A stretch of DNA of 64,000 bases, from positions 2,542,001-2,606,000 of the forward strand of contig NZ_CP029462.1 of assembly GCF_003367905.1 (NCBI RefSeq), given 5' to 3'. Each line of letters begins with the position of its first letter. The stretch's first letter is position 1. The DNA comes from Megasphaera stantonii (lineage in GTDB: Bacteria; Bacillota; Negativicutes; Veillonellales; Megasphaeraceae). Under the pieces are notes generated by a model. That model was not told the origin of the DNA. It saw only the letters and a program-made list of their open reading frames with translations, and did not search any database. The translations under genes and the position numbers were made by a program. Shown in pieces: positions 1-64,000 of the stretch.

Positions 1-1
1 C

Positions 2-289
2 GAAGTAGGCGAAACGTACGTCGGCAAGGTTACGCGCATCATGAACTTCGGCGCCTTCGTAGAAGTGCTGCCCGGCAAGGAAGGCTTGGTCCATATTTCC
101 CAGCTGGCTAAGGAACGGGTAGAAAAGGTCGAAGACGTCGTCAGCATTGGCGATGAAATCATGGTCAAATGCGTGGAAATCGACAGCCAGGGCCGCGTCA
201 ACCTGTCCCGCAAGGCATTGCTCGGCGGCGGCAGCCCGGCTCCGTCCCATCGCGGCGGCGGCCGTCGTGGTCCCCGCGACAAGAAATAA
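2..289 (+). CDS. pnp: Polyribonucleotide nucleotidyltransferase, C-terminal S1 domain (5' end outside window)
   Basis: The reading frame is open from the first bases and ends at 289. It encodes an S1 RNA-binding domain ([19 protein letters not shown], then GLVHISQLA, then [19 protein letters not shown]) followed by a Gly/Arg/Lys-rich tail ending RRGPRDKK. This is the usual C-terminus of PNPase, the phosphorolytic 3'-5' exoribonuclease of the RNA degradosome. Another S1 protein such as a small YugI-like protein is possible because the catalytic core is not visible. The position directly upstream of dut, with a 9-base gap, fits pnp. Confidence 0.8.
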
Positions 290-298
290 GGTGCGTAT

Positions 299-748
299 AT
301 GACTGGCAGAGGATTTGAAATCGTAACGGCTTATCGTGATAAAGGCCTGACGCTCCCGGTCCGCAAGACGGCCGGAAGCGCCGGCTACGACCTGGCGGCG
401 GCAGAGACTGTCGTACTGCAGCCTCACGCCGTGACCGTCGTGCCGACGGGGCTGAAGGCATATATGGAAAAGGACGAATACCTGTCCATTTTCATCCGCT
501 CCAGCCTGGCCTTCAAAAAGGGCCTGATGCTGGCCAACAGCACGGGTATTGTAGACAGCGATTACTACAATAATCAGGACAACGAAGGCCACATCATGAT
601 AGCCTACTATAATACAAATGATGCGCCCTATACAATTGAAAAAGGCGAACGTATCGGTCAGGGCATCTTTATGAAATATTTGACTGTCCATGACGACGCT
701 GCGGAAGCTGTCCGCACCGGCGGCATCGGCAGCACGGGAAATAAATAA
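299..748 (+). CDS. dut: dUTP diphosphatase
   Basis: This 149-residue protein belongs to the trimeric dUTPase family, which hydrolyses dUTP to dUMP and pyrophosphate, keeping uracil out of DNA and feeding thymidylate synthesis. The five family motifs can be read in order: AGYDL near residue 29, RSSLA near 68, GIVDSDYYNNQDNEG near 84-98, GERIGQGIF near 117-125, and a C-terminal RTGGIGSTG loop that would close over the substrate. In most homologues the last motif reads RGxxGFGSTG, so the usual aromatic residue is Ile here. It starts 9 bases after pnp and is probably cotranscribed with it. Confidence 0.9.
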   Translation: MTGRGFEIVTAYRDKGLTLPVRKTAGSAGYDLAAAETVVLQPHAVTVVPTGLKAYMEKDEYLSIFIRSSLAFKKGLMLANSTGIVDSDYYNNQDNEGHIMIAYYNTNDAPYTIEKGERIGQGIFMKYLTVHDDAAEAVRTGGIGSTGNK

Positions 749-821
749 GGTATGCAGAAGGGCGCTTGCAGGCAGGGATATCCTGCCCTGGCGTCCTTTT
801 TGCGTTGAGGAGGAACGCGTT

Positions 822-1379
822 ATGAGCATCAGCACGGAAACATTAGTATCTCGACAGGAAATCATGAAGGGGAAGGTTCTCCACGTCACGGTAGATACGG
901 TTGAAATCGACGACGGCCAGGGCGGTGAAAAGAAGACGGCCGTCCGCGAAGCCGTATGGCACTTCGGCGCCTGTGCTATCCTGCCGGTAACGGACGACGG
1001 CAAGATTATCCTCGTCCGCCAGTACCGCTATGCAGCAGGCGAACCGATGCTGGAAGTCCCGGCAGGGAAAATCGAGCACAACGGCGAGTCGCCGGATATC
1101 TGCGCGGCTCGGGAGCTGGAAGAAGAAGCGGCCGTTACGGCAGGAGAATTGATTCCCCTGGGATACGTCTACACGTCGCCGGGCTTCTGCGACGAACGCA
1201 TTTATTTGTATCTGGCCCGCAAGCTCCACAAGGGGGCTCAGCATCTGGACGACGACGAATTTATGAATATTGAGCGTTACACGCCGCAAGAAGTGGAAGA
1301 ATTGATTGCGGACAATAAAATCGTCGACGCCAAGACGATTGCTGCCTTTGAAAAATCGCGCAAATATTTAAGGATATAA
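822..1379 (+). CDS. Nudix hydrolase, ADP-ribose pyrophosphatase type
   Basis: The start at 822 is chosen because GAGGAGGAA lies just upstream; an upstream in-frame ATG at 690 would overlap dut. The 185-residue product resembles the NudF/ADP-ribose pyrophosphatase group: RQYRYAAGEPMLEVPAG precedes a Nudix box around residues 83-106 containing REL and EEE. Such enzymes split ADP-ribose to AMP and ribose-5-phosphate. The Nudix box is atypical: one extra residue lies between the first Gly and the first Glu (GKIEHNGE), and the usual EETG reads EEAA. The next genes, deoB and pdp, act on ribose phosphates and nucleosides, which fits ribose-phosphate recycling. Confidence 0.85.
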   Translation: MSISTETLVSRQEIMKGKVLHVTVDTVEIDDGQGGEKKTAVREAVWHFGACAILPVTDDGKIILVRQYRYAAGEPMLEVPAGKIEHNGESPDICAARELEEEAAVTAGELIPLGYVYTSPGFCDERIYLYLARKLHKGAQHLDDDEFMNIERYTPQEVEELIADNKIVDAKTIAAFEKSRKYLRI

Positions 1380-1411
1380 TCACAGGAATTTGCTGCAAGG
1401 AGGGATGAACC

Positions 1412-2584
1412 ATGAAATTCAATCGGATTATCGTCATCGTAATGGACAGCGTCGGCGCCGGCGGTGCGCCGGACGCGGCAAAATTCGGCGACGCCGGGGC
1501 AGACACGTACGGCCATATTGACGCCGCCGTACCGCTGGCCGTGCCGAACCTGCGCCGCCTCGGCTTAGGAAAGGTCGCTCATATACACGATGTACCGACG
1601 GATGTCGTCGGCGCGTACGGCCTCATGCAGGAAATTTCCGCAGGAAAGGACACGACGAGCGGCCATTGGGAATTCATGGGAAATCCCGTAGACAACCCGT
1701 TCCCGACCTTTCCCGACGCGTTTCCCAAAGAGCTGATGGACTTGTTCACGGCCAAGACAGGGTACGGCTATATCGGCAATGAAATCGCTTCGGGCACGGA
1801 AATCATCGAACGCCTCGGGCCGGATCATTTCCGTACGAAGCAGCCCATCGTCTACACGTCGGCAGACAGCGTATTTCAGATTGCCGCCCACAACGACGTC
1901 ATTCCGCTGGAAGAGCTGTACCGTATCTGCGACATTACGCGTCGCGAAGTCTGTGTCGGCCCTTACGAAGTGGGGCGTATCATTGCCCGGCCCTTCGTCG
2001 GCGAACAGGGCCGTTTCGTCCGCACCGGCGACCGCCGCGACTACAGCCGCCTGCCGAAGCGGAAAATGGTCTTTGAATACTTGAAGGAAGCGGGCTGCTG
2101 CGTCGTCGGCGTCGGGAAAATCGGCGATATTTACGCCCATATCGGCCTGACCGAATCGTACCATACGTCTAATAACGGCGAAGACATGGCCGAGCTGACA
2201 AAACAGCTTCTGGCCCATCGCCGGGACAAGGGGCTGCTCATGGCGAACTTCGTCGATTTCGACAGCCAGTACGGCCACCGTCGCGACGTCGCCGGCTATG
2301 CCAAATGCATTGAAGACTTCGACGCTGCCTTAGGCGATTTCCTGCCGCAGCTGCAGGACGACGAGCTGCTGGTCATTACGGCCGACCACGGCAACGACCC
2401 GACGTGGCGCGGCACGGATCATACGCGCGAACGGGTGCCCCTGCTCCTGTACAGCCCGGCCTTTGCAGAGGCCGTAGATGTGGGCATTCGTCAGACCTAT
2501 GCCGATTTGGGCATGACGATTATGGATAACTTTGGACTGACAGGGCTGGAATTTGGGACGAGCTTCCTGAACGAATTGAGGTGA
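1412..2584 (+). CDS. deoB: Phosphopentomutase
   Basis: The 390-residue protein is of the usual DeoB length and belongs to the alkaline-phosphatase superfamily. It interconverts (deoxy)ribose-1-phosphate and (deoxy)ribose-5-phosphate in the cytoplasm. Metal-binding signatures are visible: VIVMDSVGAGGAPDA at the N-terminus with the metal Asp, KDTTSGHWE near residue 79 with the phosphorylated Thr, VDFDSQYGHRRD near residue 285, and ADHGNDPTWRGTDHTRE near residue 328. AAGGAGG precedes the ATG. The stop overlaps the ribosome-binding site of pdp, so the two are likely translationally coupled; together they form a nucleoside catabolism pair. Confidence 0.96.
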   Translation: MKFNRIIVIVMDSVGAGGAPDAAKFGDAGADTYGHIDAAVPLAVPNLRRLGLGKVAHIHDVPTDVVGAYGLMQEISAGKDTTSGHWEFMGNPVDNPFPTFPDAFPKELMDLFTAKTGYGYIGNEIASGTEIIERLGPDHFRTKQPIVYTSADSVFQIAAHNDVIPLEELYRICDITRREVCVGPYEVGRIIARPFVGEQGRFVRTGDRRDYSRLPKRKMVFEYLKEAGCCVVGVGKIGDIYAHIGLTESYHTSNNGEDMAELTKQLLAHRRDKGLLMANFVDFDSQYGHRRDVAGYAKCIEDFDAALGDFLPQLQDDELLVITADHGNDPTWRGTDHTRERVPLLLYSPAFAEAVDVGIRQTYADLGMTIMDNFGLTGLEFGTSFLNELR

Positions 2585-2589
2585 GGCAT

Positions 2590-3894
2590 ATGTGGCCCAT
2601 AGACTGCATTGAACATAAAAGGGACGGAAAGGTGCTGACGAAGGAAGAAATCCATCGCTTTATTGACGACTACACGGCCGGAAGGATCGCCGACTATCAG
2701 GCGGCGGCCTGGCTTATGGCCGTATACCTGCGCGGCATGACGGCAGAAGAAACGACGGAGCTGACCATGGCTATGGCCCGTTCCGGCGACATCGTCGATT
2801 TGTCGTCCATTCCCGGCGTCAAGGTGGACAAACACAGCACCGGCGGCATTGCCGATACGACGACGCTCATCGTCGCGCCTCTCGTCGCCGCTGCCGGCGT
2901 GCCTGTGGCGAAAATGAGCGGCCGGGGCCTGGGCTTTACAGGTGGCACGGCGGATAAGCTGGAAGCCATTCCGGGATTTCGCATCGAGCTGCCGGAAGAT
3001 CAGTTTCTGCAGCAGGTCCGCCGCATGGGCCTCGCCCTCATTACCCAGTCCGGCGATATTGCCCCGGCAGATAAGCTGCTCTACGCCCTGCGTGACGCGA
3101 CGGGAACCGTCGAAAGCATCCCTCTCATTGCCAGCTCCATTATGAGCAAGAAGATAGCCTCCGGAGCTGACGCTATCGTGCTGGACGTAAAATACGGCGA
3201 CGGCGCGTTCATGAAGACGAAGGAAGACGCCCGAAAATTGGCCCGCATGATGGTGGACATCGGCCGCCTGGCCCATAAGCCGACGAGAGCCGTCATTACG
3301 TCTATGGAAGCGCCCCTCGGCACGGCTATCGGCAACAGCCTCGAAGTAGACGAAGCTGTCGACGCCTTGTCCGGACGGGGAGGGCGGCGGCTCATGGAAG
3401 TCGTGCGGGCCATCGGCGCGCAGATGCTCCTCGTCGGCGGCAAGGCCGGCAGCGAAGCCGAAGGCGAACAGATGATTGACGACCTCGTCGCCAGCGGCAA
3501 GGGATTAGCGAAATTCAAGGAATTCGTCAAAGCCCAGGGCGGCAGCGCGTCGTGGATCGGAAAGCGGCTTCTCACGAAAGCGCCCCAGATGTTTACGGCC
3601 GTCTGCACTGACGAAGGCTATATTACGGAAATCCATGGCCGGGCCTTGGGTGAAATCGCCATGGCTATGGGCGCCGGCCGGGCCCGCAAGGAAGATCCCA
3701 TTGATCCTATGGTAGGCATCCGCCTGTTCAAGGAGCTGGGAGATTCTATCACGGCCGGCGAACCCTTGTTTACCTTATACGGCAAGGCCGGCGCTGACAT
3801 GGCCTGCATCGCCCAGGAGATTGCCTCTCACATCATCGTGCAGTCCCAGCGGCCGGACCATATAGAACCCGTTATCAGCGAAATCATTACGTAA
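2590..3894 (+). CDS. pdp: Pyrimidine-nucleoside phosphorylase
   Basis: The ATG at 2590 is preferred over the GTG at 2581 because the GAGGTGAGG Shine-Dalgarno sits at 2577-2585; this gives 434 residues, about the length of Bacillus Pdp. The enzyme phosphorolyses uridine and thymidine to the base and (deoxy)ribose-1-phosphate, the substrate of the neighbouring deoB product. The family signature VDKHSTGGIADTTTL and the phosphate/glycosidase-fold motif SGRGLGFTGGT are present, followed by KIASGADAIVLDVKYGDG. It is a class II nucleoside phosphorylase; thymidine phosphorylase (deoA) is the close alternative. Confidence 0.94.
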   Translation: MWPIDCIEHKRDGKVLTKEEIHRFIDDYTAGRIADYQAAAWLMAVYLRGMTAEETTELTMAMARSGDIVDLSSIPGVKVDKHSTGGIADTTTLIVAPLVAAAGVPVAKMSGRGLGFTGGTADKLEAIPGFRIELPEDQFLQQVRRMGLALITQSGDIAPADKLLYALRDATGTVESIPLIASSIMSKKIASGADAIVLDVKYGDGAFMKTKEDARKLARMMVDIGRLAHKPTRAVITSMEAPLGTAIGNSLEVDEAVDALSGRGGRRLMEVVRAIGAQMLLVGGKAGSEAEGEQMIDDLVASGKGLAKFKEFVKAQGGSASWIGKRLLTKAPQMFTAVCTDEGYITEIHGRALGEIAMAMGAGRARKEDPIDPMVGIRLFKELGDSITAGEPLFTLYGKAGADMACIAQEIASHIIVQSQRPDHIEPVISEIIT

Positions 3895-3933
3895 TACCAA
3901 CGCTGCCCGGCGCAGCGCGAAAGGAAGGAATTC

Positions 3934-5334
3934 ATGAAACAGCACCGGTCTGTTCCTGTTGTAAAAGGAAATACATATACGATTGATATACTCCGCCTCG
4001 GCTCCAGCGGCGAAGGCGTAGGGCGGTATGAAAACTTTACGGTCTTTGTCAGAGGGGCGCTGCCCGGTGAAACGGTGCAGGCCAAGGTCGACGTCGTCAA
4101 AAAGCAGTATGCCACGGCTATACTGCAGGATATCGTCACGCCGTCGCCGCAGCGCGTGGAGCCCCTGTGTCCCGTATACGCCCAGTGCGGCGGCTGCCAG
4201 CTCCAGCACATAAGCTACGACGGCGAGCTGTTGGAAAAACATGGGCAAGTACGGGACGCCCTGGAACGCATCGGCCATCTGACGGGAATAGACGTCCTTC
4301 CAACCCTGGGCGCAGCGACGCCGTGGGAATACCGCAATAAGATGCAGTTCCCCGCAGCGGCTGCAAAAGGGAAAGCCGTCGTCGGCTGCTACGCCGCCGG
4401 CAGCCACCGGGTCATCGACGTCGCGTCGTGCGCCATTCAAAAGGCTGGCAACAACGACATCTTGCGCATCGTACGCCAGTGGATGAACGACTATCACGTG
4501 CCGGCTTATAACGAGCAGGCACATACGGGCATCGTCCGCCACGTCATGGGCCGCGTCGGCGTCCGGACAGGAGAGCTCATGGTCTGCCTCGTCACAGCCC
4601 AGGCTGATGTGCCTCACATCGCCGAATTGATCGGCATGCTCCGCGAAGAACTGCCCAAGCTTACCAGCGTCGTACAGAACATCAATACGCGCCGTACCAA
4701 CGTCATCTTAGGCCCGGAAACGAAGGTCTTATACGGCTCGCCGACGATTCACGATTCCATCGGCCCCCTGACCTTCAACATTTCCGCCCAGTCCTTCTTT
4801 CAGGTCAACAGCGAGCAGGCTCAGCGCCTGTATGAAAAGGCCTTGGAATTTGCCGACCTGCAGGGTCATGAAACCGTAGCCGACGTGTACTGCGGCACCG
4901 GCACGATTACCCTCTTTTTAGCCCAGAAGGCAAAAAAGGTCTACGGCATTGAAATCGTCGCGCCGGCTATCCGAGACGCCGTGAAAAACGCGGCCGACAA
5001 CGGCGTGACAAACGCAGAATTCATCCTCGGCGACGCCGTGGAAAAACTGCCCGAACTCATCAAAAGCGGCGTCCGCCCCGACGTCATCGTCCTGGACCCG
5101 CCCAGAGCCGGCTGCGGCGAACCCGTCCTAGAAGCCATCGCCCAAAGCCAGCCGAAGCGCGTCGTCTACGTATCGTGCAATCCGGCGACCCTGGCCCGCG
5201 ACCTGGCTTACCTAAACGACCACGGCTACCAACCCGTCAAAGTCCAGCCTGTCGATATGTTTCCGCGGACCCATCATGTGGAGACGGTCGTACTGCTGAT
5301 AAGAGTCAAAGAATCGAATAGTGAAAAAGTATAG
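3934..5334 (+). CDS. 23S rRNA (uracil-5-)-methyltransferase, RumA/RlmD family
   Basis: The 466-residue protein has the TrmA/RumA layout. An N-terminal TRAM domain (YTIDILRLGSSGEGVGRYEN) is followed by an iron-sulfur cluster motif CPVYAQCGGCQLQH (C-x5-C-x2-C), with a further Cys in ASCAIQK. The Rossmann methyltransferase core has the SAM motif VADVYCGTGTITLFLA near residue 313, LDPPRAGCGE, and the catalytic Cys in VSCNPATLARDL. It methylates C5 of a uridine in 23S rRNA. RlmD and RlmCD cannot be told apart by eye. AAGGAAGG precedes the ATG. Confidence 0.92.
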   Translation: MKQHRSVPVVKGNTYTIDILRLGSSGEGVGRYENFTVFVRGALPGETVQAKVDVVKKQYATAILQDIVTPSPQRVEPLCPVYAQCGGCQLQHISYDGELLEKHGQVRDALERIGHLTGIDVLPTLGAATPWEYRNKMQFPAAAAKGKAVVGCYAAGSHRVIDVASCAIQKAGNNDILRIVRQWMNDYHVPAYNEQAHTGIVRHVMGRVGVRTGELMVCLVTAQADVPHIAELIGMLREELPKLTSVVQNINTRRTNVILGPETKVLYGSPTIHDSIGPLTFNISAQSFFQVNSEQAQRLYEKALEFADLQGHETVADVYCGTGTITLFLAQKAKKVYGIEIVAPAIRDAVKNAADNGVTNAEFILGDAVEKLPELIKSGVRPDVIVLDPPRAGCGEPVLEAIAQSQPKRVVYVSCNPATLARDLAYLNDHGYQPVKVQPVDMFPRTHHVETVVLLIRVKESNSEKV

Positions 5335-5346
5335 AAAAAAGATTTT

Positions 5347-5396
5347 CGGGAGCCGGAGCTTGTCGGCAGACAGGTTCAGTTCCCGTTTTATATTTT
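5347..5396 (+). terminator. Weak hairpin after the rRNA methyltransferase
   Basis: A CGGGA arm pairs with TCCCG and is followed by TTTTAT. The stem is short and the loop long, so this is only a possible terminator for the upstream operon. Confidence 0.3.
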
Positions 5397-5519
5397 ACAG
5401 ACACCGATGATTTACTTAACAAAAAGCGAATGTGCACAAGAACATTATTCCATATCCTGTAGTAGTATGTGGCAAGCAGCCGTGAATCTCATCGTCCCTT
5501 GTGACTTTTTTATATACAA

Positions 5520-5978
5520 GTGCGAGAGGAAATGATCCGGCGAGAGAACTTACACAGAGAAGACAAATAGAAAAAGCGGATTTGGTGCAGTAAATATATT
5601 TTATCCAATATTGACTATTACTTGAAATACAATAGGATTTGCTATCAGCTTGCATGAAAAACTGGAGAAAGCACTATACCGTATGGCACTACTGTACCCG
5701 TAGGGAACAAGGGTCAATTGCCTGTGATGCATCGACTATTTAGAACTCGTATTTGTAGGCAACGAATGGTACAGGCTATTAGTCATGTTCTAGACAACCG
5801 AGAAATCATGATGATTATCCTTAAGGAGAACGTGAAAGTAGTGAGACGACAAGAAGATGAACTTAACGGAAGAGCCTAAGGCCAAGTTGCTAGAGCTGGA
5901 AAAAGAACTTCCGAAACTGGCGAATTCGAAAAAGGGGTATAACCGTATTGAGATGAATTTGACAGGTTGTAGGAAGTG
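5520..5978 (+). pseudogene. Decayed large serine recombinase, C-terminal part
   Basis: No intact ORF exists, but consecutive frames read like the C-terminal half of a phage or transposon large serine recombinase. 5520-5567 gives VREEMIRRENLHREDK; then KRIWCSKYILSN follows an in-frame stop. Around 5660-5740 another frame gives VWHYCTRREQGSIACDAST, which looks like the zinc-ribbon region. 5758-5878 gives RMVQAISHVLDNREIM and then ILKENVKVV. 5857-5979 gives the coiled-coil segment LLELEKELPKLANSKKGYNR. At least two stops and three frameshifts separate these pieces. It lies beside the AT-rich cassette at 6138-8890 and may be the remains of the element that brought it in. The assignment rests on recalled family motifs, not a search. 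Confidence 0.6.
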
Positions 5979-6137
5979 AAACAGAATGTATTTGAGGAAA
6001 GGGGGGTATGCGTAGTGCCACTTCTTTTTAGAATAATTTAAGGGTTAAGGGGAGATAATAGTTGATGACCAATGGAGAAATATACTATATAATAAAATAA
6101 TAAATAAGAAAAAGCATTTGCTAAAGGAGATGTTGAT

Positions 6138-6821
6138 ATGGCATCGAATAGTGTTTTGCTATACAGGATAGAACTTTATCGAGAATATCCTGTAGATGAC
6201 ATAGTAAGTAGGTTAGAAAGTAGCCTTTTAGATGAAACACGGATTATTGTAGACCACTACAATGAATTTTCCCTTGCTGGTATATACATATATTCAGAAA
6301 TATATAAGTCACAAGAATATAATTTTGAGACCAATGTTTTTGAGGTCGTTACCAGAAAAAAGTATGTGATTACAGAATTTCATATTGATTTTAAAAATCA
6401 TTTTATGGATATTTGGGGAAATACGAAAAATGCACAAAAAATAATTACTTCTTTATCTTTGGCGTTTGATAATCATATTGCGATAGAAGCTCTTGAAATG
6501 AAATTTACACGAATGATAGAGTATTTAAGCAAAGAAGAAGGGATATATGTCGGAAAAGTTACAGCACGGCAAGTCGTTTTAAGTGATGGCTTACTTGCGG
6601 ATTGTACTTTTAATTTATCTAATGAAGAAATGCCTTTTGAGATGATTGACAAGTACAAAAAAAACATTCAAAAAATTTCTTTTAAGTGGAAGTGTGAAGA
6701 ATTAGTGATTAGTATGGTTATACATATGTCAGGAGCTATTACTATCTATAAAACTCGCCGGATGCTTAACGATAATGAATTAGAATGTATATATAAAATG
6801 TTGTTATATGCTGGGAGGTAA
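6138..6821 (+). CDS. Hypothetical protein, first gene of AT-rich cassette
   Basis: The 227-residue protein is not recognised. It has no signal peptide or membrane segment, and consists of mixed alpha/beta sequence with acidic patches. AAAGGAGATG precedes the ATG with good spacing. The base composition is much lower in GC than the flanking operons and AT-ending codons prevail, which suggests horizontal transfer. It ends 5 bases before the nuclease-like gene, so the two are almost certainly cotranscribed. A role in the same system is inferred from position only. Confidence 0.75.
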   Translation: MASNSVLLYRIELYREYPVDDIVSRLESSLLDETRIIVDHYNEFSLAGIYIYSEIYKSQEYNFETNVFEVVTRKKYVITEFHIDFKNHFMDIWGNTKNAQKIITSLSLAFDNHIAIEALEMKFTRMIEYLSKEEGIYVGKVTARQVVLSDGLLADCTFNLSNEEMPFEMIDKYKKNIQKISFKWKCEELVISMVIHMSGAITIYKTRRMLNDNELECIYKMLLYAGR

Positions 6822-6826
6822 TTTGT

Positions 6827-7783
6827 GTGGGAGAAAACGCACAGAAGATAGGGAAAAAGTTAGAAATCTTGGGTGTTGATTTGTTAGGTATGTTTAAGTG
6901 GAATAAGAAAATGAGTGATAAAGAAATCAAATGTACTCGAAGTACACATAAAAATGCTGAGGGAAAGTCTAAGAAAACGCACGGAATAGATTTATATATG
7001 GAATACAATGATCCATATATTGGAGGTGTACAGGGAGTATTTATTGAATGTAAAAACAGAGTTTGGAGTGGTATTAATAAGACGCAAATCGAAAGTTGGG
7101 TTAATGAAGAGATTAATCTTATTGACTGCGCTCGCAATAATAGTGAGTTACAAGAATTTTATTCCGATGGAGCTGATAAGAATTGTGCGTTACTTTTAAT
7201 TAATTGTAATGATGAAAAGTTTAATCAAGCTAAGTTTGATGAATATTTATCAAACATTCAAATTCCAAATAAAAGAACTCCATATAAGGTTTTTATTGCA
7301 GGAAATAATATGATTGAAAAGTGGGATGCAATTGCTCGAATGATAAAAGAATCTTATCATGATGATCTAAGTGTTTTATATCCAAGCATTAATAATTCTC
7401 AGCCGATTTCAGAAAAATATTGGAGTATAAATCACTTATTTTCAAAATATGTTTTTTGTGAAACAAAAGAACAAGTTCCGGTTGGTCGTAATGGAGATAT
7501 TCATATTGATAGAGTTTTGGTAATTTTCTTTTTTGATAAAATTAATGCTGAAAGTTTCCAATATATGTGGAGCATGTGTAGATCTTTCCAATATGAAAAT
7601 CAATATGATGTGTTTGATATATGTTTTTGGACAGAGAGCAGAGATGAAAATAATTATATTACAGAGAATTTTATTACTATCTTGAGTAATTATGACGATG
7701 GAAAAGTATCGCAAGATATTATAGACACTATTAGAATAAAATTTTTGCTAAATAGGAAATTAAATCCTGTAGATAATCATTAA
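6827..7783 (+). CDS. PD-(D/E)XK nuclease-like protein, second gene of AT-rich cassette
   Basis: The start is GTG at 6827, with GGGAGG upstream. In the 318-residue product, an N-terminal helix (ENAQKIGKKLEILG) is followed by THGIDLYMEY with Asp55 and GVFIECKNR with Glu74-x-Lys76. This D...ExK spacing is the active-site pattern of the PD-(D/E)XK restriction-endonuclease fold. The N-terminal pattern reminds me of the GapS4a-type nucleases of the GAPS4 anti-phage system, a resemblance from memory that needs a profile search. The C-terminal half is unassigned. It is AT-rich like its neighbours and lies between them at 5 and 15 bases. Most likely a DNA-cleaving effector of a defence cassette; the fold is moderately supported and the role is inferred. 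Confidence 0.75.
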   Translation: MGENAQKIGKKLEILGVDLLGMFKWNKKMSDKEIKCTRSTHKNAEGKSKKTHGIDLYMEYNDPYIGGVQGVFIECKNRVWSGINKTQIESWVNEEINLIDCARNNSELQEFYSDGADKNCALLLINCNDEKFNQAKFDEYLSNIQIPNKRTPYKVFIAGNNMIEKWDAIARMIKESYHDDLSVLYPSINNSQPISEKYWSINHLFSKYVFCETKEQVPVGRNGDIHIDRVLVIFFFDKINAESFQYMWSMCRSFQYENQYDVFDICFWTESRDENNYITENFITILSNYDDGKVSQDIIDTIRIKFLLNRKLNPVDNH

Positions 7784-7798
7784 CTATGGAGTAAAAAA

Positions 7799-8890
7799 AT
7801 GGTATCGAAATATATTGATAATAAAGAACTTAAAAGAGTAATAGAAGATGGCAAACTAAAACCTTTTCGCATAAGAAAAATACTTAAAGATCAAGGTATT
7901 ATTCTTGCATCCAATAATCCAGAACAAATTGCAAAACAAGTGTATCCTATATTATGGGGAAGTTATGATATAGAAAACTTAAGTCAATCTTTGGATGACG
8001 AAAGTAATTATATAAAATCATCTGTTGTAGAAGTAGAGATTAAGAAATCTGATAATATTATAGATGAGTTAGAGGATTTTTTTTACAACGCTTCTTTCGG
8101 AATGACTCGTTACCGGCTTTCTGCTGTAAACCGAGTAGATGATGATCAACTGGTAGTTAAGTTGAGGTATACAATTAATCGGCCAGGAAGAAATGAATTT
8201 ATATCTACCCAACATAAAAATACGGATATTATTGTTAGAAAGGTTTCAGATGAAAAGGCAATTATTGATGTTAGACAAGCTTCTACGACAGAAATGAAAG
8301 AAATCAATAAATTTTTGGAGGAAGCGACAAAAAAGGATACAGCGGTACATACCCACCATATCACTTTGAGAGTTTTGACAAATGAGAATAAAATTGCTTT
8401 TTTCGATGAATTCATCAAAAAAAATTTTGCGGATTGGCGGTTTGAAACTGTGACAAAGGTAGAACTAAAGCGGTGTGAAGGATCTGAGGATGATGAAACT
8501 AGAGCGTTAGACGAAGAAGAAAGTTCTGCTTTATCAAATCTACAAGGAATTACAAGTGCCATTTTGAATGGGACTAGTATAAGAAATAATTCATTTGTAC
8601 AAGAATGCTTGCAGAATAATTTCTATATCACAACGATGGGATATAAATTTGAGAGCTTATCTGATTTGCGAAAAGTGGTTGTAGAAGTAAATTTTAAATA
8701 TGATGATTTGAAAATAGATATATGCAAGACATATGAGTATGATTCAGATTCTGAGGGACTTCGACTGCATCCAGCAATGCTAGATATACAGGAAGAAATA
8801 CTGAAAATGTTTCAAGAAGCTGCATATGAGCAGTATATTGAGATATTTGAACGACAGAAACAGAACGCTCAAAAAGCAGGGGTAAATTGA
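7799..8890 (+). CDS. Hypothetical protein, third gene of AT-rich cassette
   Basis: The 363-residue protein is not recognised. Residues about 8-50 (ELKRVIEDGKLKPFRIRKIL, then KDQGI and NNPEQIAKQVYPILWG) look like a small helix-extended-helix (SAP/HeH-like) module, a fold often used for nucleic-acid binding; this is a guess from pattern. A central beta-rich region and an acidic stretch (EDDETRALDEEESS, near 230-245) follow, with a helical C-terminus. The ribosome-binding site is weak (TATGGAGTAAAAAA). It is the last gene of the three-gene AT-rich cassette and has no visible signal peptide or membrane segment. Confidence 0.72.
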   Translation: MVSKYIDNKELKRVIEDGKLKPFRIRKILKDQGIILASNNPEQIAKQVYPILWGSYDIENLSQSLDDESNYIKSSVVEVEIKKSDNIIDELEDFFYNASFGMTRYRLSAVNRVDDDQLVVKLRYTINRPGRNEFISTQHKNTDIIVRKVSDEKAIIDVRQASTTEMKEINKFLEEATKKDTAVHTHHITLRVLTNENKIAFFDEFIKKNFADWRFETVTKVELKRCEGSEDDETRALDEEESSALSNLQGITSAILNGTSIRNNSFVQECLQNNFYITTMGYKFESLSDLRKVVVEVNFKYDDLKIDICKTYEYDSDSEGLRLHPAMLDIQEEILKMFQEAAYEQYIEIFERQKQNAQKAGVN

Positions 8891-9171
8891 TTTGGAAATT
8901 ATGATGAAGTTGCTTAAGATACTGCGTATAATTAAAAAAGCGTTGTAAGAAGACAAAAAAGATGACTAATATGCTGTGAGTAATAGATATTCCATAAAGA
9001 GCTGATATAATTGAGATTCGTAAAAGAATAAGTAACTCTCTTTTAAATGTTAGAAATAGTGCCAAACCGAATGAATATATTTATTTAGGAAAACGCAGAC
9101 ACGTTTTTGCAATTCCCATTCTGTTTCATAATTAGTAGTCAGAAATATTTACGCAAATGAAAAGTAGGTAG
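8891..9171. other. AT-rich spacer between cassette and IS elements
   Basis: About 280 bases without a convincing gene. A TTG-started 18-codon ORF at 8892-8948 would give a short hydrophobic, lysine-rich peptide (EIMMKLLKILRIIKKAL), but no good ribosome-binding site supports it. The stretch keeps the low GC of the cassette. Confidence 0.4.
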
Positions 9172-9349
9172 TGTCAAGTATTTTTCGCAAAATGGTTTGC
9201 AGGCCCTGATATGAGTGAAGTCACCCAGCAATGGAGGTATCCTCCAGAGCCGCCTGTAGGTGCTTCATGTTCATGTACTTCTTGTTGCCCCACTGGGTAC
9301 CGGCCACATGGCGCAGCCGGGCACAGACCAGCATGAGGGCGGAGTTGCC

Positions 9350-9357
9350 GTCCGGGA
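9350..9357. repeat. Target-site duplication of element B, left copy
   Basis: GTCCGGGA directly abuts the left end of element B and is repeated at 10839-10846 next to its right end. Confidence 0.9.
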
Positions 9358-10838
9358 GACTATGTGAAGCTTTTTCTGTAAATAACTGCTAGGTATAGGT
9401 CTTCTATGATACAATCTAAATCATAGGAGGCTTAGTATCATGGCAAGAGAAAAGAAACCGGTACATAAGGTCATTATGACCGAAGGAAAACGCAGCATTA
9501 TTCAACAACTGTTTCAAGAATATGACATTCAATCCGCAGAAGATATTCAGGAAGCACTGAAAGACCTGCTGGGCGGTACCATCAAAGAAATGATGGAAAC
9601 CGAGATGGACGAACACCTTGGCTATCAGAAATCCCAGCGGTCTGACAGCGAGGATTACCGCAATGGGTATAAGAGAAAGCGGGTCAACAGCCGGTATGGT
9701 ACCGTAGATATCCAGGTACCGCAGGACCGCAACTCCACGTTCGAACCGCAGGTGGTCCGTAAACGGCAAAAAGATATCTCTTCTATCGACCAGAAAATTA
9801 TCTCCATGTATGCCAAGGGAATGACGACCCGGCAAATTTCAGAAACGTTAGAGGATATCTATGGATTTGAGGCTTCCGAAGGCTTCATTTCCGATGTAAC
9901 CGATAAAATCCTGCCTCAAATTGAAGACTGGCAGAAACGCCCGCTGTCGGAAGTGTATCCTGTCCTCTATATTGATGCCATTCATTATTCTGTCCGGGAT
10001 AACGGAGTGATCCGGAAGCTGGCAGCCTACGTCATTCTGGGAATCAACATAGACGGACAAAAAGAAGTTCTGACGATTCAGGTCGGAGACAATGAGAGCG
10101 CAAAATATTGGCTTTCCGTGCTGAATGAATTGAAAAATCGCGGGGTAAAAGATATCCTGATTCTCTGTGCCGATGGCCTGAGCGGGATCAAAGAAGCCAT
10201 CGCCGCAGCCTATCCTAACACGGAATACCAGCGCTGCATCGTACATCAGGTACGAAACACGCTGAAATATGTAGCAGACAAGGATCGTAAGCCTTTTGCC
10301 AATGATTTAAAGACTATTTATCAGGCTCCGTCTGAAGAACAGGCTTTGGAATCTCTGGAAAGGGTAACCAAAACATGGTCTGTAAAATATCCGAATTCCA
10401 TGAAAAGTTGGAAGCAAAACTGGGATGCCATCTGCCCAATTTTCAAGTTTTCCATGAACGTAAGAAAAGTGATTTACACGACCAATGCCATCGAATCCCT
10501 GAATTCCACCTACCGGAAGCTGAACCGTCAGAGAAGCGTATTTCCAAGCGATACAGCGCTTTTAAAAGCCCTGTATCTGGCGACGTTTGAAGCCACCAAA
10601 AAATGGACCATGCCAATCCGAAACTGGGGACAGGTGTATGGGGAACTGAGCATAATGTACGAAGGCCGACTCCCAGAGTAACGCATAGCTGGCAAAAGCA
10701 GGCGAAAATCCTGTCTGTACTTGACATGTTCAGCATGTGTTGTTATATATAAACCATGAGCTGAAAGTTCTCAAATTCGCTTTCAGCTTACCAAGTATCA
10801 TAGAAGATCTATGTTTACAGAGATTTTTTCACAGGCTC
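9358..10838 (+). mobile_element. IS256-family element B, copy 1 (complete)
   Basis: The 1481-bp element is flanked by the 8-bp direct repeat GTCCGGGA at 9350-9357 and 10839-10846, as expected for IS256-family transposition. The ends are imperfect inverted repeats: the left begins GACTATGTGAAGC and the right, read inward, GAGCCTGTGAAAA; both run into TGTAAA and later CTTCTATGATA. It carries one transposase gene. The second copy at 31956-33417 encodes an identical protein, so it moved or was duplicated recently. Confidence 0.92.
9440..10681 (+). CDS. IS256-family transposase (element B, copy 1)
   Basis: The 413-residue mutator-type DDE transposase has an N-terminal helical DNA-binding part (MTEGKRSIIQQLFQEYDIQS, EMDEHLGYQKS), a catalytic core with YIDAIHY, LCADGLSGIKEAI and YQRCIVHQVRN, and the C-terminal TTNAIESLNSTYRKLNRQR with the catalytic Glu. 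AGGAGG precedes the ATG. The protein is identical to that at 32019-33260. It looks complete and presumably active. Confidence 0.95.
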   Translation: MAREKKPVHKVIMTEGKRSIIQQLFQEYDIQSAEDIQEALKDLLGGTIKEMMETEMDEHLGYQKSQRSDSEDYRNGYKRKRVNSRYGTVDIQVPQDRNSTFEPQVVRKRQKDISSIDQKIISMYAKGMTTRQISETLEDIYGFEASEGFISDVTDKILPQIEDWQKRPLSEVYPVLYIDAIHYSVRDNGVIRKLAAYVILGINIDGQKEVLTIQVGDNESAKYWLSVLNELKNRGVKDILILCADGLSGIKEAIAAAYPNTEYQRCIVHQVRNTLKYVADKDRKPFANDLKTIYQAPSEEQALESLERVTKTWSVKYPNSMKSWKQNWDAICPIFKFSMNVRKVIYTTNAIESLNSTYRKLNRQRSVFPSDTALLKALYLATFEATKKWTMPIRNWGQVYGELSIMYEGRLPE

Positions 10839-10846
10839 GTCCGGGA
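10839..10846. repeat. Target-site duplication of element B, right copy
   Basis: GTCCGGGA matches 9350-9357 exactly and marks the point where element A was cut. Confidence 0.9.
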
Positions 10847-11998
10847 AGCTGACCACCACACGGGTACGGCGGCGGATCTCCCGGTTAAGCCGTTCCATGA
10901 CGTTATTAGTACGGATACGGGTCCAATGTTCACAGGGAAAATCGCAGTAAGTCAGCGTTTCCTCAATGCCATCCTCCACCTTCTTGGCAGCCTCTTTCAG
11001 TTTCATGGAACGCAGTTCTTCTACCACGGCCCGGGCTTTCTCACGGGCAGCTTTCTTGCTCTCCTGCGCATGGATCGCTTTGAGCATTTTGGCCACCAGC
11101 TTCACCTTGGAACGAGGCGTTACAGAGAAGATATTGCGGTAAAAGTGTACAGTACACCGCTGGTACTTGGCCTCTGGAAACACTTCTCCCACAGCTTCCA
11201 GCATACCCAGGCACTTGTCGCCAACTACCAGTTTGACTCCATCCAGGCCCCGGCCTCGCAGCCATTGAAAGAAGCTGACCCAGCTAGCTTTATCCTCCTT
11301 CATGCCCTCGGCAGCCCCAAGAACCTCACGGTATCCATCTTCATTTACCGCAATCGCTACCAGAATGGCCACATTCTCAAACTCTCCGCCCCAGTTGCGA
11401 CGCAAGTAGATGCCGTCCACATAGACATACGGGTAATGCCCTCCCTGTAAGGGGCGGTTACGCCAATCCTCAATGTGGACATATGCCTTCTTATTCAGTT
11501 CACTGATGGTTGAGGGCGACACTTTGCTGCCCCACAGCGCCTCTGTAATGTCTTCCACACGCCGGACGGATACGCCGGCCAGATACATCTCGATGAGGGC
11601 TTCTTCTACGCTGCTTTCACGGCGGCGATACCGCTCAATAATGGCGGTCTCAAAGGAAATCCCTTTGAGCTTGGGTACCTTGAGGGTAACGTCCCCGGAA
11701 GTGGTAGTGAGGCTGCGCCTGTAGTGGCCGCTGCGATAGCCCTGACGCTTCTCATTGCGCTCGTATCGGGCCGCCTGAGTCAGTTTCTCCGCCTCGGCCT
11801 CCAGCAGCTCGTTGAGAGTCTCCTCTACGCTGCCACGCACAAGATCCTTGAGCTGTCCCTTGATTACTTCCTCGTTAAGCTGTACAATCTTTTCAGACAT
11901 GGTTTGCTTGCTCCTTTCAGAATGGTGTGTCGCGACTTCATTCTACCAGAGTTCTGCAAGCCATGTCTCTTTTTATTTTTGCGAAACTTATTGTACCT

Positions 11999-12521
11999 TA
12001 TCTTTGATAGTGTCGGGAATACGTGCCGTTGCCGACAAAAATATGATTGAACTTTATAGGCAGGAGGCGTTTGCGGTCTTGGATGGAGTATGCATAGAAG
12101 TTATGGAATGGAAGAAATGCATCGTGATTCAGTTGTCGAAATAGCTAATGAATTGGCAAATGTTTGGCGTTGCATGAATGGTTTAATGCAGTATGGTATC
12201 AGTATATATTTTGATTTATATGTATTATAAACTGAATTACGGCGTATAGCTGACAAGGGCCTATGATTGCCAATGGCTTTGTCAAGCCGTTTTTAGCTTA
12301 CATTTGGTTCTTGACGCTTTGCGGCGTTACGCGTAACGTCTTCTTTTCTTTTTCTCTTTCTTTTTATATGTTTCCCGGTCTTATTTTTTATTTGATGTAT
12401 TTTCTTTTTTTGATGAATCGTTTTTGCGTTGCGTTTTATGCAAGTTTGGCAAGAGGGGAAATAAAATTGGCTCTTCATGTCCCTTACTACTATAGAGAGC
12501 TGCGAAGGGAGAGGTGCGGAC
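11999..12521. other. Spacer with small ORF remnant and perfect palindrome
   Basis: About 520 bases without a convincing gene. 12008-12142 reads as an open frame (SGIRAVADKN, then MIELYRQEAFAVLDGV and EWKKCIVIQLSK) that has no upstream continuation and may be a gene remnant. A perfect 14-bp palindrome CGTTACGCGTAACG sits at 12325-12338, about 185 bases before the DnaD-like gene, followed by a T-rich stretch. Confidence 0.45.
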
Positions 12522-14273
12522 ATGAAGGGGCTGCGATGGTTTCAAACGAAGGTGGGGTTATTTCAGGACCCACGGATGATGTATTTGCTGAGTCAGCCTC
12601 ATGGCGATTCGTATTTCGTCATTTGGTTTTATCTCAAGGATTTGGCCGGCATGATTAACGACGACGGCTACATATACGTATCGGAGAGACAGGTTATGCC
12701 GACGGAGCTGCTGGCTCGTCAGCTGCGCCGCCGCAAGGCCTTTGTGGAACGGGTGCTGGACGTGTTTGAGCAGATTGACCTCATCAGCCGCGATGAAACG
12801 GGGTTGATCCGCATCGTGCCCTGGGATGAAATCCAGAGCTTTTCCCGCGACGAGAAGAAGCGCAGCGACGCCCGGGACCGCATGCGGCGCTATCGCCAGC
12901 GGCAGCGGGAGGAGCAGGCGAATGTAGCAGCTTGCGCTTCCCATAATGAAATGCCTGGTCGTATGCCTGCCGAAAGGCTGGAGAGCGTCAATGGGCAGGC
13001 CTGTGAAACGGGATATGTTGCGCCGTATGGCAGGTCTGAATTGGATTGCCTTCAGCATGGTGAACAGATTGGCCGCGTGCTTGACGAGAGCATACAGAAT
13101 GACAACGAACTAGTACCTGAAACGGAACGTGCTGCGTCATACGGCGGGGCTGCTGTGGATTATCCCCTAAACGGCATGAAGACCATCGCTGTGACCGATA
13201 AGAAAAGACTGCGTGTCCATGGACAGGCACAACAAACGGGATATACCGTGCCGTCTGGCAAGGCTGACTTACATTGTGTTCGGCATGGTGAACAGGTTGG
13301 GGCTATGCCTGACGAGAAAGTACATGGTGTCGATAAGCCAACGCCTGAAACGGAACCTGCTGCATCGTACGGCAGGACTGCTGTGGATTATCACCGAAAT
13401 GGCATGAAGACCATCGCTGTGACCGATAAGAAAAGACTGCGTGTCCATGGACAGGCACAACAAACGGGAGATGCCGTGCCGTCTGGCAAGGCTGAATGGG
13501 AATGTGTTCATTATGGTGAACAGGTTGGTGTTCTGCTTGACGCGAAAGTACAGGGCGTCGATAAGCCAATACCTGAAAGGGAATATGCTGCATCGTACGG
13601 CGAGGCTGTTATGGGTTGCCCACGAAACAGCGGGAAGGATGCTGCTGGGCCCGATGAGAAAGTACAGAGCGTCAATGGACAGACACATAAAGTGGAATGT
13701 GCCGTGGCGAACGATGGGGCTGATCTGACCTGCACACAGCTTTCCGAAAGGCAGGAAATCGCGGCGTATGATAGGGATGGAATGAACGGCATACAGGGAG
13801 AGGAAAGGGCCGAAGGAATAGCGTATGTAACCGAAGACAGGGCATATGTGCCAGGGGCAGATTTTGCTGCAGATTATCTCGATGAGGGGCGAGATACCAG
13901 CAGCGATAGGGAGGAGCCGTCGTCTCTGCCGGGCGGCAAGGCCCTCCTGTATTACGAAGCCTTGTTCGGCAAGGCCGACGGGCAGACCGTAGAGGCCTTG
14001 CAAGGGTTGGCGCGGCGCTGGGGCGACGAGGCTGTCTGCCGGGCTGTTTGCATTGCCTTGAAGAAGGGCGCGTCCAGCATCCAGTATATCCGCACCGTAT
14101 TGGTTCACTGCAAGGGAACTCCCCGCCATGATACGGCGCCCAGCCCGTACGAGAACGCAAGGTCTATGCCTTCCGGCCAGGGCGGACTCCGCCATATCAG
14201 CGATATGAACTGGGGCAGCCCGGACGTCAGCTTAGGCGAAGGCATCCGGCCCGTATACGAAGCGCTGCCATAG
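12522..14273 (+). CDS. DnaD-like replication protein with seven 38-residue repeats
   Basis: The ATG at 12522 follows GAAGGGAGAGG. The N-terminal 130 residues (FFxTKVGLFQDPRMM-like start, YFVIWFYLKDLAGMINDDGY, RMRRYRQRQREEQ) resemble the DUF4373/Lin1244 domain of phage replisome organisers. Residues about 480-560 (LYYEALFGKADGQTVEAL, CRAVCIALKKGASSIQYI) resemble the DnaD/DnaB_2 C-terminal domain. Between them, from residue 162 to 427, lie seven units of exactly 38 residues with the pattern ETxxAxxYGxxxxDxxxxG followed by DxK. Such proteins bring helicase to replication origins. The repeat linker is unusual, and the gene stands alone without phage neighbours. The 583-residue length is roughly twice that of usual DnaD-like proteins. 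Confidence 0.82.
   Translation: MKGLRWFQTKVGLFQDPRMMYLLSQPHGDSYFVIWFYLKDLAGMINDDGYIYVSERQVMPTELLARQLRRRKAFVERVLDVFEQIDLISRDETGLIRIVPWDEIQSFSRDEKKRSDARDRMRRYRQRQREEQANVAACASHNEMPGRMPAERLESVNGQACETGYVAPYGRSELDCLQHGEQIGRVLDESIQNDNELVPETERAASYGGAAVDYPLNGMKTIAVTDKKRLRVHGQAQQTGYTVPSGKADLHCVRHGEQVGAMPDEKVHGVDKPTPETEPAASYGRTAVDYHRNGMKTIAVTDKKRLRVHGQAQQTGDAVPSGKAEWECVHYGEQVGVLLDAKVQGVDKPIPEREYAASYGEAVMGCPRNSGKDAAGPDEKVQSVNGQTHKVECAVANDGADLTCTQLSERQEIAAYDRDGMNGIQGEERAEGIAYVTEDRAYVPGADFAADYLDEGRDTSSDREEPSSLPGGKALLYYEALFGKADGQTVEALQGLARRWGDEAVCRAVCIALKKGASSIQYIRTVLVHCKGTPRHDTAPSPYENARSMPSGQGGLRHISDMNWGSPDVSLGEGIRPVYEALP
13005..13802 (+). repeat. Seven tandem 114-bp coding repeats (228-bp higher-order unit)
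   Basis: Seven in-frame 114-bp units encode 38 residues each. Odd and even units alternate in type, giving a 228-bp higher-order period: GACTGCGTGTCCATGGACAG recurs at 13207 and 13435. Units 2 and 4 are nearly identical, while units 6 and 7 are degenerate. Confidence 0.85.
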
Positions 14274-14420
14274 GCATAACGGCTAAAGGACGGGCCGCAG
14301 ATTCAGGTTAGCAAGACGCCTGAAAATCAGAATCTACAGGTTCTGACAGCGTTAGGATACGGGTAAAAAAGTATAAATTCATGGCGGGGAAACGTTGTTA
14401 TTCAAAAATAAAAGAATAGT

Positions 14421-14441
14421 AGAGCAGCGCAGCGCTGCTCT
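14421..14441. terminator. Hairpin after the DnaD-like gene
   Basis: AGAGCAGCG and CGCTGCTCT form a perfect 9-bp stem with a 3-base loop. There is no clear T-run, so intrinsic termination is uncertain. The rest of 14274-14890 holds no convincing gene; a direct repeat AAAATACTTGCA occurs near 14592 and 14629. Confidence 0.4.
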
Positions 14442-14890
14442 GCCGGTACCGTCATGCTGCCTATGGCCTATATGACGCAGCCCACAGCGCTACATACTGC
14501 GCGTAATGGGGAAAGCGTATACACGCAGCAAAGCAGCGGTGCTCGTACATTCTGAAGAAAATACCGATACAGCAAGGCGGATATCGAAGCAAAAATACTT
14601 GCAAAAACGCTATTCTTTTAGACGGTGTAAAATACTTGCAGAAAAACTTTAGTGTACAAAAGTAAAACATATAATGTAACGGTAATGCGCGTTGGCGTGT
14701 TGCTGCATATTGTCTATGATGCGAACCATAGCAGCAATAGATTGAGAAAATTATCAAAAAATTCCTGTCAAAACGATACCCACAACAACGTTACACTATC
14801 ATTTTTTTGCTTTTTTACTAGCCAAACAGTTTGCCGATTGTTACAATAAACAATAAAAGCAATATATACTACATTTGCGAGGCGATATCT

Positions 14891-15835
14891 ATGAGTTTGG
14901 CTACGGAAAAAGAATTTAAAAATATTCACGAGTTCATTGAGCGGCGATTGGGCGGTCGGAAACCGGCGTCCGACGAAGAACTGAACCAGCTGATTCAGGA
15001 ATATATGGATCAGACGAATACTATGCTGGAAGCACAGGAGCCGCTGACGGAGGAAACGGCGGAAGACGTATTCGACTGGTTAGAGCTGGCCGGACGAGCC
15101 AGGAGCAAAAAGGTGCAGAGACGGTATCTGGAAAAGGCGAAGGAACTGGAGCCGAAAAATCTGGACGTATTGTCTGCCCTGCTGTTTTTGGATAAGCGGG
15201 CCTATCATGAGTATCTGCCCGACGTTGAACGGCTGCTGGCTCTGGGCAAGGAAGATCTGCGGGAGCGGAAGATTTACCAGCAGTCCGTAGGCGACTTTTA
15301 TCAGGTTTTGGAGACGCGCCCGTATATCCGGCTTATGCATATGTATATGTTTCTGCTGCAGCAGTGCATGATGCTGCGGAAGGCCATCGCCGTAGGCAAG
15401 GAAATTTTAAAATTAAACTGCAGCGATAATCTGGGCGTCCGATATACGCTGATGCACTTGTATGTCTATATGGAAGACGAATACAACGCCCTGAAGCTGA
15501 TGCGTCAATTCAAGGAAGTCGACGATACGGCCGGATTTCAGCTGCCTCTGGCGCTGCTGTATTTCCAAGAGGGGAAATCAGAGGAAGCCAAAGGCGTATT
15601 GAAACGATTGAGCATGACGTACCGCGGGTTCCGATCGTTTCTCAAGGATGCGGCGGAACTACGGCTGCTCGATGAATCCGAATATATAGATGAATATCAG
15701 CTGTATACGGAAAGCGAATTAGTCAGCTGCTATCAGGAAAACTTGTTCCTGTGGGATTCGCGGCAGGAATTTTTCCAGTGGGCCCGGAAAGCGATGACGC
15801 CGCCTCGGAAGAAGAAAGAGCAGACGACGACGTAA
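14891..15835 (+). CDS. TPR-like (ST7-like) protein
   Basis: The 314-residue start at 14891 is preferred because GAGGCG lies upstream; an earlier in-frame ATG at 14831 lacks a site. The sequence is almost wholly helical with tetratricopeptide-like units: WLELAGRARSKKVQRRYLEKAKELEPKN near 60-90, then AIAVGKEILKLN and EYNALKLMRQFKEVDD, and LALLYFQEGKSEEAKGVLKRL near 225. It is likely a soluble cytoplasmic scaffold. The layout resembles bacterial ST7-like proteins of unknown function. It stands alone upstream of the heat-shock operon and is not under CIRCE. Confidence 0.8.
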   Translation: MSLATEKEFKNIHEFIERRLGGRKPASDEELNQLIQEYMDQTNTMLEAQEPLTEETAEDVFDWLELAGRARSKKVQRRYLEKAKELEPKNLDVLSALLFLDKRAYHEYLPDVERLLALGKEDLRERKIYQQSVGDFYQVLETRPYIRLMHMYMFLLQQCMMLRKAIAVGKEILKLNCSDNLGVRYTLMHLYVYMEDEYNALKLMRQFKEVDDTAGFQLPLALLYFQEGKSEEAKGVLKRLSMTYRGFRSFLKDAAELRLLDESEYIDEYQLYTESELVSCYQENLFLWDSRQEFFQWARKAMTPPRKKKEQTTT

Positions 15836-15940
15836 TGATGCATAGGGAGCAGTCCGGCTGGCAGCGGCCGGGCTGTTCGACTGTGCCTGAAAAAGTTGTT
15901 TGACTTTTTGACTAATTAGCTGTTTTTTGGCCTAAAATCA

Positions 15941-15969
15941 TTGACAAATACTTGCAATCATGCTATCTT
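15941..15969 (+). promoter_or_regulatory. SigA-type promoter of the hrcA operon
   Basis: TTGACA at 15941-15946 and TATCTT at 15964-15969 are 17 bases apart. The CIRCE operator starts 12 bases downstream, so repressor binding would cover the transcription start. Confidence 0.85.
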
Positions 15970-15980
15970 TTATATAGTCA

Positions 15981-16007
15981 TTAGCACTCAAATTGCATGA
16001 GTGCTAA
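15981..16007 (+). promoter_or_regulatory. CIRCE operator (HrcA-binding site)
   Basis: The sequence is TTAGCACTC, nine bases, then GAGTGCTAA: a perfect match to the CIRCE consensus. HrcA binds it and represses the chaperone operon until heat shock; hrcA itself is the first gene, giving autoregulation. Confidence 0.97.
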
Positions 16008-16044
16008 TTAATAAGTCAAATGAGCAGAAGCAGAGGTGATGCAT

Positions 16045-17085
16045 ATGGATTTGGATGAGAGAAAACAAAAAATATTGCAGGCCATCATTCAGGACTATAT
16101 CACTTCTGCCGAACCGGTCGGCTCGCGGACTATCGCCCGAAAGTACAATTTAGGCGTCAGCGCCGCGACGATCCGCAATGAAATGTTTGATTTGGAAATG
16201 CTGGGCTATTTGGAACAGCCTCACACGTCGGCCGGGCGGATTCCGTCCATCAAGGGCTATCGGTTTTACGTCGACTGCCTGCTGGAGCCGACGCAGATTT
16301 CCGAGGAAGAAAAGCGGTTCGTCCAGTCCTGGTTCCACGATAAGATGAACAACGTCGACCAGATTTTCCAGTCGACGGCCAAGGTCTTGTCCAAGATCAC
16401 CCACAATGTGACCTTGGTCATGGCGGCCCAGCAGGTGAGTTCGAAGCTGAAGTACATCCGCTTCCTGCCCCTGGATTTCCGGCGGGCCATCATGATCGTC
16501 GTCACCGATTCGGGCCAGATCGAGAACTGCATTTTCCCGAAGCCTGAAGATACGGACGTAGACGAGCTGAACGTCATCGCCGAAAAGCTGACGCATTACC
16601 TGGCCGGCCTTCCCGTGAGCCGCATCAATATGGAAATGCTGGAGCAGTTTCACGAATCCATCGTCGGCGACCTGGAGCTGTACCGGCTGGCCTTCCGGTC
16701 TATCCATCAGGCCTTCCGCAGGGAGCAGCAGCTGTACAAGGGCGGGGCCATGGAGCTCTTAAACAAGCCGGAGTTCAAAGACGTAGCGAAGGCAAAAAAC
16801 TTGTTCACCATGCTGGAGGAACAGGACGTCATGGCCAATCTGTTCAGCGACGGCGGCCAGGAGCCGCAGAAGACCGTGACCGTGCGCATTGGGGAAGAAG
16901 CAAACCTATCTCCTATCAATGATTGCAGCATCATCGAGGCGACTTTCAAGGCAAACGACGTCGTCCTCGGCAAGATTGCCGTGCTGGGGCCGACGCGCAT
17001 GGAATATGCCAAGATCATCGGTCTCCTCGATTTTATGAAGCAGCATGTGACGAATATTTTAGAGCATTATCACGACGATACATAG
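16045..17085 (+). CDS. hrcA: Heat-inducible transcription repressor HrcA
   Basis: The ATG at 16045 is favoured because AGAGGTGA ends about six bases upstream; ATG 16039 and GTG 16036 are alternatives. The 346-residue protein begins DLDERKQKILQAIIQDYI with a winged-helix domain containing TIRNEMFDLEMLGYLEQPHTS and GRIPSIKGYRFYVD, then a GAF-like dimerisation domain. It represses through CIRCE, which lies immediately upstream. In Firmicutes its activity depends on GroE. Confidence 0.97.
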   Translation: MDLDERKQKILQAIIQDYITSAEPVGSRTIARKYNLGVSAATIRNEMFDLEMLGYLEQPHTSAGRIPSIKGYRFYVDCLLEPTQISEEEKRFVQSWFHDKMNNVDQIFQSTAKVLSKITHNVTLVMAAQQVSSKLKYIRFLPLDFRRAIMIVVTDSGQIENCIFPKPEDTDVDELNVIAEKLTHYLAGLPVSRINMEMLEQFHESIVGDLELYRLAFRSIHQAFRREQQLYKGGAMELLNKPEFKDVAKAKNLFTMLEEQDVMANLFSDGGQEPQKTVTVRIGEEANLSPINDCSIIEATFKANDVVLGKIAVLGPTRMEYAKIIGLLDFMKQHVTNILEHYHDDT

Positions 17086-17100
17086 GAGGCTTTCATACAG

Positions 17101-17736
17101 ATGAGCAAAGATAAAGAAAAGGATAAAGAAAAAAAGCACGAACAGCAGGCTGCTGCCGAAGCGGCAGAGGCTGAAAACGCGAAGGTAAACGAATCGGCTG
17201 AACAAGCGGAACCGGCGCAGGATGCAGGAGACGCTCCGGCGGCAGATGAGGAACAAGCGGCGGAAGATGCCGCTTCGACGGATGCCAAAATTGCGGAAGC
17301 AGCCGTAGCGGATATGAAACAGCGCTACATGCGCCTGCAAGCCGACTTCGCCAATTTCAAAAAGCGGACGGCCGGCGAAAAGCTTCAGATTTCTGAAGTC
17401 GTAAAAATGGAAGTCCTGCAGAACGTCCTTCCCGTCGTCGACAACTTCGAACGGGCCCTGCAGGTGCCGCAGGATAAGCTGACGGACGATCTGAAATCCT
17501 TCGTAGACGGCTATGAAATGATTTACAAACAGCTCATGACCGTCCTGGAAAAGGAAGGCGTTGTGAAAATCGACGCCGTCGGCAAACCCTTCGACCCGAA
17601 CTACCATCAGGCGGTCATGCGGGTAGCCAGCGACGAATACGACAACGACGTCGTCGTCGAAGTGCTGCAGGAAGGCTATTTGCTGGGCGACAAGACCTTG
17701 CGTCCGGCTATGGTAAAAGTTGCATTTAACGGTTAA
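17101..17736 (+). CDS. grpE: Nucleotide exchange factor GrpE
   Basis: The 211-residue protein has a long low-complexity, Glu/Ala/Lys-rich N-terminus (about 70 residues), then a coiled coil and the GrpE core: YMRLQADFANFKKRT, LPVVDNFERAL, and the beta-wing HQAVMRV with YLLGDKTLRPAMVKVA. It releases ADP from DnaK. AGGAGG lies 10 bases upstream of the ATG. It is the second gene of the CIRCE operon, with 15 bases after hrcA. Confidence 0.97.
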   Translation: MSKDKEKDKEKKHEQQAAAEAAEAENAKVNESAEQAEPAQDAGDAPAADEEQAAEDAASTDAKIAEAAVADMKQRYMRLQADFANFKKRTAGEKLQISEVVKMEVLQNVLPVVDNFERALQVPQDKLTDDLKSFVDGYEMIYKQLMTVLEKEGVVKIDAVGKPFDPNYHQAVMRVASDEYDNDVVVEVLQEGYLLGDKTLRPAMVKVAFNG

Positions 17737-17769
17737 TCATCGTAGAAAGATATTGAGGAGGAATTTATC

Positions 17770-19632
17770 ATGAGTAAAGTAATTGGTATTGACTTAGGTA
17801 CGACAAACTCTGTTGTAGCTGTTATGGAAGGCGGCGAACCGACCGTCATCACGAATACAGAAGGTTCTCGTCTGACGCCGTCTGTCGTCGGCTTTTCCAA
17901 GACAGGCGAACGCCTCGTAGGCCAGCTGGCAAAACGCCAGGCCGTTTCCAACCCGGAAAACACGATTTCTTCTATTAAACGTCACATGGGCGAAAGCTAC
18001 ACCGTCGACATCAACGGCGAAAAATACACGCCCCAGCAGATTTCCGCTATGATTCTGCAGAAATTGAAAGCCGATGCTGAAAGCTATTTGGGCGAAAAAG
18101 TAACCCAGGCCGTCATCACGGTACCGGCTTACTTCAACGACTCCCAACGTCAGGCTACGAAGGACGCCGGTCAGATTGCCGGCCTCGACGTACTCCGTAT
18201 CGTCAACGAACCGACGGCAGCTGCTCTGGCCTACGGCCTCGATAAGGGCGGCGAAGGTAAGATCCTCGTATTCGACCTCGGCGGCGGCACCTTCGACGTA
18301 TCTATCCTCGAACTGGGCGACGGCGTCTTCGAAGTTAAGGCTACAAACGGCGATACCCACCTCGGCGGCGATGACTTCGACAATGCCGTTATGAACTGGA
18401 TGATCAGCGAATTCAAGGGCCAGACGGGCATCGACCTCTCGACGGATAAGATGGCAGAACAGCGCTTGAAGGAAGCTGCGGAAAAAGCGAAAATCGAACT
18501 GTCTACGGTTCTCTCGACGAACATCAACCTGCCGTTCATCACGGCTGACGCGACAGGCCCGAAACACCTCGACCTGACCCTGACGCGCGCTAAATTCAAC
18601 GAATTGACGGAAGACCTCGTACACCGCACGATGGAACCGACGAAGAAAGCCATCGCCGATTCGGGCTTCACTATTGACGAAATCGACAAGATCATCCTCG
18701 TCGGCGGCTCCAGCCGTATTCCTGCCGTACAGGACGCTATCAAATCCATCCTTGGCAAGGAACCGAGCAAGGGCGTCAACCCGGATGAATGCGTTGCTAT
18801 CGGCGCAGCTATCCAGGCCGGCGTTCTCGTAGGCGACGTCAAAGACGTACTGCTCCTCGACGTAACGCCGTTGTCCCTGGGCATTGAAACGCTGGGCGGC
18901 GTATTTACGAAGATCATCGAACGGAACACGACGATTCCGACGTCCAACAGCCAGGTATTCTCCACGGCTGTCGATAACCAGCCCTCCGTCGACGTACACG
19001 TCCTCCAGGGCGAACGCGAAATGGCAGCCGACAACAAGACACTGGGCCGTTTCGAACTGTCCGATATCCCGGCAGCTCCGCGCGGAGTACCTCGTATTGA
19101 AGTTACATTCAACATCGACGCCAACGGCATCGTAAACGTTTCGGCCAAAGACCTCGGCACGGGCAAGGAACAGAAGATTACTATCCAGTCCTCGTCGGGC
19201 CTCGACAAGAGCGAAATCGACCGCATGGTCAAGGAAGCTGCGGCTCACGAAGCAGAAGATAAGAAACGCAAGGAACTCATCGAAGCGAAGAACAACGCCG
19301 ACTCCCTGATTTATCAGGCTGAAAAGACGATCAAAGACCTGGGCGACAAAGCCGACGCTTCCAAGGTTTCCGATATTAAGAGCAAGATTTCCGACTTGAA
19401 GGAAGCCATGAAGGGCGACGACGTCGACAAGATCAAATCGGCGTCCGAAGCCGTCACGAAACCGCTCTACGACTTGACGAGCGAAATGTACAAGCAGGCC
19501 GGCGCGCAGCAGCAGGCTCAGCAGGGCCCGGCCGGCGCAGGCAGCGCTCAGGGCGGCGCCCAGCAGAGCGCCCAGGGCGGCGAAAAGGTAGTCGACGCAG
19601 ACTATAAAGTCGTAGACGACGACCAGAAGTAA
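17770..19632 (+). CDS. dnaK: Chaperone protein DnaK (Hsp70)
   Basis: The 620-residue Hsp70 has the ATPase signatures [14 protein letters not shown] at the N-terminus, [14 protein letters not shown] near residue 165, and [13 protein letters not shown] near 305. These are followed by the substrate-binding domain and a helical lid with a Gln/Gly/Ala-rich tail ending [14 protein letters not shown]. It folds and protects proteins in an ATP cycle with DnaJ and GrpE, both encoded next to it. GAGGAGG precedes the ATG. Codon use is highly biased, consistent with strong expression. Confidence 0.99.
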
Positions 19633-19655
19633 GGTAGATAAGAGGGGTTGCCCAT

Positions 19656-20873
19656 ATGAGTACGAAACGAGATTATTACGAAATCCTCGGCGTTCCTAAA
19701 GACGCCAGCGACGCAGAGATCAAAAAGGCTTTCCGCAAGTTAGCCATCAAATACCATCCGGATAAAAACCGGGACGACCCCAAAACTGCCGAAGAAAAGT
19801 TTAAGGAAGTCAACGAAGCCTACCAGGTCTTGTCCGATAAGAACAAGCGCGCCCAATACGACCAGTTCGGCCACGCCGCCTTTGAAAACGGCGGCGCCGG
19901 CGGTCCGGGCGCAGGCGGCTTCGGTGGGTTCGGCGGCTTTGGCGGATTCGGTCAGGGCGGCGGGTTCGGCGGCTTTGAAGACATCTTCGCCGATTTCTTC
20001 GGCGGCCAGGGACGCCGCCAGTCGGCAAACGGCCCGCAGCGCGGCGCAGACCTGCGCTTCGACGTGGATATTTCCTTTAAGCAGGCCGCCTTCGGCACGG
20101 AAATGGAAATCCAGGTCCCGAAGGATGAAACGTGCGACCGCTGCAACGGCAGCGGCGCCGAACCGGGCAGCGACGTAGAAACATGCCCCGTCTGCCACGG
20201 CACGGGCCAGCAGCGCGTCGTCCAGAACACGCCCTTCGGCCAGATGGTCAACGTCCGCACCTGCTCGCACTGCGGCGGCACGGGCAAGATCATCAAGAAG
20301 AAGTGTACGAAGTGCCACGGCGACGGCACGGTCAAGGTCCGCAAGAAGCTGAAGATCAAGATTCCTGCCGGCGTCGACGACGGAGCCCGTCTCCGCGTAG
20401 CCGGCGAAGGCGAACCGGGCGTACGCGGCGGCGGCCACGGCGATTTGTACGTATACATCTTCGTCCGCCGGGACCCGCAGTTTACGCGGGAAGGAAATGA
20501 CATCCTGTCGCAGGAAACGATTTCCTTTGCCCAGGCGGCCTTGGGCTCGACGATCCGCGTCGATACGCTGGACGGCAAGATCGAGCTGAAAATTCCTGCC
20601 GGCACACAGACCGGCACGGTATTCCGCATCCGCGGCAAGGGCGTGCCCGTCTTAGGCGCGAAGGACCGCCGCGGCGACCATCACGTACAGGTCACCGTAG
20701 CCGTACCGAAGAAGATGAACGCCAAGCAGAAGGAACTGCTGAAGGAATTTGCCTACGCAGGCGGCGAAACCTGGGTGGGGGAGCCTAAGCCGGCCCAGAC
20801 ATCGCCGGAAGGTTCCAAAGAAAAATCTAAGGGCAAAAAAGGCTTTTGGAGCAAATTAAAAGAAGAACTTTGA
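19656..20873 (+). CDS. dnaJ: Chaperone protein DnaJ (Hsp40)
   Basis: The 405-residue protein is a type I Hsp40. The J domain has the HPD motif in IKYHPDKN at about residue 30-37, followed by a Gly/Phe-rich segment. Four zinc-binding repeats follow: [24 protein letters not shown] and CTKCHGDG, then the C-terminal substrate-binding domains. It delivers substrates to DnaK and stimulates its ATPase. The extreme C-terminus has a lysine-rich extension ([20 protein letters not shown]), about 20-30 residues beyond the usual end. Confidence 0.98.
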
Positions 20874-20892
20874 AGATAAGGGAGAACATTCG

Positions 20893-21774
20893 ATGAAATG
20901 GAATGAAATCGATTTGATTGTTTCCCCAGAGGCCACCGATTTGGTGGCCCTTCTTTTATATGAATGCGGCAGCAGCGGCTCGATTATCCACGACGACGAG
21001 GCCGACGAGCTGGGCCGCATCCGTATAACGGCGTATTTCCCGCCGGAGCAGAAGGACGCTGTGGAAACGGTACGAACGCATATGAGAGAGCTGGCCCGGC
21101 GCGACGCGGCCCTGGGCAAGTGGCAGATTCGGACAAATTTGACCGATGACACAGACTGGCTCTATTCCTGGCAGGCTTATTTTCATCCGAAGAAGATATC
21201 GGAGCATTTCTGGGCCGCGCCGGCCTGGGAGCCGGCTGAGCCGGGCGAGGGAGAAGACGTCGTGGTCATCGAGCCGGGACTGGCCTTCGGCAGCGGCTTC
21301 CACGATACGACGTGCATGTGCGTCCAGTATTTGGAACAGGCCGTCAAGCCGGGAGCCGAAGTATTCGACATCGGCACGGGGACGGGCATTTTAGCCGTGG
21401 CAGCGGCCAAGCTCGGCGCAAAGCACGTCGTTGCCGTCGATTTCGACGAAAAGGCTGTATCTCAGGCTGTCATCAACGCCAACCTGAATAACGTGAGCGA
21501 TGTAGTCGACGTGTACAACAGCGATTTGCTGGCCGCCGTATCGGCCGAGGGCAAGAAGGCCGACGTCGTCGTTGCCAATTTGGTGACCAACGCCGTCCTG
21601 GCCCTGCTGCCGTCTCTTCCGCCGTATATGGAACCGAACGGCGTCCTGATTGCCAGCGGCATCATTGACGAGCGCATCGGCGAGGTCCGCCGCGCCGCAG
21701 GGGAAGCAGGCTTTGCCTGGGAAGATGAATGCCTGCAGAACGGCTGGTACGCCGTGCGCATGAGGAGACTATAA
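20893..21774 (+). CDS. prmA: Ribosomal protein L11 methyltransferase
   Basis: The 293-residue protein has the PrmA N-terminal domain (KWNEIDLIVSPEATDLVALL), the linker IEPGLAFGSGFHDTT, and a SAM-binding core VFDIGTGTGILAVAAAKLGA followed by VVANLVTNAVLALLP. It trimethylates ribosomal protein L11. GGGAGA precedes the ATG. Its position after dnaJ is conserved in Firmicutes. The stop shares a base with the rsmE start (TAATG), so translation is coupled. Confidence 0.96.
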   Translation: MKWNEIDLIVSPEATDLVALLLYECGSSGSIIHDDEADELGRIRITAYFPPEQKDAVETVRTHMRELARRDAALGKWQIRTNLTDDTDWLYSWQAYFHPKKISEHFWAAPAWEPAEPGEGEDVVVIEPGLAFGSGFHDTTCMCVQYLEQAVKPGAEVFDIGTGTGILAVAAAKLGAKHVVAVDFDEKAVSQAVINANLNNVSDVVDVYNSDLLAAVSAEGKKADVVVANLVTNAVLALLPSLPPYMEPNGVLIASGIIDERIGEVRRAAGEAGFAWEDECLQNGWYAVRMRRL

Positions 21775-22502
21775 TGCGGAAACTATTTACGGATTTCCCC
21801 ATTTGCGGGAACTTTGAGCTGTCGGCTGACGACGCCCGCCACGTCCTCGTCGTCCTCCGCCATACGGTGGGGGACACGCTGGCCGTGACGGACAGCACAG
21901 GCGCGACGTACGAATGCGTCATCACCGCCGTGCAGGGCCATTCGGCTATGCTGACGCCGGCGAAAAAGCTGTCCGACGGCGACGAGACGGCCGGCGAGGT
22001 CGTCCTGGCGGCGGGGCTTTTGAAGAGCGACAAGTTCGACTGGGTCGTCCAAAAGGCGACGGAGCTGGGCGTCAGCCGCATTGTTCCTGTACAAATGGAA
22101 AATTGTGTAGTAAAATTAAATGAAACTCGCCGTCAAAGCCGGCGGGAACGGTGGCAGCGCCTGGCCCTGGAAGCGGCGAAGCAGTGCGGCCGCAGCGACG
22201 TGCCGCCTGTAGAGGACGTCGTCGAGTTCCAGGCTCTGGTGGACCAGTACGGCCATGAGCGGTTCGTCATTCCCTACGAACGGGAAACGGCCCCGCTGGC
22301 CGACGTATGCAGCCAGATCCGCACGGGAAACGTCGTGCTCTGCATCGGCCCCGAAGGCGGGTTTTCACCGAAAGAAATACAATACGCCGAGGCGCACGCC
22401 GCCTGGTGCCGTACCGTTTCCTTAGGGCCCCGCATCCTGCGGGCCGAGACGGCGTCCCTGGCCGCCCTGGCGATTGTCAAATACGAAAGAGGATTTAAAT
22501 AA
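21774..22502 (+). CDS. rsmE: 16S rRNA (uracil-1498-N3)-methyltransferase
   Basis: The ATG at 21774 overlaps the prmA stop and is preceded by GAGGAGA; an in-frame ATG at 21729 lies inside prmA and is rejected. The 242-residue protein is of the SPOUT class, with an N-terminal PUA-like part (FELSADDARHVLVVLRH) and the knot motifs IGPEGGFSPKEIQYA and LGPRILRAETASLAAL. It methylates U1498 of 16S rRNA. The stop overlaps the next start as TAATG. Confidence 0.95.
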   Translation: MRKLFTDFPICGNFELSADDARHVLVVLRHTVGDTLAVTDSTGATYECVITAVQGHSAMLTPAKKLSDGDETAGEVVLAAGLLKSDKFDWVVQKATELGVSRIVPVQMENCVVKLNETRRQSRRERWQRLALEAAKQCGRSDVPPVEDVVEFQALVDQYGHERFVIPYERETAPLADVCSQIRTGNVVLCIGPEGGFSPKEIQYAEAHAAWCRTVSLGPRILRAETASLAALAIVKYERGFK

Positions 22503-23818
22503 TGGCGACTATTGCTTTTGCGACGCTGGGATGCCGCGTCAATCAATACGATACGGACAGCATGCGCGGCCTGTTTTTGGCCGAAGGCTTTGCCGACGCC
22601 GATTTTAACGACGCCGCCGACGTGTATGTCATCAACACCTGCTCGGTGACCCAGATGGGGGAAAAGAAATCGCGGCAGCTCATCCGACGGGCGAAAAAGC
22701 GCAATCCTAAGGCTGTCGTCGTCGTGACAGGCTGCTATGCCCAGCTCGACCCGGAGCTGTTGGCGGCCATGGACGGCGTCGACGCCGTCGTCGGCACCAA
22801 TGAAAAGAAGAACATTACGGTCATCGTCCGAAAGCTCTTGGGACATGAAGCCGGCGGGACGATACAGGCCGTGCACGACGTCATGAAGGGCGACGAATTC
22901 GAGGAAATCCCCCTCTATCCGTCGGCAGTGGAGCATACGCGGGCCGACCTCAAGATTCAAGAAGGGTGCAATAATTTCTGCACCTACTGCATCATCCCTT
23001 ACACGCGGGGCGGCTTGAAGTCGCGTCAGCCCGACGCCGTCATAGCCGAGGCGCAGCGCCTCATTTCCTACGGCTTCAAGGAGCTCGTCCTGACGGGCAT
23101 TCATCTGGGAGCCTATGGCAAGGATCTGCCGGAACGGCCGACGCTGGCTCTCATCCTGCGGCGGCTCCTGGCCGAGACGGACGTACAGCGCATCCGCATG
23201 GGCTCCGTCGAATCGCTGGAAGTAGACGACGACCTCATCGCGGTCATGAATTCGTCGGACCGCATCTGCCCGCACCTGCATCTGCCCCTGCAGTCCGGCT
23301 CCGACGCCATCTTGAAGGCCATGAACCGCCAGTACACGAAGGCCGAGTACAAAGAGCTGCTCGCCGAACTGCGCAGCCGCATTCACGGCCTGACCATCTC
23401 GACGGACTTGATTTTAGGCTTTCCCGGTGAAACGGACGAGCTGTTTCAGGAGACGATGGAAACGCTGGAAGAGCTGAAATTTTCCCACATCCACGCCTTT
23501 CCCTATTCGCAGCGGCCCGGTACGCCGGCGGCGGCCATGGCGAATCAAGTCGACTCGCAGGTAAAGAAAGAGCGGGTCGAAATCGTCAACGCCTTGTCGG
23601 CCCGGCAGAAGGACGAGCTCCTGGCTCAGATGGTCGGCAAGACCGTCCATGTCCTCATCGAGCGGCAGGACGGCACGAAAGGCGAAGGCTTTTCAGAAAA
23701 CTACGAACGGGTCTGCGCGGAAGGCCTGACGGAACCTTGCGAAGGCGCAATCGTTCCCGTCGTGCTGGACCGGGCGGACAACCATATACTTTACGGTACA
23801 TTAAAGGAGGATGCTTAA
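22502..23818 (+). CDS. mtaB: tRNA t6A37 methylthiotransferase MtaB
   Basis: The 438-residue radical-SAM protein has the three-domain methylthiotransferase layout. The UPF0004 domain has cysteines in TLGCRVNQYD, NTCSVTQMG and TGCYAQLDP. The radical-SAM cluster motif is CNNFCTYC in KIQEGCNNFCTYCIIPYTRG, and a C-terminal TRAM domain ends the protein. It converts t6A37 to ms2t6A37 in tRNAs reading ANN codons. The start overlaps the rsmE stop. MtaB is preferred over MiaB or RimO because of the GCRVNQYDT signature and the dnaJ-prmA-rsmE context. Confidence 0.94.
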   Translation: MATIAFATLGCRVNQYDTDSMRGLFLAEGFADADFNDAADVYVINTCSVTQMGEKKSRQLIRRAKKRNPKAVVVVTGCYAQLDPELLAAMDGVDAVVGTNEKKNITVIVRKLLGHEAGGTIQAVHDVMKGDEFEEIPLYPSAVEHTRADLKIQEGCNNFCTYCIIPYTRGGLKSRQPDAVIAEAQRLISYGFKELVLTGIHLGAYGKDLPERPTLALILRRLLAETDVQRIRMGSVESLEVDDDLIAVMNSSDRICPHLHLPLQSGSDAILKAMNRQYTKAEYKELLAELRSRIHGLTISTDLILGFPGETDELFQETMETLEELKFSHIHAFPYSQRPGTPAAAMANQVDSQVKKERVEIVNALSARQKDELLAQMVGKTVHVLIERQDGTKGEGFSENYERVCAEGLTEPCEGAIVPVVLDRADNHILYGTLKEDA

Positions 23819-23819
23819 C

Positions 23820-24164
23820 ATGGAAGACTGCTTATTCTGCAAGATCATCAAGGGAGAAATCCCCAGCACGAAGGTGTACGAAGACGACAACTTCTTCGCC
23901 TTCAAGGACATTGCGCCCGTTGCGCCGGTACACGTCCTGGTCATTCCGAAAAAACACGTCGCCAGCATTGCGGCCCTGACGGAAGATGACGCCGACGTAG
24001 CCGGCAAGATGCTCTTCGCCATCCAGAAGGTCGCTCAGGAACTGGGCTTGGACAAAGACGGCTACCGGGTCATTTTCAACACCGGCGAAAAGGCCGGCCA
24101 GACGGTACATCACATGCACGCCCACATCTTAGGCGGCAAGGAAATGGCTTGGCCCGGCGTATAA
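23820..24164 (+). CDS. HIT family hydrolase (HinT-like)
   Basis: AAAGGAGG at 23804-23810 directly abuts the ATG at 23811, so the ATG at 23820 is the better start (114 residues). The protein carries DCLFCKIIKGEIPS at the N-terminus and the histidine triad VHHMHAHILGG near the end, matching HinT, a purine nucleoside phosphoramidase. Its stop is followed by a small ORF after 3 bases. Position after mtaB is common in Firmicutes. Confidence 0.94.
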   Translation: MEDCLFCKIIKGEIPSTKVYEDDNFFAFKDIAPVAPVHVLVIPKKHVASIAALTEDDADVAGKMLFAIQKVAQELGLDKDGYRVIFNTGEKAGQTVHHMHAHILGGKEMAWPGV

Positions 24165-24167
24165 GCG

Positions 24168-24326
24168 ATGGAAGAAGATATGTCGAAACGGCCGCGCCCT
24201 GCCGGCCGGCCTAAGAAAAAGAGAAAGCTGCCCCATGTGTCACTGCGCGGCGGTTCAGGCATCCGCGTCATATCCATTGCGATACTTGCCGCCGTCATGG
24301 CCTTTCTCATACTAAAAGGAGTATAA
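24168..24326 (+). CDS. Small membrane protein (52 residues)
   Basis: The ORF starts three bases after hinT and stops just before the operon terminator. It encodes a strongly basic N-terminus (SKRPRPAGRPKKKRKLPH) and one hydrophobic segment (IRVISIAILAAVMAFLIL), predicting a single-pass membrane protein with the N-terminus inside. The second Met at 24180 is an alternative start. No family is recognised. The operon position and coding character support it. Confidence 0.55.
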   Translation: MEEDMSKRPRPAGRPKKKRKLPHVSLRGGSGIRVISIAILAAVMAFLILKGV

Positions 24327-24336
24327 GCATGGCAAC

Positions 24337-24380
24337 AGCCTGCGCAGCGAAAGCGATTGCTTGGCGGCGCAGGCTTTTTA
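24337..24380 (+). terminator. Intrinsic terminator of the heat-shock operon
   Basis: AGCCTGCGC at 24337-24345 pairs perfectly with GCGCAGGCT at 24367-24375, followed by TTTTT. It ends the hrcA-to-small-ORF unit. Confidence 0.88.
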
Positions 24381-24422
24381 TTGTCGCCGGTGTATCTGCG
24401 CCGGCAAAGAGAGGTGCGTCGT

Positions 24423-25346
24423 ATGATGAAGAAAAGCCGCAGCCGTATACTATGGGGCTGTCTCTGTGCCGTCGGCTGCGAAACCCTATTCGGCCTGAGC
24501 TATATCTGTACCAAGGAGGCGACGCAGGCCGCCAGCGCCCTGACATTGCTGGGATGGCGGTTTTTCGTCGCCGCTGCGTTCATGGCCCTGTGCGCCGCGT
24601 CGGGAAGGGTGCAGGTGCGCTGGAAAGGAAAACCAAGAAAGCCTCTCCTGGCCGTAGCTCTCTGTAATCCCGTCGTCTATTTTGTCGCCGAGACCATAGG
24701 CATCAGCCGGACGACGGCCTCGGAAAGCGGCGCCTTTTTGGCCTGCATTCCCGCCGTGTCGCTCCTGGCCTCGACGCTGCTGCTGGATAAATCGCCGCAG
24801 AAGCATCAGGTCGTCGGCATTGCCGTGACCCTGGCCGGCGTCCTCACGGCAGTCCTGGCAGCCGGCGCGTCGGCGAGCTTTTCTCTTTCCGGCTACGCCG
24901 TCCTGACGATTGCCGTCCTGTCTTATGCCTTGTACAGCGTGTCTGTCGAAAAGGCCGCGGCTTACACGGGGGCAGAGCTTACGGCGGCCATGATGGCGGC
25001 CGGCGCGGCCGTATTTATTCCCTTGGCTCTCGCCGAAGGATGGCATACGGAGACACTGGTTGATAGCCTGTGCCTGCCCTTGACCAACTCAGCCTTCCTC
25101 GCTGCTATTCTGTATCAGGGCGTGGGCTGCTCCGTCCTGGCTTTTTTCTTGTCCAACATAGCCCTCGCCAGCATCGGCGTAAACCGCACGGCGTCATTCA
25201 TCGGCATTTCCACCGTCGTAGCCATCGCCGCCGGCGTCACTATGCTGGGCGAGACCTTTTCCCTGACGCAGACCATCGGCGTCGCCGTTATATTGTCCGG
25301 CGTGTACATCGCCAATGCGAACATCGGAAAATCTAATGGGATGTAA
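24423..25346 (+). CDS. DMT superfamily transporter (EamA family)
   Basis: The ATG at 24423 follows GAGAGGTG; an in-frame ATG at 24357 lies inside the terminator stem-loop and is rejected. The 307-residue protein has about ten hydrophobic segments in two EamA repeats, for example CAVGCETLFGLSYICTKEA in the first and ILYQGVGCSVLAFFLSNIAL in the second. Transporters of this family export or import small metabolites; the substrate cannot be read from sequence. It stands alone between two terminators. Confidence 0.9.
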   Translation: MMKKSRSRILWGCLCAVGCETLFGLSYICTKEATQAASALTLLGWRFFVAAAFMALCAASGRVQVRWKGKPRKPLLAVALCNPVVYFVAETIGISRTTASESGAFLACIPAVSLLASTLLLDKSPQKHQVVGIAVTLAGVLTAVLAAGASASFSLSGYAVLTIAVLSYALYSVSVEKAAAYTGAELTAAMMAAGAAVFIPLALAEGWHTETLVDSLCLPLTNSAFLAAILYQGVGCSVLAFFLSNIALASIGVNRTASFIGISTVVAIAAGVTMLGETFSLTQTIGVAVILSGVYIANANIGKSNGM

Positions 25347-25362
25347 CCAACAAAATACCTCT

Positions 25363-25431
25363 TGCCTGTCCATGAAATATCACGATTTGCTCTCTCGGCA
25401 AAAAAAATATTTCATGAACAGGCATTTTTTT
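25363..25431 (+). terminator. Intrinsic terminator after the EamA transporter
   Basis: TGCCTGTCCATGAAATAT pairs with ATATTTCATGAACAGGCA (18 bp, one mismatch), followed by seven T. Confidence 0.9.
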
Positions 25432-25690
25432 ACATATATTTTTTCCCTTTGTCAGCTTTAAATTCAATATAAAAACGGGGGGATTGATGGTAACGATAAA
25501 ATAGCCTGTTCCCGAATTTTATCGGGGTGGCCTGAGGATAAAAGTGTCATTAAATTTATTAGAAATATTGCCAAAATACATAATATTTTAATTAAATAAT
25601 AAATAATACGTAAAATAATAACAAGGCAGGGGATATTGATTTTATTTTAGTAAAGTGATATATTGAAAACTATAAAAGGGGGTGAAAGAT
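25432..25690. other. AT-rich spacer
   Basis: About 260 bases with no convincing gene. An inverted repeat CCCGAATTTTATCGGG lies near 25512. The composition is far below the local GC. Confidence 0.4.
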
Positions 25691-25816
25691 ATGTTCTCTA
25701 GCTTGAACCGTTGGAATAACAGGGTGAATACATCCTGGGATATGAACGCAAATACATATACGGGGGGGGGTACCATTATAGCCATAAATATGCATTCGTC
25801 CCGTATACAGTACTGA
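25691..25816 (+). CDS. Short ORF containing a G9 tract (possible phase-variable ORF)
   Basis: GGGGGTGAAAG lies just upstream of the ATG. As read, the ORF gives 41 residues (MFSSLNRWNNRVNTSWDM..., then TYTGGGTIIAI) and stops at 25816. A run of nine G at 25762-25770 sits in the middle. With ten G the frame would stay open to 25968, where its TGA overlaps the ATG of the next gene as ATGA. No homology is recognised. Coding status is uncertain. Confidence 0.4.
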   Translation: MFSSLNRWNNRVNTSWDMNANTYTGGGTIIAINMHSSRIQY

Positions 25817-25964
25817 CGACGACTATCCGGGGATTCGTGCGCCCTGTTATGCATCATAGCGTGTGTTTTAGGCAGCATAGGTTTATGCTGTCTTTTTTGC
25901 GTGTCTGCCTTGGCTGGAAGCAGGCCGGACGGTATATGGCTGCTGGAGACGGTAAGGTCAGCCT

Positions 25965-26375
25965 ATGAAACGGCCGGCTGTATGCCCCATCTGCGGAAAG
26001 GATTTCCTAGCCGACAGGGCGACGCAGAAATACTGCAGCTCTTACTGCCGGCGGTACGCCCACCGGCACGGCGCGAACAACCACGTGCGGCCTCCCAAAG
26101 ACGCCGAGGCCCTGCGCAGCTTCCACTGCATCAAGTGCGGCCGCCTCGTGCGGGTCACAGAGCCGACGGACCGGCGGACCAAATTCTGCTCGGCCCATTG
26201 CGAGAGGCTCTATTGGAAGCACTCTAAAAAGGTAACGTCCGTAGTCATCCGGCGAGCCTTTCGCTGCCGCAACTGCGGCGCCCTCGTCGAAGTGAGCGAG
26301 GCCAAGGACAGGCGGACGACCTTCTGCAGCCTGGCCTGCCGCGAGAAATGGTTTTCCCTGCACAGAAAAAAATAA
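25965..26375 (+). CDS. Triple zinc-finger protein (136 residues)
   Basis: The protein consists of three similar modules of about 45 residues, each with a CxxC pair and, 12-15 residues later, a C-x3-C pair: CPICGKDF...YCSSYC, CIKCGRLV...FCSAHC and CRNCGALV...FCSLAC. Each module ends in an aromatic/basic stretch. This predicts three zinc ribbons, perhaps binding nucleic acid or protein. There is no obvious ribosome-binding site; the ATG overlaps the possible end of the G-tract ORF. Function is unknown. It lies just upstream of the adhesin gene. Confidence 0.75.
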   Translation: MKRPAVCPICGKDFLADRATQKYCSSYCRRYAHRHGANNHVRPPKDAEALRSFHCIKCGRLVRVTEPTDRRTKFCSAHCERLYWKHSKKVTSVVIRRAFRCRNCGALVEVSEAKDRRTTFCSLACREKWFSLHRKK

Positions 26376-26415
26376 AACACGCGAAGCCAAGTATGAATAC
26401 AAGGAGGAAACACAT

Positions 26416-29400
26416 ATGAACCGGATCTATAAAGTAATATGGAGTAAAGTAAAACATCAGTACGTCGTCGTGTCCGAGCTGGCTCATCGGGATGGAAAAC
26501 GGAGTAGTACGGCTGTGACAAGTAAAGCCACATGGCGCGCCTTGGCGGCAGCTCTTATGCTGACAGGTTCGTTGGTTGCTATGCCGTATGCTGGGTATGC
26601 TGCAGCGACAGGAGGAACGGCTACGTCTGGGCAGTATATTGCTGTGGCTGTAGATGGTGATAATAGTACATATACTACTACCGAGCAACAATGGGTTCCT
26701 GGTCATTTTGAGAACTGGCAGTGGGTTCCGGGACGTTATGAAGATGTAGAAGTAACAAAACCCTATGAAGAAGGCGAAACCCGGCAGTTTACAGATGCCA
26801 ATGGTAATGAACATGATTATACCTATGTAAAAGTTAAAGACGATAAAGGTGAATTCCATAATTACTGGGTTAGAGATGGATATACTATCACGATAGTTGA
26901 TCATCCGCGTTATGATGCAGTTGATGGAAGCGATGCTCCGGATAATACGTATGTTATTAACGCCACTAAAAACGATGGAGCGGACGACAGTGGTCTGATT
27001 TCTTCCAGTGAAGCCGTAATTACGGATGATACAAATCATACAACGCTTACGGGGAATCCGTTAAATCAGATTGATGCCGGCATGTACGGCGGCGCTGTCA
27101 ATACAGGCAGCCCAGTTACTCCAAAAAGTTATAACTACTACATCAATGATAATGGAAATGGCTATAGAGATGTAGGGAAGGATCATTGGAGTAGTACAAA
27201 TTTTAAAGCCGTTTACCAGCAAAGCGACGGCACGTACAATACCATGGAAGATGGCAGCGGAACAACGGTTTCCTCGGAAAATTTGTATGTCATTGATGGC
27301 GAACTGGGCGCATTTTTCAATAGCAATGGTACAGTTTATGACAAAGACAAGCAGGGATATATTTACGGTTATAACAATGAAATATTGATGACTGGTAGAG
27401 ATGAAAATGGTAAATACTACAGCTTCTGGGCAACAAAAATAGATGACCCGAATGCTTCTATGTCCAATATGACTATGGGCGATCATGAAAAAATAGTCAA
27501 TGCTCTTCATGACAGTATTTACACTGCCCAAGGCGATGACATTAAGAAAATTGACGTAGTTAAAGCGGAAAATGGTAATGGTGGCACAATTGGTTTAGTT
27601 CGTCAAGGTGATTGGGTCAGCGATGGACAAGGGAATGGATATTATCAAGAAACTGATCCTATTCCGGGAACTATCACCATCAGAAACACCGATAACAGCG
27701 GAAAAGACGGTCATGACGTTGCCATTCGGTTTGGATCTATAGATGAGGAAGGAAATGATATCGAAAAATTCACCGTAGATGCCGGCTCGAAAGTCGTAGG
27801 TAAAAATGGTGATGCTGTAGCTAATGAAGGAGACACCTTAACCAGCGTTGATATCAACGGTAAGAATTATAAACTTGGCGACGGCAAAACGTATACAGCG
27901 GGAGACAATATTACTATCAGTGATGATGTTATTTTTTCTACGGATTACCAGCTGATAGCCAATCCGACAGAAGGCAGTGACGGCAAGTATACGGTAGCAG
28001 ACGGCAAGGTAGAGTTAACCGTACAGAACGGGGACAATACGGAAGACCGTAACACCGTAACGATTGACGGCATAGCCAGCACAGCTGATGTAGCCAAGGC
28101 GACGTCGACTGTCACGGGCGACACCAATGTAAATGTAACGCCGGATACGACAGCAGAAGACGGCCACACAGAATACAAAGTCAGTCTGGAAGATGACATC
28201 TATCTGGGAGGCAGTCAAACGGCAGACAGCAACAACCTCTTCTTAGATGGTACGAATGGCTCGATTTACGCAGGCTCGTCGTCGGAGACCGGATTGTCGT
28301 TAACGGAGCTGACCGTACCATCAGCGGCTTGTCGAATATGACATGGACGCCGACTACGGTAGATTACAGCCAGTCCAATAAAGCGGCAACAGAAGCTCAG
28401 TTGAAAGCTGTCGCAGATTCGGATGGATATGTTACGAGCGCTACGTTAAACGGCAGTACACTGACTCTGGGAAGAAACCAGAATTTAGGAGATGTAACGG
28501 TAGATCTGGGTACATTAACTGAAGGCCTGAGCGGCACGGATTACCAGCTGATAGCCAATCCGACGGAAGGCAGTGACGGTAAATATACGGTAGCAGACGG
28601 CAAGGTAGAGTTAACCGTACAGAACGGGGACAATACGGAAGACCGTAACACCGTAACGATTGACGGCATAGCCAGCACAGCTGATGTAGCCAAGGCGACG
28701 TCGACTGTCACGGGCGACACCAATGTAAATGTAACGCCGGATACGACAGCAGAAGACGGCCACACAGAATACAAAGTCAGTCTGGAAGATGACATCTATC
28801 TGGGAGGCAGTCAAACGGCAGACAGCAACAACCTCTTCTTAGATGGTACGAATGGCTCGATTTACGCAGGCTCGTCGTCGGGAGACCGGATTGTCGTTAA
28901 CGGAGCTGACCGTACCATCAGCGGCTTGTCGAATATGACATGGACGCCGACTACGGTAGATTACAGCCAGTCCAATAAAGCGGCAACAGAAGCTCAGTTG
29001 AAAGCTGTCGCAGATTCGGATGGATATGTTACGAGCGCTACGTTAAACGGCAGTACACTGACTCTGGGAAGAAACCAGAATTTAGGAGATGTAACGGTAG
29101 ATCTGGGTACATTAACTGAAGGCCTGAGCGGCACGGATTACCAGCTGATAGCCAATCCGACGGAAGGCAGTGACGGTAAATATACGGTAGCAGACGGCAA
29201 GGTAGAGTTAACCGTACAGAACGGGGACAATACGGAAGACCGTAACACCGTAACGATTGACGGCATAGCCAGCACAGCTGATGTAGCCAAGGCGACGTCG
29301 ACTGTCACGGGCGACACCAATGTAAATGTAACGCCGGATACGACGGCCGAAGACGGCCACACAGAATACAAAGTCAGCCTGGAAGATGATATCTATCTGG

Positions 29401-31193
29401 GAGGCAGCCAGACGGCAGACAGCAACAACCTCTTCTTGGACGGCACGAACGGCTCGATTTACGCAGGCTCGTCGTCGGGCGAACGGGTTGTCATTAACGG
29501 AGCTGACCGTACTATTAGCGGCTTGTCGAATATGACATGGACGCCGACTACGGTAGATTACAGCACGTCCAATAAAGCGGCAACGGAAGCCCAGTTGTCA
29601 CAGGCAATCTCGAATGCTACCTCTGAAATGACTGCTAGTGATCAGCATTTAGTGGCTAATCCTGATGGTGGCAATTATGCTGTCAATAAAGAAACAGGAG
29701 ATGTAACCTTAAAAGTTCAATATAAGGATGAACAAGGAAATACGAAATATCATGATGTGACAATTGAAGATGTAGCATCTAAAGCCAATTTGGACGCATT
29801 GGAAAGTATTGTTGGCGATGGAAATTATATTAAACCTGGTGAAACAGGTAATGTTGTCAATAATGATATGAATGTGACAGAAGCTATTGGTGCATTGGAT
29901 GGTGCTATTGCCAATGCTGCGGCAAATGCTAATAAACATAGCTCTGTTCATGGTGGTAGTAATATTTCTGTTACTGAAGGAACAAATCCAGATTTTGAAG
30001 GCGGAAAAGACTATGTTGTTTCTCTGAATGACCATATTACTTTAGGTGATAAGGAACAGGGGACTTATGTAGATGTCAATGGAGAAGACGGAACTGTGAC
30101 GGCTTCCGGCAATATCAGCGCAGGCTCCTTCAAGACTGATAATATTACAATTAACGGAATTGGAGCAGACGGTAAGCATACCGGTACTATTACGGGTTTG
30201 TCCAACACGACTTGGAACAAAGATGTTGCTGATGCAATTGCGGCTAATGCTAACGGCGAAGCCGGTACGGCGGCAACGCAGGGACAGTTGCAGCAGGCTA
30301 TGAGCACGACTGTTCAATATGACACTAAAGACGGCTCGGTGGATAAAGGCAGCATTACCTTTGAAGGCGAAAACGGTACGACGCTGAAGAATGTAGCTGC
30401 TGGTGAAGTTTCTGCTACGTCGACACAGGCTGTCAACGGTAGTCAGTTGTGGCAGACGAACCAGGCTGTTATCAACAACAGCCAGAACATCCAGATGCTC
30501 AGCAACTCCGTCAACAAGCTGGATAACCGTATCGACCGCGTCGGCGCTGGTGCAGCGGCCTTGGCGGCCTTGCATCCCCTTGATTTCGACCCGGATGCGA
30601 AGTGGGACTTCGCCGCAGGCTATGGCAATTACCGCGGTGCGAACGCTGTGGCTGTCGGCGCGTACTATCGTCCCAATGAAGACGTCATGTTCAGCGTCGG
30701 CGGTTCCATGGGCGGCGGCGAAAACATGGTCAACGCCGGCGTATCCTTGAAGATCGGCGCAGGTTCCAGCAACGTCACGACGTCCCGCGTCGCCATGGCT
30801 AAGGAAATCAAATCCATGCGCGATATTGTAGCCAAGCAGGACGCCCAGATTCAGAAATTGACGGCCATGGTCAATGCATTAGTCGGCGTACAGACCGAAA
30901 CGGATTCGTCCATGTTCCCGGACGTGCCGGAAAACCACTGGGCTTATGAAGCTGTGGAAGCCATGGCCAAGAGCGGCTTGGTCAAGGGCTATCCTGACGG
31001 CGAATTCAAGGGCGACCGCACGATGACCCGCTATGAATTTGCCCAGATCGTCTACAACGCCATTCAGGCCGGCGCAGAAGTAGACGCTCGTCTGGTAGAA
31101 GAATTTAAGCCGGAATTACAGTTCTTCCACATCGCGACGGTGGCGAAGGACAAAGACGGCAACCCGACGATTGAACGGGTACGGGCTAACTAA
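26416..31193 (+). pseudogene. YadA-like trimeric autotransporter adhesin with C-terminal SLH domain, frameshifted
   Basis: Two overlapping frames, 26416-28341 (641 codons) and 28329-31193 (954 codons), form one gene broken by loss of one G near 28284. Restoring it gives exactly 1592 residues. The N-terminus (MNRIYKVIWSKVKHQYVVVSE) is an extended signal peptide (ESPR) followed by a hydrophobic core and an AYA-type site. The passenger has a WVPGHFENWQWVPG region and three long repeats of 199 residues. Near the C-terminus come the neck and YadA anchor (ATSTQAVNGSQLWQTN, then NRIDRVGAGAAALAALHPL and VAVGAYYRP), then a coiled coil and one SLH domain (FPDVPENHWAYEAVEAMAKS, KGYPDGEFKGDRTMTRYEFA). 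It would be a surface adhesin. AAGGAGG precedes the ATG. The break may be real, phase-variable, or a sequencing/assembly error in a repeat. Confidence 0.9.
27943..29588 (+). repeat. Three tandem near-identical 597-bp repeats in the adhesin gene
   Basis: Units start at 27943, 28539 and 29136, each at GATTACCAGCTGATAGCC. The first spans 596 bp because of the one-base deletion, the second 597 bp, and the third is cut short where the sequence diverges after about 29588. Differences between units are scattered single bases, so recent duplication or gene conversion is likely. Confidence 0.93.
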
Positions 31194-31215
31194 TTTCATA
31201 CAGAGGGGAACTTTG

Positions 31216-31282
31216 CGTATAGCTGCCGTGCAGCTGACGCAAGGAAGAAAAACGAGTCGGGGGAAACCTCGGCTCGTTTTTT
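31216..31282 (+). terminator. Hairpin and terminator after the adhesin
   Basis: A first hairpin, GCGT..AGCTGC with GCAGCT..ACGC at 31216-31241, is followed by AACGAGTCGG pairing with CTCGGCTCGTT (31251-31278, with a G-T pair) and a T-run. The second is the likely terminator. Confidence 0.7.
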
Positions 31283-31317
31283 ACTATCATTTTATTCATT
31301 TAAAGGAGGAACTTCCC

Positions 31318-31899
31318 ATGAATCAAACCGTGTGCCAATGGATAGAACGCGCTCAGAAAGGCGAGGAAGAGGCGGTATTGCTGATATTGCAGCAGTTCCG
31401 GCCCTTGATTTGCAAATATGCCCGGCGGCACCGATATTGCTACGATTCGCTGGACGAGGCCGTGTCGGTGGCCCAGCTGGCAATTTTGGAATGCGTCGAT
31501 GCCTTCGACGTAACTTGCGGCGACGAAGCTCACAAGGCCTTTCGTAGGGCTGTAGACCGGGTGTTTAAAAGAGAAAGCCGGCGGTTTAAGGCATATATGG
31601 AATCGGTAGAGACGGCCCTTCATATAGACGAGAGCGCCGAAGCCTTAGGCTTGACGGGCGGCGACGAGCAGGACCCGCACCGGCAGGCCGTGTTGTCCGA
31701 AGTACGGGAGCTGGTGCGCAAATGCCTGAACAGCCTGACGGAAGAAGAACAACGATTTCTCCGCCTGCGCTGTCAGCACGACCTGACCTACGAAGACGTA
31801 GCCAAACGCTGCGGCCTGTCCCTGTCGCAGGCTCATAAGCTGACAAAAGCGGCTATGGTCAAGTTTCATGAGGGCATATACGGCTGCGATGTGGAATAG
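31318..31899 (+). CDS. Sigma-70-like protein
   Basis: AAAGGAGG precedes the ATG at 31318; the in-frame Met at 31171 lies within the adhesin and is rejected. The 193-residue protein has a region 2-like part (ILQQFRPLICKYARRHRYCY, DEAVSVAQLAILECVDAFD) and a clear region 4 helix-turn-helix (LNSLTEEEQRFLRLRCQHDL, YEDVAKRCGLSLSQAHKLTK). It likely directs RNA polymerase to special promoters, or is a sigma-like regulator. No anti-sigma factor is adjacent. The gene sits directly downstream of the adhesin but behind a terminator. Confidence 0.78.
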   Translation: MNQTVCQWIERAQKGEEEAVLLILQQFRPLICKYARRHRYCYDSLDEAVSVAQLAILECVDAFDVTCGDEAHKAFRRAVDRVFKRESRRFKAYMESVETALHIDESAEALGLTGGDEQDPHRQAVLSEVRELVRKCLNSLTEEEQRFLRLRCQHDLTYEDVAKRCGLSLSQAHKLTKAAMVKFHEGIYGCDVE

Positions 31900-31931
31900 G
31901 GTGGTGCATGTGTTAATTTTTTATTTCAGAT

Positions 31932-31955
31932 GTTGCACTTAGATTGTACATTCAT
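31932..31955 (+). repeat. IS30-type end remnant abutting element B copy 2
   Basis: GTTGCACTTAG followed by a TTG and TTC pattern matches the right end of the IS30 element at 34735-34759 at about 18 of 25 positions. It replaces the first 19 bases of the left inverted repeat of element B copy 2. Confidence 0.6.
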
Positions 31956-33417
31956 TGTAAATAACTGCTAGGTATAGGTCTTCTATGATACAATCTAAAT
32001 CATAGGAGGCTTAGTATCATGGCAAGAGAAAAGAAACCGGTACATAAGGTCATTATGACCGAAGGAAAACGCAGCATTATTCAACAACTGTTTCAAGAAT
32101 ATGACATTCAATCCGCAGAAGATATTCAGGAAGCACTGAAAGACCTGCTGGGCGGTACCATCAAAGAAATGATGGAAACCGAGATGGACGAACACCTTGG
32201 CTATCAGAAATCCCAGCGGTCTGACAGCGAGGATTACCGCAATGGGTATAAGAGAAAGCGGGTCAACAGCCGGTATGGTACCGTAGATATCCAGGTACCG
32301 CAGGACCGCAACTCCACGTTCGAACCGCAGGTGGTCCGTAAACGGCAAAAAGATATCTCTTCTATCGACCAGAAAATTATCTCCATGTATGCCAAGGGAA
32401 TGACGACCCGGCAAATTTCAGAAACGTTAGAGGATATCTATGGATTTGAGGCTTCCGAAGGCTTCATTTCCGATGTAACCGATAAAATCCTGCCTCAAAT
32501 TGAAGACTGGCAGAAACGCCCGCTGTCGGAAGTGTATCCTGTCCTCTATATTGATGCCATTCATTATTCTGTCCGGGATAACGGAGTGATCCGGAAGCTG
32601 GCAGCCTACGTCATTCTGGGAATCAACATAGACGGACAAAAAGAAGTTCTGACGATTCAGGTCGGAGACAATGAGAGCGCAAAATATTGGCTTTCCGTGC
32701 TGAATGAATTGAAAAATCGCGGGGTAAAAGATATCCTGATTCTCTGTGCCGATGGCCTGAGCGGGATCAAAGAAGCCATCGCCGCAGCCTATCCTAACAC
32801 GGAATACCAGCGCTGCATCGTACATCAGGTACGAAACACGCTGAAATATGTAGCAGACAAGGATCGTAAGCCTTTTGCCAATGATTTAAAGACTATTTAT
32901 CAGGCTCCGTCTGAAGAACAGGCTTTGGAATCTCTGGAAAGGGTAACCAAAACATGGTCTGTAAAATATCCGAATTCCATGAAAAGTTGGAAGCAAAACT
33001 GGGATGCCATCTGCCCAATTTTCAAGTTTTCCATGAACGTAAGAAAAGTGATTTACACGACCAATGCCATCGAATCCCTGAATTCCACCTACCGGAAGCT
33101 GAACCGTCAGAGAAGCGTATTTCCAAGCGATACAGCGCTTTTAAAAGCCCTGTATCTGGCGACGTTTGAAGCCACCAAAAAATGGACCATGCCAATCCGA
33201 AACTGGGGACAGGTGTATGGGGAACTGAGCATAATGTACGAAGGCCGACTCCCAGAGTAACGCATAGCTGGCAAAAGCAGGCGAAAATCCTGTCTGTACT
33301 TGACATGTTCAGCATGTGTTGTTATATATAAACCATGAGCTGAAAGTTCTCAAATTCGCTTTCAGCTTACCAAGTATCATAGAAGATCTATGTTTACAGA
33401 GATTTTTTCACAGGCTC
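31956..33417 (+). mobile_element. IS256-family element B, copy 2 (left end truncated)
   Basis: The sequence matches copy 1 (9377-10838) throughout its length as far as compared by eye, and the transposases are identical. The outer 19 bases of the left inverted repeat are missing, replaced by the IS30-type end. The right end is intact and abuts the Doc fragment at 33418. With one end missing, the copy is probably immobile. Confidence 0.9.
32019..33260 (+). CDS. IS256-family transposase (element B, copy 2)
   Basis: The 413-residue protein is identical to that at 9440-10681, including YIDAIHY, LCADGLSGIKEAI and the TTNAIESLNSTYRKLNRQR motif with the catalytic Glu. AGGAGG precedes the ATG. It could act in trans on copy 1 although its own element has lost its left end. 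Confidence 0.95.
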   Translation: MAREKKPVHKVIMTEGKRSIIQQLFQEYDIQSAEDIQEALKDLLGGTIKEMMETEMDEHLGYQKSQRSDSEDYRNGYKRKRVNSRYGTVDIQVPQDRNSTFEPQVVRKRQKDISSIDQKIISMYAKGMTTRQISETLEDIYGFEASEGFISDVTDKILPQIEDWQKRPLSEVYPVLYIDAIHYSVRDNGVIRKLAAYVILGINIDGQKEVLTIQVGDNESAKYWLSVLNELKNRGVKDILILCADGLSGIKEAIAAAYPNTEYQRCIVHQVRNTLKYVADKDRKPFANDLKTIYQAPSEEQALESLERVTKTWSVKYPNSMKSWKQNWDAICPIFKFSMNVRKVIYTTNAIESLNSTYRKLNRQRSVFPSDTALLKALYLATFEATKKWTMPIRNWGQVYGELSIMYEGRLPE

Positions 33418-33701
33418 CGTTTCAAACATTCGGCGGTCAGGAATTATATCCCTCTCTTCTAGATAAAGCAGCCCGTCTTTGTTATGGTCTGGCGAAAAAT
33501 CATCCTTTCCGCGACGGCAACAAACGTTCTGCGGTTCACAGTATGTTGGTCTTTCTGTACATCAATGAGATAGAATTAGAGTATACCCAGCTTGAACTTG
33601 AAGAAATGATTATCGCTGTCGCTGATAATCGCATGTCTAGCGATGAATTAAAAGATTGGATGGCGAATTTACAATACAAGTGCAACACCTATAAAAAATG
33701 A
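33390..33701 (+). pseudogene. Doc/Fic-type toxin, C-terminal fragment fused to IS end
   Basis: The only start codon (ATG 33390) lies within the right end of element B, so the first nine codons are IS sequence. From residue 10 the product reads PFQTFGGQELYPSLLDKAAR, CYGLAKNHPFRDGNKRSAVH and LELEEMIIAVAD: the core of a death-on-curing (Doc) toxin with the Fic motif HPFRDGNKR. Doc AMPylates or phosphorylates elongation factor Tu. The N-terminal helices are missing and the last codons are read from the IS30 end. A presumed N-terminal piece lies inverted at 34780-34857. Confidence 0.82.
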
Positions 33702-34759
33702 CACATAGGTTTCTGATATAATAATGCTACCAAACAAAATCTATATCTCGGAGGAAACCTATGTGCCACTATCATCATCTTACTCTATCTGAACGAGAAA
33801 ATCTACTCTTTTTTCGCGCGCAGTCCTATTCTATCTCTCGAATTGCGGCGGCCCTCGGCCGAGATAAATCCACGATCTCACGGGAACTACGCAGAAATAC
33901 AGTGAACGGCAAGTATCTGCCCATCACCGCACAACAACAGTATGCCCGCCGCCGTAAGGCATGCAAGCCTCACAAGCGGTTAGAGAATGCCGAGCTATTC
34001 GCATTGGTTAAAAATCTCTTCCTGGTGCATCATTGGTCCCCAGAAGAAATTGCCGGACGCTTGCAGCTGGAACATCAGAAGGCACTCCTTAGCTATGCAA
34101 CGATTTACCGCGCCATATATGCCGGTATGTTTGATGAAACGTCGTCCTCCCATGGGTCCCGCGGTGCGGTCCGCCGCTTGCGGCATCATGGAAAATCCCG
34201 GCATACCCGGCAATATCAGGAACGACGGGGTTCTATTCCCATCTCTCACGATATTTCGGAACGGCCAGCAGGAGCCGCTAACCGCTCCCGGCGAGGACAT
34301 TGGGAATGTGATACCATAGCAGGAAAGACAGGAAAAGCCTGTCTGGTTACGTTGGTAGATAGAAAGAGCCTGTATCTGGTAGGAGGCAAAGCAGCCAAAA
34401 AGACAGCACAAGCCGTCAATACGGTATTGCTTCAGGTACTGCAAGGGCAACCTGTAAAAAGCCTTACGCCGGACAGAGGAAAAGAGTTCGCCCATCATGC
34501 CGCTGTCACGGAGGCCTTGAACGGCGTGCCGTTTTATTTCCCGCCGCCGCATCAGCCCTGGCAGCGGGGAAGCAACGAAAATACCAATGGCCTAGTCCGA
34601 GAGTATTTCCCGAAAGGGACGGACATCACACTCGTTCCAGAAGCCTATGTGCAAGCTGTTTTTGCAGAACTAAATCGCCGTCCCCGAAAATGTTTAGGAT
34701 ACAAAACGCCATACGAAGTACATTACTCTAAAAAGTTGCACTTAGCTTGACAATTCGCC
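33662..34759 (+). mobile_element. IS30-family element
   Basis: The 1098-bp element is bounded by imperfect inverted repeats: GGCGAATTTACAA..AAGTGCAAC at the left and, read inward from the right, GGCGAATTGTCAA..AAGTGCAAC. It carries one transposase. It lies between the two halves of the Doc locus and directly abuts a 22-bp piece of the left end of element B. Confidence 0.85.
33761..34750 (+). CDS. IS30-family transposase
   Basis: The 329-residue protein starts with a helix-turn-helix (LTLSERENLLFFRAQSYS, ALGRDKSTISRELRRN), followed by the DDE integrase core: HWECDTIAGK, VDRKSLYLVGGK, LTPDRGKEF and GSNENTNGLVREYFPK with the catalytic Glu. GGAGG lies just upstream of the ATG. It appears complete. 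The stop lies 9 bases before the right end of the element. Confidence 0.95.
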   Translation: MCHYHHLTLSERENLLFFRAQSYSISRIAAALGRDKSTISRELRRNTVNGKYLPITAQQQYARRRKACKPHKRLENAELFALVKNLFLVHHWSPEEIAGRLQLEHQKALLSYATIYRAIYAGMFDETSSSHGSRGAVRRLRHHGKSRHTRQYQERRGSIPISHDISERPAGAANRSRRGHWECDTIAGKTGKACLVTLVDRKSLYLVGGKAAKKTAQAVNTVLLQVLQGQPVKSLTPDRGKEFAHHAAVTEALNGVPFYFPPPHQPWQRGSNENTNGLVREYFPKGTDITLVPEAYVQAVFAELNRRPRKCLGYKTPYEVHYSKKLHLA

Positions 34760-34781
34760 ACAGAAAAATCTTCACATAGTC
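34760..34781 (-). repeat. Orphan left-end fragment of element B, inverted
   Basis: Read on the minus strand, the 22 bases begin GACTATGTGAAG and match the left end of element B copy 1 at 21 of 22 positions. This is very likely the piece missing from copy 2, now in opposite orientation on the far side of the IS30 element. Confidence 0.8.
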
Positions 34782-34857
34782 AGTTTTTTTCCATTTGTTT
34801 ATGAAAAGCCAATACATCGTCTAGAATGATTGCGATTGTATCTTTTTCAGTACTCAT
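34780..34857 (-). pseudogene. Probable N-terminal fragment of the Doc toxin
   Basis: The ATG overlaps the stop of the upstream antitoxin-like ORF as ATGA. The 25 codons end IAIILDDVLAFHKQMEKN, resembling the first helix of Doc proteins (ILxIHxxL). They run into the fragment of element B, whose first bases create the stop. The piece could be the front of the gene whose C-terminus is at 33418-33690; about 20-25 residues would be missing between them. Confidence 0.5.
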
Positions 34858-34997
34858 TTGTTTTCCAAATCCTTATATGCTTGGTAATTCCGCTGCATCA
34901 TCAGTTCAGATGCCTTGCGGATTTTTTCTTTAATTTCCTGGCTGGTCTGGCTAGTAAGTATTTTCTTTTCTTGTTTAGTTTGTTGTACATTCATCAT
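34854..34997 (-). CDS. Small antitoxin-like protein (47 residues)
   Basis: GAGGAGC precedes the ATG on the minus strand. The charged, helical product (KKILTSQTSQEIKEKIRKAS, ELMMQRNYQAYKDLENK) has the size and C-terminal NxxAYxxL pattern of small antitoxins found before Doc-type toxins, as I recall them. The ATGA overlap with the following toxin fragment supports a toxin-antitoxin operon. A further ORF of 22 codons lies upstream at about 35000-35066. Confidence 0.5.
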   Translation of the reverse strand: MMNVQQTKQEKKILTSQTSQEIKEKIRKASELMMQRNYQAYKDLENK

Positions 34998-35403
34998 AAT
35001 GCTCCTCGTTTTACTGTACTTTCACTGATTTCGAATAGTTTATTAAATTCAGAACGCTCCATTGAAACCTTCTTTTAGCATATTATAATGTCATATTACA
35101 ATAAATTTGTACATAATGGAAGAGAATAATGAAGAAGATAACTTGCATATCATGGGTAATTAGCGGTTGACGTCGTGGTATCTTATAGATAAGAAACCTT
35201 GTGTATTATGCAAGAAAAAGAAGTGAGAATTTGGAAAAATGATGGTTGAAAGAGGAATATTCAAGAACAAAATGCTGACGCTGATGGCTGGTTCCATAGA
35301 TTTTGTCATGGCGTTCCCCTAAGGGTATGGTATAATATCAAGTAATATAGGCCTAGTTGCGATAATGGTATGTGTATGGCGAAGGAACGGGGAGATGAGA
35401 GAC
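34998..35403. other. AT-rich spacer with possible promoter
   Basis: About 400 bases without a convincing gene. An extended -10 element (TGGTATAAT) ends at 35336, about 65 bases before the ASCH gene, and could drive it. Confidence 0.4.
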
Positions 35404-35778
35404 ATGAAAGCCTTATCGCTGCATCCGTATTATGCGACACTGATTGCTGCAGGCGAAAAGCATATTGAATATCGGTCATGGAGTACACCTTACAGAGGGC
35501 TGCTGTTAATTTGTGCTTCGCAATATAATGACGGGCCTCAATTTCCCAGAGGGTATGCCTTATGCATTGTCAATTTAGTACATATTACGGGCGGAAATCG
35601 AAAGTATGCGTGGCATTTTGATCCAGAGGTCGTGCCGATCGCTCCGTTTCCTGTAAAGGGAAAAATCCATTTATTTGACGTACCGGATGAGAAAATCACC
35701 GTGTTGTATGAAACGGGGACAGACCATTTTATTGATTTTGATACGGCCTATTCTCTTTGGATAGATGAGGGGATATGA
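35404..35778 (+). CDS. ASCH domain protein
   Basis: The ATG at 35404 is used because the family starts at this Met; an ATG at 35395 is possible. The 124-residue protein begins MKALSLHPYYATLIAAGEKH, IEYRSWSTPYRGLLLICAS: the RNA-binding-like ASCH fold (PUA superfamily), in which the GxKxxExR motif is here GEKHIEYR. Some ASCH proteins hydrolyse modified nucleosides such as N4-acetylcytidine; the role here is unknown. The gene precedes a ThiF-like gene by 35 bases. Confidence 0.82.
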   Translation: MKALSLHPYYATLIAAGEKHIEYRSWSTPYRGLLLICASQYNDGPQFPRGYALCIVNLVHITGGNRKYAWHFDPEVVPIAPFPVKGKIHLFDVPDEKITVLYETGTDHFIDFDTAYSLWIDEGI

Positions 35779-35813
35779 CGCGATGTGGAATAAAAGCTGG
35801 AAGGATAGTTTAT

Positions 35814-36590
35814 ATGAAACTGACAGTGGAACAACGGGATAGATACGCCCGCAATATGGCTTTGGCCGGTATCGGCGAAGAAGGACAACGGAAATTATGG
35901 GAAAGCAAGGTATTGCTCATCGGCGCCGGCGGGCTGGGGTCGCCTATTGCCTTGTATTTGGCGGCGGCCGGCGTAGGGACACTGGGGATTGTCGACGGCG
36001 ACGTCGTCGATGTATCTAATTTGCAGCGGCAGATTCTCCATTCAGAACAGGTTGTCGGCACGGAGAAGGCATTGTCAGCGCAGCGGCGGCTGCGGGAGCT
36101 GAACGGCGGCATTACAGTCGTGCCATACTGCGAAGAGGTGACGCGGAGCAATATTGCCGACATTATCAATGATAAGGATTACGATTTCATCATCGACGGG
36201 ACGGATAATTTCTCGGCTAAGTTCCTCATCAACGACGCCTGCGTCCTGCTGCAGAAGCCCTTTTCCCACGCCGGCGTCGTGGCGTATCACGGGCAGGTCC
36301 TAACCTACGTGCCGGGCCAGGGGCCGTGCTATCGCTGCATCTTCGAGGAAGAGCCGGCTCCCGGCGACGTGCCGACGGCGAAGGACGTCGGTATATTGGG
36401 CGCTGCGGCCGGCACGATCGGGACGATACAGGCGACGGAAGCAATTAAGTATATTACCGGCGTCGGCGAATTGCTGACGGGGACGCTCCTGACCTACGAC
36501 GCCCTGACCATGACCTTCCGCAAGGTGCCTTTTCCGCAGAATCCAGACTGCGCCGTCTGCGGGGATCATCCGACGATTACGGCGCTGTAG
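35814..36590 (+). CDS. ThiF/MoeB/HesA-family adenylyltransferase
   Basis: The ATG at 35814 follows AAGGATAG. The 258-residue protein has the nucleotide-binding motif VLLIGAGGLGSPIALYLAAA, the signature GIVDGDVVDVSNLQRQILH, IIDGTDNFSAKFLIND, and a zinc site from CYRC and CAVC near the C-terminus. Such enzymes adenylate the C-terminal Gly of a small sulfur carrier (ThiS or MoaD). No carrier, thiG, thiH or moa genes are nearby, so the pathway cannot be named. Confidence 0.9.
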   Translation: MKLTVEQRDRYARNMALAGIGEEGQRKLWESKVLLIGAGGLGSPIALYLAAAGVGTLGIVDGDVVDVSNLQRQILHSEQVVGTEKALSAQRRLRELNGGITVVPYCEEVTRSNIADIINDKDYDFIIDGTDNFSAKFLINDACVLLQKPFSHAGVVAYHGQVLTYVPGQGPCYRCIFEEEPAPGDVPTAKDVGILGAAAGTIGTIQATEAIKYITGVGELLTGTLLTYDALTMTFRKVPFPQNPDCAVCGDHPTITAL

Positions 36591-36679
36591 CGGCTGATGT
36601 TGCGAAGAAAATTTCCTTTTCACAGGAGTGATAGGCGAAGACATGGAATTTCTGCCGTTGGCAGCCGTTGGGAAGGGAA

Positions 36680-36719
36680 GACGCAAGGGCTGCGCTGTTC
36701 TGGATTCTATTCTTGCGTC
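36680..36719. terminator. Hairpin after the ThiF-like gene
   Basis: GACGCAAG and CTTGCGTC form a perfect 8-bp stem around a 24-base loop. There is no T-run, so termination is uncertain. Confidence 0.35.
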
Positions 36720-36783
36720 ATCAGGTCAAATGTGCTATTCTATTAGGCAATGATTAGAGTACGCATCAAGGGAGATCGTGGCG

Positions 36784-37635
36784 ATGAAAAAAATCGTATC
36801 TTGGCTTGCCGGCCTGGCGCTGACCGGGGCCGTCCTGGTAGCAGGCATAGGGTTGTTTTGGTTTTTCGGCTCGACAAATTATTTGCTGACCGGCGTTCCT
36901 GTCCTGAATTATCATCAGGTAAACGACAAGTTTCAAACGGTGCTGACGATGACGCCGGCAGATTTTGAAGAACAGATGAAGTACCTTCACGACCACGATT
37001 ATCATGCGATTACGCAGGACCAGTTCGCCGCCTATATGCGCGGCGAGGGCAGCCTGCCCGACCGTCCGGTCATGATTACCTTTGACGACGGGTATGTCGA
37101 CAACTATGAGCATGCCTATCCTATCATGAAGAAATACGGCCTTACGGGGACGATTTTTCTCATCGTCGATTTGATGGAGACGCCGGGATATCTGACGTGG
37201 GCCCAGGTACAGGAAATGGGGCGGAACGGCATGGAATTCGGCTCCCATACGATGAGTCACAAGCCCTTGACCAGCTTTGACCGCCAGGGCGTGCGGACGG
37301 AGCTGCGGGAATCCAAGGCGGCCATAGAATCCCATTTGCAGAAGCCCTGCAAGTATATCGCCTTTCCCGAAGGGGAGTTTGACGACATGGTCATGGAAGA
37401 GACGCGGGCGGCCGGGTATGAGTACGGCTTTACTGTAGAAACGGGGCGGGATTTTCCCTGGGACGACCACTTCGATTTGGCCCGGGTTCCCTTTTTTGAA
37501 GGGCCCGACAGCTTCGGCCATTTCTATTTCCGCCTGAATTTCAGTACATTGAGCTCGTGGCTGTGGCGCCTGCATAAAGGGCTGGAAGCCAGGGAAGCGA
37601 CGAGGTCCTTGGCGGTCTTTGTTCCCGAGCCGTAG
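36784..37635 (+). CDS. Polysaccharide deacetylase, membrane-anchored
   Basis: The ATG at 36784 suits the AAGGGAG site; GTG at 36778 is too close. The 283-residue protein has an N-terminal membrane anchor (WLAGLALTGAVLVAGIGLFW) then a NodB-type domain: VLNYHQVND, the TFDDGY motif (VMITFDDGYVDNYEHAYPIM) and FGSHTMSHKPL with the zinc His residues. It likely removes acetyl groups from cell-wall or surface polysaccharide outside the inner membrane. It is followed after 21 bases by an acetyltransferase, suggesting a pair acting on the same type of polymer or sugar. Confidence 0.9.
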   Translation: MKKIVSWLAGLALTGAVLVAGIGLFWFFGSTNYLLTGVPVLNYHQVNDKFQTVLTMTPADFEEQMKYLHDHDYHAITQDQFAAYMRGEGSLPDRPVMITFDDGYVDNYEHAYPIMKKYGLTGTIFLIVDLMETPGYLTWAQVQEMGRNGMEFGSHTMSHKPLTSFDRQGVRTELRESKAAIESHLQKPCKYIAFPEGEFDDMVMEETRAAGYEYGFTVETGRDFPWDDHFDLARVPFFEGPDSFGHFYFRLNFSTLSSWLWRLHKGLEAREATRSLAVFVPEP

Positions 37636-37656
37636 CAAAGGAGAGACGGGAAGACG

Positions 37657-38250
37657 ATGACGGAAAAAGAGAAGATGCTCCGCCGGATGCTGTATGACGC
37701 CAATTATGACGAAGAACTGCTGGCAGAACGGATGAGGGCAAAGGACTTATGCTATACCTTTAACCAGCTGCGTCCGTCGGAAGCGGCGGAGAAGGAACGC
37801 ATCCTGCGGTCCTTATTGGGAAAGACTGGGGCTTCCTTTTCGATATTGCCGCCCTTTTGGTGCGACTACGGGTATAATATCGAAATCGGCGACCATTTTT
37901 TTGCCAACCACAACTGCGTGATCCTGGACGCCAATAAGGTCGTATTCGGCGATAATGTCTTTATCGCGCCGAACTGCGGCTTTTATACGGCCGGCCATCC
38001 CATCGACGCAGGGCTGCGGAATCAAGGGCTGGAATACGCCTATCCCATTACGGTAGGACACGACGTGTGGATCGGGGCAGGCGTGCAGGTCATGCCTGGC
38101 GTGACGATCGGCAGCAACGTCGTCATCGGCGGCGGCAGCGTCGTCGTTCACGATATTCCCGACAATGTCGTCGCTGTCGGCAATCCCTGCCGGCCTGTTC
38201 GTCCGATTACCGCGGCCGACGCCGCCTTGTACGGCGCTGGAGGCATCTGA
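37657..38250 (+). CDS. Maltose/galactoside O-acetyltransferase-like
   Basis: The 197-residue protein has the N-terminal helix of the maltose acetyltransferase family (EKMLRRMLYDANYDEELLAE), then a left-handed beta-helix of hexapeptide repeats: YNIEIGDHFFANHNCVILD, DNVFIAPNCGFYTAGHPID with the catalytic His, and HDVWIGAGVQVMPGVTIG. It transfers acetyl from acetyl-CoA to a sugar. The natural substrate of this family is often unclear. GAGAGACGGGAAG precedes the ATG. Confidence 0.9.
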   Translation: MTEKEKMLRRMLYDANYDEELLAERMRAKDLCYTFNQLRPSEAAEKERILRSLLGKTGASFSILPPFWCDYGYNIEIGDHFFANHNCVILDANKVVFGDNVFIAPNCGFYTAGHPIDAGLRNQGLEYAYPITVGHDVWIGAGVQVMPGVTIGSNVVIGGGSVVVHDIPDNVVAVGNPCRPVRPITAADAALYGAGGI

Positions 38251-38269
38251 CAAATATATACGGAAATAT

Positions 38270-38313
38270 AAAAACACCTGATATCGGTCTGTTAGGCCAT
38301 GTCAGGTGTTTTT
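38270..38313 (+). terminator. Intrinsic terminator after the acetyltransferase
   Basis: AAAAACACCTGA pairs with TCAGGTGTTTTT. The symmetric A- and T-runs allow it to work in both directions. Confidence 0.85.
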
Positions 38314-38414
38314 GCCTGTTGCTGGAGTAATCTTTTTATAAATTTTAGAAATATTTAAAGAATGTAGAGTATAATATAAAATGAAAACGTATCGATACAT
38401 GGGGAGGGATGATT

Positions 38415-39893
38415 TTGCTGAAGATACGGGATATTTCGCTGCGGAAACGGATGATGCTGACGAATTTCCTCATGGTATTCATTCCCGTCGTGTGGCTGAC
38501 GATTTTAGGGGGCGTCATCTTTGCCGGACTGCAGTTTACCGGCACGGTGCGGCAGAGCGAGCTGGCCCTGCTGTGGCCGGAAAAGGGCTCGTCCATGTCG
38601 ATTTCCTATGCCGTGAGCTCCTTGCGCATGAAGGTAGAGAGCGAAGAGTCGCTGAAGCTGGAAGACGTGTTTGAAGAATGCCTGATTTTGGAAAAGCACG
38701 GCATACAGACCGTCATCGTCGCCGACGGCCGCCTGCTGTATATCACTGACGGGGCTGATGAAGACGATATACGGTATTTGGTCCAGAAGCAGTGCGGAAA
38801 CGCCGCCTCGGCCATGTCGTGGAATAACGAGGACTTTGCCTTTATTTATTCTTCGCCCCGCCGCGACACGGTCATATGGGCGGCCGGACAGATGCCCTTC
38901 GTCACGTCGTACGATGCCGACGACGCCTTGGAGGATGTGCTGGAAATCGTGCTGTTTGCCGTCCTCGTCCTTTCCATCATCGTCATCATCTGGCTGGGCC
39001 TGTATTTATCGCGCCTCCTGTCGCGGCAGATTATCGAGCCGCTGGCAGAGCTGCGGAAGGCTGCGGCGGAAATTCAGCAGGGCAATTTTGAGTATCCCCT
39101 TGTCGTGCCGGCGCAGGATGAGCTGGGCCAGACGTGCCGCGATTTTGACGACATGCGCAAGGAACTGCGGAAGGTGCGGGAGGAACGGCAGAAGTACGAG
39201 CAGAACCGCAAGGAATTGATCGCCGGCATTTCTCATGATTTGGCGACGCCTCTTACGCTGCTGAAGGGCTATGCCAGCGGCATTCGCGAGGGCATTGCCC
39301 GGACGCCGGAAAAGCAGCGCCAGTATATTGATAAAATTTATGACACGGCCTGCGCCATGGAGCGGCTCGTAGACAGCCTGTTCCTGTTTTCCAAGCTGGA
39401 CCTGGGACGGATTCCCTTTTCGCTGGAAGTCGTGCCGATATACCGGTATTTTGAAGACGTCATCGGCGAGACGGCTATGACGCTGGCCGAACAGGGCGTG
39501 ACGCTGACGCTCCGGGGACATCAGAGCACGGCGGCCGTGGCCATAGACAGGAACCAATTCCGGCGGGTCGTGGAAAACCTGCTGACGAACTGCGTAAAAT
39601 ATAAGACGACGCCCCAGGCCGACGTAGACATCGTCATTGCCGAGGAAGGTGAGTCCGTCGTCGTTTCCTTTGTCGACCACGGCGTCGGCGTGCCTGCTGA
39701 AAGCTTGCCGAAATTGTTCGACAGCTTTTACCGCACCGACGCGGCCCGTACGGACGTAAAGAAGGGCAGCGGCCTGGGACTAGCGATTGCCAAGCAGATT
39801 ATCGAATCGCTGCACGGCTCGATTTGGGCAGAGGAAACGAAAGGCGGCGGCCTGACGATTTCCATGCGCCTGCCCATTGCAAAGGAGGAGTAA
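38415..39893 (+). CDS. Two-component sensor histidine kinase
   Basis: GGGGAGGG ends one base before ATG 38409, so TTG 38415 is the better-spaced start (492 residues); the ATG remains an alternative. Two membrane segments (about residues 17-40, and VLFAVLVLSIIVIIWLGLYL near 180-200) enclose an extracytoplasmic sensor. A HAMP domain (ELRKAAAEIQQGNFEYPL) is followed by the H-box ELIAGISHDLATPLTLLKG with the phosphorylated His, N-box NLLTNCVKY, and G-boxes DHGVGVPAE and GSGLGLAIAKQI. It pairs with the response regulator that follows after one base. The signal is unknown. Confidence 0.93.
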   Translation: MLKIRDISLRKRMMLTNFLMVFIPVVWLTILGGVIFAGLQFTGTVRQSELALLWPEKGSSMSISYAVSSLRMKVESEESLKLEDVFEECLILEKHGIQTVIVADGRLLYITDGADEDDIRYLVQKQCGNAASAMSWNNEDFAFIYSSPRRDTVIWAAGQMPFVTSYDADDALEDVLEIVLFAVLVLSIIVIIWLGLYLSRLLSRQIIEPLAELRKAAAEIQQGNFEYPLVVPAQDELGQTCRDFDDMRKELRKVREERQKYEQNRKELIAGISHDLATPLTLLKGYASGIREGIARTPEKQRQYIDKIYDTACAMERLVDSLFLFSKLDLGRIPFSLEVVPIYRYFEDVIGETAMTLAEQGVTLTLRGHQSTAAVAIDRNQFRRVVENLLTNCVKYKTTPQADVDIVIAEEGESVVVSFVDHGVGVPAESLPKLFDSFYRTDAARTDVKKGSGLGLAIAKQIIESLHGSIWAEETKGGGLTISMRLPIAKEE

Positions 39894-39894
39894 C

Positions 39895-40596
39895 ATGAAG
39901 CGCATTTTGATCATTGAAGACAATAAGGAAATTACGGAGTTAGAGCGGGATTACCTGGAAGCGAACGATTTTGAAGTCGATATAGCCGAAGACGGCGTGA
40001 CCGGCTTGGAAAAAGCGTTGGCTGATGAATATAATTTAATTTTATTGGATATCATGCTGCCGCGCATGGACGGCTTTCAGGTCTGCCGGGAAATACGGGC
40101 GCAGAAGGATGTGCCCATTCTCATGGTGTCGGCCAAACGGGAAGATATCGACAAGATCCGGGGCCTGGGACTGGGAGCTGACGATTACATCAGCAAGCCC
40201 TTCAGCCCCAGCGAACTGGTAGCCAGGGTCAAGGCCCATATCAGCCGCTATGAACGGCTGACGAGCCGTGCCGGCGCCGCGCCGAAGGACGAGGACGTCC
40301 TCAAGGTCGGCGAGCTGGAAATCCATTTAAAAAAGCACCGCGTCTTTTCCCAGGGCAAGGAAGCCTTTTTGACCAACCGGGAATTCGAGCTGCTGGCCTT
40401 TTTAGCTAAGCATCCGGGCATCGTGTTCAGCCGCGAGCGGATTTTTGACCGGGTTTGGGGATTGGATGCGGCCGGCGATACGGCGACGGTCATGGTTCAT
40501 ATCAACCGCATCCGTGAAAAGATAGAGCCTGATCCGACGCAGCCCATCTATATTGAAACCGTATGGGGCGCAGGCTACCGCTTTGCCGAAGGATAG
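39895..40596 (+). CDS. OmpR/PhoB-family response regulator
   Basis: AAAGGAGGAG precedes the ATG at 39895. The 233-residue protein has a receiver domain (ILIIEDNKEITELE, LILLDIMLPRMDGFQ with the phosphorylated Asp, SKPFSPSELVARV) and a C-terminal winged helix (FLTNREFELLAFLAKH, RVWGLDAAGDTATVMVHINR, ETVWGAGYRF). It is coexpressed with the kinase just upstream. Its 3' end nearly meets the convergent dprA gene. Confidence 0.96.
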   Translation: MKRILIIEDNKEITELERDYLEANDFEVDIAEDGVTGLEKALADEYNLILLDIMLPRMDGFQVCREIRAQKDVPILMVSAKREDIDKIRGLGLGADDYISKPFSPSELVARVKAHISRYERLTSRAGAAPKDEDVLKVGELEIHLKKHRVFSQGKEAFLTNREFELLAFLAKHPGIVFSRERIFDRVWGLDAAGDTATVMVHINRIREKIEPDPTQPIYIETVWGAGYRFAEG

Positions 40597-40599
40597 GAG

Positions 40600-41706
40600 C
40601 TACTGCACGGGCTTTTTGACATACGACGTGCCGCCTGTTTCTTCAATGAGGCCGTACAGCTGCAGCTTCAGCAGCAGGGGACTCAGCTGAGACGGCGGCA
40701 GCTTCGTTTTGACGACCAGCTCGTCCTGGGACACGGGCTGGTCGCAGGGCAGGGCTTCCAATACAGCTTCTTCCAACAGCGTGAGGGAAAATGGCGGGGG
40801 GCTTTGTTCCCCTTCTTCTGCGTACCAGCCATACTCGGACAGGATGTCTTCAATACCCGTCAGGGCGATGGCTCCCTTGCGCAGGAGGGCGTTCGTCCCC
40901 TTACTCATTTCTGAATAAATGCTGCCAGGGACGGCGAAGACGTCCCGCCCTTCTTCGAGGGCAAAATCAGCCGTAATGAGGGAGCCGCTGCGCAGGGCCG
41001 CCTCGATCACGACGACGCAGCGGCACAGGCCGGCGATGATGCGGTTGCGGGCCGGGAAATTCATCGCTAAAGGGCGGACTCCGAAGGCGTATTCGCTGAC
41101 GACGGAGCCGCCTTTTTCTATGATATCCGCAAATAAGGCCTTGTTCTCCGGCGGATAGGCCGTATCCAGGCCGTTAGCGACGACGGCGCAGGTCATCCCT
41201 TTGCCGGTTAAGGCTCCCAGATGGGCTTTGGTATCGATGCCGCGGGCTCCGCCGCTGACGACAGCGATGCCGCTGCGGGCCATTTGTTCCGCCAGGGTCT
41301 GGGCGGCGTTCCTGCCGTACGGCGTGGCCTTGCGGGCGCCGACGATAGCGGCGGCTTTGGGAAACTGCGGCAGCGCTCCCTGATAGTACAGTATAGGCGG
41401 CGGATTATACGTTTCGCGGAGAAGCTGGGGATAGTCGTCTTCCCACAAGGCGACGAGCTTCGTATGATATCGGGACAGCAGGCGGAGCTGCTCGTCCCAG
41501 TCGTAGCGGGACCGAGCCTCCGTCAGCGCCGTACCGACGGTTTCCGGTATGCCCGCGTCTTGCCAGTCGGCGGCCGAAGCGTCCCAGGCGGCTGCGGCAG
41601 AGCCGAACCGGCCGATCAGGGCGCAGATGCGGCGGGAGCCCAGCCCGGGCAGGGAGGCCAGGGCCGCCGTATAGAGCCGTTCCTTTTCTATGTCCTGTAT
41701 CATCAT
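40600..41706 (-). CDS. dprA: DNA processing protein DprA
   Basis: The 368-residue protein has an N-terminal helix-hairpin-helix/SAM-like part (SLPGLGSRRICALIGRFGS), the Rossmann-like core with GARKATPYGRNAAQTLAE, SGGARGIDTKAHLGAL and IIAGLCRCVVVIEAALRSGS, and a C-terminal winged helix. DprA loads RecA on incoming single-stranded DNA in natural transformation. It is followed in order on the plus map by comM-like and yraN genes, all minus strand, forming the common competence/DNA-uptake cluster. Confidence 0.95.
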   Translation of the reverse strand: MMIQDIEKERLYTAALASLPGLGSRRICALIGRFGSAAAAWDASAADWQDAGIPETVGTALTEARSRYDWDEQLRLLSRYHTKLVALWEDDYPQLLRETYNPPPILYYQGALPQFPKAAAIVGARKATPYGRNAAQTLAEQMARSGIAVVSGGARGIDTKAHLGALTGKGMTCAVVANGLDTAYPPENKALFADIIEKGGSVVSEYAFGVRPLAMNFPARNRIIAGLCRCVVVIEAALRSGSLITADFALEEGRDVFAVPGSIYSEMSKGTNALLRKGAIALTGIEDILSEYGWYAEEGEQSPPPFSLTLLEEAVLEALPCDQPVSQDELVVKTKLPPSQLSPLLLKLQLYGLIEETGGTSYVKKPVQ

Positions 41707-41710
41707 AGCG

Positions 41711-43231
41711 TCACACCCTTTGTAATGTATTACGGTAGCTCACTGCTTCGGCAACGTGTTCGCTTCGTATGTGTTCGTCCCCGTTTAAGTCGGCAATCGT
41801 CCGGGCTGCTTTGACGATGCGGTCGCAGCTGCGGGCGCTTAGCTTCATTGTGTCGAACACAGTCTGCAGCAGATCCTGGGCGCTGCTTGATAGACGGCAC
41901 GTTTCTTTGATTTCCCGATGGCCCATGTGGGCGTTGCAGGACAGGCCGTACGATTGGAGCCGCCGCTCCTGCCTTTCTCGGGCGGCCAGGACGCGGCTGC
42001 GGATCGCTTCGGACGACTCCTGGGGAATGGTCGTAATCAATTCCTGGTATTTGGGGCGGTCTACGGCGACGTGCAGGTCGATGCGGTCCAGGAGAGGACC
42101 CGATATTTTGCGGACGTATCGGCGGATTTCGCCGGTCGTACAGGTACAGGAATTCGATTCGGAGCTGCCGAAAAAGCCGCAGGGACAGGGATTCATGGCG
42201 GCGATGAGGATGAAGCGGGCCGGATAGGACAGGGAGGCGTTGACCCGGGAAATGTGGACGACGAAATCCTCCAGGGGCTGGCGCAGCACTTCCAATACGG
42301 AACGGGGAAATTCGGGCAGCTCGTCGAGAAACAGGACGCCGTTGTGGCTCAGGGTCACTTCGCCGGGCTTGGGAATCGTGCCGCCGCCGATGAGGCCTGC
42401 CGTGGAAATCGTGTGGTGAGGACTGCGGAAGGGCCGCTGCGCCAGCATTTTCGACTGCTGAAACAGGCCGGCTACGCTGTATATCTTTGTCACCTCCAGC
42501 GATTCGCGCAGGCTCATGGGCGGCAGAATCGTAGGAATCCTCTTGGCCAGCATGGTCTTGCCGGAACCGGGCGGGCCGATGAGCAGGACGTTGTGGCCGC
42601 CGGCCGCGGCGATTTCCAGGGCCCGCTTGGCCGTAAACTGTCCCTGGACCTCTGAAAAATCGACGCGGTAATCCGGCCGGTCTGTAAACACGTCTCCGGC
42701 CACGGCCGGAGAGAGGCGGGCAAGGCCCAGCAAATGGGAAATAATGTCCGACAGGGACTCGACGGCATAGACCGTCATGGCGCGGCACAGCAGCGCTTCG
42801 GCGGCGTTTTCCTTGCTGACGAAGCAGGTGTGGAAGCCTTCTTCGGCGCCCTGCAGCACCATGGACAGGATGCCTGCGACGGGGCGGATTGTCCCGTCTA
42901 AGGCCAATTCGCCGATGAACAGGGTTTGGCGGCACAGCTCGGCCGGGATTTGGCCGCTCGACACCATGATGCCGGCGGCGATGGCCGCGTCGAGGCCGGC
43001 GCTGTCTTTTTTCAAATCGGCCGGCGCTAAATTAACCGTAATGCGCCGCATGGGAAATTCATAGCCGCTGTTCTTGATGGCCGAGCGGACCCGCTCCTTC
43101 GATTCTTTGACGGACGTCGCCGCCAGTCCTACGATTTCAAAAGCCGGAAGGCCGTTGGAAATGTCCGTCTCGACCGTTATGATATTGCCGTGAAGCCCGA
43201 ATACGGTGGCTCCGTACGTACGTGAAAACAT
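41711..43231 (-). CDS. comM: YifB/ComM-family Mg-chelatase-like ATPase
   Basis: The 506-residue AAA+ protein has an N-terminal Lon-protease-like fold (VFGLHGNIITVETDISNGLP), Walker A in LIGPPGSGKTMLAKRIPTIL, the segment HHTISTAGLIGGGTIPKPGE, Walker B VLFLDELPEFPR, and a zinc-like cysteine group (MNPCPCGFFG, CTCTTGEIRRY). ComM is a branch-migrating helicase that helps integrate transformed DNA. It starts just after yraN and ends 4 bases before dprA. Confidence 0.93.
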   Translation of the reverse strand: MFSRTYGATVFGLHGNIITVETDISNGLPAFEIVGLAATSVKESKERVRSAIKNSGYEFPMRRITVNLAPADLKKDSAGLDAAIAAGIMVSSGQIPAELCRQTLFIGELALDGTIRPVAGILSMVLQGAEEGFHTCFVSKENAAEALLCRAMTVYAVESLSDIISHLLGLARLSPAVAGDVFTDRPDYRVDFSEVQGQFTAKRALEIAAAGGHNVLLIGPPGSGKTMLAKRIPTILPPMSLRESLEVTKIYSVAGLFQQSKMLAQRPFRSPHHTISTAGLIGGGTIPKPGEVTLSHNGVLFLDELPEFPRSVLEVLRQPLEDFVVHISRVNASLSYPARFILIAAMNPCPCGFFGSSESNSCTCTTGEIRRYVRKISGPLLDRIDLHVAVDRPKYQELITTIPQESSEAIRSRVLAARERQERRLQSYGLSCNAHMGHREIKETCRLSSSAQDLLQTVFDTMKLSARSCDRIVKAARTIADLNGDEHIRSEHVAEAVSYRNTLQRV

Positions 43232-43240
43232 GGGCGTCTC

Positions 43241-43606
43241 CTATGCCTTGCTCAAAAAGGCGTGGCGTATATGATGAAGGTGAAATCCCTGCGGCGAAGG
43301 GATGACTTCGACGACGTCGAAGCGGCAGGGCATGTGCCAGCAATGGTGCCGCGTCATATAGGACAGGGCGACGAGGGACAGCTTTCGCTGCTTGCGGTTT
43401 TCTACGGCTTCGGCCGGCCTGCCGCACTGCTGCGACCGGCGCGTTTTTACTTCGACGAAGACGAGGGTGTCGCCGTCTTGGGCGATAATGTCTATTTCTC
43501 CCAGGCGATTGCGATAATTTTGGCTGAGGACTGCGTAGCCCAGCGTATGGCGGAGGTACTTGACGGCGGCTTCTTCGCCGGCCTTTCCCAACGAGGCGTC
43601 TGACAT
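43241..43606 (-). CDS. yraN: YraN/UPF0102 family endonuclease-like protein
   Basis: The start at 43606 is preferred because AAAGGAG precedes it; a longer frame to 43657 has none. The 121-residue protein has the family pattern LGKAGEEAAVKYLRHTLGY, NRLGEIDIIAQDGDTLVFVE followed by VKTRR: a PD-(D/E)XK fold with the active-site EID...VEVK. Function is poorly known. It is the first gene of the yraN-comM-dprA unit. Confidence 0.93.
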   Translation of the reverse strand: MSDASLGKAGEEAAVKYLRHTLGYAVLSQNYRNRLGEIDIIAQDGDTLVFVEVKTRRSQQCGRPAEAVENRKQRKLSLVALSYMTRHHCWHMPCRFDVVEVIPSPQGFHLHHIRHAFLSKA

Positions 43607-43775
43607 GATATCCACTCCTTTGACGAGGTATCTATCGGCAGTATACGAAAGGAACATTAGAACAAATGGAGAATTACATGAAAATTAGATGAAAAAAACG
43701 CAAAAATCAGGTTAGTTCATTAAATTTTCATTAAAATTCAGGCCGATGGATGAGGCCGCTTTGCTGTAAAAAAGG

Positions 43776-43812
43776 GGAAAGCAAAGATTAACACTATTTT
43801 TTTGCTTTCTTA
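43776..43812. terminator. Hairpin in the yraN-PepSY divergent spacer
   Basis: GAAAGCAAA pairs with TTTGCTTTC around a loop containing a T-run. It lies between divergent genes, so its role is unclear. Confidence 0.35.
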
Positions 43813-43906
43813 AGCGATTGTTTAGATTTATTGTCTATACTGTATATGTAATCAGCAATGCATATAATTCGGTATACTACGATAGATATATGAGGAGGAA
43901 CATGAC

Positions 43907-44488
43907 ATGGAACAAAAGGGATATACGAACTGGCTGAAACGGATATTTACGCCGCGCCGTCTGAAACTCGGCGCAGTCTTAGTGGTTGTCTGCGCCATAG
44001 TCGCAGGCGGCGGCGCATGGTATTACCACCAGCAGAAGATGGAACGGAAGGCCCAGATCCAGCAGGCCCAGACGCGCATGGTAGAATATCAGGCGGCGCA
44101 GCGCAACGTGCAGCTCATCGGCGTCGAGGACATCAAGGCGATCGCCGCCCAGGCTGTCGGCAAGGATGTGGCAGAATTGCGGTTCCGGGAAATTTCCCTG
44201 GAAAATAAATGGGACGACGGCAACTATCGGAACGCGCGCCGCGACCGCCAGCCGCGCGACGTAAGACCGGCTGCAGCAGCTCCTGCCCAAGGAAACGGAC
44301 AGGGACAGGCTGCGCAGGCGACGCCGGGACAGCACGACGGCTGGACGAGACAGGAGGAGTTTTTCCTGCCTATCTATGAAATCGAGTGCAACGGCGACGG
44401 CTTAGGCTATGAATTGGAAATCAACGCCATTACGGGCGAAGTCTTGGAAAGCGAAGTCGAATCCTATTTTATTTTCGACGAACTGTAA
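43907..44488 (+). CDS. Membrane-anchored PepSY-like protein
   Basis: GAGGAGGAAC precedes the ATG. The 193-residue protein has a basic N-terminus, one membrane segment (LGAVLVVVCAIVAGGGAWYY), a Gln-rich helix, then a PepSY-like domain: IKAIAAQAVGKDVAELRFRE at the start and, after a low-complexity Gln/Ala/Gly insert, YEIECNGDGLGYELEINAIT, GEVLESE. PepSY domains are inhibitory or binding modules outside the inner membrane. No protease partner is adjacent. Confidence 0.8.
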   Translation: MEQKGYTNWLKRIFTPRRLKLGAVLVVVCAIVAGGGAWYYHQQKMERKAQIQQAQTRMVEYQAAQRNVQLIGVEDIKAIAAQAVGKDVAELRFREISLENKWDDGNYRNARRDRQPRDVRPAAAAPAQGNGQGQAAQATPGQHDGWTRQEEFFLPIYEIECNGDGLGYELEINAITGEVLESEVESYFIFDEL

Positions 44489-44495
44489 TAGAAAC

Positions 44496-44544
44496 AAAAA
44501 AATCTATCCCTGCGGCGTCATGTCCGCGGCGATAGATTTTTTTT
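44496..44544 (+). terminator. Intrinsic terminator after the PepSY-like gene
   Basis: AAAAAATCTATC pairs with GATAGATTTTTT around a GC-rich loop, followed by further T. Confidence 0.88.
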
Positions 44545-44616
44545 GCCGCCGAATAGGCATGATAAAATCCCTGGCTGCACTAGGGGGTAGACATACGATC
44601 CTTATAGAAACAGAAA

Positions 44617-44679
44617 GAACCTCCTATGATACAATGGAAAGGGTCTGGCAACCACATCCCCGTATAGAATAGGAGGTTC
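44617..44679 (+). promoter_or_regulatory. IS200-type stem sequestering a ribosome-binding site
   Basis: GAACCTCCTAT at 44617-44627 is a perfect complement of ATAGGAGGTTC at 44669-44679. The second arm contains the AGGAGG of the tnpA remnant. This matches the translation-blocking stem known from IS200 elements. Confidence 0.75.
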
Positions 44680-44685
44680 CTGTCA

Positions 44686-44870
44686 ATGAATGACGTAAAA
44701 AGGTTATCACTCCGCAAGGGGAGATGTAAATATCATATTGTATTCGCGCCTAAATATAGGCGGCAGGGAATCTATGGACGAATCAAATCAGAGAAAAAAT
44801 ATTGCGGCAGCTATGCGAGAGAAAAGGAGTAGAGGTGATTTGCGCATAGGGATAGAAATGATTGAAGAAA
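44686..44870 (+). pseudogene. IS200/IS605 TnpA remnant
   Basis: The first 30 codons read LSLRKGRCKYHIVFAPKYRR and QGIYGRIKSEKK, the start of the Y1 transposase TnpA. A frameshift follows: the next frame gives ILRQLCERKGVEVICA and then a stop. The HUH motif and catalytic Tyr are absent, so the copy is dead. Confidence 0.85.
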
Positions 44871-45118
44871 CGAGTGTATTTTGATAGACGTATAAAAATC
44901 ACTTATTTCATATAATTTTGAATTATAAGTACAAAATTATTGATACCCTGGCAGTTTTTGGCTTATAATCTGTATAAAATAAGGTGTTGCATATCCGTTT
45001 TAACAAATTGGCCTTGAGTATTTAGCGAGTTTTGTTCAGTATGAGGACATAGATTTAGTCAAAATGGTATCATGATCTTACGGGTTGCTTTTATGAATTT
45101 ACATAAGGGATGGTATAT
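44871..45118. other. AT-rich spacer
   Basis: About 250 bases after the IS200 remnant with no recognisable gene or hairpin. Confidence 0.4.
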
Positions 45119-45778
45119 ATGGAACATCATCTGAAAAAGGCCCTCGTCATCGGGGCGACGGGGGCTGTCGGTCGGGATTTGGTAGATATCTTATTGAAAG
45201 ATGAGCAGTATAGCTCTGTAGCGACGTTTGCACGGAGGGACCTTGGCATTCGACATGAAAAATTGACGCCTTATATCGTCGACTTTGCCTATCCGGAGCA
45301 GTGGCGGGAATTCATGCAGGGCGACGTGTTGTTTTCTGCGCTGGGGACGTCGCGGAAGCAGGCCGGCTCTAAGGAAGGGCAGTACCGCGTCGACTATGAA
45401 TATCAACTGACCGCAGCCCGGACAGCGAAAGAGCAGGGTGTGCGTCACCTGGTACTCGTGTCTTCCGTCGGCGCTGACTGCCATTCTAAGTTCTTTTATC
45501 TGCGGCTAAAGGGAGAGATAGAAAGAGCTGCAGAAGCGCTGGGATTCGATGGACTTACCATCATTCAGCCGCCGTCCTTGATACGCAAAACGGCCAAGGG
45601 GCTAGGCGAAACGGTGTCTGTCAAAGCGCTGCAAATAGCCAATGCCTTCGGCCTGCTTCGAGGACTTGCGCCGATAGAGACCCGTGTCGTAGCGGAATGT
45701 ATGGCCCATGCCGGGGCAGAGTCTTTCCGAGGTGTTCGCCGTATAACGGGACAGAATATCCGCGTTTCTATGGATTGA
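45119..45778 (+). CDS. NAD(P)-binding oxidoreductase-like protein
   Basis: AAGGG lies nine bases before the ATG at 45119; the ATG at 45110 is too close to it. The 219-residue protein has the atypical SDR/NmrA nucleotide-binding motif ALVIGATGAVGRDLVD, then DVLFSALGTSRKQAG, and HLVLVSSVGADCHSKFFYLR followed by KGEIE. It resembles HTATIP2-like NAD(P)H-binding proteins. The substrate is unknown. It is followed after 56 bases by a small YubB-like gene. Confidence 0.85.
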   Translation: MEHHLKKALVIGATGAVGRDLVDILLKDEQYSSVATFARRDLGIRHEKLTPYIVDFAYPEQWREFMQGDVLFSALGTSRKQAGSKEGQYRVDYEYQLTAARTAKEQGVRHLVLVSSVGADCHSKFFYLRLKGEIERAAEALGFDGLTIIQPPSLIRKTAKGLGETVSVKALQIANAFGLLRGLAPIETRVVAECMAHAGAESFRGVRRITGQNIRVSMD

Positions 45779-45834
45779 AAGTGTTTTGAAATCGGGCAAC
45801 GCAGCTAAAGACATTACGAACAGGAGGGATTACG

Positions 45835-46206
45835 ATGCCTGTTTATATTACAAATCGCATGTACTTGCCTCGGGATGGCGTGGAACGGGTGTTGGAGTAT
45901 ATCGGCGGAGCGGAGCCCCTTGATTTTAACGCCGTTCAGCCCATGCCCCGGGATTTGACGGGACAGGAAGGGCGGGACTGGCGTTCGGCCTTCTGGGGGA
46001 CAGAGGAAAATGCAGTTCATGCGGAGCGGATGGGGAATATCCTGACCTTTCAGACTGCCGATACGCCGCCGTTGGGCTGGCTGAAAGAGGTATCCAAGCA
46101 GTTTCCGCAATATGAGTTTACGTTGGATTGGTTTTACGACGATTTGCCGGAGTGGTATCAGTGCGTCGTGCGCGGCGGCACGGTGCAGTATATCAACGGC
46201 GTGTAA
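45835..46206 (+). CDS. YubB ferredoxin-like/DUF1281-type protein
   Basis: The 123-residue protein contains FWGTEENAVHAERMGNILTF, QTADTPPLGWLKEVSKQFPQ and YEFTLDWFYDD. This pattern (xWGTxxNA...FxTAxxPP...FP...F) is that of the YubB ferredoxin-like domain of Api92/DUF1281 proteins, which are common on phages and plasmids and of unknown function. CAGGAGG precedes the ATG. Confidence 0.72.
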   Translation: MPVYITNRMYLPRDGVERVLEYIGGAEPLDFNAVQPMPRDLTGQEGRDWRSAFWGTEENAVHAERMGNILTFQTADTPPLGWLKEVSKQFPQYEFTLDWFYDDLPEWYQCVVRGGTVQYINGV

Positions 46207-46230
46207 GGAAGGAAACTATAGAGAAAATAC

Positions 46231-46270
46231 AAAAGCGCAGGCTGATACATACTCAGCTTGCGCTTGTTTT
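46231..46270. terminator. Bidirectional terminator
   Basis: AAAAGCGCAGGCTGA pairs with TCAGCTTGCGCTT followed by GTTTTT. It lies between convergent genes and can serve both. Confidence 0.8.
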
Positions 46271-46279
46271 TGTCGTGTA

Positions 46280-46879
46280 TTACAGTTTTTCTTTCGGCTG
46301 TTCCGTCGAGGTATCGTCGGGCTGATCGTGCGGCGAAGACTCCATCGTATAGGCCGGTTCCTGGGATTTTGCTTTTCGCAGGGCTTTTTCTTCTTCCGTT
46401 TCGTTCTTCAACCGCTCTTCTTCCAGCCGTCGCTGTACGGCAGGAGGAACGTACTCTGCCTGGCCTTCCCAGGGTTCTGCCGGATTCGGGCCGTAGAGAT
46501 TTTTTCCCGGCGTTCCCTTGGCGATGAATAAGTAGGCGTACAGAAAGAGGGAAAAGACGCCGGCAAAGGCGCAGCAGACGTTGATGAGAACGTACTGCCA
46601 GGATTTGTTCAGGTCATGCCAGCGGCGGACGGCGATGGAGAGGGAAATGATCGTCGTCGGAATGGCCAGGATGACGGCGACGATAAGGCAGATGCCGCCG
46701 GTCATCGTCCCCAGGGTAGCGCTGGCCGTGTGCAGCAGATAGGAAATGGCGCCGGCCAGTACCCAGGTGAGGATCGTCAGGTAGATATAATGCCGCCGGC
46801 TGAGGCGGCCGTGAAAGGTAAATAACTTCGTTTTTAAGGATTGCTCTTCCCAGGGCATATATTCGGGTGTTGTCGACAT
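46280..46879 (-). CDS. DUF805 family membrane protein
   Basis: The 199-residue protein begins LFTFHGRLSRRHYIYLTILT, the DUF805 hallmark, and has four hydrophobic segments between residues 30 and 125, including SIAVRRWHDLNKSWQYVLIN. A long charged C-terminal tail (RRLEEERLKNETEEEKALRK) probably lies in the cytoplasm and is not typical of the family. Function is unknown. Confidence 0.88.
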   Translation of the reverse strand: MSTTPEYMPWEEQSLKTKLFTFHGRLSRRHYIYLTILTWVLAGAISYLLHTASATLGTMTGGICLIVAVILAIPTTIISLSIAVRRWHDLNKSWQYVLINVCCAFAGVFSLFLYAYLFIAKGTPGKNLYGPNPAEPWEGQAEYVPPAVQRRLEEERLKNETEEEKALRKAKSQEPAYTMESSPHDQPDDTSTEQPKEKL

Positions 46880-47217
46880 AGTATCAAGCTCCTATTCCAA
46901 TCATTCTTTATAACGCTATAGTATATATTACCACATCAGGCCTCATATGAAAATCGAGAGGATGCGGAAACATTTTACTTCTTCATATTCCCGCCGTTGT
47001 GACAGGGATGAAACGGTTTTGTTACAGTTCTGTTTCCGAGCGGGACCGTCTCTGTTACAAGTGTATAATATGTAATAAATAATTCATATATATACTTGCG
47101 GAGAAATTTTGATAACAGTTATAAAAGAGTGTATAACAGTATATAAATGGGATAAAGATTGTAAATTTTTTCTTGTAACAGAATTGGGATAATGCATATT
47201 TATGAGATGTTAAAAAC

Positions 47218-47246
47218 GTGACAAGTGCGCCGGATACTGCTATACT
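47218..47246 (+). promoter_or_regulatory. Promoter of the outer-membrane protein gene
   Basis: GTGACA at 47218 and TATACT at 47241 are 17 bases apart, about 55 bases before the start codon. The rest of 46880-47217 is AT-rich and holds no gene; it contains upstream A/T tracts that could act as UP elements. Confidence 0.65.
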
Positions 47247-47301
47247 GTAGTCAATCCCAAAGGGGAGAAACGAAAAGACAAGGACAGGAAGGATGATTTA
47301 T

Positions 47302-47928
47302 ATGAAGAAAAAATTATTTGCAGTGCTCTCAGCGTTGACAGTTTGTGTATCCGGCGCTGCGTTTGCAGCTCCGCAGACCACCTTCCAGGAAGGAGCTGTA
47401 CAGGTAGATGTAGGCGCATGGAATCCGAAATCTGATATTGGCGATTTCAGTTCCGACTCGAACTGGAACTTCCAGGGCGGCATTACGTACGGCTTGACTG
47501 ACGACGTGGCCATCCAGTACCAGTACGCAGGGTTAAAGACCGATGTCAACGGATATGACGCTACGACAGGCAATCAGCAGGAAGTCAACCTCTTGTATTC
47601 CCTCAACGACAACGTAGCGGCTTATGCCGGCTACAACCGCATTGAAAACGAATGGGATCATCACGGCAGCACGACGAATAATGTCCTGCAAGTCGGCCTT
47701 ATCGGCAAAGCGCCGCTGGCGGACAACCTCGACCTCTATGGCAAGGTCGGCGTAGGCACGAAGAACACGACGACATGGGAAGCGGGCCTTTCCTACGGCG
47801 TCACGCCGGACCTGGACATCAACGCCGGCTACCGTTACGTCGATACGGAAGGACGGCATGGCAACGACCCCAGCGTCACCTATAAGGGCTTTGTTACGGG
47901 TATTTCCTACCGTTTCGGCGGCTTCTAG
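47302..47928 (+). CDS. Outer-membrane beta-barrel protein
   Basis: The ATG at 47302 is preferred over 47293 because it begins a normal signal peptide (KKKLFAVLSALTVCVSGAAF followed by AA). The 208-residue protein alternates hydrophobic and polar residues in short strands with Asp/Gly turns: WNFQGGITYGLTDDVAIQYQ, NVAAYAGYNRIENEW, LYGKVGVGTKNTTTWEAGLS, and ends in Phe (ISYRFGGF), the usual BAM recognition residue. It is likely a small 8-10-strand porin-like protein. This supports a double-membrane envelope. Confidence 0.85.
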   Translation: MKKKLFAVLSALTVCVSGAAFAAPQTTFQEGAVQVDVGAWNPKSDIGDFSSDSNWNFQGGITYGLTDDVAIQYQYAGLKTDVNGYDATTGNQQEVNLLYSLNDNVAAYAGYNRIENEWDHHGSTTNNVLQVGLIGKAPLADNLDLYGKVGVGTKNTTTWEAGLSYGVTPDLDINAGYRYVDTEGRHGNDPSVTYKGFVTGISYRFGGF

Positions 47929-47960
47929 TAGGATGTGTTTCTATACGGTAACATAATAAG

Positions 47961-47996
47961 AACCTGCTCCCGCATATGCGAGGGCAGGTTTTTTCT
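47961..47996 (+). terminator. Intrinsic terminator after the outer-membrane protein
   Basis: AACCTGCTC pairs with GGGCAGGTT, with an inner CGCATATGCG stem, then TTTTTT. Confidence 0.88.
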
Positions 47997-48441
47997 ATGG
48001 TTTGGGGCCGAGATTGACGAGGCGGTATCTCGTAATGTCCTTTTCCAGGCGGACGTAGGTGTATTTATTTAAAATCCAGTCGTCTTCCCACGGTTCGCCG
48101 TTGTCCGATTTCCAGTAATCGTCCTTCGTTTGGACGGAATAGGTGACGCGGAACCGCTTTTCTTCCGGGTCTTCGGGATTTTCTTCGGGAATGACGAAGA
48201 TGTTTTTATAATCGAAAATCTTCCCTTCTACGAGGAGCCGCTTGCTTTTGTGAAAGGCCAATTCCTGCTCGACGATACGGTAGACGATAGTAGAGTCGTT
48301 AAGGCCGCCGGCTTCGATCAGATTCAGCGTATCAGGGTACAGCTGGCGGGGCGGTGTCGTTTCATAATGCACGACGCCGCAGATACAGACGATAACCAGT
48401 ATGACAATGCTTTTGCAGGTAATGGTAAAGGGGAGTTTCAT
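47995..48441 (-). CDS. Membrane-anchored hypothetical protein, paralogue 1
   Basis: AAAGGAG precedes the ATG at 48441 on the minus strand. The 148-residue protein has one N-terminal membrane segment (SIVILVIVCICGVVHY) and an extracytoplasmic part with YPDTLNLIEAGGLNDSTIVY, RIVEQELAFH and WEDDWILNKYTYVRLEKD. It is clearly paralogous to the protein at 48474-48908 (YPDTL, RIxEQxL, DxWIxNK and YRLxxxG are shared). No family is recognised. Confidence 0.78.
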   Translation of the reverse strand: MKLPFTITCKSIVILVIVCICGVVHYETTPPRQLYPDTLNLIEAGGLNDSTIVYRIVEQELAFHKSKRLLVEGKIFDYKNIFVIPEENPEDPEEKRFRVTYSVQTKDDYWKSDNGEPWEDDWILNKYTYVRLEKDITRYRLVNLGPKP

Positions 48442-48473
48442 GAGCTTCTCCTTTATAATTATGATAGGTAAGA

Positions 48474-48908
48474 TTACAGCCCCGTTCCGACAGCGGCGAG
48501 GCGGTACGTGCTGCCGTCTTTGACCAGTCGATATATCATCGATTTGTTGCGAATCCAATGGTCTTCACCGATACGGCCGTTCCCGGCAGTCCAGGCAGGG
48601 GATTGCCAATAGTTTTTAACGGAGTAGACGACGCTGTATAAGGGCTCCTTGGGCTTTGTCGCGTCTGTCGTGGGGATAATGCGGACGATTTCGTAAGCGA
48701 ATATACGGTCGGGATACAGCAGGCCCATGCGTGTATAATACGTCAGTTGCTGCTCCATGATGCGGCGGACGATGTCTTCGTCAGATACGGAAGCATCGGC
48801 CACGACGAGCGTATCCGGATACGGATAGGGGATAGGCGTCAGCAGCACGTAAAAAAGAAGTATTCCTATGCCCAGGCGCAGTATGCCATTTCCTGTTTTC
48901 CAGATCAT
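48474..48908 (-). CDS. Membrane-anchored hypothetical protein, paralogue 2
   Basis: The 144-residue protein has an N-terminal hydrophobic segment (GILRLGIGILLFYVLLTPIP), then YPDTLVVADASVSDEDIVRR, IMEQQLTYYTRMGLLYPDRI and EDHWIRNKSMIYRLVKDG. It matches its neighbour along its length, so the pair arose by tandem duplication. The stop lies 32 bases before the start of the next gene. Function is unknown; likely in the periplasm, anchored in the inner membrane. Confidence 0.78.
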   Translation of the reverse strand: MIWKTGNGILRLGIGILLFYVLLTPIPYPYPDTLVVADASVSDEDIVRRIMEQQLTYYTRMGLLYPDRIFAYEIVRIIPTTDATKPKEPLYSVVYSVKNYWQSPAWTAGNGRIGEDHWIRNKSMIYRLVKDGSTYRLAAVGTGL

Positions 48909-49035
48909 GATCAGCTCATCTTCTTTATCATAAGGCGTACGAGAAGGAACCTATTGCTATTCTGTGCTATAATTTATGCTATAATAAATACAGTATATTG
49001 TAAAGACTTAAATGGATACTAAAGGATGTGTTGCT

Positions 49036-49734
49036 ATGAAACTGAGCGGACGGCTTGCCGCCGCGGCGTCTTTAATTCCTAATCATAAGGTCATTGCCGA
49101 TATCGGCACCGATCATGGATATATTCCCGTCTACATGTGCCAGGAAGGGCGTTGTCCCAAGGCCATTGCTGCCGACATCGTGCCGGGGCCGCTGCAGGCT
49201 GCAGTCACCCATGTCCGGCAGTCGGGGTTAGCCGACCGCATCGACTGCCGCTTAGGCGACGGACTGACGTGCATCCAGCCCGGCGAAGCGGACGGGGCGG
49301 TCATCTGCGGCATGGGCGGCCCGCTGATCGTCAGCATACTGCAGGCCTCGCCCGGCGTATGGCAGGAGATGGAATTTCTCGTCCTGCAGCCGCAAAGCGA
49401 CAGCGGCGCTGTCCGGAAGTATTTATATGAATCGGGCTGGCATATAGAAGACGAAGAGATGCTCGTTGAAGACGGGCGGCTGTACGAGATGATGCGGGCC
49501 GTGCCGGGCAGGGAAGCAGTACCCGAACCCTGGCTCTGTGAGATAGGCCCGGTCAACTGGCAGCAGAAGCATCCCCTGCTGGTACGCAAAATAGAATCGC
49601 TCGTCGACAAAAAAGAACACATCCGCGCCGGATGGACGAAGAGCCGCAGCGATATGTCGGCGCAGATTCAGGCGCTGGATGAGGAAATCAGGCATTGGAG
49701 GGATATTATATGGCAGTTACAGTCGGAGAGGTAG
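49036..49734 (+). CDS. trmK: tRNA (adenine22-N1)-methyltransferase
   Basis: The 232-residue start at 49036 fits the family N-terminus LSGRLAAAASLIPNHKVIAD. The SAM motif IADIGTDHGYIPVYM and VICGMGGPLIVSIL, plus LQPQSDSGAVRKYLYESGW, are characteristic of TrmK (YqfN), which methylates A22 of tRNA. The adjacency to the Nif3-family gene is the same as in Bacillus (yqfN-yqfO). The end overlaps the next start by 25 bases. Confidence 0.94.
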   Translation: MKLSGRLAAAASLIPNHKVIADIGTDHGYIPVYMCQEGRCPKAIAADIVPGPLQAAVTHVRQSGLADRIDCRLGDGLTCIQPGEADGAVICGMGGPLIVSILQASPGVWQEMEFLVLQPQSDSGAVRKYLYESGWHIEDEEMLVEDGRLYEMMRAVPGREAVPEPWLCEIGPVNWQQKHPLLVRKIESLVDKKEHIRAGWTKSRSDMSAQIQALDEEIRHWRDIIWQLQSER

Positions 49735-50831
49735 TAAAAGTATTGGCAGAATGGGCTCCGGTCTCGCTGAAGGAGTCCTGGGATAATCCGGGGCTGCTCG
49801 TAGGCAGTCCCAACGAACCGGTGCAGAAGATCATGGTCACGCTGGACGTCATGAGGGACAGCGTCGACTATGCCGTAGCGCACGGCGTCAATCTCATCGT
49901 CAGCCACCATCCCATTATTTTCAGCGGCCTCAAGGCCCTGCGCAGCGATACGTACGACGGAGACATGTATCAGAAGCTGCTGGCCCATCATATTTCCGTG
50001 TACAGCGCGCACACTAACCTGGACAGCGCCGACGGCGGCGTAAACGACGTGCTGGCCCGCAGGCTGGGACTACGGGAGGTCACGGGCCTCGTGCCGGGAG
50101 TGAAGGAACCCTTGTACAAGGTTGCCGTCTATGTACCCGAAAGCCACAGCGAAGCCGTCCGGCAGGCCATGGCGGCAGCCGGCGCAGGATATACGGGAAA
50201 TTACAGCGACTGCTCCTTTACGGTGAAGGGCGACGGGCGGTTTAAGCCCCGCGCCGGCGCCAACCCCTTTATCGGCTCCATCGGCACGGTGGAAACGGTA
50301 CGGGAAGAACGGATCGAGACGATCGTACCACAGCCGAAGCTGCCGGCCCTTTTGGCGGCGGTCTTGCAAGTCCATCCCTATGAGGAACCGGCGTACGACG
50401 TATATCCCCTGGCCAATGAAGGCCATCAATATGCTATGGGACGAGTCGGGCTCTGGCCGACGCCGGAACCGGCGGGCATCGTCCTGCAGAAGATAAAGCG
50501 TGCGCTGAAGCGCGACGTCCTGCCCTTTGCTGGTGACGCCGATACGATGGTTACCAAGGTGGCCCTCCTCGGCGGCGCTGGAGCCGGATTCATGAAGCTG
50601 GCCAAGGAAGCGGGGGCGCAGCTTTATCTGACCGGCGATATCCGCTACCACGACGCTCAGGAAGCGGTGAAGTTAGGCATCGTCGCTGCCGACGGCGGCC
50701 ATTTCGGCACGGAATACCCCATTGTCAGCGATTTGCAGGAACGGCTGCGGGCGGCCGGACGGGAAAGAAAATGGGCTATTGAATGTATCAGCGACCCGAC
50801 GAGCCGCGATATGTTCCACTATATAAAGTAA
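49710..50831 (+). CDS. Nif3-like dinuclear metal-centre protein
   Basis: The ATG at 49710 follows GGAGGGA within trmK. The 373-residue protein has the Nif3 metal ligands in NLIVSHHPIIFSGLKAL, VYSAHTNLDSADGGVND, and LYLTGDIRYHDAQEA plus GGHFGTEYPIV. A middle PII-like insertion (residues about 130-230), as in YqfO, accounts for the length. The family binds two metals and is called GTP cyclohydrolase I type 2 in some databases, but its function is uncertain. Confidence 0.92.
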   Translation: MAVTVGEVVKVLAEWAPVSLKESWDNPGLLVGSPNEPVQKIMVTLDVMRDSVDYAVAHGVNLIVSHHPIIFSGLKALRSDTYDGDMYQKLLAHHISVYSAHTNLDSADGGVNDVLARRLGLREVTGLVPGVKEPLYKVAVYVPESHSEAVRQAMAAAGAGYTGNYSDCSFTVKGDGRFKPRAGANPFIGSIGTVETVREERIETIVPQPKLPALLAAVLQVHPYEEPAYDVYPLANEGHQYAMGRVGLWPTPEPAGIVLQKIKRALKRDVLPFAGDADTMVTKVALLGGAGAGFMKLAKEAGAQLYLTGDIRYHDAQEAVKLGIVAADGGHFGTEYPIVSDLQERLRAAGRERKWAIECISDPTSRDMFHYIK

Positions 50832-50846
50832 ACGAGGCGATAGGAC

Positions 50847-51494
50847 ATGACAAAAGAAGAACATATACGACAACTGATGAGCGACCCTATCTACGCGATT
50901 ATGGGGAACGCCGAGTTATCCCTGGGACGGAGCAATATCGACGCGGCGCGGCAGCTCATAGAGGCCGGCGTTACGATCATCCAGTACCGGGAAAAGCATA
51001 AGACATGGCGGGAAAAATACGCTGAAGCGACGGCCATTGCCAAATTATGCCATGACCATAAGGTGACGTTCATCATGAACGACTCCGTCGATCTGGCGAT
51101 TGCCTGCGGCGCCGACGGCATTCACGTCGGCCAGGACGACGCGCCGGCGACGGTCGTGCGCCGGCTGGCTGGCCCCGACGTAGTGATCGGCGTGTCGACG
51201 AATACGATTGACGAAATGAAGCAGGCCCTGGCCGACGGGGCCGACTATGTCGGCTTTGGCCCCATGTTCCCGACGGCGTCGAAAAAGGACGCCCACGAAG
51301 TCGTGTCGGACGAAGCGAAGCACTTTGCCCTGCATTTCTCCCTGCCTGTCGTGACCATCGGCGGCATCAGCCTGGAAAATATCGGCTCATTATATAAGGA
51401 AGGCTTCCGTTCCTTTGCCATGATATCGGCCATTGTCGGAAAAGAAGACATGACGGCGGCCGTGCAGGAGCTGCGTAATGCTTTGAAGGCGTAA
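50847..51494 (+). CDS. thiE: Thiamine-phosphate synthase
   Basis: The 215-residue TIM-barrel protein joins HMP-pyrophosphate and thiazole phosphate to thiamine phosphate. Visible signatures are IIQYREKHKTWREK, FIMNDSVDLAIACGADGIHV followed by GQDD, IGVSTNTIDEM, YVGFGPMFPTASK and VTIGGISLENI. No other thiamine genes or TPP riboswitch are nearby. TenI is the alternative; the GQDD and GPxFPTxSK motifs favour ThiE. Confidence 0.88.
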   Translation: MTKEEHIRQLMSDPIYAIMGNAELSLGRSNIDAARQLIEAGVTIIQYREKHKTWREKYAEATAIAKLCHDHKVTFIMNDSVDLAIACGADGIHVGQDDAPATVVRRLAGPDVVIGVSTNTIDEMKQALADGADYVGFGPMFPTASKKDAHEVVSDEAKHFALHFSLPVVTIGGISLENIGSLYKEGFRSFAMISAIVGKEDMTAAVQELRNALKA

Positions 51495-51501
51495 TTGCAT
51501 A

Positions 51502-51530
51502 TTGACTTCTGCGCTGAATTAATGTAAGAT
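51502..51530 (+). promoter_or_regulatory. Promoter of rnpB
   Basis: TTGACT at 51502 and TAAGAT at 51525 are 17 bases apart, placing the start of transcription at the first base-paired nucleotides of RNase P RNA. Confidence 0.75.
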
Positions 51531-51536
51531 TTCTAG

Positions 51537-51890
51537 ATGACGAGTATGAAAGACAATCGCTAGTGCTTGCATTAGAGGAAAGTCCGAGCTCCGCAGGGCA
51601 AGATGCCGGATAACGTCCGGCGAAGGTGACTTTAGGGATAGTGCCACAGAAATGTGTACCGCCGCGCAAGCGGTAAGGGTGGAACGGTGCGGTAAGAGCG
51701 CACCAGCAGTAAGGTAACTTACTGGCTAGGTAAACCCCATCTGGAGCAAGACCGAATAGGGGAGGGATGAAGCGGCCCGCTGATCTTCCGGGTTGTGTCG
51801 CTTGAACATGCCAGCAATGGTATGTCTAGATAGATGATTGTCGCTGCCATCGGCAGAACAAAACTCGGCTTACTGATTACTCGTCTCATG
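51537..51890 (+). ncRNA. rnpB: RNase P RNA (bacterial class A)
   Basis: All conserved blocks are in order: GAGGAAAGTCCGAGCTCC near 51576, GTGCCACAGAAA near 51640, GGTAAACCCC near 51730, GGAGCAAGACCGAATAG near 51743, and the closing AGAACAAAACTCGGCTTAC near 51855. The 5' ATGACGAGTA pairs with the 3' TACTCGTC-CAT to form helix P1. It is the catalytic RNA that matures tRNA 5' ends. Confidence 0.96.
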
Positions 51891-51899
51891 GTCTATAGG

Positions 51900-51932
51900 A
51901 GGCTCTCTGTTGCGGCAGAGAGCCTTTTTTTG
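51900..51932 (+). terminator. Terminator of rnpB
   Basis: GGCTCTCT pairs with AGAGAGCC followed by seven T. Confidence 0.9.
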
Positions 51933-52027
51933 CTTTACAATTTTATGACGACATGATATTATTCAATTATATGGTCAAAAAATTATACTCCATGACGCAT
52001 ACATTTTAATAAAGCGAGGGATTTGAG

Positions 52028-53251
52028 TTGGCTTTAATCGTAAAGAAGTTTGGCGGCAGTTCTGTTGCGACGCCGGACAAAATGCGCGCTATTGTACAGC
52101 GTGTCTTGAAGGGCAAACAAGAGGGGGACAAAATCGTCATCGTCGTGTCGGCTATGGGGGATACGACAGACGAATTGGTTTCGTTGGCAAAACAGATAAC
52201 GTCAAAAGCATATGGACGTGAAATGGATATGCTCCTTTCGACGGGCGAACAGGTATCGATTGCCTTGATGGCTATGGCGTTCCAGGAAGCCGGCCAGAAG
52301 GCGATTTCCTTTACGGGCGCCCAGGCAGGCATCAAGACGAGCGACGCCTTTAATAAGGGCCGTATTTTGGATTTAGAACCGAACCGCATTATGGAAGCGC
52401 TGGACGAAGGCAACGTCGTTGTCGTCGCAGGATTCCAGGGCATTACGGGCCACGGCGATATTACGACCTTGGGCCGCGGCGGCTCGGATACGACGGCTGT
52501 CGCCATTGCCGGTGCGATCAACGCCGACGTGTGCGAAATTTATACGGACGTAGACGGCGTATATACGTCGGACCCCCGCGTCGTTCCCAACGCGCAGAAA
52601 ATGAAGGAAATCACGTATGGCGAAATGCTGGAAATGGCAAAGCTCGGCGCCGGCGTCATGCAGCCCCGGGCCGTTGAAATGGGAAGCCGCTTCAGCGTTC
52701 CCATCCACGTACGCTCTACGTTTTCGGAAGATGAAGGCACTATGATTCAGGAGGTTTGCTCAATGGAAATTAAACAGTATTTGATTCGCGGCGTCGCTTC
52801 GGATAAAAATGTAGCTAAGATTACGGTATTAGGCATCCCCAATCAGCCGGGACATGCCTATAAGATTTTCTCGATGCTGGCCGACAGCCATGTCGACGTC
52901 GATATGATCGTGCAGAGCGTCCGCGTCGCTAAGGAAGGCGTTACGGATATTACCTTTACGATTGCCCGCACGGAATTGCCGGCTGCGAAGGATATTCTGA
53001 ACCGCCTGCGCGAAGAAATGCCGGTCGAAGATATCCTCGTCGACGACAAGATGGCCAAGGTTTCCATCGTCGGCGCCGGTATGGCCGGCCATCCGGGAAT
53101 TGCCGCCGGCATGTTCGGCGTATTGGGGGACAACCATATCAACATCGAAATCATTTCCACGTCTGAAATCAGCATTACCTGCCTGATTGGCGAAGAAAGC
53201 GTCGATACGGCCGTCAAGGCGATCCACGCCCATTTCTTTGACGAACACTGA
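52028..53251 (+). CDS. lysC: Aspartate kinase
   Basis: The start is TTG at 52028, with GCGAGGGA upstream; the family N-terminus MALIVKKFGGSSVATPDKMR begins here. The 407-residue protein has the kinase core (VVSAMGDTTDELV, LLSTGEQVSIALM, TTLGRGGSDTTAVAIA, EIYTDVDGVYTSDP) and two C-terminal ACT domains that bind lysine and/or threonine. It phosphorylates aspartate, the first step to lysine, threonine, methionine and diaminopimelate. An internal start for a separate beta subunit is possible. No lysine riboswitch is visible upstream. Confidence 0.95.
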   Translation: MALIVKKFGGSSVATPDKMRAIVQRVLKGKQEGDKIVIVVSAMGDTTDELVSLAKQITSKAYGREMDMLLSTGEQVSIALMAMAFQEAGQKAISFTGAQAGIKTSDAFNKGRILDLEPNRIMEALDEGNVVVVAGFQGITGHGDITTLGRGGSDTTAVAIAGAINADVCEIYTDVDGVYTSDPRVVPNAQKMKEITYGEMLEMAKLGAGVMQPRAVEMGSRFSVPIHVRSTFSEDEGTMIQEVCSMEIKQYLIRGVASDKNVAKITVLGIPNQPGHAYKIFSMLADSHVDVDMIVQSVRVAKEGVTDITFTIARTELPAAKDILNRLREEMPVEDILVDDKMAKVSIVGAGMAGHPGIAAGMFGVLGDNHINIEIISTSEISITCLIGEESVDTAVKAIHAHFFDEH

Positions 53252-53259
53252 GGTGGATA

Positions 53260-53559
53260 ATGTCTGTATTGGATAGTTTTGTAGATGAAATGCTGCAGCC
53301 AGAGGTTCCGAAGCGGGTGCTCATCGACCGCATGATACGGGGGCTGATGATCGAGAAGCCGCCCCAGTTTAAGGTGCCGGCGCCGAAGTATACCTTTGAG
53401 TCGAACCTGCACGGCCTGATTTACGATTATCAGAAGCAGCAGGTTACGTTGTCTTATAAGGTTGCAAGCTCCGTGTATGACGACATGGAAATGTCCTTCG
53501 CGTCGTTCCGGGCGCTGCTGGAAGGCCTGGCCGTTTGTATCCGAATGCAGAAATGGTAA
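53260..53559 (+). CDS. Hypothetical protein (99 residues)
   Basis: The ORF follows lysC by 8 bases with GAGGTGGA upstream. It has no signal peptide or membrane segment: SVLDSFVDEMLQPEVPKRVL at the start, then a beta-rich middle (QQVTLSYKVASSVYDDMEM). No family is recognised. The tight spacing suggests cotranscription with lysC. Confidence 0.7.
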   Translation: MSVLDSFVDEMLQPEVPKRVLIDRMIRGLMIEKPPQFKVPAPKYTFESNLHGLIYDYQKQQVTLSYKVASSVYDDMEMSFASFRALLEGLAVCIRMQKW

Positions 53560-53566
53560 ACATACT

Positions 53567-53606
53567 ATGCCGCAGTTCCTGTTGGGGGGATTGCGGCATT
53601 TTTTTG
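53567..53606 (+). terminator. Intrinsic terminator
   Basis: ATGCCGCA pairs with TGCGGCAT followed by a T-run. The next gene's Shine-Dalgarno starts directly after the run. Confidence 0.82.
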
Positions 53607-53616
53607 GAGGTGTATG

Positions 53617-54006
53617 ATGAGGTGCGGAATTGATATCGTGCAGATTAGCCGCATAGAGGACATGGCCTGCCGCCACGAACGATCCCTGGGAAAATTTTTT
53701 ACGGAAGCCGAGCTGGCGTACTGCCGCCGGCGGCAGCAACAGCAGTATGCTTCGCTGGCCGGCATATTTGCGGCAAAGGAGGCTCTTTTTAAGGCCTTGG
53801 GTACAGGGTTCCGGCAGGGAAAATGGACGGACGTGGAAGTCAGCCATACGGAGCTGGGAGCGCCTGTATTTATTCTGCACGGTTATTATAAAGAGGCGGC
53901 TGCGGCGATATGCCCGACGGCGCCGGCATTGTCCGTCAGCCACGACGGGGATTACGCTGTCGCTCAGGTCGTCATGGAAGGATACATACATAAGGAGGAA
54001 GAATGA
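53617..54006 (+). CDS. acpS: Holo-[acyl-carrier-protein] synthase
   Basis: TTGGAGG six bases upstream favours the ATG at 53617 over 53614. The 129-residue protein has the family motifs GIDIVQISRIEDM with the metal Asp, FTEAELAYC and LAGIFAAKEALFKALGTG with the catalytic Glu and Lys. It transfers phosphopantetheine from CoA to ACP for fatty acid synthesis. Its stop overlaps the start of the next gene. Confidence 0.95.
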   Translation: MRCGIDIVQISRIEDMACRHERSLGKFFTEAELAYCRRRQQQQYASLAGIFAAKEALFKALGTGFRQGKWTDVEVSHTELGAPVFILHGYYKEAAAAICPTAPALSVSHDGDYAVAQVVMEGYIHKEEE

Positions 54007-55655
54007 TGCAGAAGTTGAACACGGCGGCGCAGATGCGCCAGATGGATTATACGGCCATGCACGGCAAATACGGTATTCAGCCGGCCGTATTGATGGAAAA
54101 TGCCGGCCACGCCGTTGCCGAACGGGCCGACGAATACATTCACGGCTGGGCCGGCAAGGACGTAGTCGTCGTCTGCGGAAAGGGCAATAACGGCGGCGAC
54201 GGCTTCGTCATTGCCCGCCATATCGCAGCGGCCGGAGCCCGGGCTTACGTGTACATCCTGGGACAAGCCGAAGAATACAGCGATGAATCGCAGCAGCATT
54301 TAAGCACGCTGCAGGCTATGGAAGACGACGAATCGTGCCTGCTGACCTATTTCGGCGGCACGGAACGGGAGTGGCGCGTACTGCGGCAGCGGCTGCAGAG
54401 CTGCCAGGTCGTCGTCGACGCTATGCTGGGAACGGGATTTCACGGCAATCTCAGAGAGCCTGTTTCGTCTATCGTCGGCCTGATTAATGAAATCGCCGCG
54501 GCCGGCGCGCTGACGGTTATTGCCGTCGACGTGCCGACTGGCGTCAATTCTGATACGGGAGCTGTCAGCGGCAGTGATGAAGAAGAAAACGGGCCCTTGT
54601 TTGCTGATATGACCGTTACCTTCGGCGCTCTGAAGCGGGGGCTGGTCTTGTATCCCGGCCGTACCTGCGCCGGCCATGTAGAGCTGGACGCTATCGGTAT
54701 GCCGGCTCCGCTGCTGGTACAGCCTGAGGAGAAACCGGCATATTTGCTGCAGGAGTCGGATATTGCCGAAGTCCTCGTGCCGCGCAGCCCCGACAGCCAT
54801 AAGGGAAGCCACGGTACAATCGGCATCGTGACGGGATGCAGCGACATGGCCGGCGCGGCCCTGATGGCGGCGCACGGCGCGGTGCGCAGCGGCGCCGGCA
54901 AGGTATTCCTGCGCGTGCCGGCGCAGACGGCGCCGTACTGCATCGGCCGGCAGCCGGAAATCATGGTTCGCGGCGTAGGCCAGGGCGAATACTTTACGGA
55001 GGCAGACGCGGTGTCTGTCCTGGATGAATGCGCCGCCTGGTCGGTCATCGCGATGGGTCCCGGTATGGGAAGACATGAGGAAACAAAGGCTTTTGTCAAG
55101 GCGATATTAGCTCATGGCGAATGCCCTGTCGTATTGGATGCCGACGCCTTGAATTTGCTGGCAGGAGAAAAAGACTTCGTCTCTTCCTTGGACCGGCAGG
55201 TCATTATGACGCCACACTTGGCTGAATTCAGCCGTCTCAGCGGCCTGTCGGTCGCCGAAATTCAGGAAGATCCCTTTGCGGCGGCCGTGCAGTTCGTCAA
55301 GGAATGGCGCGTCACGTTAGTCTTGAAAGGCGCGCCGACGCTTGTCGTATCGGCTAAGACCGGCAACGTATACGTCAATCCGACGGGCAACGCCGGCATG
55401 GCCTGCGGCGGCATGGGCGACATCCTGACGGGCATGATTGCCGCTATATCGGCCAGGGAAAGCCGCCCCGATATTTGCAGTGCCGCCTGTGCCGGCGTGT
55501 ACCTCCACGGCGCTGCCGGCGACGCCTGCCGCCGTCAGATCGGCTCGTACGGCTTTACGCCGATGGAAGTGGCCGACGCCGTGCCCGGCGTGATCCGGCG
55601 CATGGAAGAAGAAATGGCAGTGCCGCTGCTGCAGGCGCCGATGATCTTGGATTAA
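54003..55655 (+). CDS. nnr: Bifunctional NAD(P)HX epimerase/ADP-dependent dehydratase
   Basis: The 550-residue protein fuses two repair enzymes. The N-terminal YjeF_N epimerase domain has GKGNNGGDGFVIARHI and VDAMLGTGFHGNL. The C-terminal ribokinase-like dehydratase has GSHGTIGIVTGCSDMAGAAL, VLDADALNLLA and NPTGNAGMACGGMGDILTG. It repairs hydrated NADH and NADPH. AAGGAGG precedes two adjacent ATGs (54003, 54006). Its place after acpS is conserved in many Firmicutes. Confidence 0.95.
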   Translation: MMQKLNTAAQMRQMDYTAMHGKYGIQPAVLMENAGHAVAERADEYIHGWAGKDVVVVCGKGNNGGDGFVIARHIAAAGARAYVYILGQAEEYSDESQQHLSTLQAMEDDESCLLTYFGGTEREWRVLRQRLQSCQVVVDAMLGTGFHGNLREPVSSIVGLINEIAAAGALTVIAVDVPTGVNSDTGAVSGSDEEENGPLFADMTVTFGALKRGLVLYPGRTCAGHVELDAIGMPAPLLVQPEEKPAYLLQESDIAEVLVPRSPDSHKGSHGTIGIVTGCSDMAGAALMAAHGAVRSGAGKVFLRVPAQTAPYCIGRQPEIMVRGVGQGEYFTEADAVSVLDECAAWSVIAMGPGMGRHEETKAFVKAILAHGECPVVLDADALNLLAGEKDFVSSLDRQVIMTPHLAEFSRLSGLSVAEIQEDPFAAAVQFVKEWRVTLVLKGAPTLVVSAKTGNVYVNPTGNAGMACGGMGDILTGMIAAISARESRPDICSAACAGVYLHGAAGDACRRQIGSYGFTPMEVADAVPGVIRRMEEEMAVPLLQAPMILD

Positions 55656-55656
55656 G

Positions 55657-56559
55657 ATGAAAGGGCGCGCGGCAGCGCTGCGGACGGCTCTTGCCGGTTG
55701 TTGTCTTATCCTGTTGGCGGCGTGCCTTCTCTTTGCGGCAGGCTGCGGGCGGGGAGCGGACGCAGAGGCGGAGCAGCTGCAAGTCCATTTCCTCGACGTC
55801 GGCCAGGCCGACGCGGCCTTGCTGCAGTACAAGGGACAGCATATGCTCATTGATACGGGAGACGTAGACGGCCGGTCGGCTTTGGTACAGAGGCTCAAGG
55901 AAAAGGGCGTTCATACGCTGGACGTCGTGTTGATAAGCCATCCGCACGGCGATCACCTGGGCGGCATGGCCGCCTTGTTCGACCAGTTTCACATAAAACA
56001 AATATACGATAACGGGCAAGAGTCCCGAACGGCGATGTATAAAAATTACGTAAAAAACATCGTGCGTAAGAAGATTTCCTATAAAGCCTTAAAGAGGGGA
56101 GATAAGGTTACCTTTGCCGGCGACGTCGTGTGCCATGTCCTTTGGCCGGCGGCAGAAGGAGCGGCAGCGATGACTGCGTCGGAAAGCGGCCGGACTAATA
56201 ACCAGTCCGTCGTCTGCAAGATAGCCTTCGGCAGCTTTTCCGTCTTGTTTACGGGGGACGCGCAGCGGGAAGCAGAGGAACAGATTCTCCGCCATGTCCG
56301 GCGAAACGATCTGAAGGCGACAATACTCAAGGCCGGCCATCATGGCAGTAAGACCTCTTCCAGCCCGGCGTTTATAGAGGCCGTGAGGCCGGAAGCTGTC
56401 GTCGTTTCCTGCGGCGCCGGCAATTCCTACGGATTTCCCCATACAGCCGTTTTGGCGGCGCTTAAAAAGCAAAAGGCGGACGTATACCGGACGGACCGGG
56501 ACGGCGCCATATCTGTCGTCAGCGACGGCCGGGGATATACTGTGATAAAGGAGCGATAA
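55657..56559 (+). CDS. ComEC/Rec2-like metallo-beta-lactamase protein, exported
   Basis: The 300-residue protein starts one base after nnr. An N-terminal signal with a lipobox-like LFAAGC (about residue 30) suggests a lipoprotein. The metallo-beta-lactamase fold follows: LQVHFLDVGQADAALL, LISHPHGDHLGGMAALF with the HxHxDH motif, VLFTGDAQREAEE, and LKAGHHGSKTSS. These motifs match the hydrolase-like domain of ComEC, which degrades one DNA strand during uptake, but the membrane channel is absent. DUF3006 is next to it, a common pairing. Confidence 0.88.
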   Translation: MKGRAAALRTALAGCCLILLAACLLFAAGCGRGADAEAEQLQVHFLDVGQADAALLQYKGQHMLIDTGDVDGRSALVQRLKEKGVHTLDVVLISHPHGDHLGGMAALFDQFHIKQIYDNGQESRTAMYKNYVKNIVRKKISYKALKRGDKVTFAGDVVCHVLWPAAEGAAAMTASESGRTNNQSVVCKIAFGSFSVLFTGDAQREAEEQILRHVRRNDLKATILKAGHHGSKTSSSPAFIEAVRPEAVVVSCGAGNSYGFPHTAVLAALKKQKADVYRTDRDGAISVVSDGRGYTVIKER

Positions 56560-56560
56560 T

Positions 56561-56776
56561 ATGAAGACGCTTATCGGCAGCGTCGACCGCATTACCGGGA
56601 CGACTGCCTATATCATGCTGAACGACGATGCGCATGTCCTGCAGATTCCGGCAGAGCTGCTGCCGGATGGCGCAGCAGAGGGCATGGCCTATACGATTAC
56701 CATAGAGCGCAACGGCGCGGAAGAACGGCGGCTGCGCGACGACATTGCGGCGCTGCGGAAGGCCTTGAAGGATTAG
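56561..56776 (+). CDS. DUF3006 family protein
   Basis: The 71-residue protein (VDRITGTTAYIMLNDDAHVL, IPAELLPDGAAEGMAYTI) has the OB-like pattern of DUF3006. It starts one base after the metallo-beta-lactamase gene, which is the usual context of this family; function is unknown. AAGGAG precedes the ATG. Confidence 0.85.
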   Translation: MKTLIGSVDRITGTTAYIMLNDDAHVLQIPAELLPDGAAEGMAYTITIERNGAEERRLRDDIAALRKALKD

Positions 56777-56875
56777 ATAAAATACGAATAGGAATTTTGT
56801 CACAAAAAGATATTATCCGGCGGCGACATGTGATATAATAAACAGGTCAATTTTTGCAAAGGAGAGATATACGTG

Positions 56876-58012
56876 ATGAAGAGACTTTTTATACTTCCGC
56901 TCCTGATGCTCCTGTGCCTGGTTCCCATGCTGCCGGCGCAGGCCGCTTCTAAGGCGGAAATCACCAGCGTCCGCACGGCGACCCGCAACGACGCCAATGT
57001 TCCTTTCGTACGAACCGTATTGGAATTGGACAGCAAAGTCACGCCGCGCCTCTTTATTGACGAGGACGGGAAATATGTTACGGTGACGCTGCCGAACGCC
57101 AAAATTGCCAAAAATGTAGAAAAGAAGTACAATGCGGACCGCAACGTCGTGTCCCGCATCAGCTTGTCTCAGCGTTCGTCCGGTACAGATGTCAACATCA
57201 AGGTCCCCCGGGCCGTGACCAAGAGCGACGTCAACGTCTTTACCCTGCCGGGAACGGACAAGGCTAAAAAGGAATGCCGCGTCGTCATCGACGTCAACGA
57301 CAAGTCGGGCAAGGTCAAGCAGTGGATGCACTGGAACGACGCTAAGATCGGCATTGACAATACGTCCCTCAGCTCGACCTATTCCGTCAAGGTGCCGTCA
57401 TACAGCAGCAGCCGTTCGTACAAGCTGACCAAGGGCTTAAAGGATAAGGTCATCTGCATCGATCCGGGCCACGGCGGTACCGATGTCGGCGCGATCGGCA
57501 AGATATCCCAGGAAAAAAATATCACCCTGGCAATTTCTAAGAAGATCGCCGATTTGCTGAATGATGCCGGCGCGAAGGTCATCATGACCCGCACGACCGA
57601 CGTCGACGTATATGCTCCGTACGATGCCGCGGCAGAAGAGCTGCAGGCCCGCTGCAATATCGCCAATGCGGCAAAGGCCGACGCCTTCGTATCGGTTCAC
57701 ATCGACTCCTTCTCTTCAGCCGACGCCCGCGGCGTGACGGCGTATTACAACAGCAAGACGCCTCATGATTACAGCCTAGCCAAGTACATCCACAACCAGA
57801 ACATGCAGGCGACGGAATTCCCCGACAGAGGCACGCGGACGGCTAATTTCTACGTGCTGCTCCACACCAATATGCCGGCCGTCCTTTTGGAATTGGGCTT
57901 CATTTCCAACCCGACGGAAGAACGGGCCCTCAATTCGGAAAAGCAGCAGCAGAATTTTGCCGAAAGCATCGTTAAAGGGCTGGCCGATTATTTTAACCAT
58001 AACGGCAGATAA
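56876..58012 (+). CDS. N-acetylmuramoyl-L-alanine amidase with AMIN domain
   Basis: GGAGAG precedes GTG 56873 and ATG 56876; the ATG is used (378 residues). A signal peptide (LFILPLLMLLCLVPMLPAQA) is followed by an AMIN domain (about residues 25-125), which targets septa or pole peptidoglycan, and an Amidase_3 domain with the zinc/catalytic residues in CIDPGHGGTDVG, QEKNITLAI, FVSVHIDSF and LLELGFISNP. It cleaves the amide between muramic acid and the stem peptide, and acts in the periplasm. Confidence 0.94.
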   Translation: MKRLFILPLLMLLCLVPMLPAQAASKAEITSVRTATRNDANVPFVRTVLELDSKVTPRLFIDEDGKYVTVTLPNAKIAKNVEKKYNADRNVVSRISLSQRSSGTDVNIKVPRAVTKSDVNVFTLPGTDKAKKECRVVIDVNDKSGKVKQWMHWNDAKIGIDNTSLSSTYSVKVPSYSSSRSYKLTKGLKDKVICIDPGHGGTDVGAIGKISQEKNITLAISKKIADLLNDAGAKVIMTRTTDVDVYAPYDAAAEELQARCNIANAAKADAFVSVHIDSFSSADARGVTAYYNSKTPHDYSLAKYIHNQNMQATEFPDRGTRTANFYVLLHTNMPAVLLELGFISNPTEERALNSEKQQQNFAESIVKGLADYFNHNGR

Positions 58013-58053
58013 AGTGGTCTGAAAGAAATAGCTGTAAATCTTGAAAATTTCTA

Positions 58054-58082
58054 TTGACAGTTTACCGGCTGTCATGTATACT
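58054..58082 (+). promoter_or_regulatory. Promoter of the rplU operon
   Basis: TTGACA at 58054 and TATACT at 58077, separated by 17 bases, give a near-consensus sigma-70 promoter. Confidence 0.88.
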
Positions 58083-58089
58083 AGAAAAG

Positions 58090-58180
58090 TCGTAGCATAA
58101 GTGGCTAGGATAAGCCGCATGGAGAGGCTCGTAAGTCCCTGCAAAGGGCGCCGTATTCAGCGAGTATATGTATGAGGAGG
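58090..58180 (+). promoter_or_regulatory. L21 leader
   Basis: The 5' untranslated region between promoter and rplU contains short hairpins (GTGGCTAGGATAAGCCGC, and CCCTGCAAAGGG) in the position of the known ribosomal protein L21 leader of Firmicutes, thought to bind L21 and control the operon. The assignment rests on position and size; a covariance model would decide. Confidence 0.6.
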
Positions 58181-58188
58181 TGTCACTC

Positions 58189-58500
58189 ATGTACGCTATT
58201 ATTAAAACGGGCGGAAAACAGTATCGCGTTCAGGAAGGCGACAGCATTTTTGTCGAAAAACTGGCTGCTGATGTTGATTCCGAAGTAGTATTTGACCAGG
58301 TTTTGGCAGTCGTAAACGACGGAGACGTTAAAGTAGGCGCTCCCGTAGTTGAAGGCGCTAAAGTTACTGCGAAAGTATTGGAACAGGGCAAACAGAAGAA
58401 AATCCGTATTTTCAAATACAAAGCTAAATCCAACTACCGTCGCCGTATGGGTCATCGTCAGCCTTACACAAAGGTTACGATTGAAAAAATCGAAGGCTAA
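58189..58500 (+). CDS. rplU: Ribosomal protein L21
   Basis: GAGGAGGTG precedes the ATG at 58189. The 103-residue protein reads [20 protein letters not shown] and ends with [20 protein letters not shown] followed by [10 protein letters not shown], the L21 signature. It is a 50S subunit protein. The stop overlaps the prp start as TAATG. Confidence 0.98.
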
Positions 58501-58808
58501 TGATTACGATTACATTGCAGCGTGATAAGGAGAAGCGCATTACGGGGTTCGATATATCCGGTCATGCCGGGTACGGCGAAGCTGGAAGCGATATCGTATG
58601 TGCAGCCGTATCGGCACTGGCACAGTCGGCGTTGTTAGGTCTGCTTGACTACGATGCCAAGCACGTGCAGTACGACGTAGGAGAAGGCTCTTTATCCGTT
58701 CATGTGATGAAAGACGGCGTTGCGCCGCAGGCTATACTGCGCGCAATGGAATTAGGCTTAACAGAAATAAGCAAGCAATACAGCGAGTATGTAATACTCC
58801 ATTCATAG
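58500..58808 (+). CDS. prp: Ribosomal-processing cysteine protease Prp
   Basis: The 102-residue YsxB-like protein carries [20 protein letters not shown] with the catalytic His and Cys. Prp removes an N-terminal extension from L27. The neighbouring rpmA product has such an extension (FNLQLF before AHKKG), so protease and substrate are encoded side by side. The start overlaps the rplU stop. Confidence 0.94.
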
Positions 58809-58827
58809 ACGTCAGGAGGTGGACGGG

Positions 58828-59118
58828 ATGTTCAATTTTAATTTGCAGCTGTTCGCTCACAAAAAAGGTACCGGCTCCACGCGTAACGGTCGTGACAGCG
58901 AATCCAAACGCCTTGGCGTAAAATGCCATGACGGCGTTCTCGTAAAAGCCGGCAACATTATCGTTCGTCAGCGCGGCACGCATTTCCATCCGGGCACTAA
59001 CGTAGGTATCGGCAAAGACGATACGTTATTTGCTACGGCTGCCGGCAAAGTCGCTTTCGAACGCTCCGGCAAGTACAACCGTAAGGTAAGCGTATACCCG
59101 GTTGAAGCTGAAGCTTAA
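58828..59118 (+). CDS. rpmA: Ribosomal protein L27 with Prp-cleaved extension
   Basis: AGGAGGTG lies nine bases before the ATG at 58828. The 96-residue protein begins [20 protein letters not shown]; cleavage after LQLF would expose AHKKG, the mature L27 end that reaches the peptidyl-transferase centre. [20 protein letters not shown] and [20 protein letters not shown] are typical. It is the third gene of the rplU-prp-rpmA operon. Confidence 0.98.
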
Positions 59119-59127
59119 GTATGAGTA

Positions 59128-59163
59128 TAAAAAATCCTGCAGCATGGCTGCGGGATTTTTTTG
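59128..59163 (+). terminator. Terminator of the rplU operon
   Basis: AAAAATCCTGCAGC pairs with GCTGCGGGATTTTTT (one G-T pair) with a short loop. Confidence 0.88.
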
Positions 59164-59214
59164 TATTCTGAACCTGTTATGATACGCAGTAATTGAATGA
59201 TCAGGAGGAACAGT

Positions 59215-59604
59215 ATGCGCATATATGTAAATGGAGAAGAACGAAATCTGCATGTGTACGACAAAATTGCCGGCGTAGATTATGCCAAAAACGTCATCTG
59301 TGCCCAGGACCGTCTGGATACGGACGATTTCGGCGCGTTTACGATGACCGAGGAAGAATTTGAATACTGGCGCAAGCTTCTCGTCACCTTGCAGGATTCG
59401 GAAGATATCCGCTTTGCCATTAAGGATCTGGTCGATGAAGAAGAATTAAGCGACTATGTTTACGAAGAAACGAAATACGTCACCCAGACGCAGCAAATTA
59501 TTGAAGTAGAAAACCTGAGCCTTAAAGATCTGCAGAAGGCCCTGACGGAAAAGAATACGGCTTGGCTGAAGGAAAACGGTTTCGTCAAGACCTTGGAAAA
59601 ATAG
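59215..59604 (+). CDS. Hypothetical protein (129 residues)
   Basis: CAGGAGGAAC precedes the ATG at 59215. The protein is acidic and helical after a short beta start (RIYVNGEERNLHVYDKIAGV, FGAFTMTEEEFEYWRKLLVT, EELSDYVYEETKYVTQTQQI). There is no signal peptide. No family is recognised. Codon use matches the core genome, so it is probably a conserved lineage gene. Confidence 0.75.
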   Translation: MRIYVNGEERNLHVYDKIAGVDYAKNVICAQDRLDTDDFGAFTMTEEEFEYWRKLLVTLQDSEDIRFAIKDLVDEEELSDYVYEETKYVTQTQQIIEVENLSLKDLQKALTEKNTAWLKENGFVKTLEK

Positions 59605-59634
59605 ATATTTCTGCAAGAGAATACTACTGCTGGC

Positions 59635-59745
59635 ATGTTGATACTATGCGGCGTTGTTCGCATGAATTACGGCTTTGACGTGACCATCGACGCGATGGAC
59701 GAAACGCCAGCTATTCCTGAATGGATTAAGATTGCAGTAAAATAA
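59635..59745 (+). pseudogene. Short ORF or gene remnant
   Basis: 36 codons (RMNYGFDVTIDAMDETPAIP, EWIKIAVK) with core-like codon use but no clear ribosome-binding site. It may be the tail of a lost gene. The assignment is weak. Confidence 0.3.
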
Positions 59746-59755
59746 GTGTCAAGGA

Positions 59756-59869
59756 AAGGGACTGTTGCATGAAGAATCATTATCCTCTTCGTGTGACAGT
59801 CCCATTTTATTATGCATTGCAGCACAAAAGCTCCGCAGCAGAATATATCTGTCAACGGAGCTTTTGTGC
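59756..59869. terminator. Two hairpins before the CRISPR locus
   Basis: GGGACTGT pairs with ACAGTCCC (59761-59803), followed by ATTTTATT. Then GCACAAAAGCTCCG pairs perfectly over 14 bp with CGGAGCTTTTGTGC (59825-59869). They separate the core genes from the CRISPR locus. The rest of 59870-60053 is AT-rich and empty. Confidence 0.65.
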
Positions 59870-60053
59870 AGTGAATGCATCACTAATAAATTATTTCAAT
59901 CCACAATTATGCTTCTGCATAATGGCTATCTTATTATAACAAACAAATTGAAGTTTTTGAATTTTCCCGTATAGTATTGACTATTCTTTTTGTATATATT
60001 AAAATTTAATAAACTAATAAATTGAATTAAAATATAAACAGCTTTTGATGGCA

Positions 60054-60082
60054 TTGACGTTAGGTCTTATCTATTGTATACT
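60054..60082 (+). promoter_or_regulatory. Promoter of the tracrRNA
   Basis: TTGACG at 60054 and TATACT at 60077 are separated by 17 bases. Transcription would start near 60089, at the beginning of the anti-repeat. Confidence 0.8.
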
Positions 60083-60088
60083 ATAAAT

Positions 60089-60196
60089 GTAGTAATTATA
60101 TCTTAGCGAGAGATACTAGGTTATTACAATAAGGTCCAACGTAGTTGGTACCGCAAAGCTCTAACGGTATGCCTTTTGGCATACCGTTATCTTTTT
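60089..60196 (+). ncRNA. tracrRNA of the type II-C CRISPR-Cas system
   Basis: The region reads like the Neisseria meningitidis tracrRNA. An anti-repeat (about 60092-60128) ends in TTACAATAAGG; then comes a nexus hairpin CCAAC-GTA-GTTGG (60136-60148), the conserved ACCGCAAAGCTCTAAC, and a strong terminator stem AACGGTATGCC/GGCATACCGTT with T-run (60163-60196). It lies immediately upstream of cas9 on the same strand. It would pair with the crRNA repeat and bind Cas9. The repeat itself is outside the window. Confidence 0.85.
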
Positions 60197-60230
60197 ATAC
60201 AGACTTATTTTGGAGACAGGGAGTGATCAT

Positions 60231-63200
60231 ATGAATTATGTATTAGGCTTAGATATTGGGATTACATCCGTGGGGTGGGCTGTCTTGGAATTAGATACAC
60301 ACGATGAACCCATACGTATTGTCGATTTAAACTCCCGCATCTTTGAAAAAGCAGAAGTGCCGAAGACGGGGGAATCCTTGGCTGCGCCGCGGCGGATGGC
60401 GCGCAGTGCTCGTCGGCTGACAAGACGGCGTCGGTTTCGGCTTCATCGCGTGAGGCGATATTTGATTCGAAATCGTATACTTGATGCGCGACAGGTTGAA
60501 GAGTTGTATGTTGATTCGATAGGAAAAACAGATATTTACGAACTGCGGTATCAAGCGTTAAGCCAACCAGTTTCCAACTCAGATTGGGCCAGACTGCTGA
60601 TTTTCTTTGCTAAGCACCGCGGTTTCAAATCCAATCGGAAACATATCAGCGACAGCGGCGATGAAGGCCAGATGCTGAATGCTATTACGGAAAATCAAGA
60701 GATTCTGAACAACTATCACACCGTTGGCGAAATGCTGTATAAAAACGAAAAATTTAAAGCCTGTAAACGAAATAAAGGCGGCTCTTATGCATTTACTGTC
60801 AGTCGGGATATGCTGGCTGATGAAATTCATGCCTTGTTTGACGTACAGCGGAGTCTAGGACAAGCCTATGCGTCAGAGGAATTAGAAGAAGAATATATGG
60901 AGCTATTTTCAGCACAGCGCAATTTTGATGAAGGTCCCGGTATGAACAGTCCATATAGCGGAAACCAAATTGAAAAAATGATCGGCTGTTGCACCTTTGA
61001 AGACGATGAAAAACGAGCGCCTAAAGCCAGCTATGCTTTTATGGCTTTTAATGTATGGCAAAAGATTAATCATCTTCGCGTAACCTGTGAAGGAACAGAT
61101 CGCTCTTTATCACAGGCGGAAAAAGAAACGTTGGCTGCACTCGCTTGGAAAAAAGAAAATATCACTTTTAAAGATATTCGCAATAAGCTTGGACTGGATG
61201 ATACAGTTCGATTTTTAGATGTAAATTATAATTTAGACAAATATAAAACGGCAGAAGAAGCCGAGAAGAAGGTAAAATTTAGCTGGGTCAAAGAATATCA
61301 TGCGATTCGCAAAGCTTTGGATAAGGTGAAAAAAGACCGTATTTCAGAATTAAGCCATGAGCAGATTGATACCATTGCCTATGCGTTTACTGTCTACAAA
61401 AATGATGAAGCCATTAAAAGATATTTGCTGGAACATGCTATTGAACTGGCTGACGCTGAAGCTTTATTAGAAAACATATCGGGATTCAGTAAATTTGGCC
61501 ACTTGTCGGTCAAGGCATGCTATAAGCTGCTGGAGCCCCTGCAGCAGGGCCATGTATATACCAAAGCTTGCGAAATTGCCGGATACGATCCGCAGAAAAG
61601 TAATCAGGAAAATATCAGTGATATCCCGAATCCAGTAGTAAAACGGGCGTTGAGTCAGGCTTTGAAAGTTATTAAGGCGATTATCCGGCAATATGGATGC
61701 CCCCCTGTGGAAATTCATATTGAATTAGCCCGCGAGCTGGCTAAAAGCGCAAAAGAACGGACAGTGCTAGAGAAGGCTATGAAGGACAATCAATCCCGCA
61801 ACGAAAAAATCAAAACTAAGCTCCATGAACTGAACGTCATGCAGCCGACGGGGCTGGATATTGTCAAGTATAAGTTATACGAACAACAACAGGGCGACTG
61901 CGCTTATTCGCAGAAGAAGTTCGATGTGAATCGTCTGCTTCATGATCCCACCTATGCAGAAGTAGATCACATTATTCCGTATAGCCGTTCTTTTGATGAT
62001 ACATACCGCAACAAGGTATTGGTATTGACGAAAGAAAACCGGGACAAAGGCAATCGGACGCCTATGGAATATTTTCAAGATAAGCCGGAGCGGAAAGAAG
62101 CGTTTATCAACTGGGTAAAGCGTACGATTTCTGATGGGAAAAAACGAAATAATTTACTGCGCGTCAATTATTCTGCTGACGCTGAAAAAGAATGGAAAGA
62201 TAGACATCTGCAGGATACGCAGTATATCAGCCGGTACTTATATAATTATTTGAAACGGCATATTGAATTAAAAGAAGGATATACAGACAGAAAACGACGC
62301 ATTATTCCTGTCAACGGTGCTGTGACAGCATATGTCCGCAAACGGCTGGGTATTTCTAAAATTCGCGAAAACGGAGACTTGCATCATGCCGTGGACGCCG
62401 TTATTATTGCCTGTGTGACTCAAGGCGTAGTCAATAAGATTTCCCGCTACAGCAAAATAAAAGAGCTGCGGCAGTTCATGACGGCAGACGGTATGATTGT
62501 TGACAAAGAAACAGGAGAAGTACTGCAGACTACCAATCCGCGTAAAACAGATCCCTTCCCCGAACCATGGCCGAAATTCCGTCAGGAATTGGAAGCTCGG
62601 GTCAGCGACAATCCGGCAGAAGCGATTGCAGCGCTGGGGCTGCCGACATATAAAGGCATTGTCAATATTTCCGCGCCTTTTGTCTCACGCATGCCTAACC
62701 GTAAGGTTCACGGGCCGGCGCACGCAGACACTATTCGTAGTCCTAAATTGCGTAAAGAGGGCTATGTAATATCTAAAACAACGTTATCTAAATTAAAATT
62801 GAAGAATGGCGAAATAGAGGGCTATTATAATCCTTCTAGCGATAGACTTCTTTATGAAGCATTGAAACAACGACTAGAGGCTTTTGGCGGAGATGGGAAA
62901 AAGGCTTTTAAAGAACCGTTTTATAAACCTAAGGCAGATGGAACATTCGGAGCAGAAGTTAAAAAAGTAAAGTTGATAGAAGCGGCTACGTTGTTGGTAT
63001 CTGTAAATAATGGTAAAGGTGTAGCTCAGAATGATTCCAACAATGGAATGGTTCGTGTTGATGTGTTTGGTGTCGATGAAAATGGAAAACTTGGATACTA
63101 TTTTGTTCCTATATATGTTGCAGATACAATAAGAGATATTCTGCCTAATAAGGCGATAATTCAAGGTAAAAAATATACTGATTGGAAAGTTATGAAAGAT

Positions 63201-63500
63201 GATGATTTTCTGTTTTCTCTATATTCAAATGATTTAATTTATATTGAATCTGCTAAAGAAATTGTCTTACATACTATAAAAGAGAGTACGTTACCATCTG
63301 ATTATAATATAAAAAAAGGTTTCTTGTATTATAAAGGGACTCACGGACGTAATGCAACTCTTACAGTAGTTAATCATGATGGAACCTATACAAAAGGCAG
63401 TATGGGGGCCAAAGGGTTACTCTGTCTAAAGAAATGTACAGTAGATGTTTTAGGCAATATACATTACGTGAAAAAAGAAAGACGATTAGGATTTAAATGA
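60231..63500 (+). CDS. cas9: CRISPR-associated endonuclease Cas9, type II-C
   Basis: The ATG at 60231 follows AGGGAGTG; an in-frame ATG at 60210 lacks a site. At 1089 residues it has the compact II-C size. RuvC-I (LGLDIGITSVGWAVLE, Asp8) is followed by an Arg-rich bridge helix (RRMARSARRLTRRRRFRLHR), a short REC lobe, RuvC-II (HIELAREL, Glu498), HNH (EVDHIIPYSRSFDDTYRNKV, catalytic His580) and RuvC-III (DLHHAVDAVII, Asp722). The C-terminal wedge/PAM-interacting part matches the Neisseria Cas9 pattern (YEALKQRLEAFGG, MVRVDVFGVDENGK). All catalytic residues are present, so it should cut DNA. From about 62745 the DNA becomes markedly more AT-rich. Confidence 0.96.
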   Translation: MNYVLGLDIGITSVGWAVLELDTHDEPIRIVDLNSRIFEKAEVPKTGESLAAPRRMARSARRLTRRRRFRLHRVRRYLIRNRILDARQVEELYVDSIGKTDIYELRYQALSQPVSNSDWARLLIFFAKHRGFKSNRKHISDSGDEGQMLNAITENQEILNNYHTVGEMLYKNEKFKACKRNKGGSYAFTVSRDMLADEIHALFDVQRSLGQAYASEELEEEYMELFSAQRNFDEGPGMNSPYSGNQIEKMIGCCTFEDDEKRAPKASYAFMAFNVWQKINHLRVTCEGTDRSLSQAEKETLAALAWKKENITFKDIRNKLGLDDTVRFLDVNYNLDKYKTAEEAEKKVKFSWVKEYHAIRKALDKVKKDRISELSHEQIDTIAYAFTVYKNDEAIKRYLLEHAIELADAEALLENISGFSKFGHLSVKACYKLLEPLQQGHVYTKACEIAGYDPQKSNQENISDIPNPVVKRALSQALKVIKAIIRQYGCPPVEIHIELARELAKSAKERTVLEKAMKDNQSRNEKIKTKLHELNVMQPTGLDIVKYKLYEQQQGDCAYSQKKFDVNRLLHDPTYAEVDHIIPYSRSFDDTYRNKVLVLTKENRDKGNRTPMEYFQDKPERKEAFINWVKRTISDGKKRNNLLRVNYSADAEKEWKDRHLQDTQYISRYLYNYLKRHIELKEGYTDRKRRIIPVNGAVTAYVRKRLGISKIRENGDLHHAVDAVIIACVTQGVVNKISRYSKIKELRQFMTADGMIVDKETGEVLQTTNPRKTDPFPEPWPKFRQELEARVSDNPAEAIAALGLPTYKGIVNISAPFVSRMPNRKVHGPAHADTIRSPKLRKEGYVISKTTLSKLKLKNGEIEGYYNPSSDRLLYEALKQRLEAFGGDGKKAFKEPFYKPKADGTFGAEVKKVKLIEAATLLVSVNNGKGVAQNDSNNGMVRVDVFGVDENGKLGYYFVPIYVADTIRDILPNKAIIQGKKYTDWKVMKDDDFLFSLYSNDLIYIESAKEIVLHTIKESTLPSDYNIKKGFLYYKGTHGRNATLTVVNHDGTYTKGSMGAKGLLCLKKCTVDVLGNIHYVKKERRLGFK

Positions 63501-63514
63501 AAGTGTGATGCAGA

Positions 63515-64000
63515 ATGTATCAACATATCGTCATAGAAAGTGGTGCAAAGTTATATCAGAAAAACAGCCAGCTTTTTATAGAAGCTGAACAGATTCATCA
63601 TATTCCCATAGAAGATATCGCTACGCTGCTGTTAGATAATCGCCGTATTGCAATTACGGGGTATTGTTTGGAAACAGTAGTAAAAAACGGCGCTGTCGTC
63701 ATATTGTGCAACGAGAAACACTTGCCCAGCGCCGTTATGCTGCCATTTGCGGCTAATTCCCGGCGACTGAAGATGATAAATCTGCAGGTAGGGCAGACCA
63801 GGCCGCGGAAAAAGCAGCTCTGGAAACAGATCATACAGCAGAAGATTTATAATCAGGGACGGTGTCTGGAACTGTGCGGAAAAGAAAATGTAGTCAAAAA
63901 GTTTATAGATAAGGTTAAATCCGGCGACAGCACAAACGCTGAAGGAACTGCGGCGGCAGCGTACTTTAAAGCCTTATATGGAGACGAGTTTATTCGCCAT
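63515..64000 (+). CDS. cas1: CRISPR-associated endonuclease Cas1 (3' end outside window)
   Basis: The frame runs open from ATG 63515 to the window edge (162 codons), 14 bases after cas9. It reads YQHIVIESGAKLYQKNSQLF, IPIEDIATLLLDN and RRIAITGYCLE at the N-terminus, and KSGDSTNAEGTAAAAYFKAL followed by YGDEFIR, which holds the conserved catalytic Glu of Cas1. Cas1 integrates new spacers with Cas2, which should follow beyond the window together with the repeat array. Confidence 0.95.
   Translation, partial: MYQHIVIESGAKLYQKNSQLFIEAEQIHHIPIEDIATLLLDNRRIAITGYCLETVVKNGAVVILCNEKHLPSAVMLPFAANSRRLKMINLQVGQTRPRKKQLWKQIIQQKIYNQGRCLELCGKENVVKKFIDKVKSGDSTNAEGTAAAAYFKALYGDEFIRH

Follow-up and report, generated by a model that had tools for sequence, protein, structure and literature searches.

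Which phages a Cas9 can attack is restricted by PAM choice. Natural variation of the PAM-reading domain is already known among type II-C Cas9 proteins. In Neisseria meningitidis, Nme1Cas9 and Nme2Cas9 are 98% identical outside the wedge (WED) and PAM-interacting (PI) domains, and swaps of the PAM domain in engineered Nme chimeras change the PAM, according to the parts of the two accounts drawn on here (PMC10874451, PMC10636962). The Fp1Cas9 and Fp2Cas9 proteins of Flavobacterium psychrophilum are likewise type II-C natural variants, which differ mainly at the C-terminus and for which an altered PAM-interacting domain has been suggested by their authors, as far as the excerpted account goes (PMC10309648).

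Here, we describe a composition break within the cas9 gene of Megasphaera stantonii, located in a window of 64,000 nucleotides. The M. stantonii gene and protein under study are referred to as Q, and L-numbers denote related loci.

Locus layout and gene content

The features of the window that are relevant to the argument are the following (window coordinates):

60086..60197, + strand: putative tracrRNA, in which a repeat-like anti-repeat (60086-60129) precedes a hairpin and a T-run
60231..63500, + strand: cas9, type II-C-like, 1089 aa, intact
60231..62729, + strand: nuclease and recognition parts of cas9, residues 1-833, with a GC3 of 0.43
62718..62844, + strand: 2-lnL interval of the break, where the conserved FVSRMP..AH..TIRS motif ends
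62730..63616, + strand: best AT-rich segment, GC3 0.22, covering WED and PI, the cas9-cas1 junction and 34 cas1 codons
63342..63344, + strand: H1038 codon; the residue aligns with D1017, a PAM-base contact in GeoCas9 (phmmer alignment, hand-counted)
63515..64000, + strand: cas1, type II (TIGR03639), running beyond the window

Cas9 matches TIGR01865 with 779 bits over residues 3-1076 (cut-off 100) and contains the Pfam domains HNH_4, RuvC_III and Cas9_RuvC. Residues D8, E498, D579, H580, N603, H719 and D722, which we take to be the RuvC and HNH catalytic residues, are kept in 77 or 78 of the 78 aligned rows. By family membership, nuclease domains and catalytic residues, Q is predicted to be a type II-C-like Cas9.

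A type II-C locus would be expected to carry cas9-cas1-cas2 and to lack csn2 and cas4. The gene order read at locus L096 is cas9, cas1, cas2, a transposase gene, then the array and, after it, gatC. When the array DNA was compared with its own genome, a match of 84% was obtained on the + strand at genome positions 2602086-2602129, corresponding to the anti-repeat. The RNA fold of 60100-60200 has a z of -4.35, and an Rfam search of the putative tracrRNA region gave no match. The ORF preceding the tracrRNA (59197-59604) is without a Pfam match.

The composition break and its edges

GC at third codon positions (GC3) is a cleaner measure of the break than overall GC. Along cas9 (60231-63500), GC3 falls from 0.43 before to 0.21 after codon 833, the best change-point, corresponding to nucleotide 62730 with a 2-lnL interval of codons 829-871 (62718-62844). 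The log-likelihood gain is 21.1, while 300 shuffles of the codon order reach 7.7 at most, and the observed GC3 difference of 0.219 compares with a null mean of 0.015 (sd 0.033, maximum 0.127) upon synonymous-only permutation. A break near 62745, at the start of the wedge/PAM-interacting part, had been proposed in an earlier note on this DNA; the break was confirmed, with its best position corrected to 62730, and the tract begins at the RuvC/WED junction and spans WED and PI. The accompanying estimate of at least 50% GC before 62745 applies only to 240-base windows at 60280-60519 and about 62440-62800; in the other pre-break cas9 windows past the AT-rich upstream region, GC ranges from 34% to 48%. 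In the predicted structure, the linker 830-832 at the break has a pLDDT below 50.

While the left edge of the tract is sharp, the right edge is loose. Segmentation over cas9 and cas1 yields the same best low-GC3 segment with cas2 in frame or without cas2, and its right edge can lie at about 63380-63697 within 2 lnL; thus, the tract may end within the last ~40 cas9 codons, and its crossing into cas1 is uncertain. Third-position composition does not distinguish residues 1-833 from cas1 codons 35 onward (p = 0.85), while the tract, in its cas9 portion, is distinct from either (p = 6e-9 and p = 6e-8, respectively). Across the break, GC3 drops from 0.48 to 0.20 at conserved residues and from 0.39 to 0.21 at variable residues. 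Since the deficit is equal in the two classes, fast protein evolution does not explain it, and rapid evolution of the protein as the sole cause of the low GC3 is ruled out.

Steps of this size are rare in the M. stantonii genome. Among 192 mechanical ORFs of at least 300 aa, taken from the window and 19 other 20-kb stretches, a gain of at least 20.9 is found in five, namely cas9, three YadA-type adhesins and one symporter, the step of the latter falling at the earliest codon allowed. A phosphoesterase ORF with a gain of 20.5 lies just under this value, and 13 of the 192 ORFs reach a gain of at least 10. That adhesins account for three of the five strongest steps was noted in favour of replacement. 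At the homologous position of 78 related cas9 genes, the step of Q (0.219) is the largest, the other 77 having a mean of 0.022 (sd 0.051, maximum 0.18). With a free choice of the break in each gene, L030 exceeds Q (gain 28.4 versus 21.1) and L070 (20.8) equals it.

Origin of the AT-rich tract

The best reading, to which we assign a probability of roughly 0.55, is that the WED+PI cassette was replaced via recombination. An AT-richer 3' segment of a type II-C cas9, about 0.65-0.97 kb in length, would have displaced the resident one, beginning at the RuvC/WED junction and finishing with cas9 itself or just inside cas1, within its first codons. The exchange would have occurred by recombination between related cas9-cas1 loci, with the left crossover in or near the stretch coding for the conserved FVSRMP..AH..TIRS motif. 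The product would be an intact chimeric Cas9, in which the resident RuvC, HNH and REC parts hold the guide RNA and cut, while the imported WED+PI cassette reads the PAM. The donor may have been a lower-GC lineage, either of Selenomonad type or unsampled.

The C-terminal swap suggested in the earlier note is partly supported; a resulting PAM change, which that note tied to following phage escape, is hypothetical. In favour of the swap are the start of the tract at the RuvC/WED junction, a third-position composition distinct from both neighbours, AT-rich at conserved residues too, and the close related pair L025/L030, which has a sharp divergent tract at Q994-1062, over the PAM-contact residues. 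Inside this tract, nucleotide identity is 0.60 versus 0.91 outside, and the synonymous-codon difference is 0.57 versus 0.18; GC3 inside and outside is 0.32 versus 0.75 in L030 and 0.57 versus 0.74 in L025. A donor for the L030 tract was not found, the best match over 985-1065 still being L025 (63%).

Against a swap stand the agreement of the N- and C-part placements and the missing donor. On a shared backbone, the Selenomonad clade is the best placement for both parts of Q, and on a C-only backbone it is so again for the C part; the C part is poorly resolved, as 41 and 38 placements out of 152 were not rejected in the two cases. No supported conflict was seen between the two placements of Q. 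The separate phylogenies proposed in the earlier note do not disagree, the C part having little power: FastTree groups Q with the Selenomonads for either part (support 0.995 for N, 0.852 for C), and tree conflict as proof of a swap was not found. A forced tree of Q with L016 and L087 was 640 units worse on the N part; the constraint is unnatural and the result was left unused. In favour of replacement, 69 non-Selenomonad Cas9s lie closer to the C part of Q than to its N part, by 7.4 points, the corresponding excess in five Selenomonad relatives being -2.1 to +3.6; against it, Q ranks only 6th of 75 over all taxa.

The related loci comprise 80 of 193 motif-bearing loci, the only kind that could be found. 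No relative among the 77 compared exceeds 58% identity to the C part, so that no donor is named. Single-protein patterns confirmed no close relatives in genome and viral contigs, and alignment of the C part against viral contigs gave no match. At least 80% of Cas9 is covered by one of four matching records in the phage collection (44.3%) and by seven of 60 among plasmids (best 46.2%). Within genus and order, this cas9 occurs in its own genome only; second, partial matches reach 27% over 263 residues (genus) and 33% over 767 residues (order).

Unexpectedly, related Cas9s share a weaker and later GC3 drop that is limited to the PI end. Of 77 homologues, 82% are GC3-poorer in their last 100 codons than before them; the drop averages 0.071 overall and 0.137 in the 23 homologues with GC3 > 0.5. 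The corresponding values are 0.007 for 140 flanking ORFs and 0.003 for 180 ORFs from the own genome. The earlier note had set its swap against the case that relatives have the same step. A 3' drop is indeed common to them, but it is smaller than in Q, mostly begins ~140 codons later among step-bearing relatives and spares WED, the GC3 of which is not lowered in the 23 GC3-rich homologues (0.65-0.68).

This shared drop, together with a right edge that may coincide with the end of cas9, favours an explanation without any replacement, according to which a regional mutational or selective effect, such as a cas1 signal or rapid PI evolution that leaves AT-ending codons, makes the 3' end of cas9 AT-rich across this family. 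We consider it unlikely: the deficit of Q is equal at conserved residues and includes WED, its step starts early, and synonymous divergence likewise jumps in L025/L030. An internal promoter or other signal for cas1 is unsupported, the promoter-like sites not exceeding shuffles (3 versus a mean of 4.1; terminator-like sites 2 versus 0.7).

Somewhat more doubtful is the reverse direction, in which an AT-rich operon would have arrived as a whole, the N-terminal 2.5 kb, along with most of cas1, being later replaced or drifting hostward and the tract persisting as an old remnant. This would fit the GC3 of cas2 (0.34), the mean GC3 of 0.63 in the 192 sampled own-genome ORFs and the low-GC relatives L005-L008, which are GC3-poor in the N and C parts alike. 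However, drift to host composition is expected to be even, without a sharp left edge, and the scenario requires two separate replacements.

Short segments do vary, with earlier 50-codon blocks of cas9 ranging in GC3 from 0.26 to 0.60, but chance or amino-acid composition is a very improbable origin and is refuted as the sole cause, as none of 5000 synonymous permutations reaches the step; least credible is an assembly chimera, in view of a single-contig genome of 99.95% completeness and an ORF and conserved C-terminal residues that are intact across the break.

PAM reading and comparison with known systems

In GeoCas9, PAM position 5 is C and D1017 is a PAM-base contact, according to the part of the account available to us (PMC11658890). 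With H1038 at the aligned position of Q, to which H1024 of Nme1Cas9 may also correspond, a purine would be expected at PAM position 5. The 1038 column holds N/D in L025/L030, N in L006 and D in L005, so that a purine would likewise be expected for L006 and L025, and C for L005 and L030.

Six of the nine spacers (S1, S2, S8, S7, S3, S6) were scanned at partial length against viral contigs, and S8 alone matched. Over 13 kb, its contig and the prophage region of the own genome are 100% identical; therefore, it provides no independent protospacer, and there is one protospacer in all. With the whole array, three weak matches (E 2-8) were obtained in phages, and one array-like and one weak match in plasmids; the 61 genomes searched from the order yielded only the S8 site of the own genome and a match to S7 with 6 mismatches. 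Tolerance of the S8 target through a changed PAM is unsupported, since position 5 of its flank is G and a purine is predicted from H1038.

As a tentative generalization, gut and rumen Firmicutes might recurrently exchange, as a cassette, the 3' end of type II-C cas9 that reads the PAM. The PAM-position-5 residue (D, N, G, H, S) would repeatedly be toggled while the nuclease otherwise stays stable, and an AT-rich third-position scar would be left, visible without a sampled donor. Q would be a large instance, with WED, PI and perhaps the cas1 start moving together. If the PAM-reading cassette moves apart from the nuclease, a lineage could shift the range of its targets in a single step. Such events could be counted in public genomes by means of the composition scar and the synonymous jump of L025/L030, and the same signals could pick natural chimeras with measurable PAMs.

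Nme1Cas9 and Nme2Cas9 are type II-C like Q, with both full genes close enough for direct comparison in the parts of the sources used, whereas no close relative was available for Q and its case rests on composition. Fp1Cas9 and Fp2Cas9, unlike Q, are within-species variants of known strains, for which no compositional tract is described in the excerpted account; transposase genes are present in the locus of one F. psychrophilum isolate, as at the Q locus (PMC10309648). GeoCas9 and ThermoCas9 (PDB 8uza, 9ar4) are full-length sequence homologues of Q, among the best solved folds, and have the same WED+PI layout, with D1017 of GeoCas9, as described in part of its account (PMC11658890), facing a histidine in Q.

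The cas9 locus and the compositional step

The locus comprises the following features, L096 being the CRISPR locus stretch of the same genome:
60231-63500, + strand: cas9, encoding a full-length Cas9 of 1089 aa
from 63515, after cas9: cas1, with cas2 next
L096:8673-9662, - strand: transposase gene (Pfam HTH_38 and rve), between cas2 and the CRISPR array
L096, beyond the transposase gene: CRISPR array with nine 30-bp spacers and ten repeats of 36 bp, the final one being degenerate

The transposase gene downstream of cas2 is presumably IS30-like, and the ends of the two ORFs overlap by 28 bases. Directly upstream of cas9, a repeat-like stretch is followed by a strong hairpin and a T-run, which together are likely to be the tracrRNA.

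Within cas9, GC at third codon positions (GC3) falls from 0.43 to 0.21 at codon 833 (nt 62730; 2-lnL interval 62718-62844), with a change-point gain of 21.1 log units versus at most 7.7 in 300 shuffles. Synonymous-only permutations gave GC3 differences of at most 0.127 in 5000 trials and never reached the observed 0.219, so that amino-acid content is ruled out as the cause. The composition break that an earlier note had placed at about 62745 is confirmed, and more strongly than its reader could show. Modelled as a single low-GC3 segment over cas9 and cas1, the tract extends from 62730 to 63616 (gain 23.8; 22.5 with cas2 included in frame), its right edge being loose (63383-63697 within 2 lnL). 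From its codon 35 onward, cas1 does not differ from Cas9 residues 1-833 in third-position base counts (p = 0.85), whereas the cas9 share of the tract differs from both (p = 6e-9 against residues 1-833, p = 6e-8 against cas1); the tract thus has a block of the same composition on either side.

The break falls where the conserved FVSRMP..AH..TIRS motif of the protein ends. A low-confidence linker occupies residues 830-832 of the predicted model (mean pLDDT 83.7, pTM 0.59). Most of the modelled chain superposes on solved type II-C Cas9s, which Foldseek also matched: 848 residues on BlCas9 (rmsd 3.4) and 831 on ThermoCas9 (rmsd 4.2). By alignment to GeoCas9, the tract contains the wedge (WED) and PAM-interacting (PI) domains.

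The rarity of such a step was assessed in 192 mechanical, uncurated ORFs of at least 300 aa, taken from the window and 19 further 20-kb stretches of the genome. A gain of at least 20.9 occurs in five of them: three encode YadA-type adhesins, one is the present cas9, and in the fifth, for a sodium symporter, the step lies at the earliest codon the test permits; a phosphoesterase gene comes next below (20.5), and 13 ORFs reach a gain of 10. One YadA-type adhesin with an SLH domain (28329-31190) shows a strong GC3 step from 0.46 to 0.72 at codon 705, and steps are also found in two further YadA-type genes (genome stretches L104 and L114). The window additionally holds an AT-rich island (6001-9000, 28-33% GC):
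6138-6821, 6827-7783 and 7799-8890: island ORFs, no Pfam match at E <= 0.001
9440-10681: Mutator-family transposase, adjoining the island

The cas9 3' end among relatives

Within its genus, this cas9 is confined to its own genome among 15 (one other has a weak partial match); a search of 61 genomes of the order adds a single partial match, at 33%, and at class level matches at E <= 1e-80 occur in 12 of 380 genomes, the own one counted. Over residues 1-833 (the N part), the nearest relatives among the loci listed are five Selenomonad genes, with identities of 52-55% in four of them and 49% in L011. After removal of duplicates and of fragments below 1000 aa, the comparison set holds 78 cas9 genes: the M. 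stantonii gene plus 77 more. Backbone loci came mostly from a scan for C-part motifs, which listed 80 of 193 confirmed loci; therefore, N-part relatives may be under-sampled.

At the homologous break, the M. stantonii step of 0.219 is the largest of the 78 (others: mean 0.022, sd 0.051, maximum 0.18). With the break chosen gene by gene, one relative has a stronger step (L030, gain 28.4) and another an equal one (L070, gain 20.8), both breaking near residues 974-975 in M. stantonii numbering, which is used throughout.

Fast protein evolution, if it were the source of the AT-richness, would leave conserved residues at the GC3 of the gene. This explanation is rejected as the sole cause in the M. 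stantonii gene, since GC3 drops across the break at conserved positions too (0.48, n = 233, to 0.20, n = 81), as it does at intermediate (0.44 to 0.24) and variable ones (0.39, n = 340, to 0.21, n = 86).

The 3' end also shows an unexpected family-wide pattern. Across the 77 homologues, the final 100 codons have a GC3 on average 0.071 below that of the rest (lower in 82%), and the drop averages 0.137 in the 23 with GC3 above 0.5, compared with 0.007 in 140 other ORFs of the same loci and 0.003 in 180 from the own genome. It lies in the terminal 60-codon bin or the terminal two and also affects conserved residues (N part 0.650, PI 0.542), whereas WED escapes it (0.683). The pattern points to something special about the cas9 PI end throughout the family and weakens any claim of uniqueness for the M. 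stantonii gene, which, unlike the family, includes WED in its AT-rich stretch.

Proposed replacement of the WED and PI domains

On the basis of composition and of an analogous tract in relatives, replacement of a WED-PI cassette by recombination is considered the most likely cause, with a probability of roughly 0.55. These two lines of evidence speak for the earlier proposal that the C-terminal part may have been swapped, while separate trees, the test chosen in that note, lend it no support. When the M. stantonii sequence was placed on the branches of the 77-relative backbone, 7 of 61 tested branches (152 in total) survived the AU test for residues 1-829, all at or inside the Selenomonad clade. 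Residues 838-1089 were tested on every one of the 152 branches; the same branch (sister to L005 and L006) comes out best, and 41 survive. On a C-only backbone, the best branch is L004 and L007, likewise Selenomonad, with 38 of 152 surviving. Both parts thus being best placed with Selenomonad, there is no conflict, and the many surviving branches indicate low power for the C part.

Identity to 69 non-Selenomonad Cas9s (leaving out the distant L003, L012 and L014) is 45.9% in the N part versus 53.3% in the C part. This excess of 7.4 points, seen in sequence comparison, may hint at a swap; it ranks 6th of 75 among all taxa, and the five Selenomonad relatives range from -2.1 to +3.6.

Regional divergence was determined for ten pairs at least 78% identical in residues 1-833, and the five closest were scanned for their most divergent tract. 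In L025/L030 (Clostridiales assemblies SUG1050 and SUG867), a sharp tract at residues 994-1062 lies over the PAM-contact residues, with nucleotide identity of 0.60 versus 0.91 outside and a synonymous-codon difference of 0.57 (40 codons) versus 0.18 in the 909 codons preceding; GC3 inside and outside is 0.32 and 0.75 in L030, and 0.57 and 0.74 in L025. A weaker tract is found in L020/L021 (residues 1025-1066; identity 0.61 versus 0.86, synonymous difference 0.54 in 26 codons versus 0.30), and the other three pairs have theirs elsewhere. A joint rise in synonymous and protein divergence is predicted by replacement, not by selection alone. The set contains no donor for the L030 tract, the best match over residues 985-1065 still being L025 (63%; next 58%).

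The PAM-reading residue and known systems

The PAM-base contacts of GeoCas9 are N961, D1017, N1020 and R1035 (PMC11658890). By hand count along the alignment, D1017 corresponds to H1038 and N1020 to N1041 of M. stantonii Cas9. The H1038 column (78 rows) holds D in 24, G in 23, N in 21 and H in 4, with other states in the remainder. On the N-part tree it requires 37 changes, a number attained by 1% of 141 columns with comparable entropy (their mean is 25.5). It also differs inside pairs (L025/L030, N/D; L020/L021, D/S; L048/L055 and L005/L006, D/N); as L048/L055 have their distinct tract elsewhere, single substitutions can bring this about too.

Among relatives of Nme1Cas9, a D at the position of H1024 goes with C at PAM position 5, whereas an H or N there goes with a purine (PMC9433092). 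We infer that GeoCas9 D1017, Nme1 H1024 and H1038 are equivalent. Spacer S8 matches its own genome at 29 of 30 positions in a resident phage-like region (genome 2105017-2105046, i.e., L125:15017-15046), within a phage gene of regulator-like type that has terminase and portal genes downstream. The 3' flank of this protospacer is AATCGATT; with the orientation taken from the likely tracrRNA, the one mismatch lies on the PAM-distal side. G at flank position 5 fits the purine predicted from H1038, but one site is no proof. The self-match is tolerated by the cell; among seven small ORFs of the phage-like region, NCBIfam, a thin test, named no anti-CRISPR family.

Among the literature matches listed (titles and abstract starts, most subscription journals lying outside the scope), none is about a cas9 PI region that bears a compositional scar. 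Type II-C Cas9s that differ in the PAM domain, both natural and engineered, are already in print. Nme1Cas9 and Nme2Cas9 share 98% identity once WED and PI are set aside (PMC10874451, PMC10636962), variation among Flavobacterium psychrophilum Cas9 variants is chiefly C-terminal (PMC10309648), and WED and PI are the variable part in Mollicutes, too (PMC6882279).
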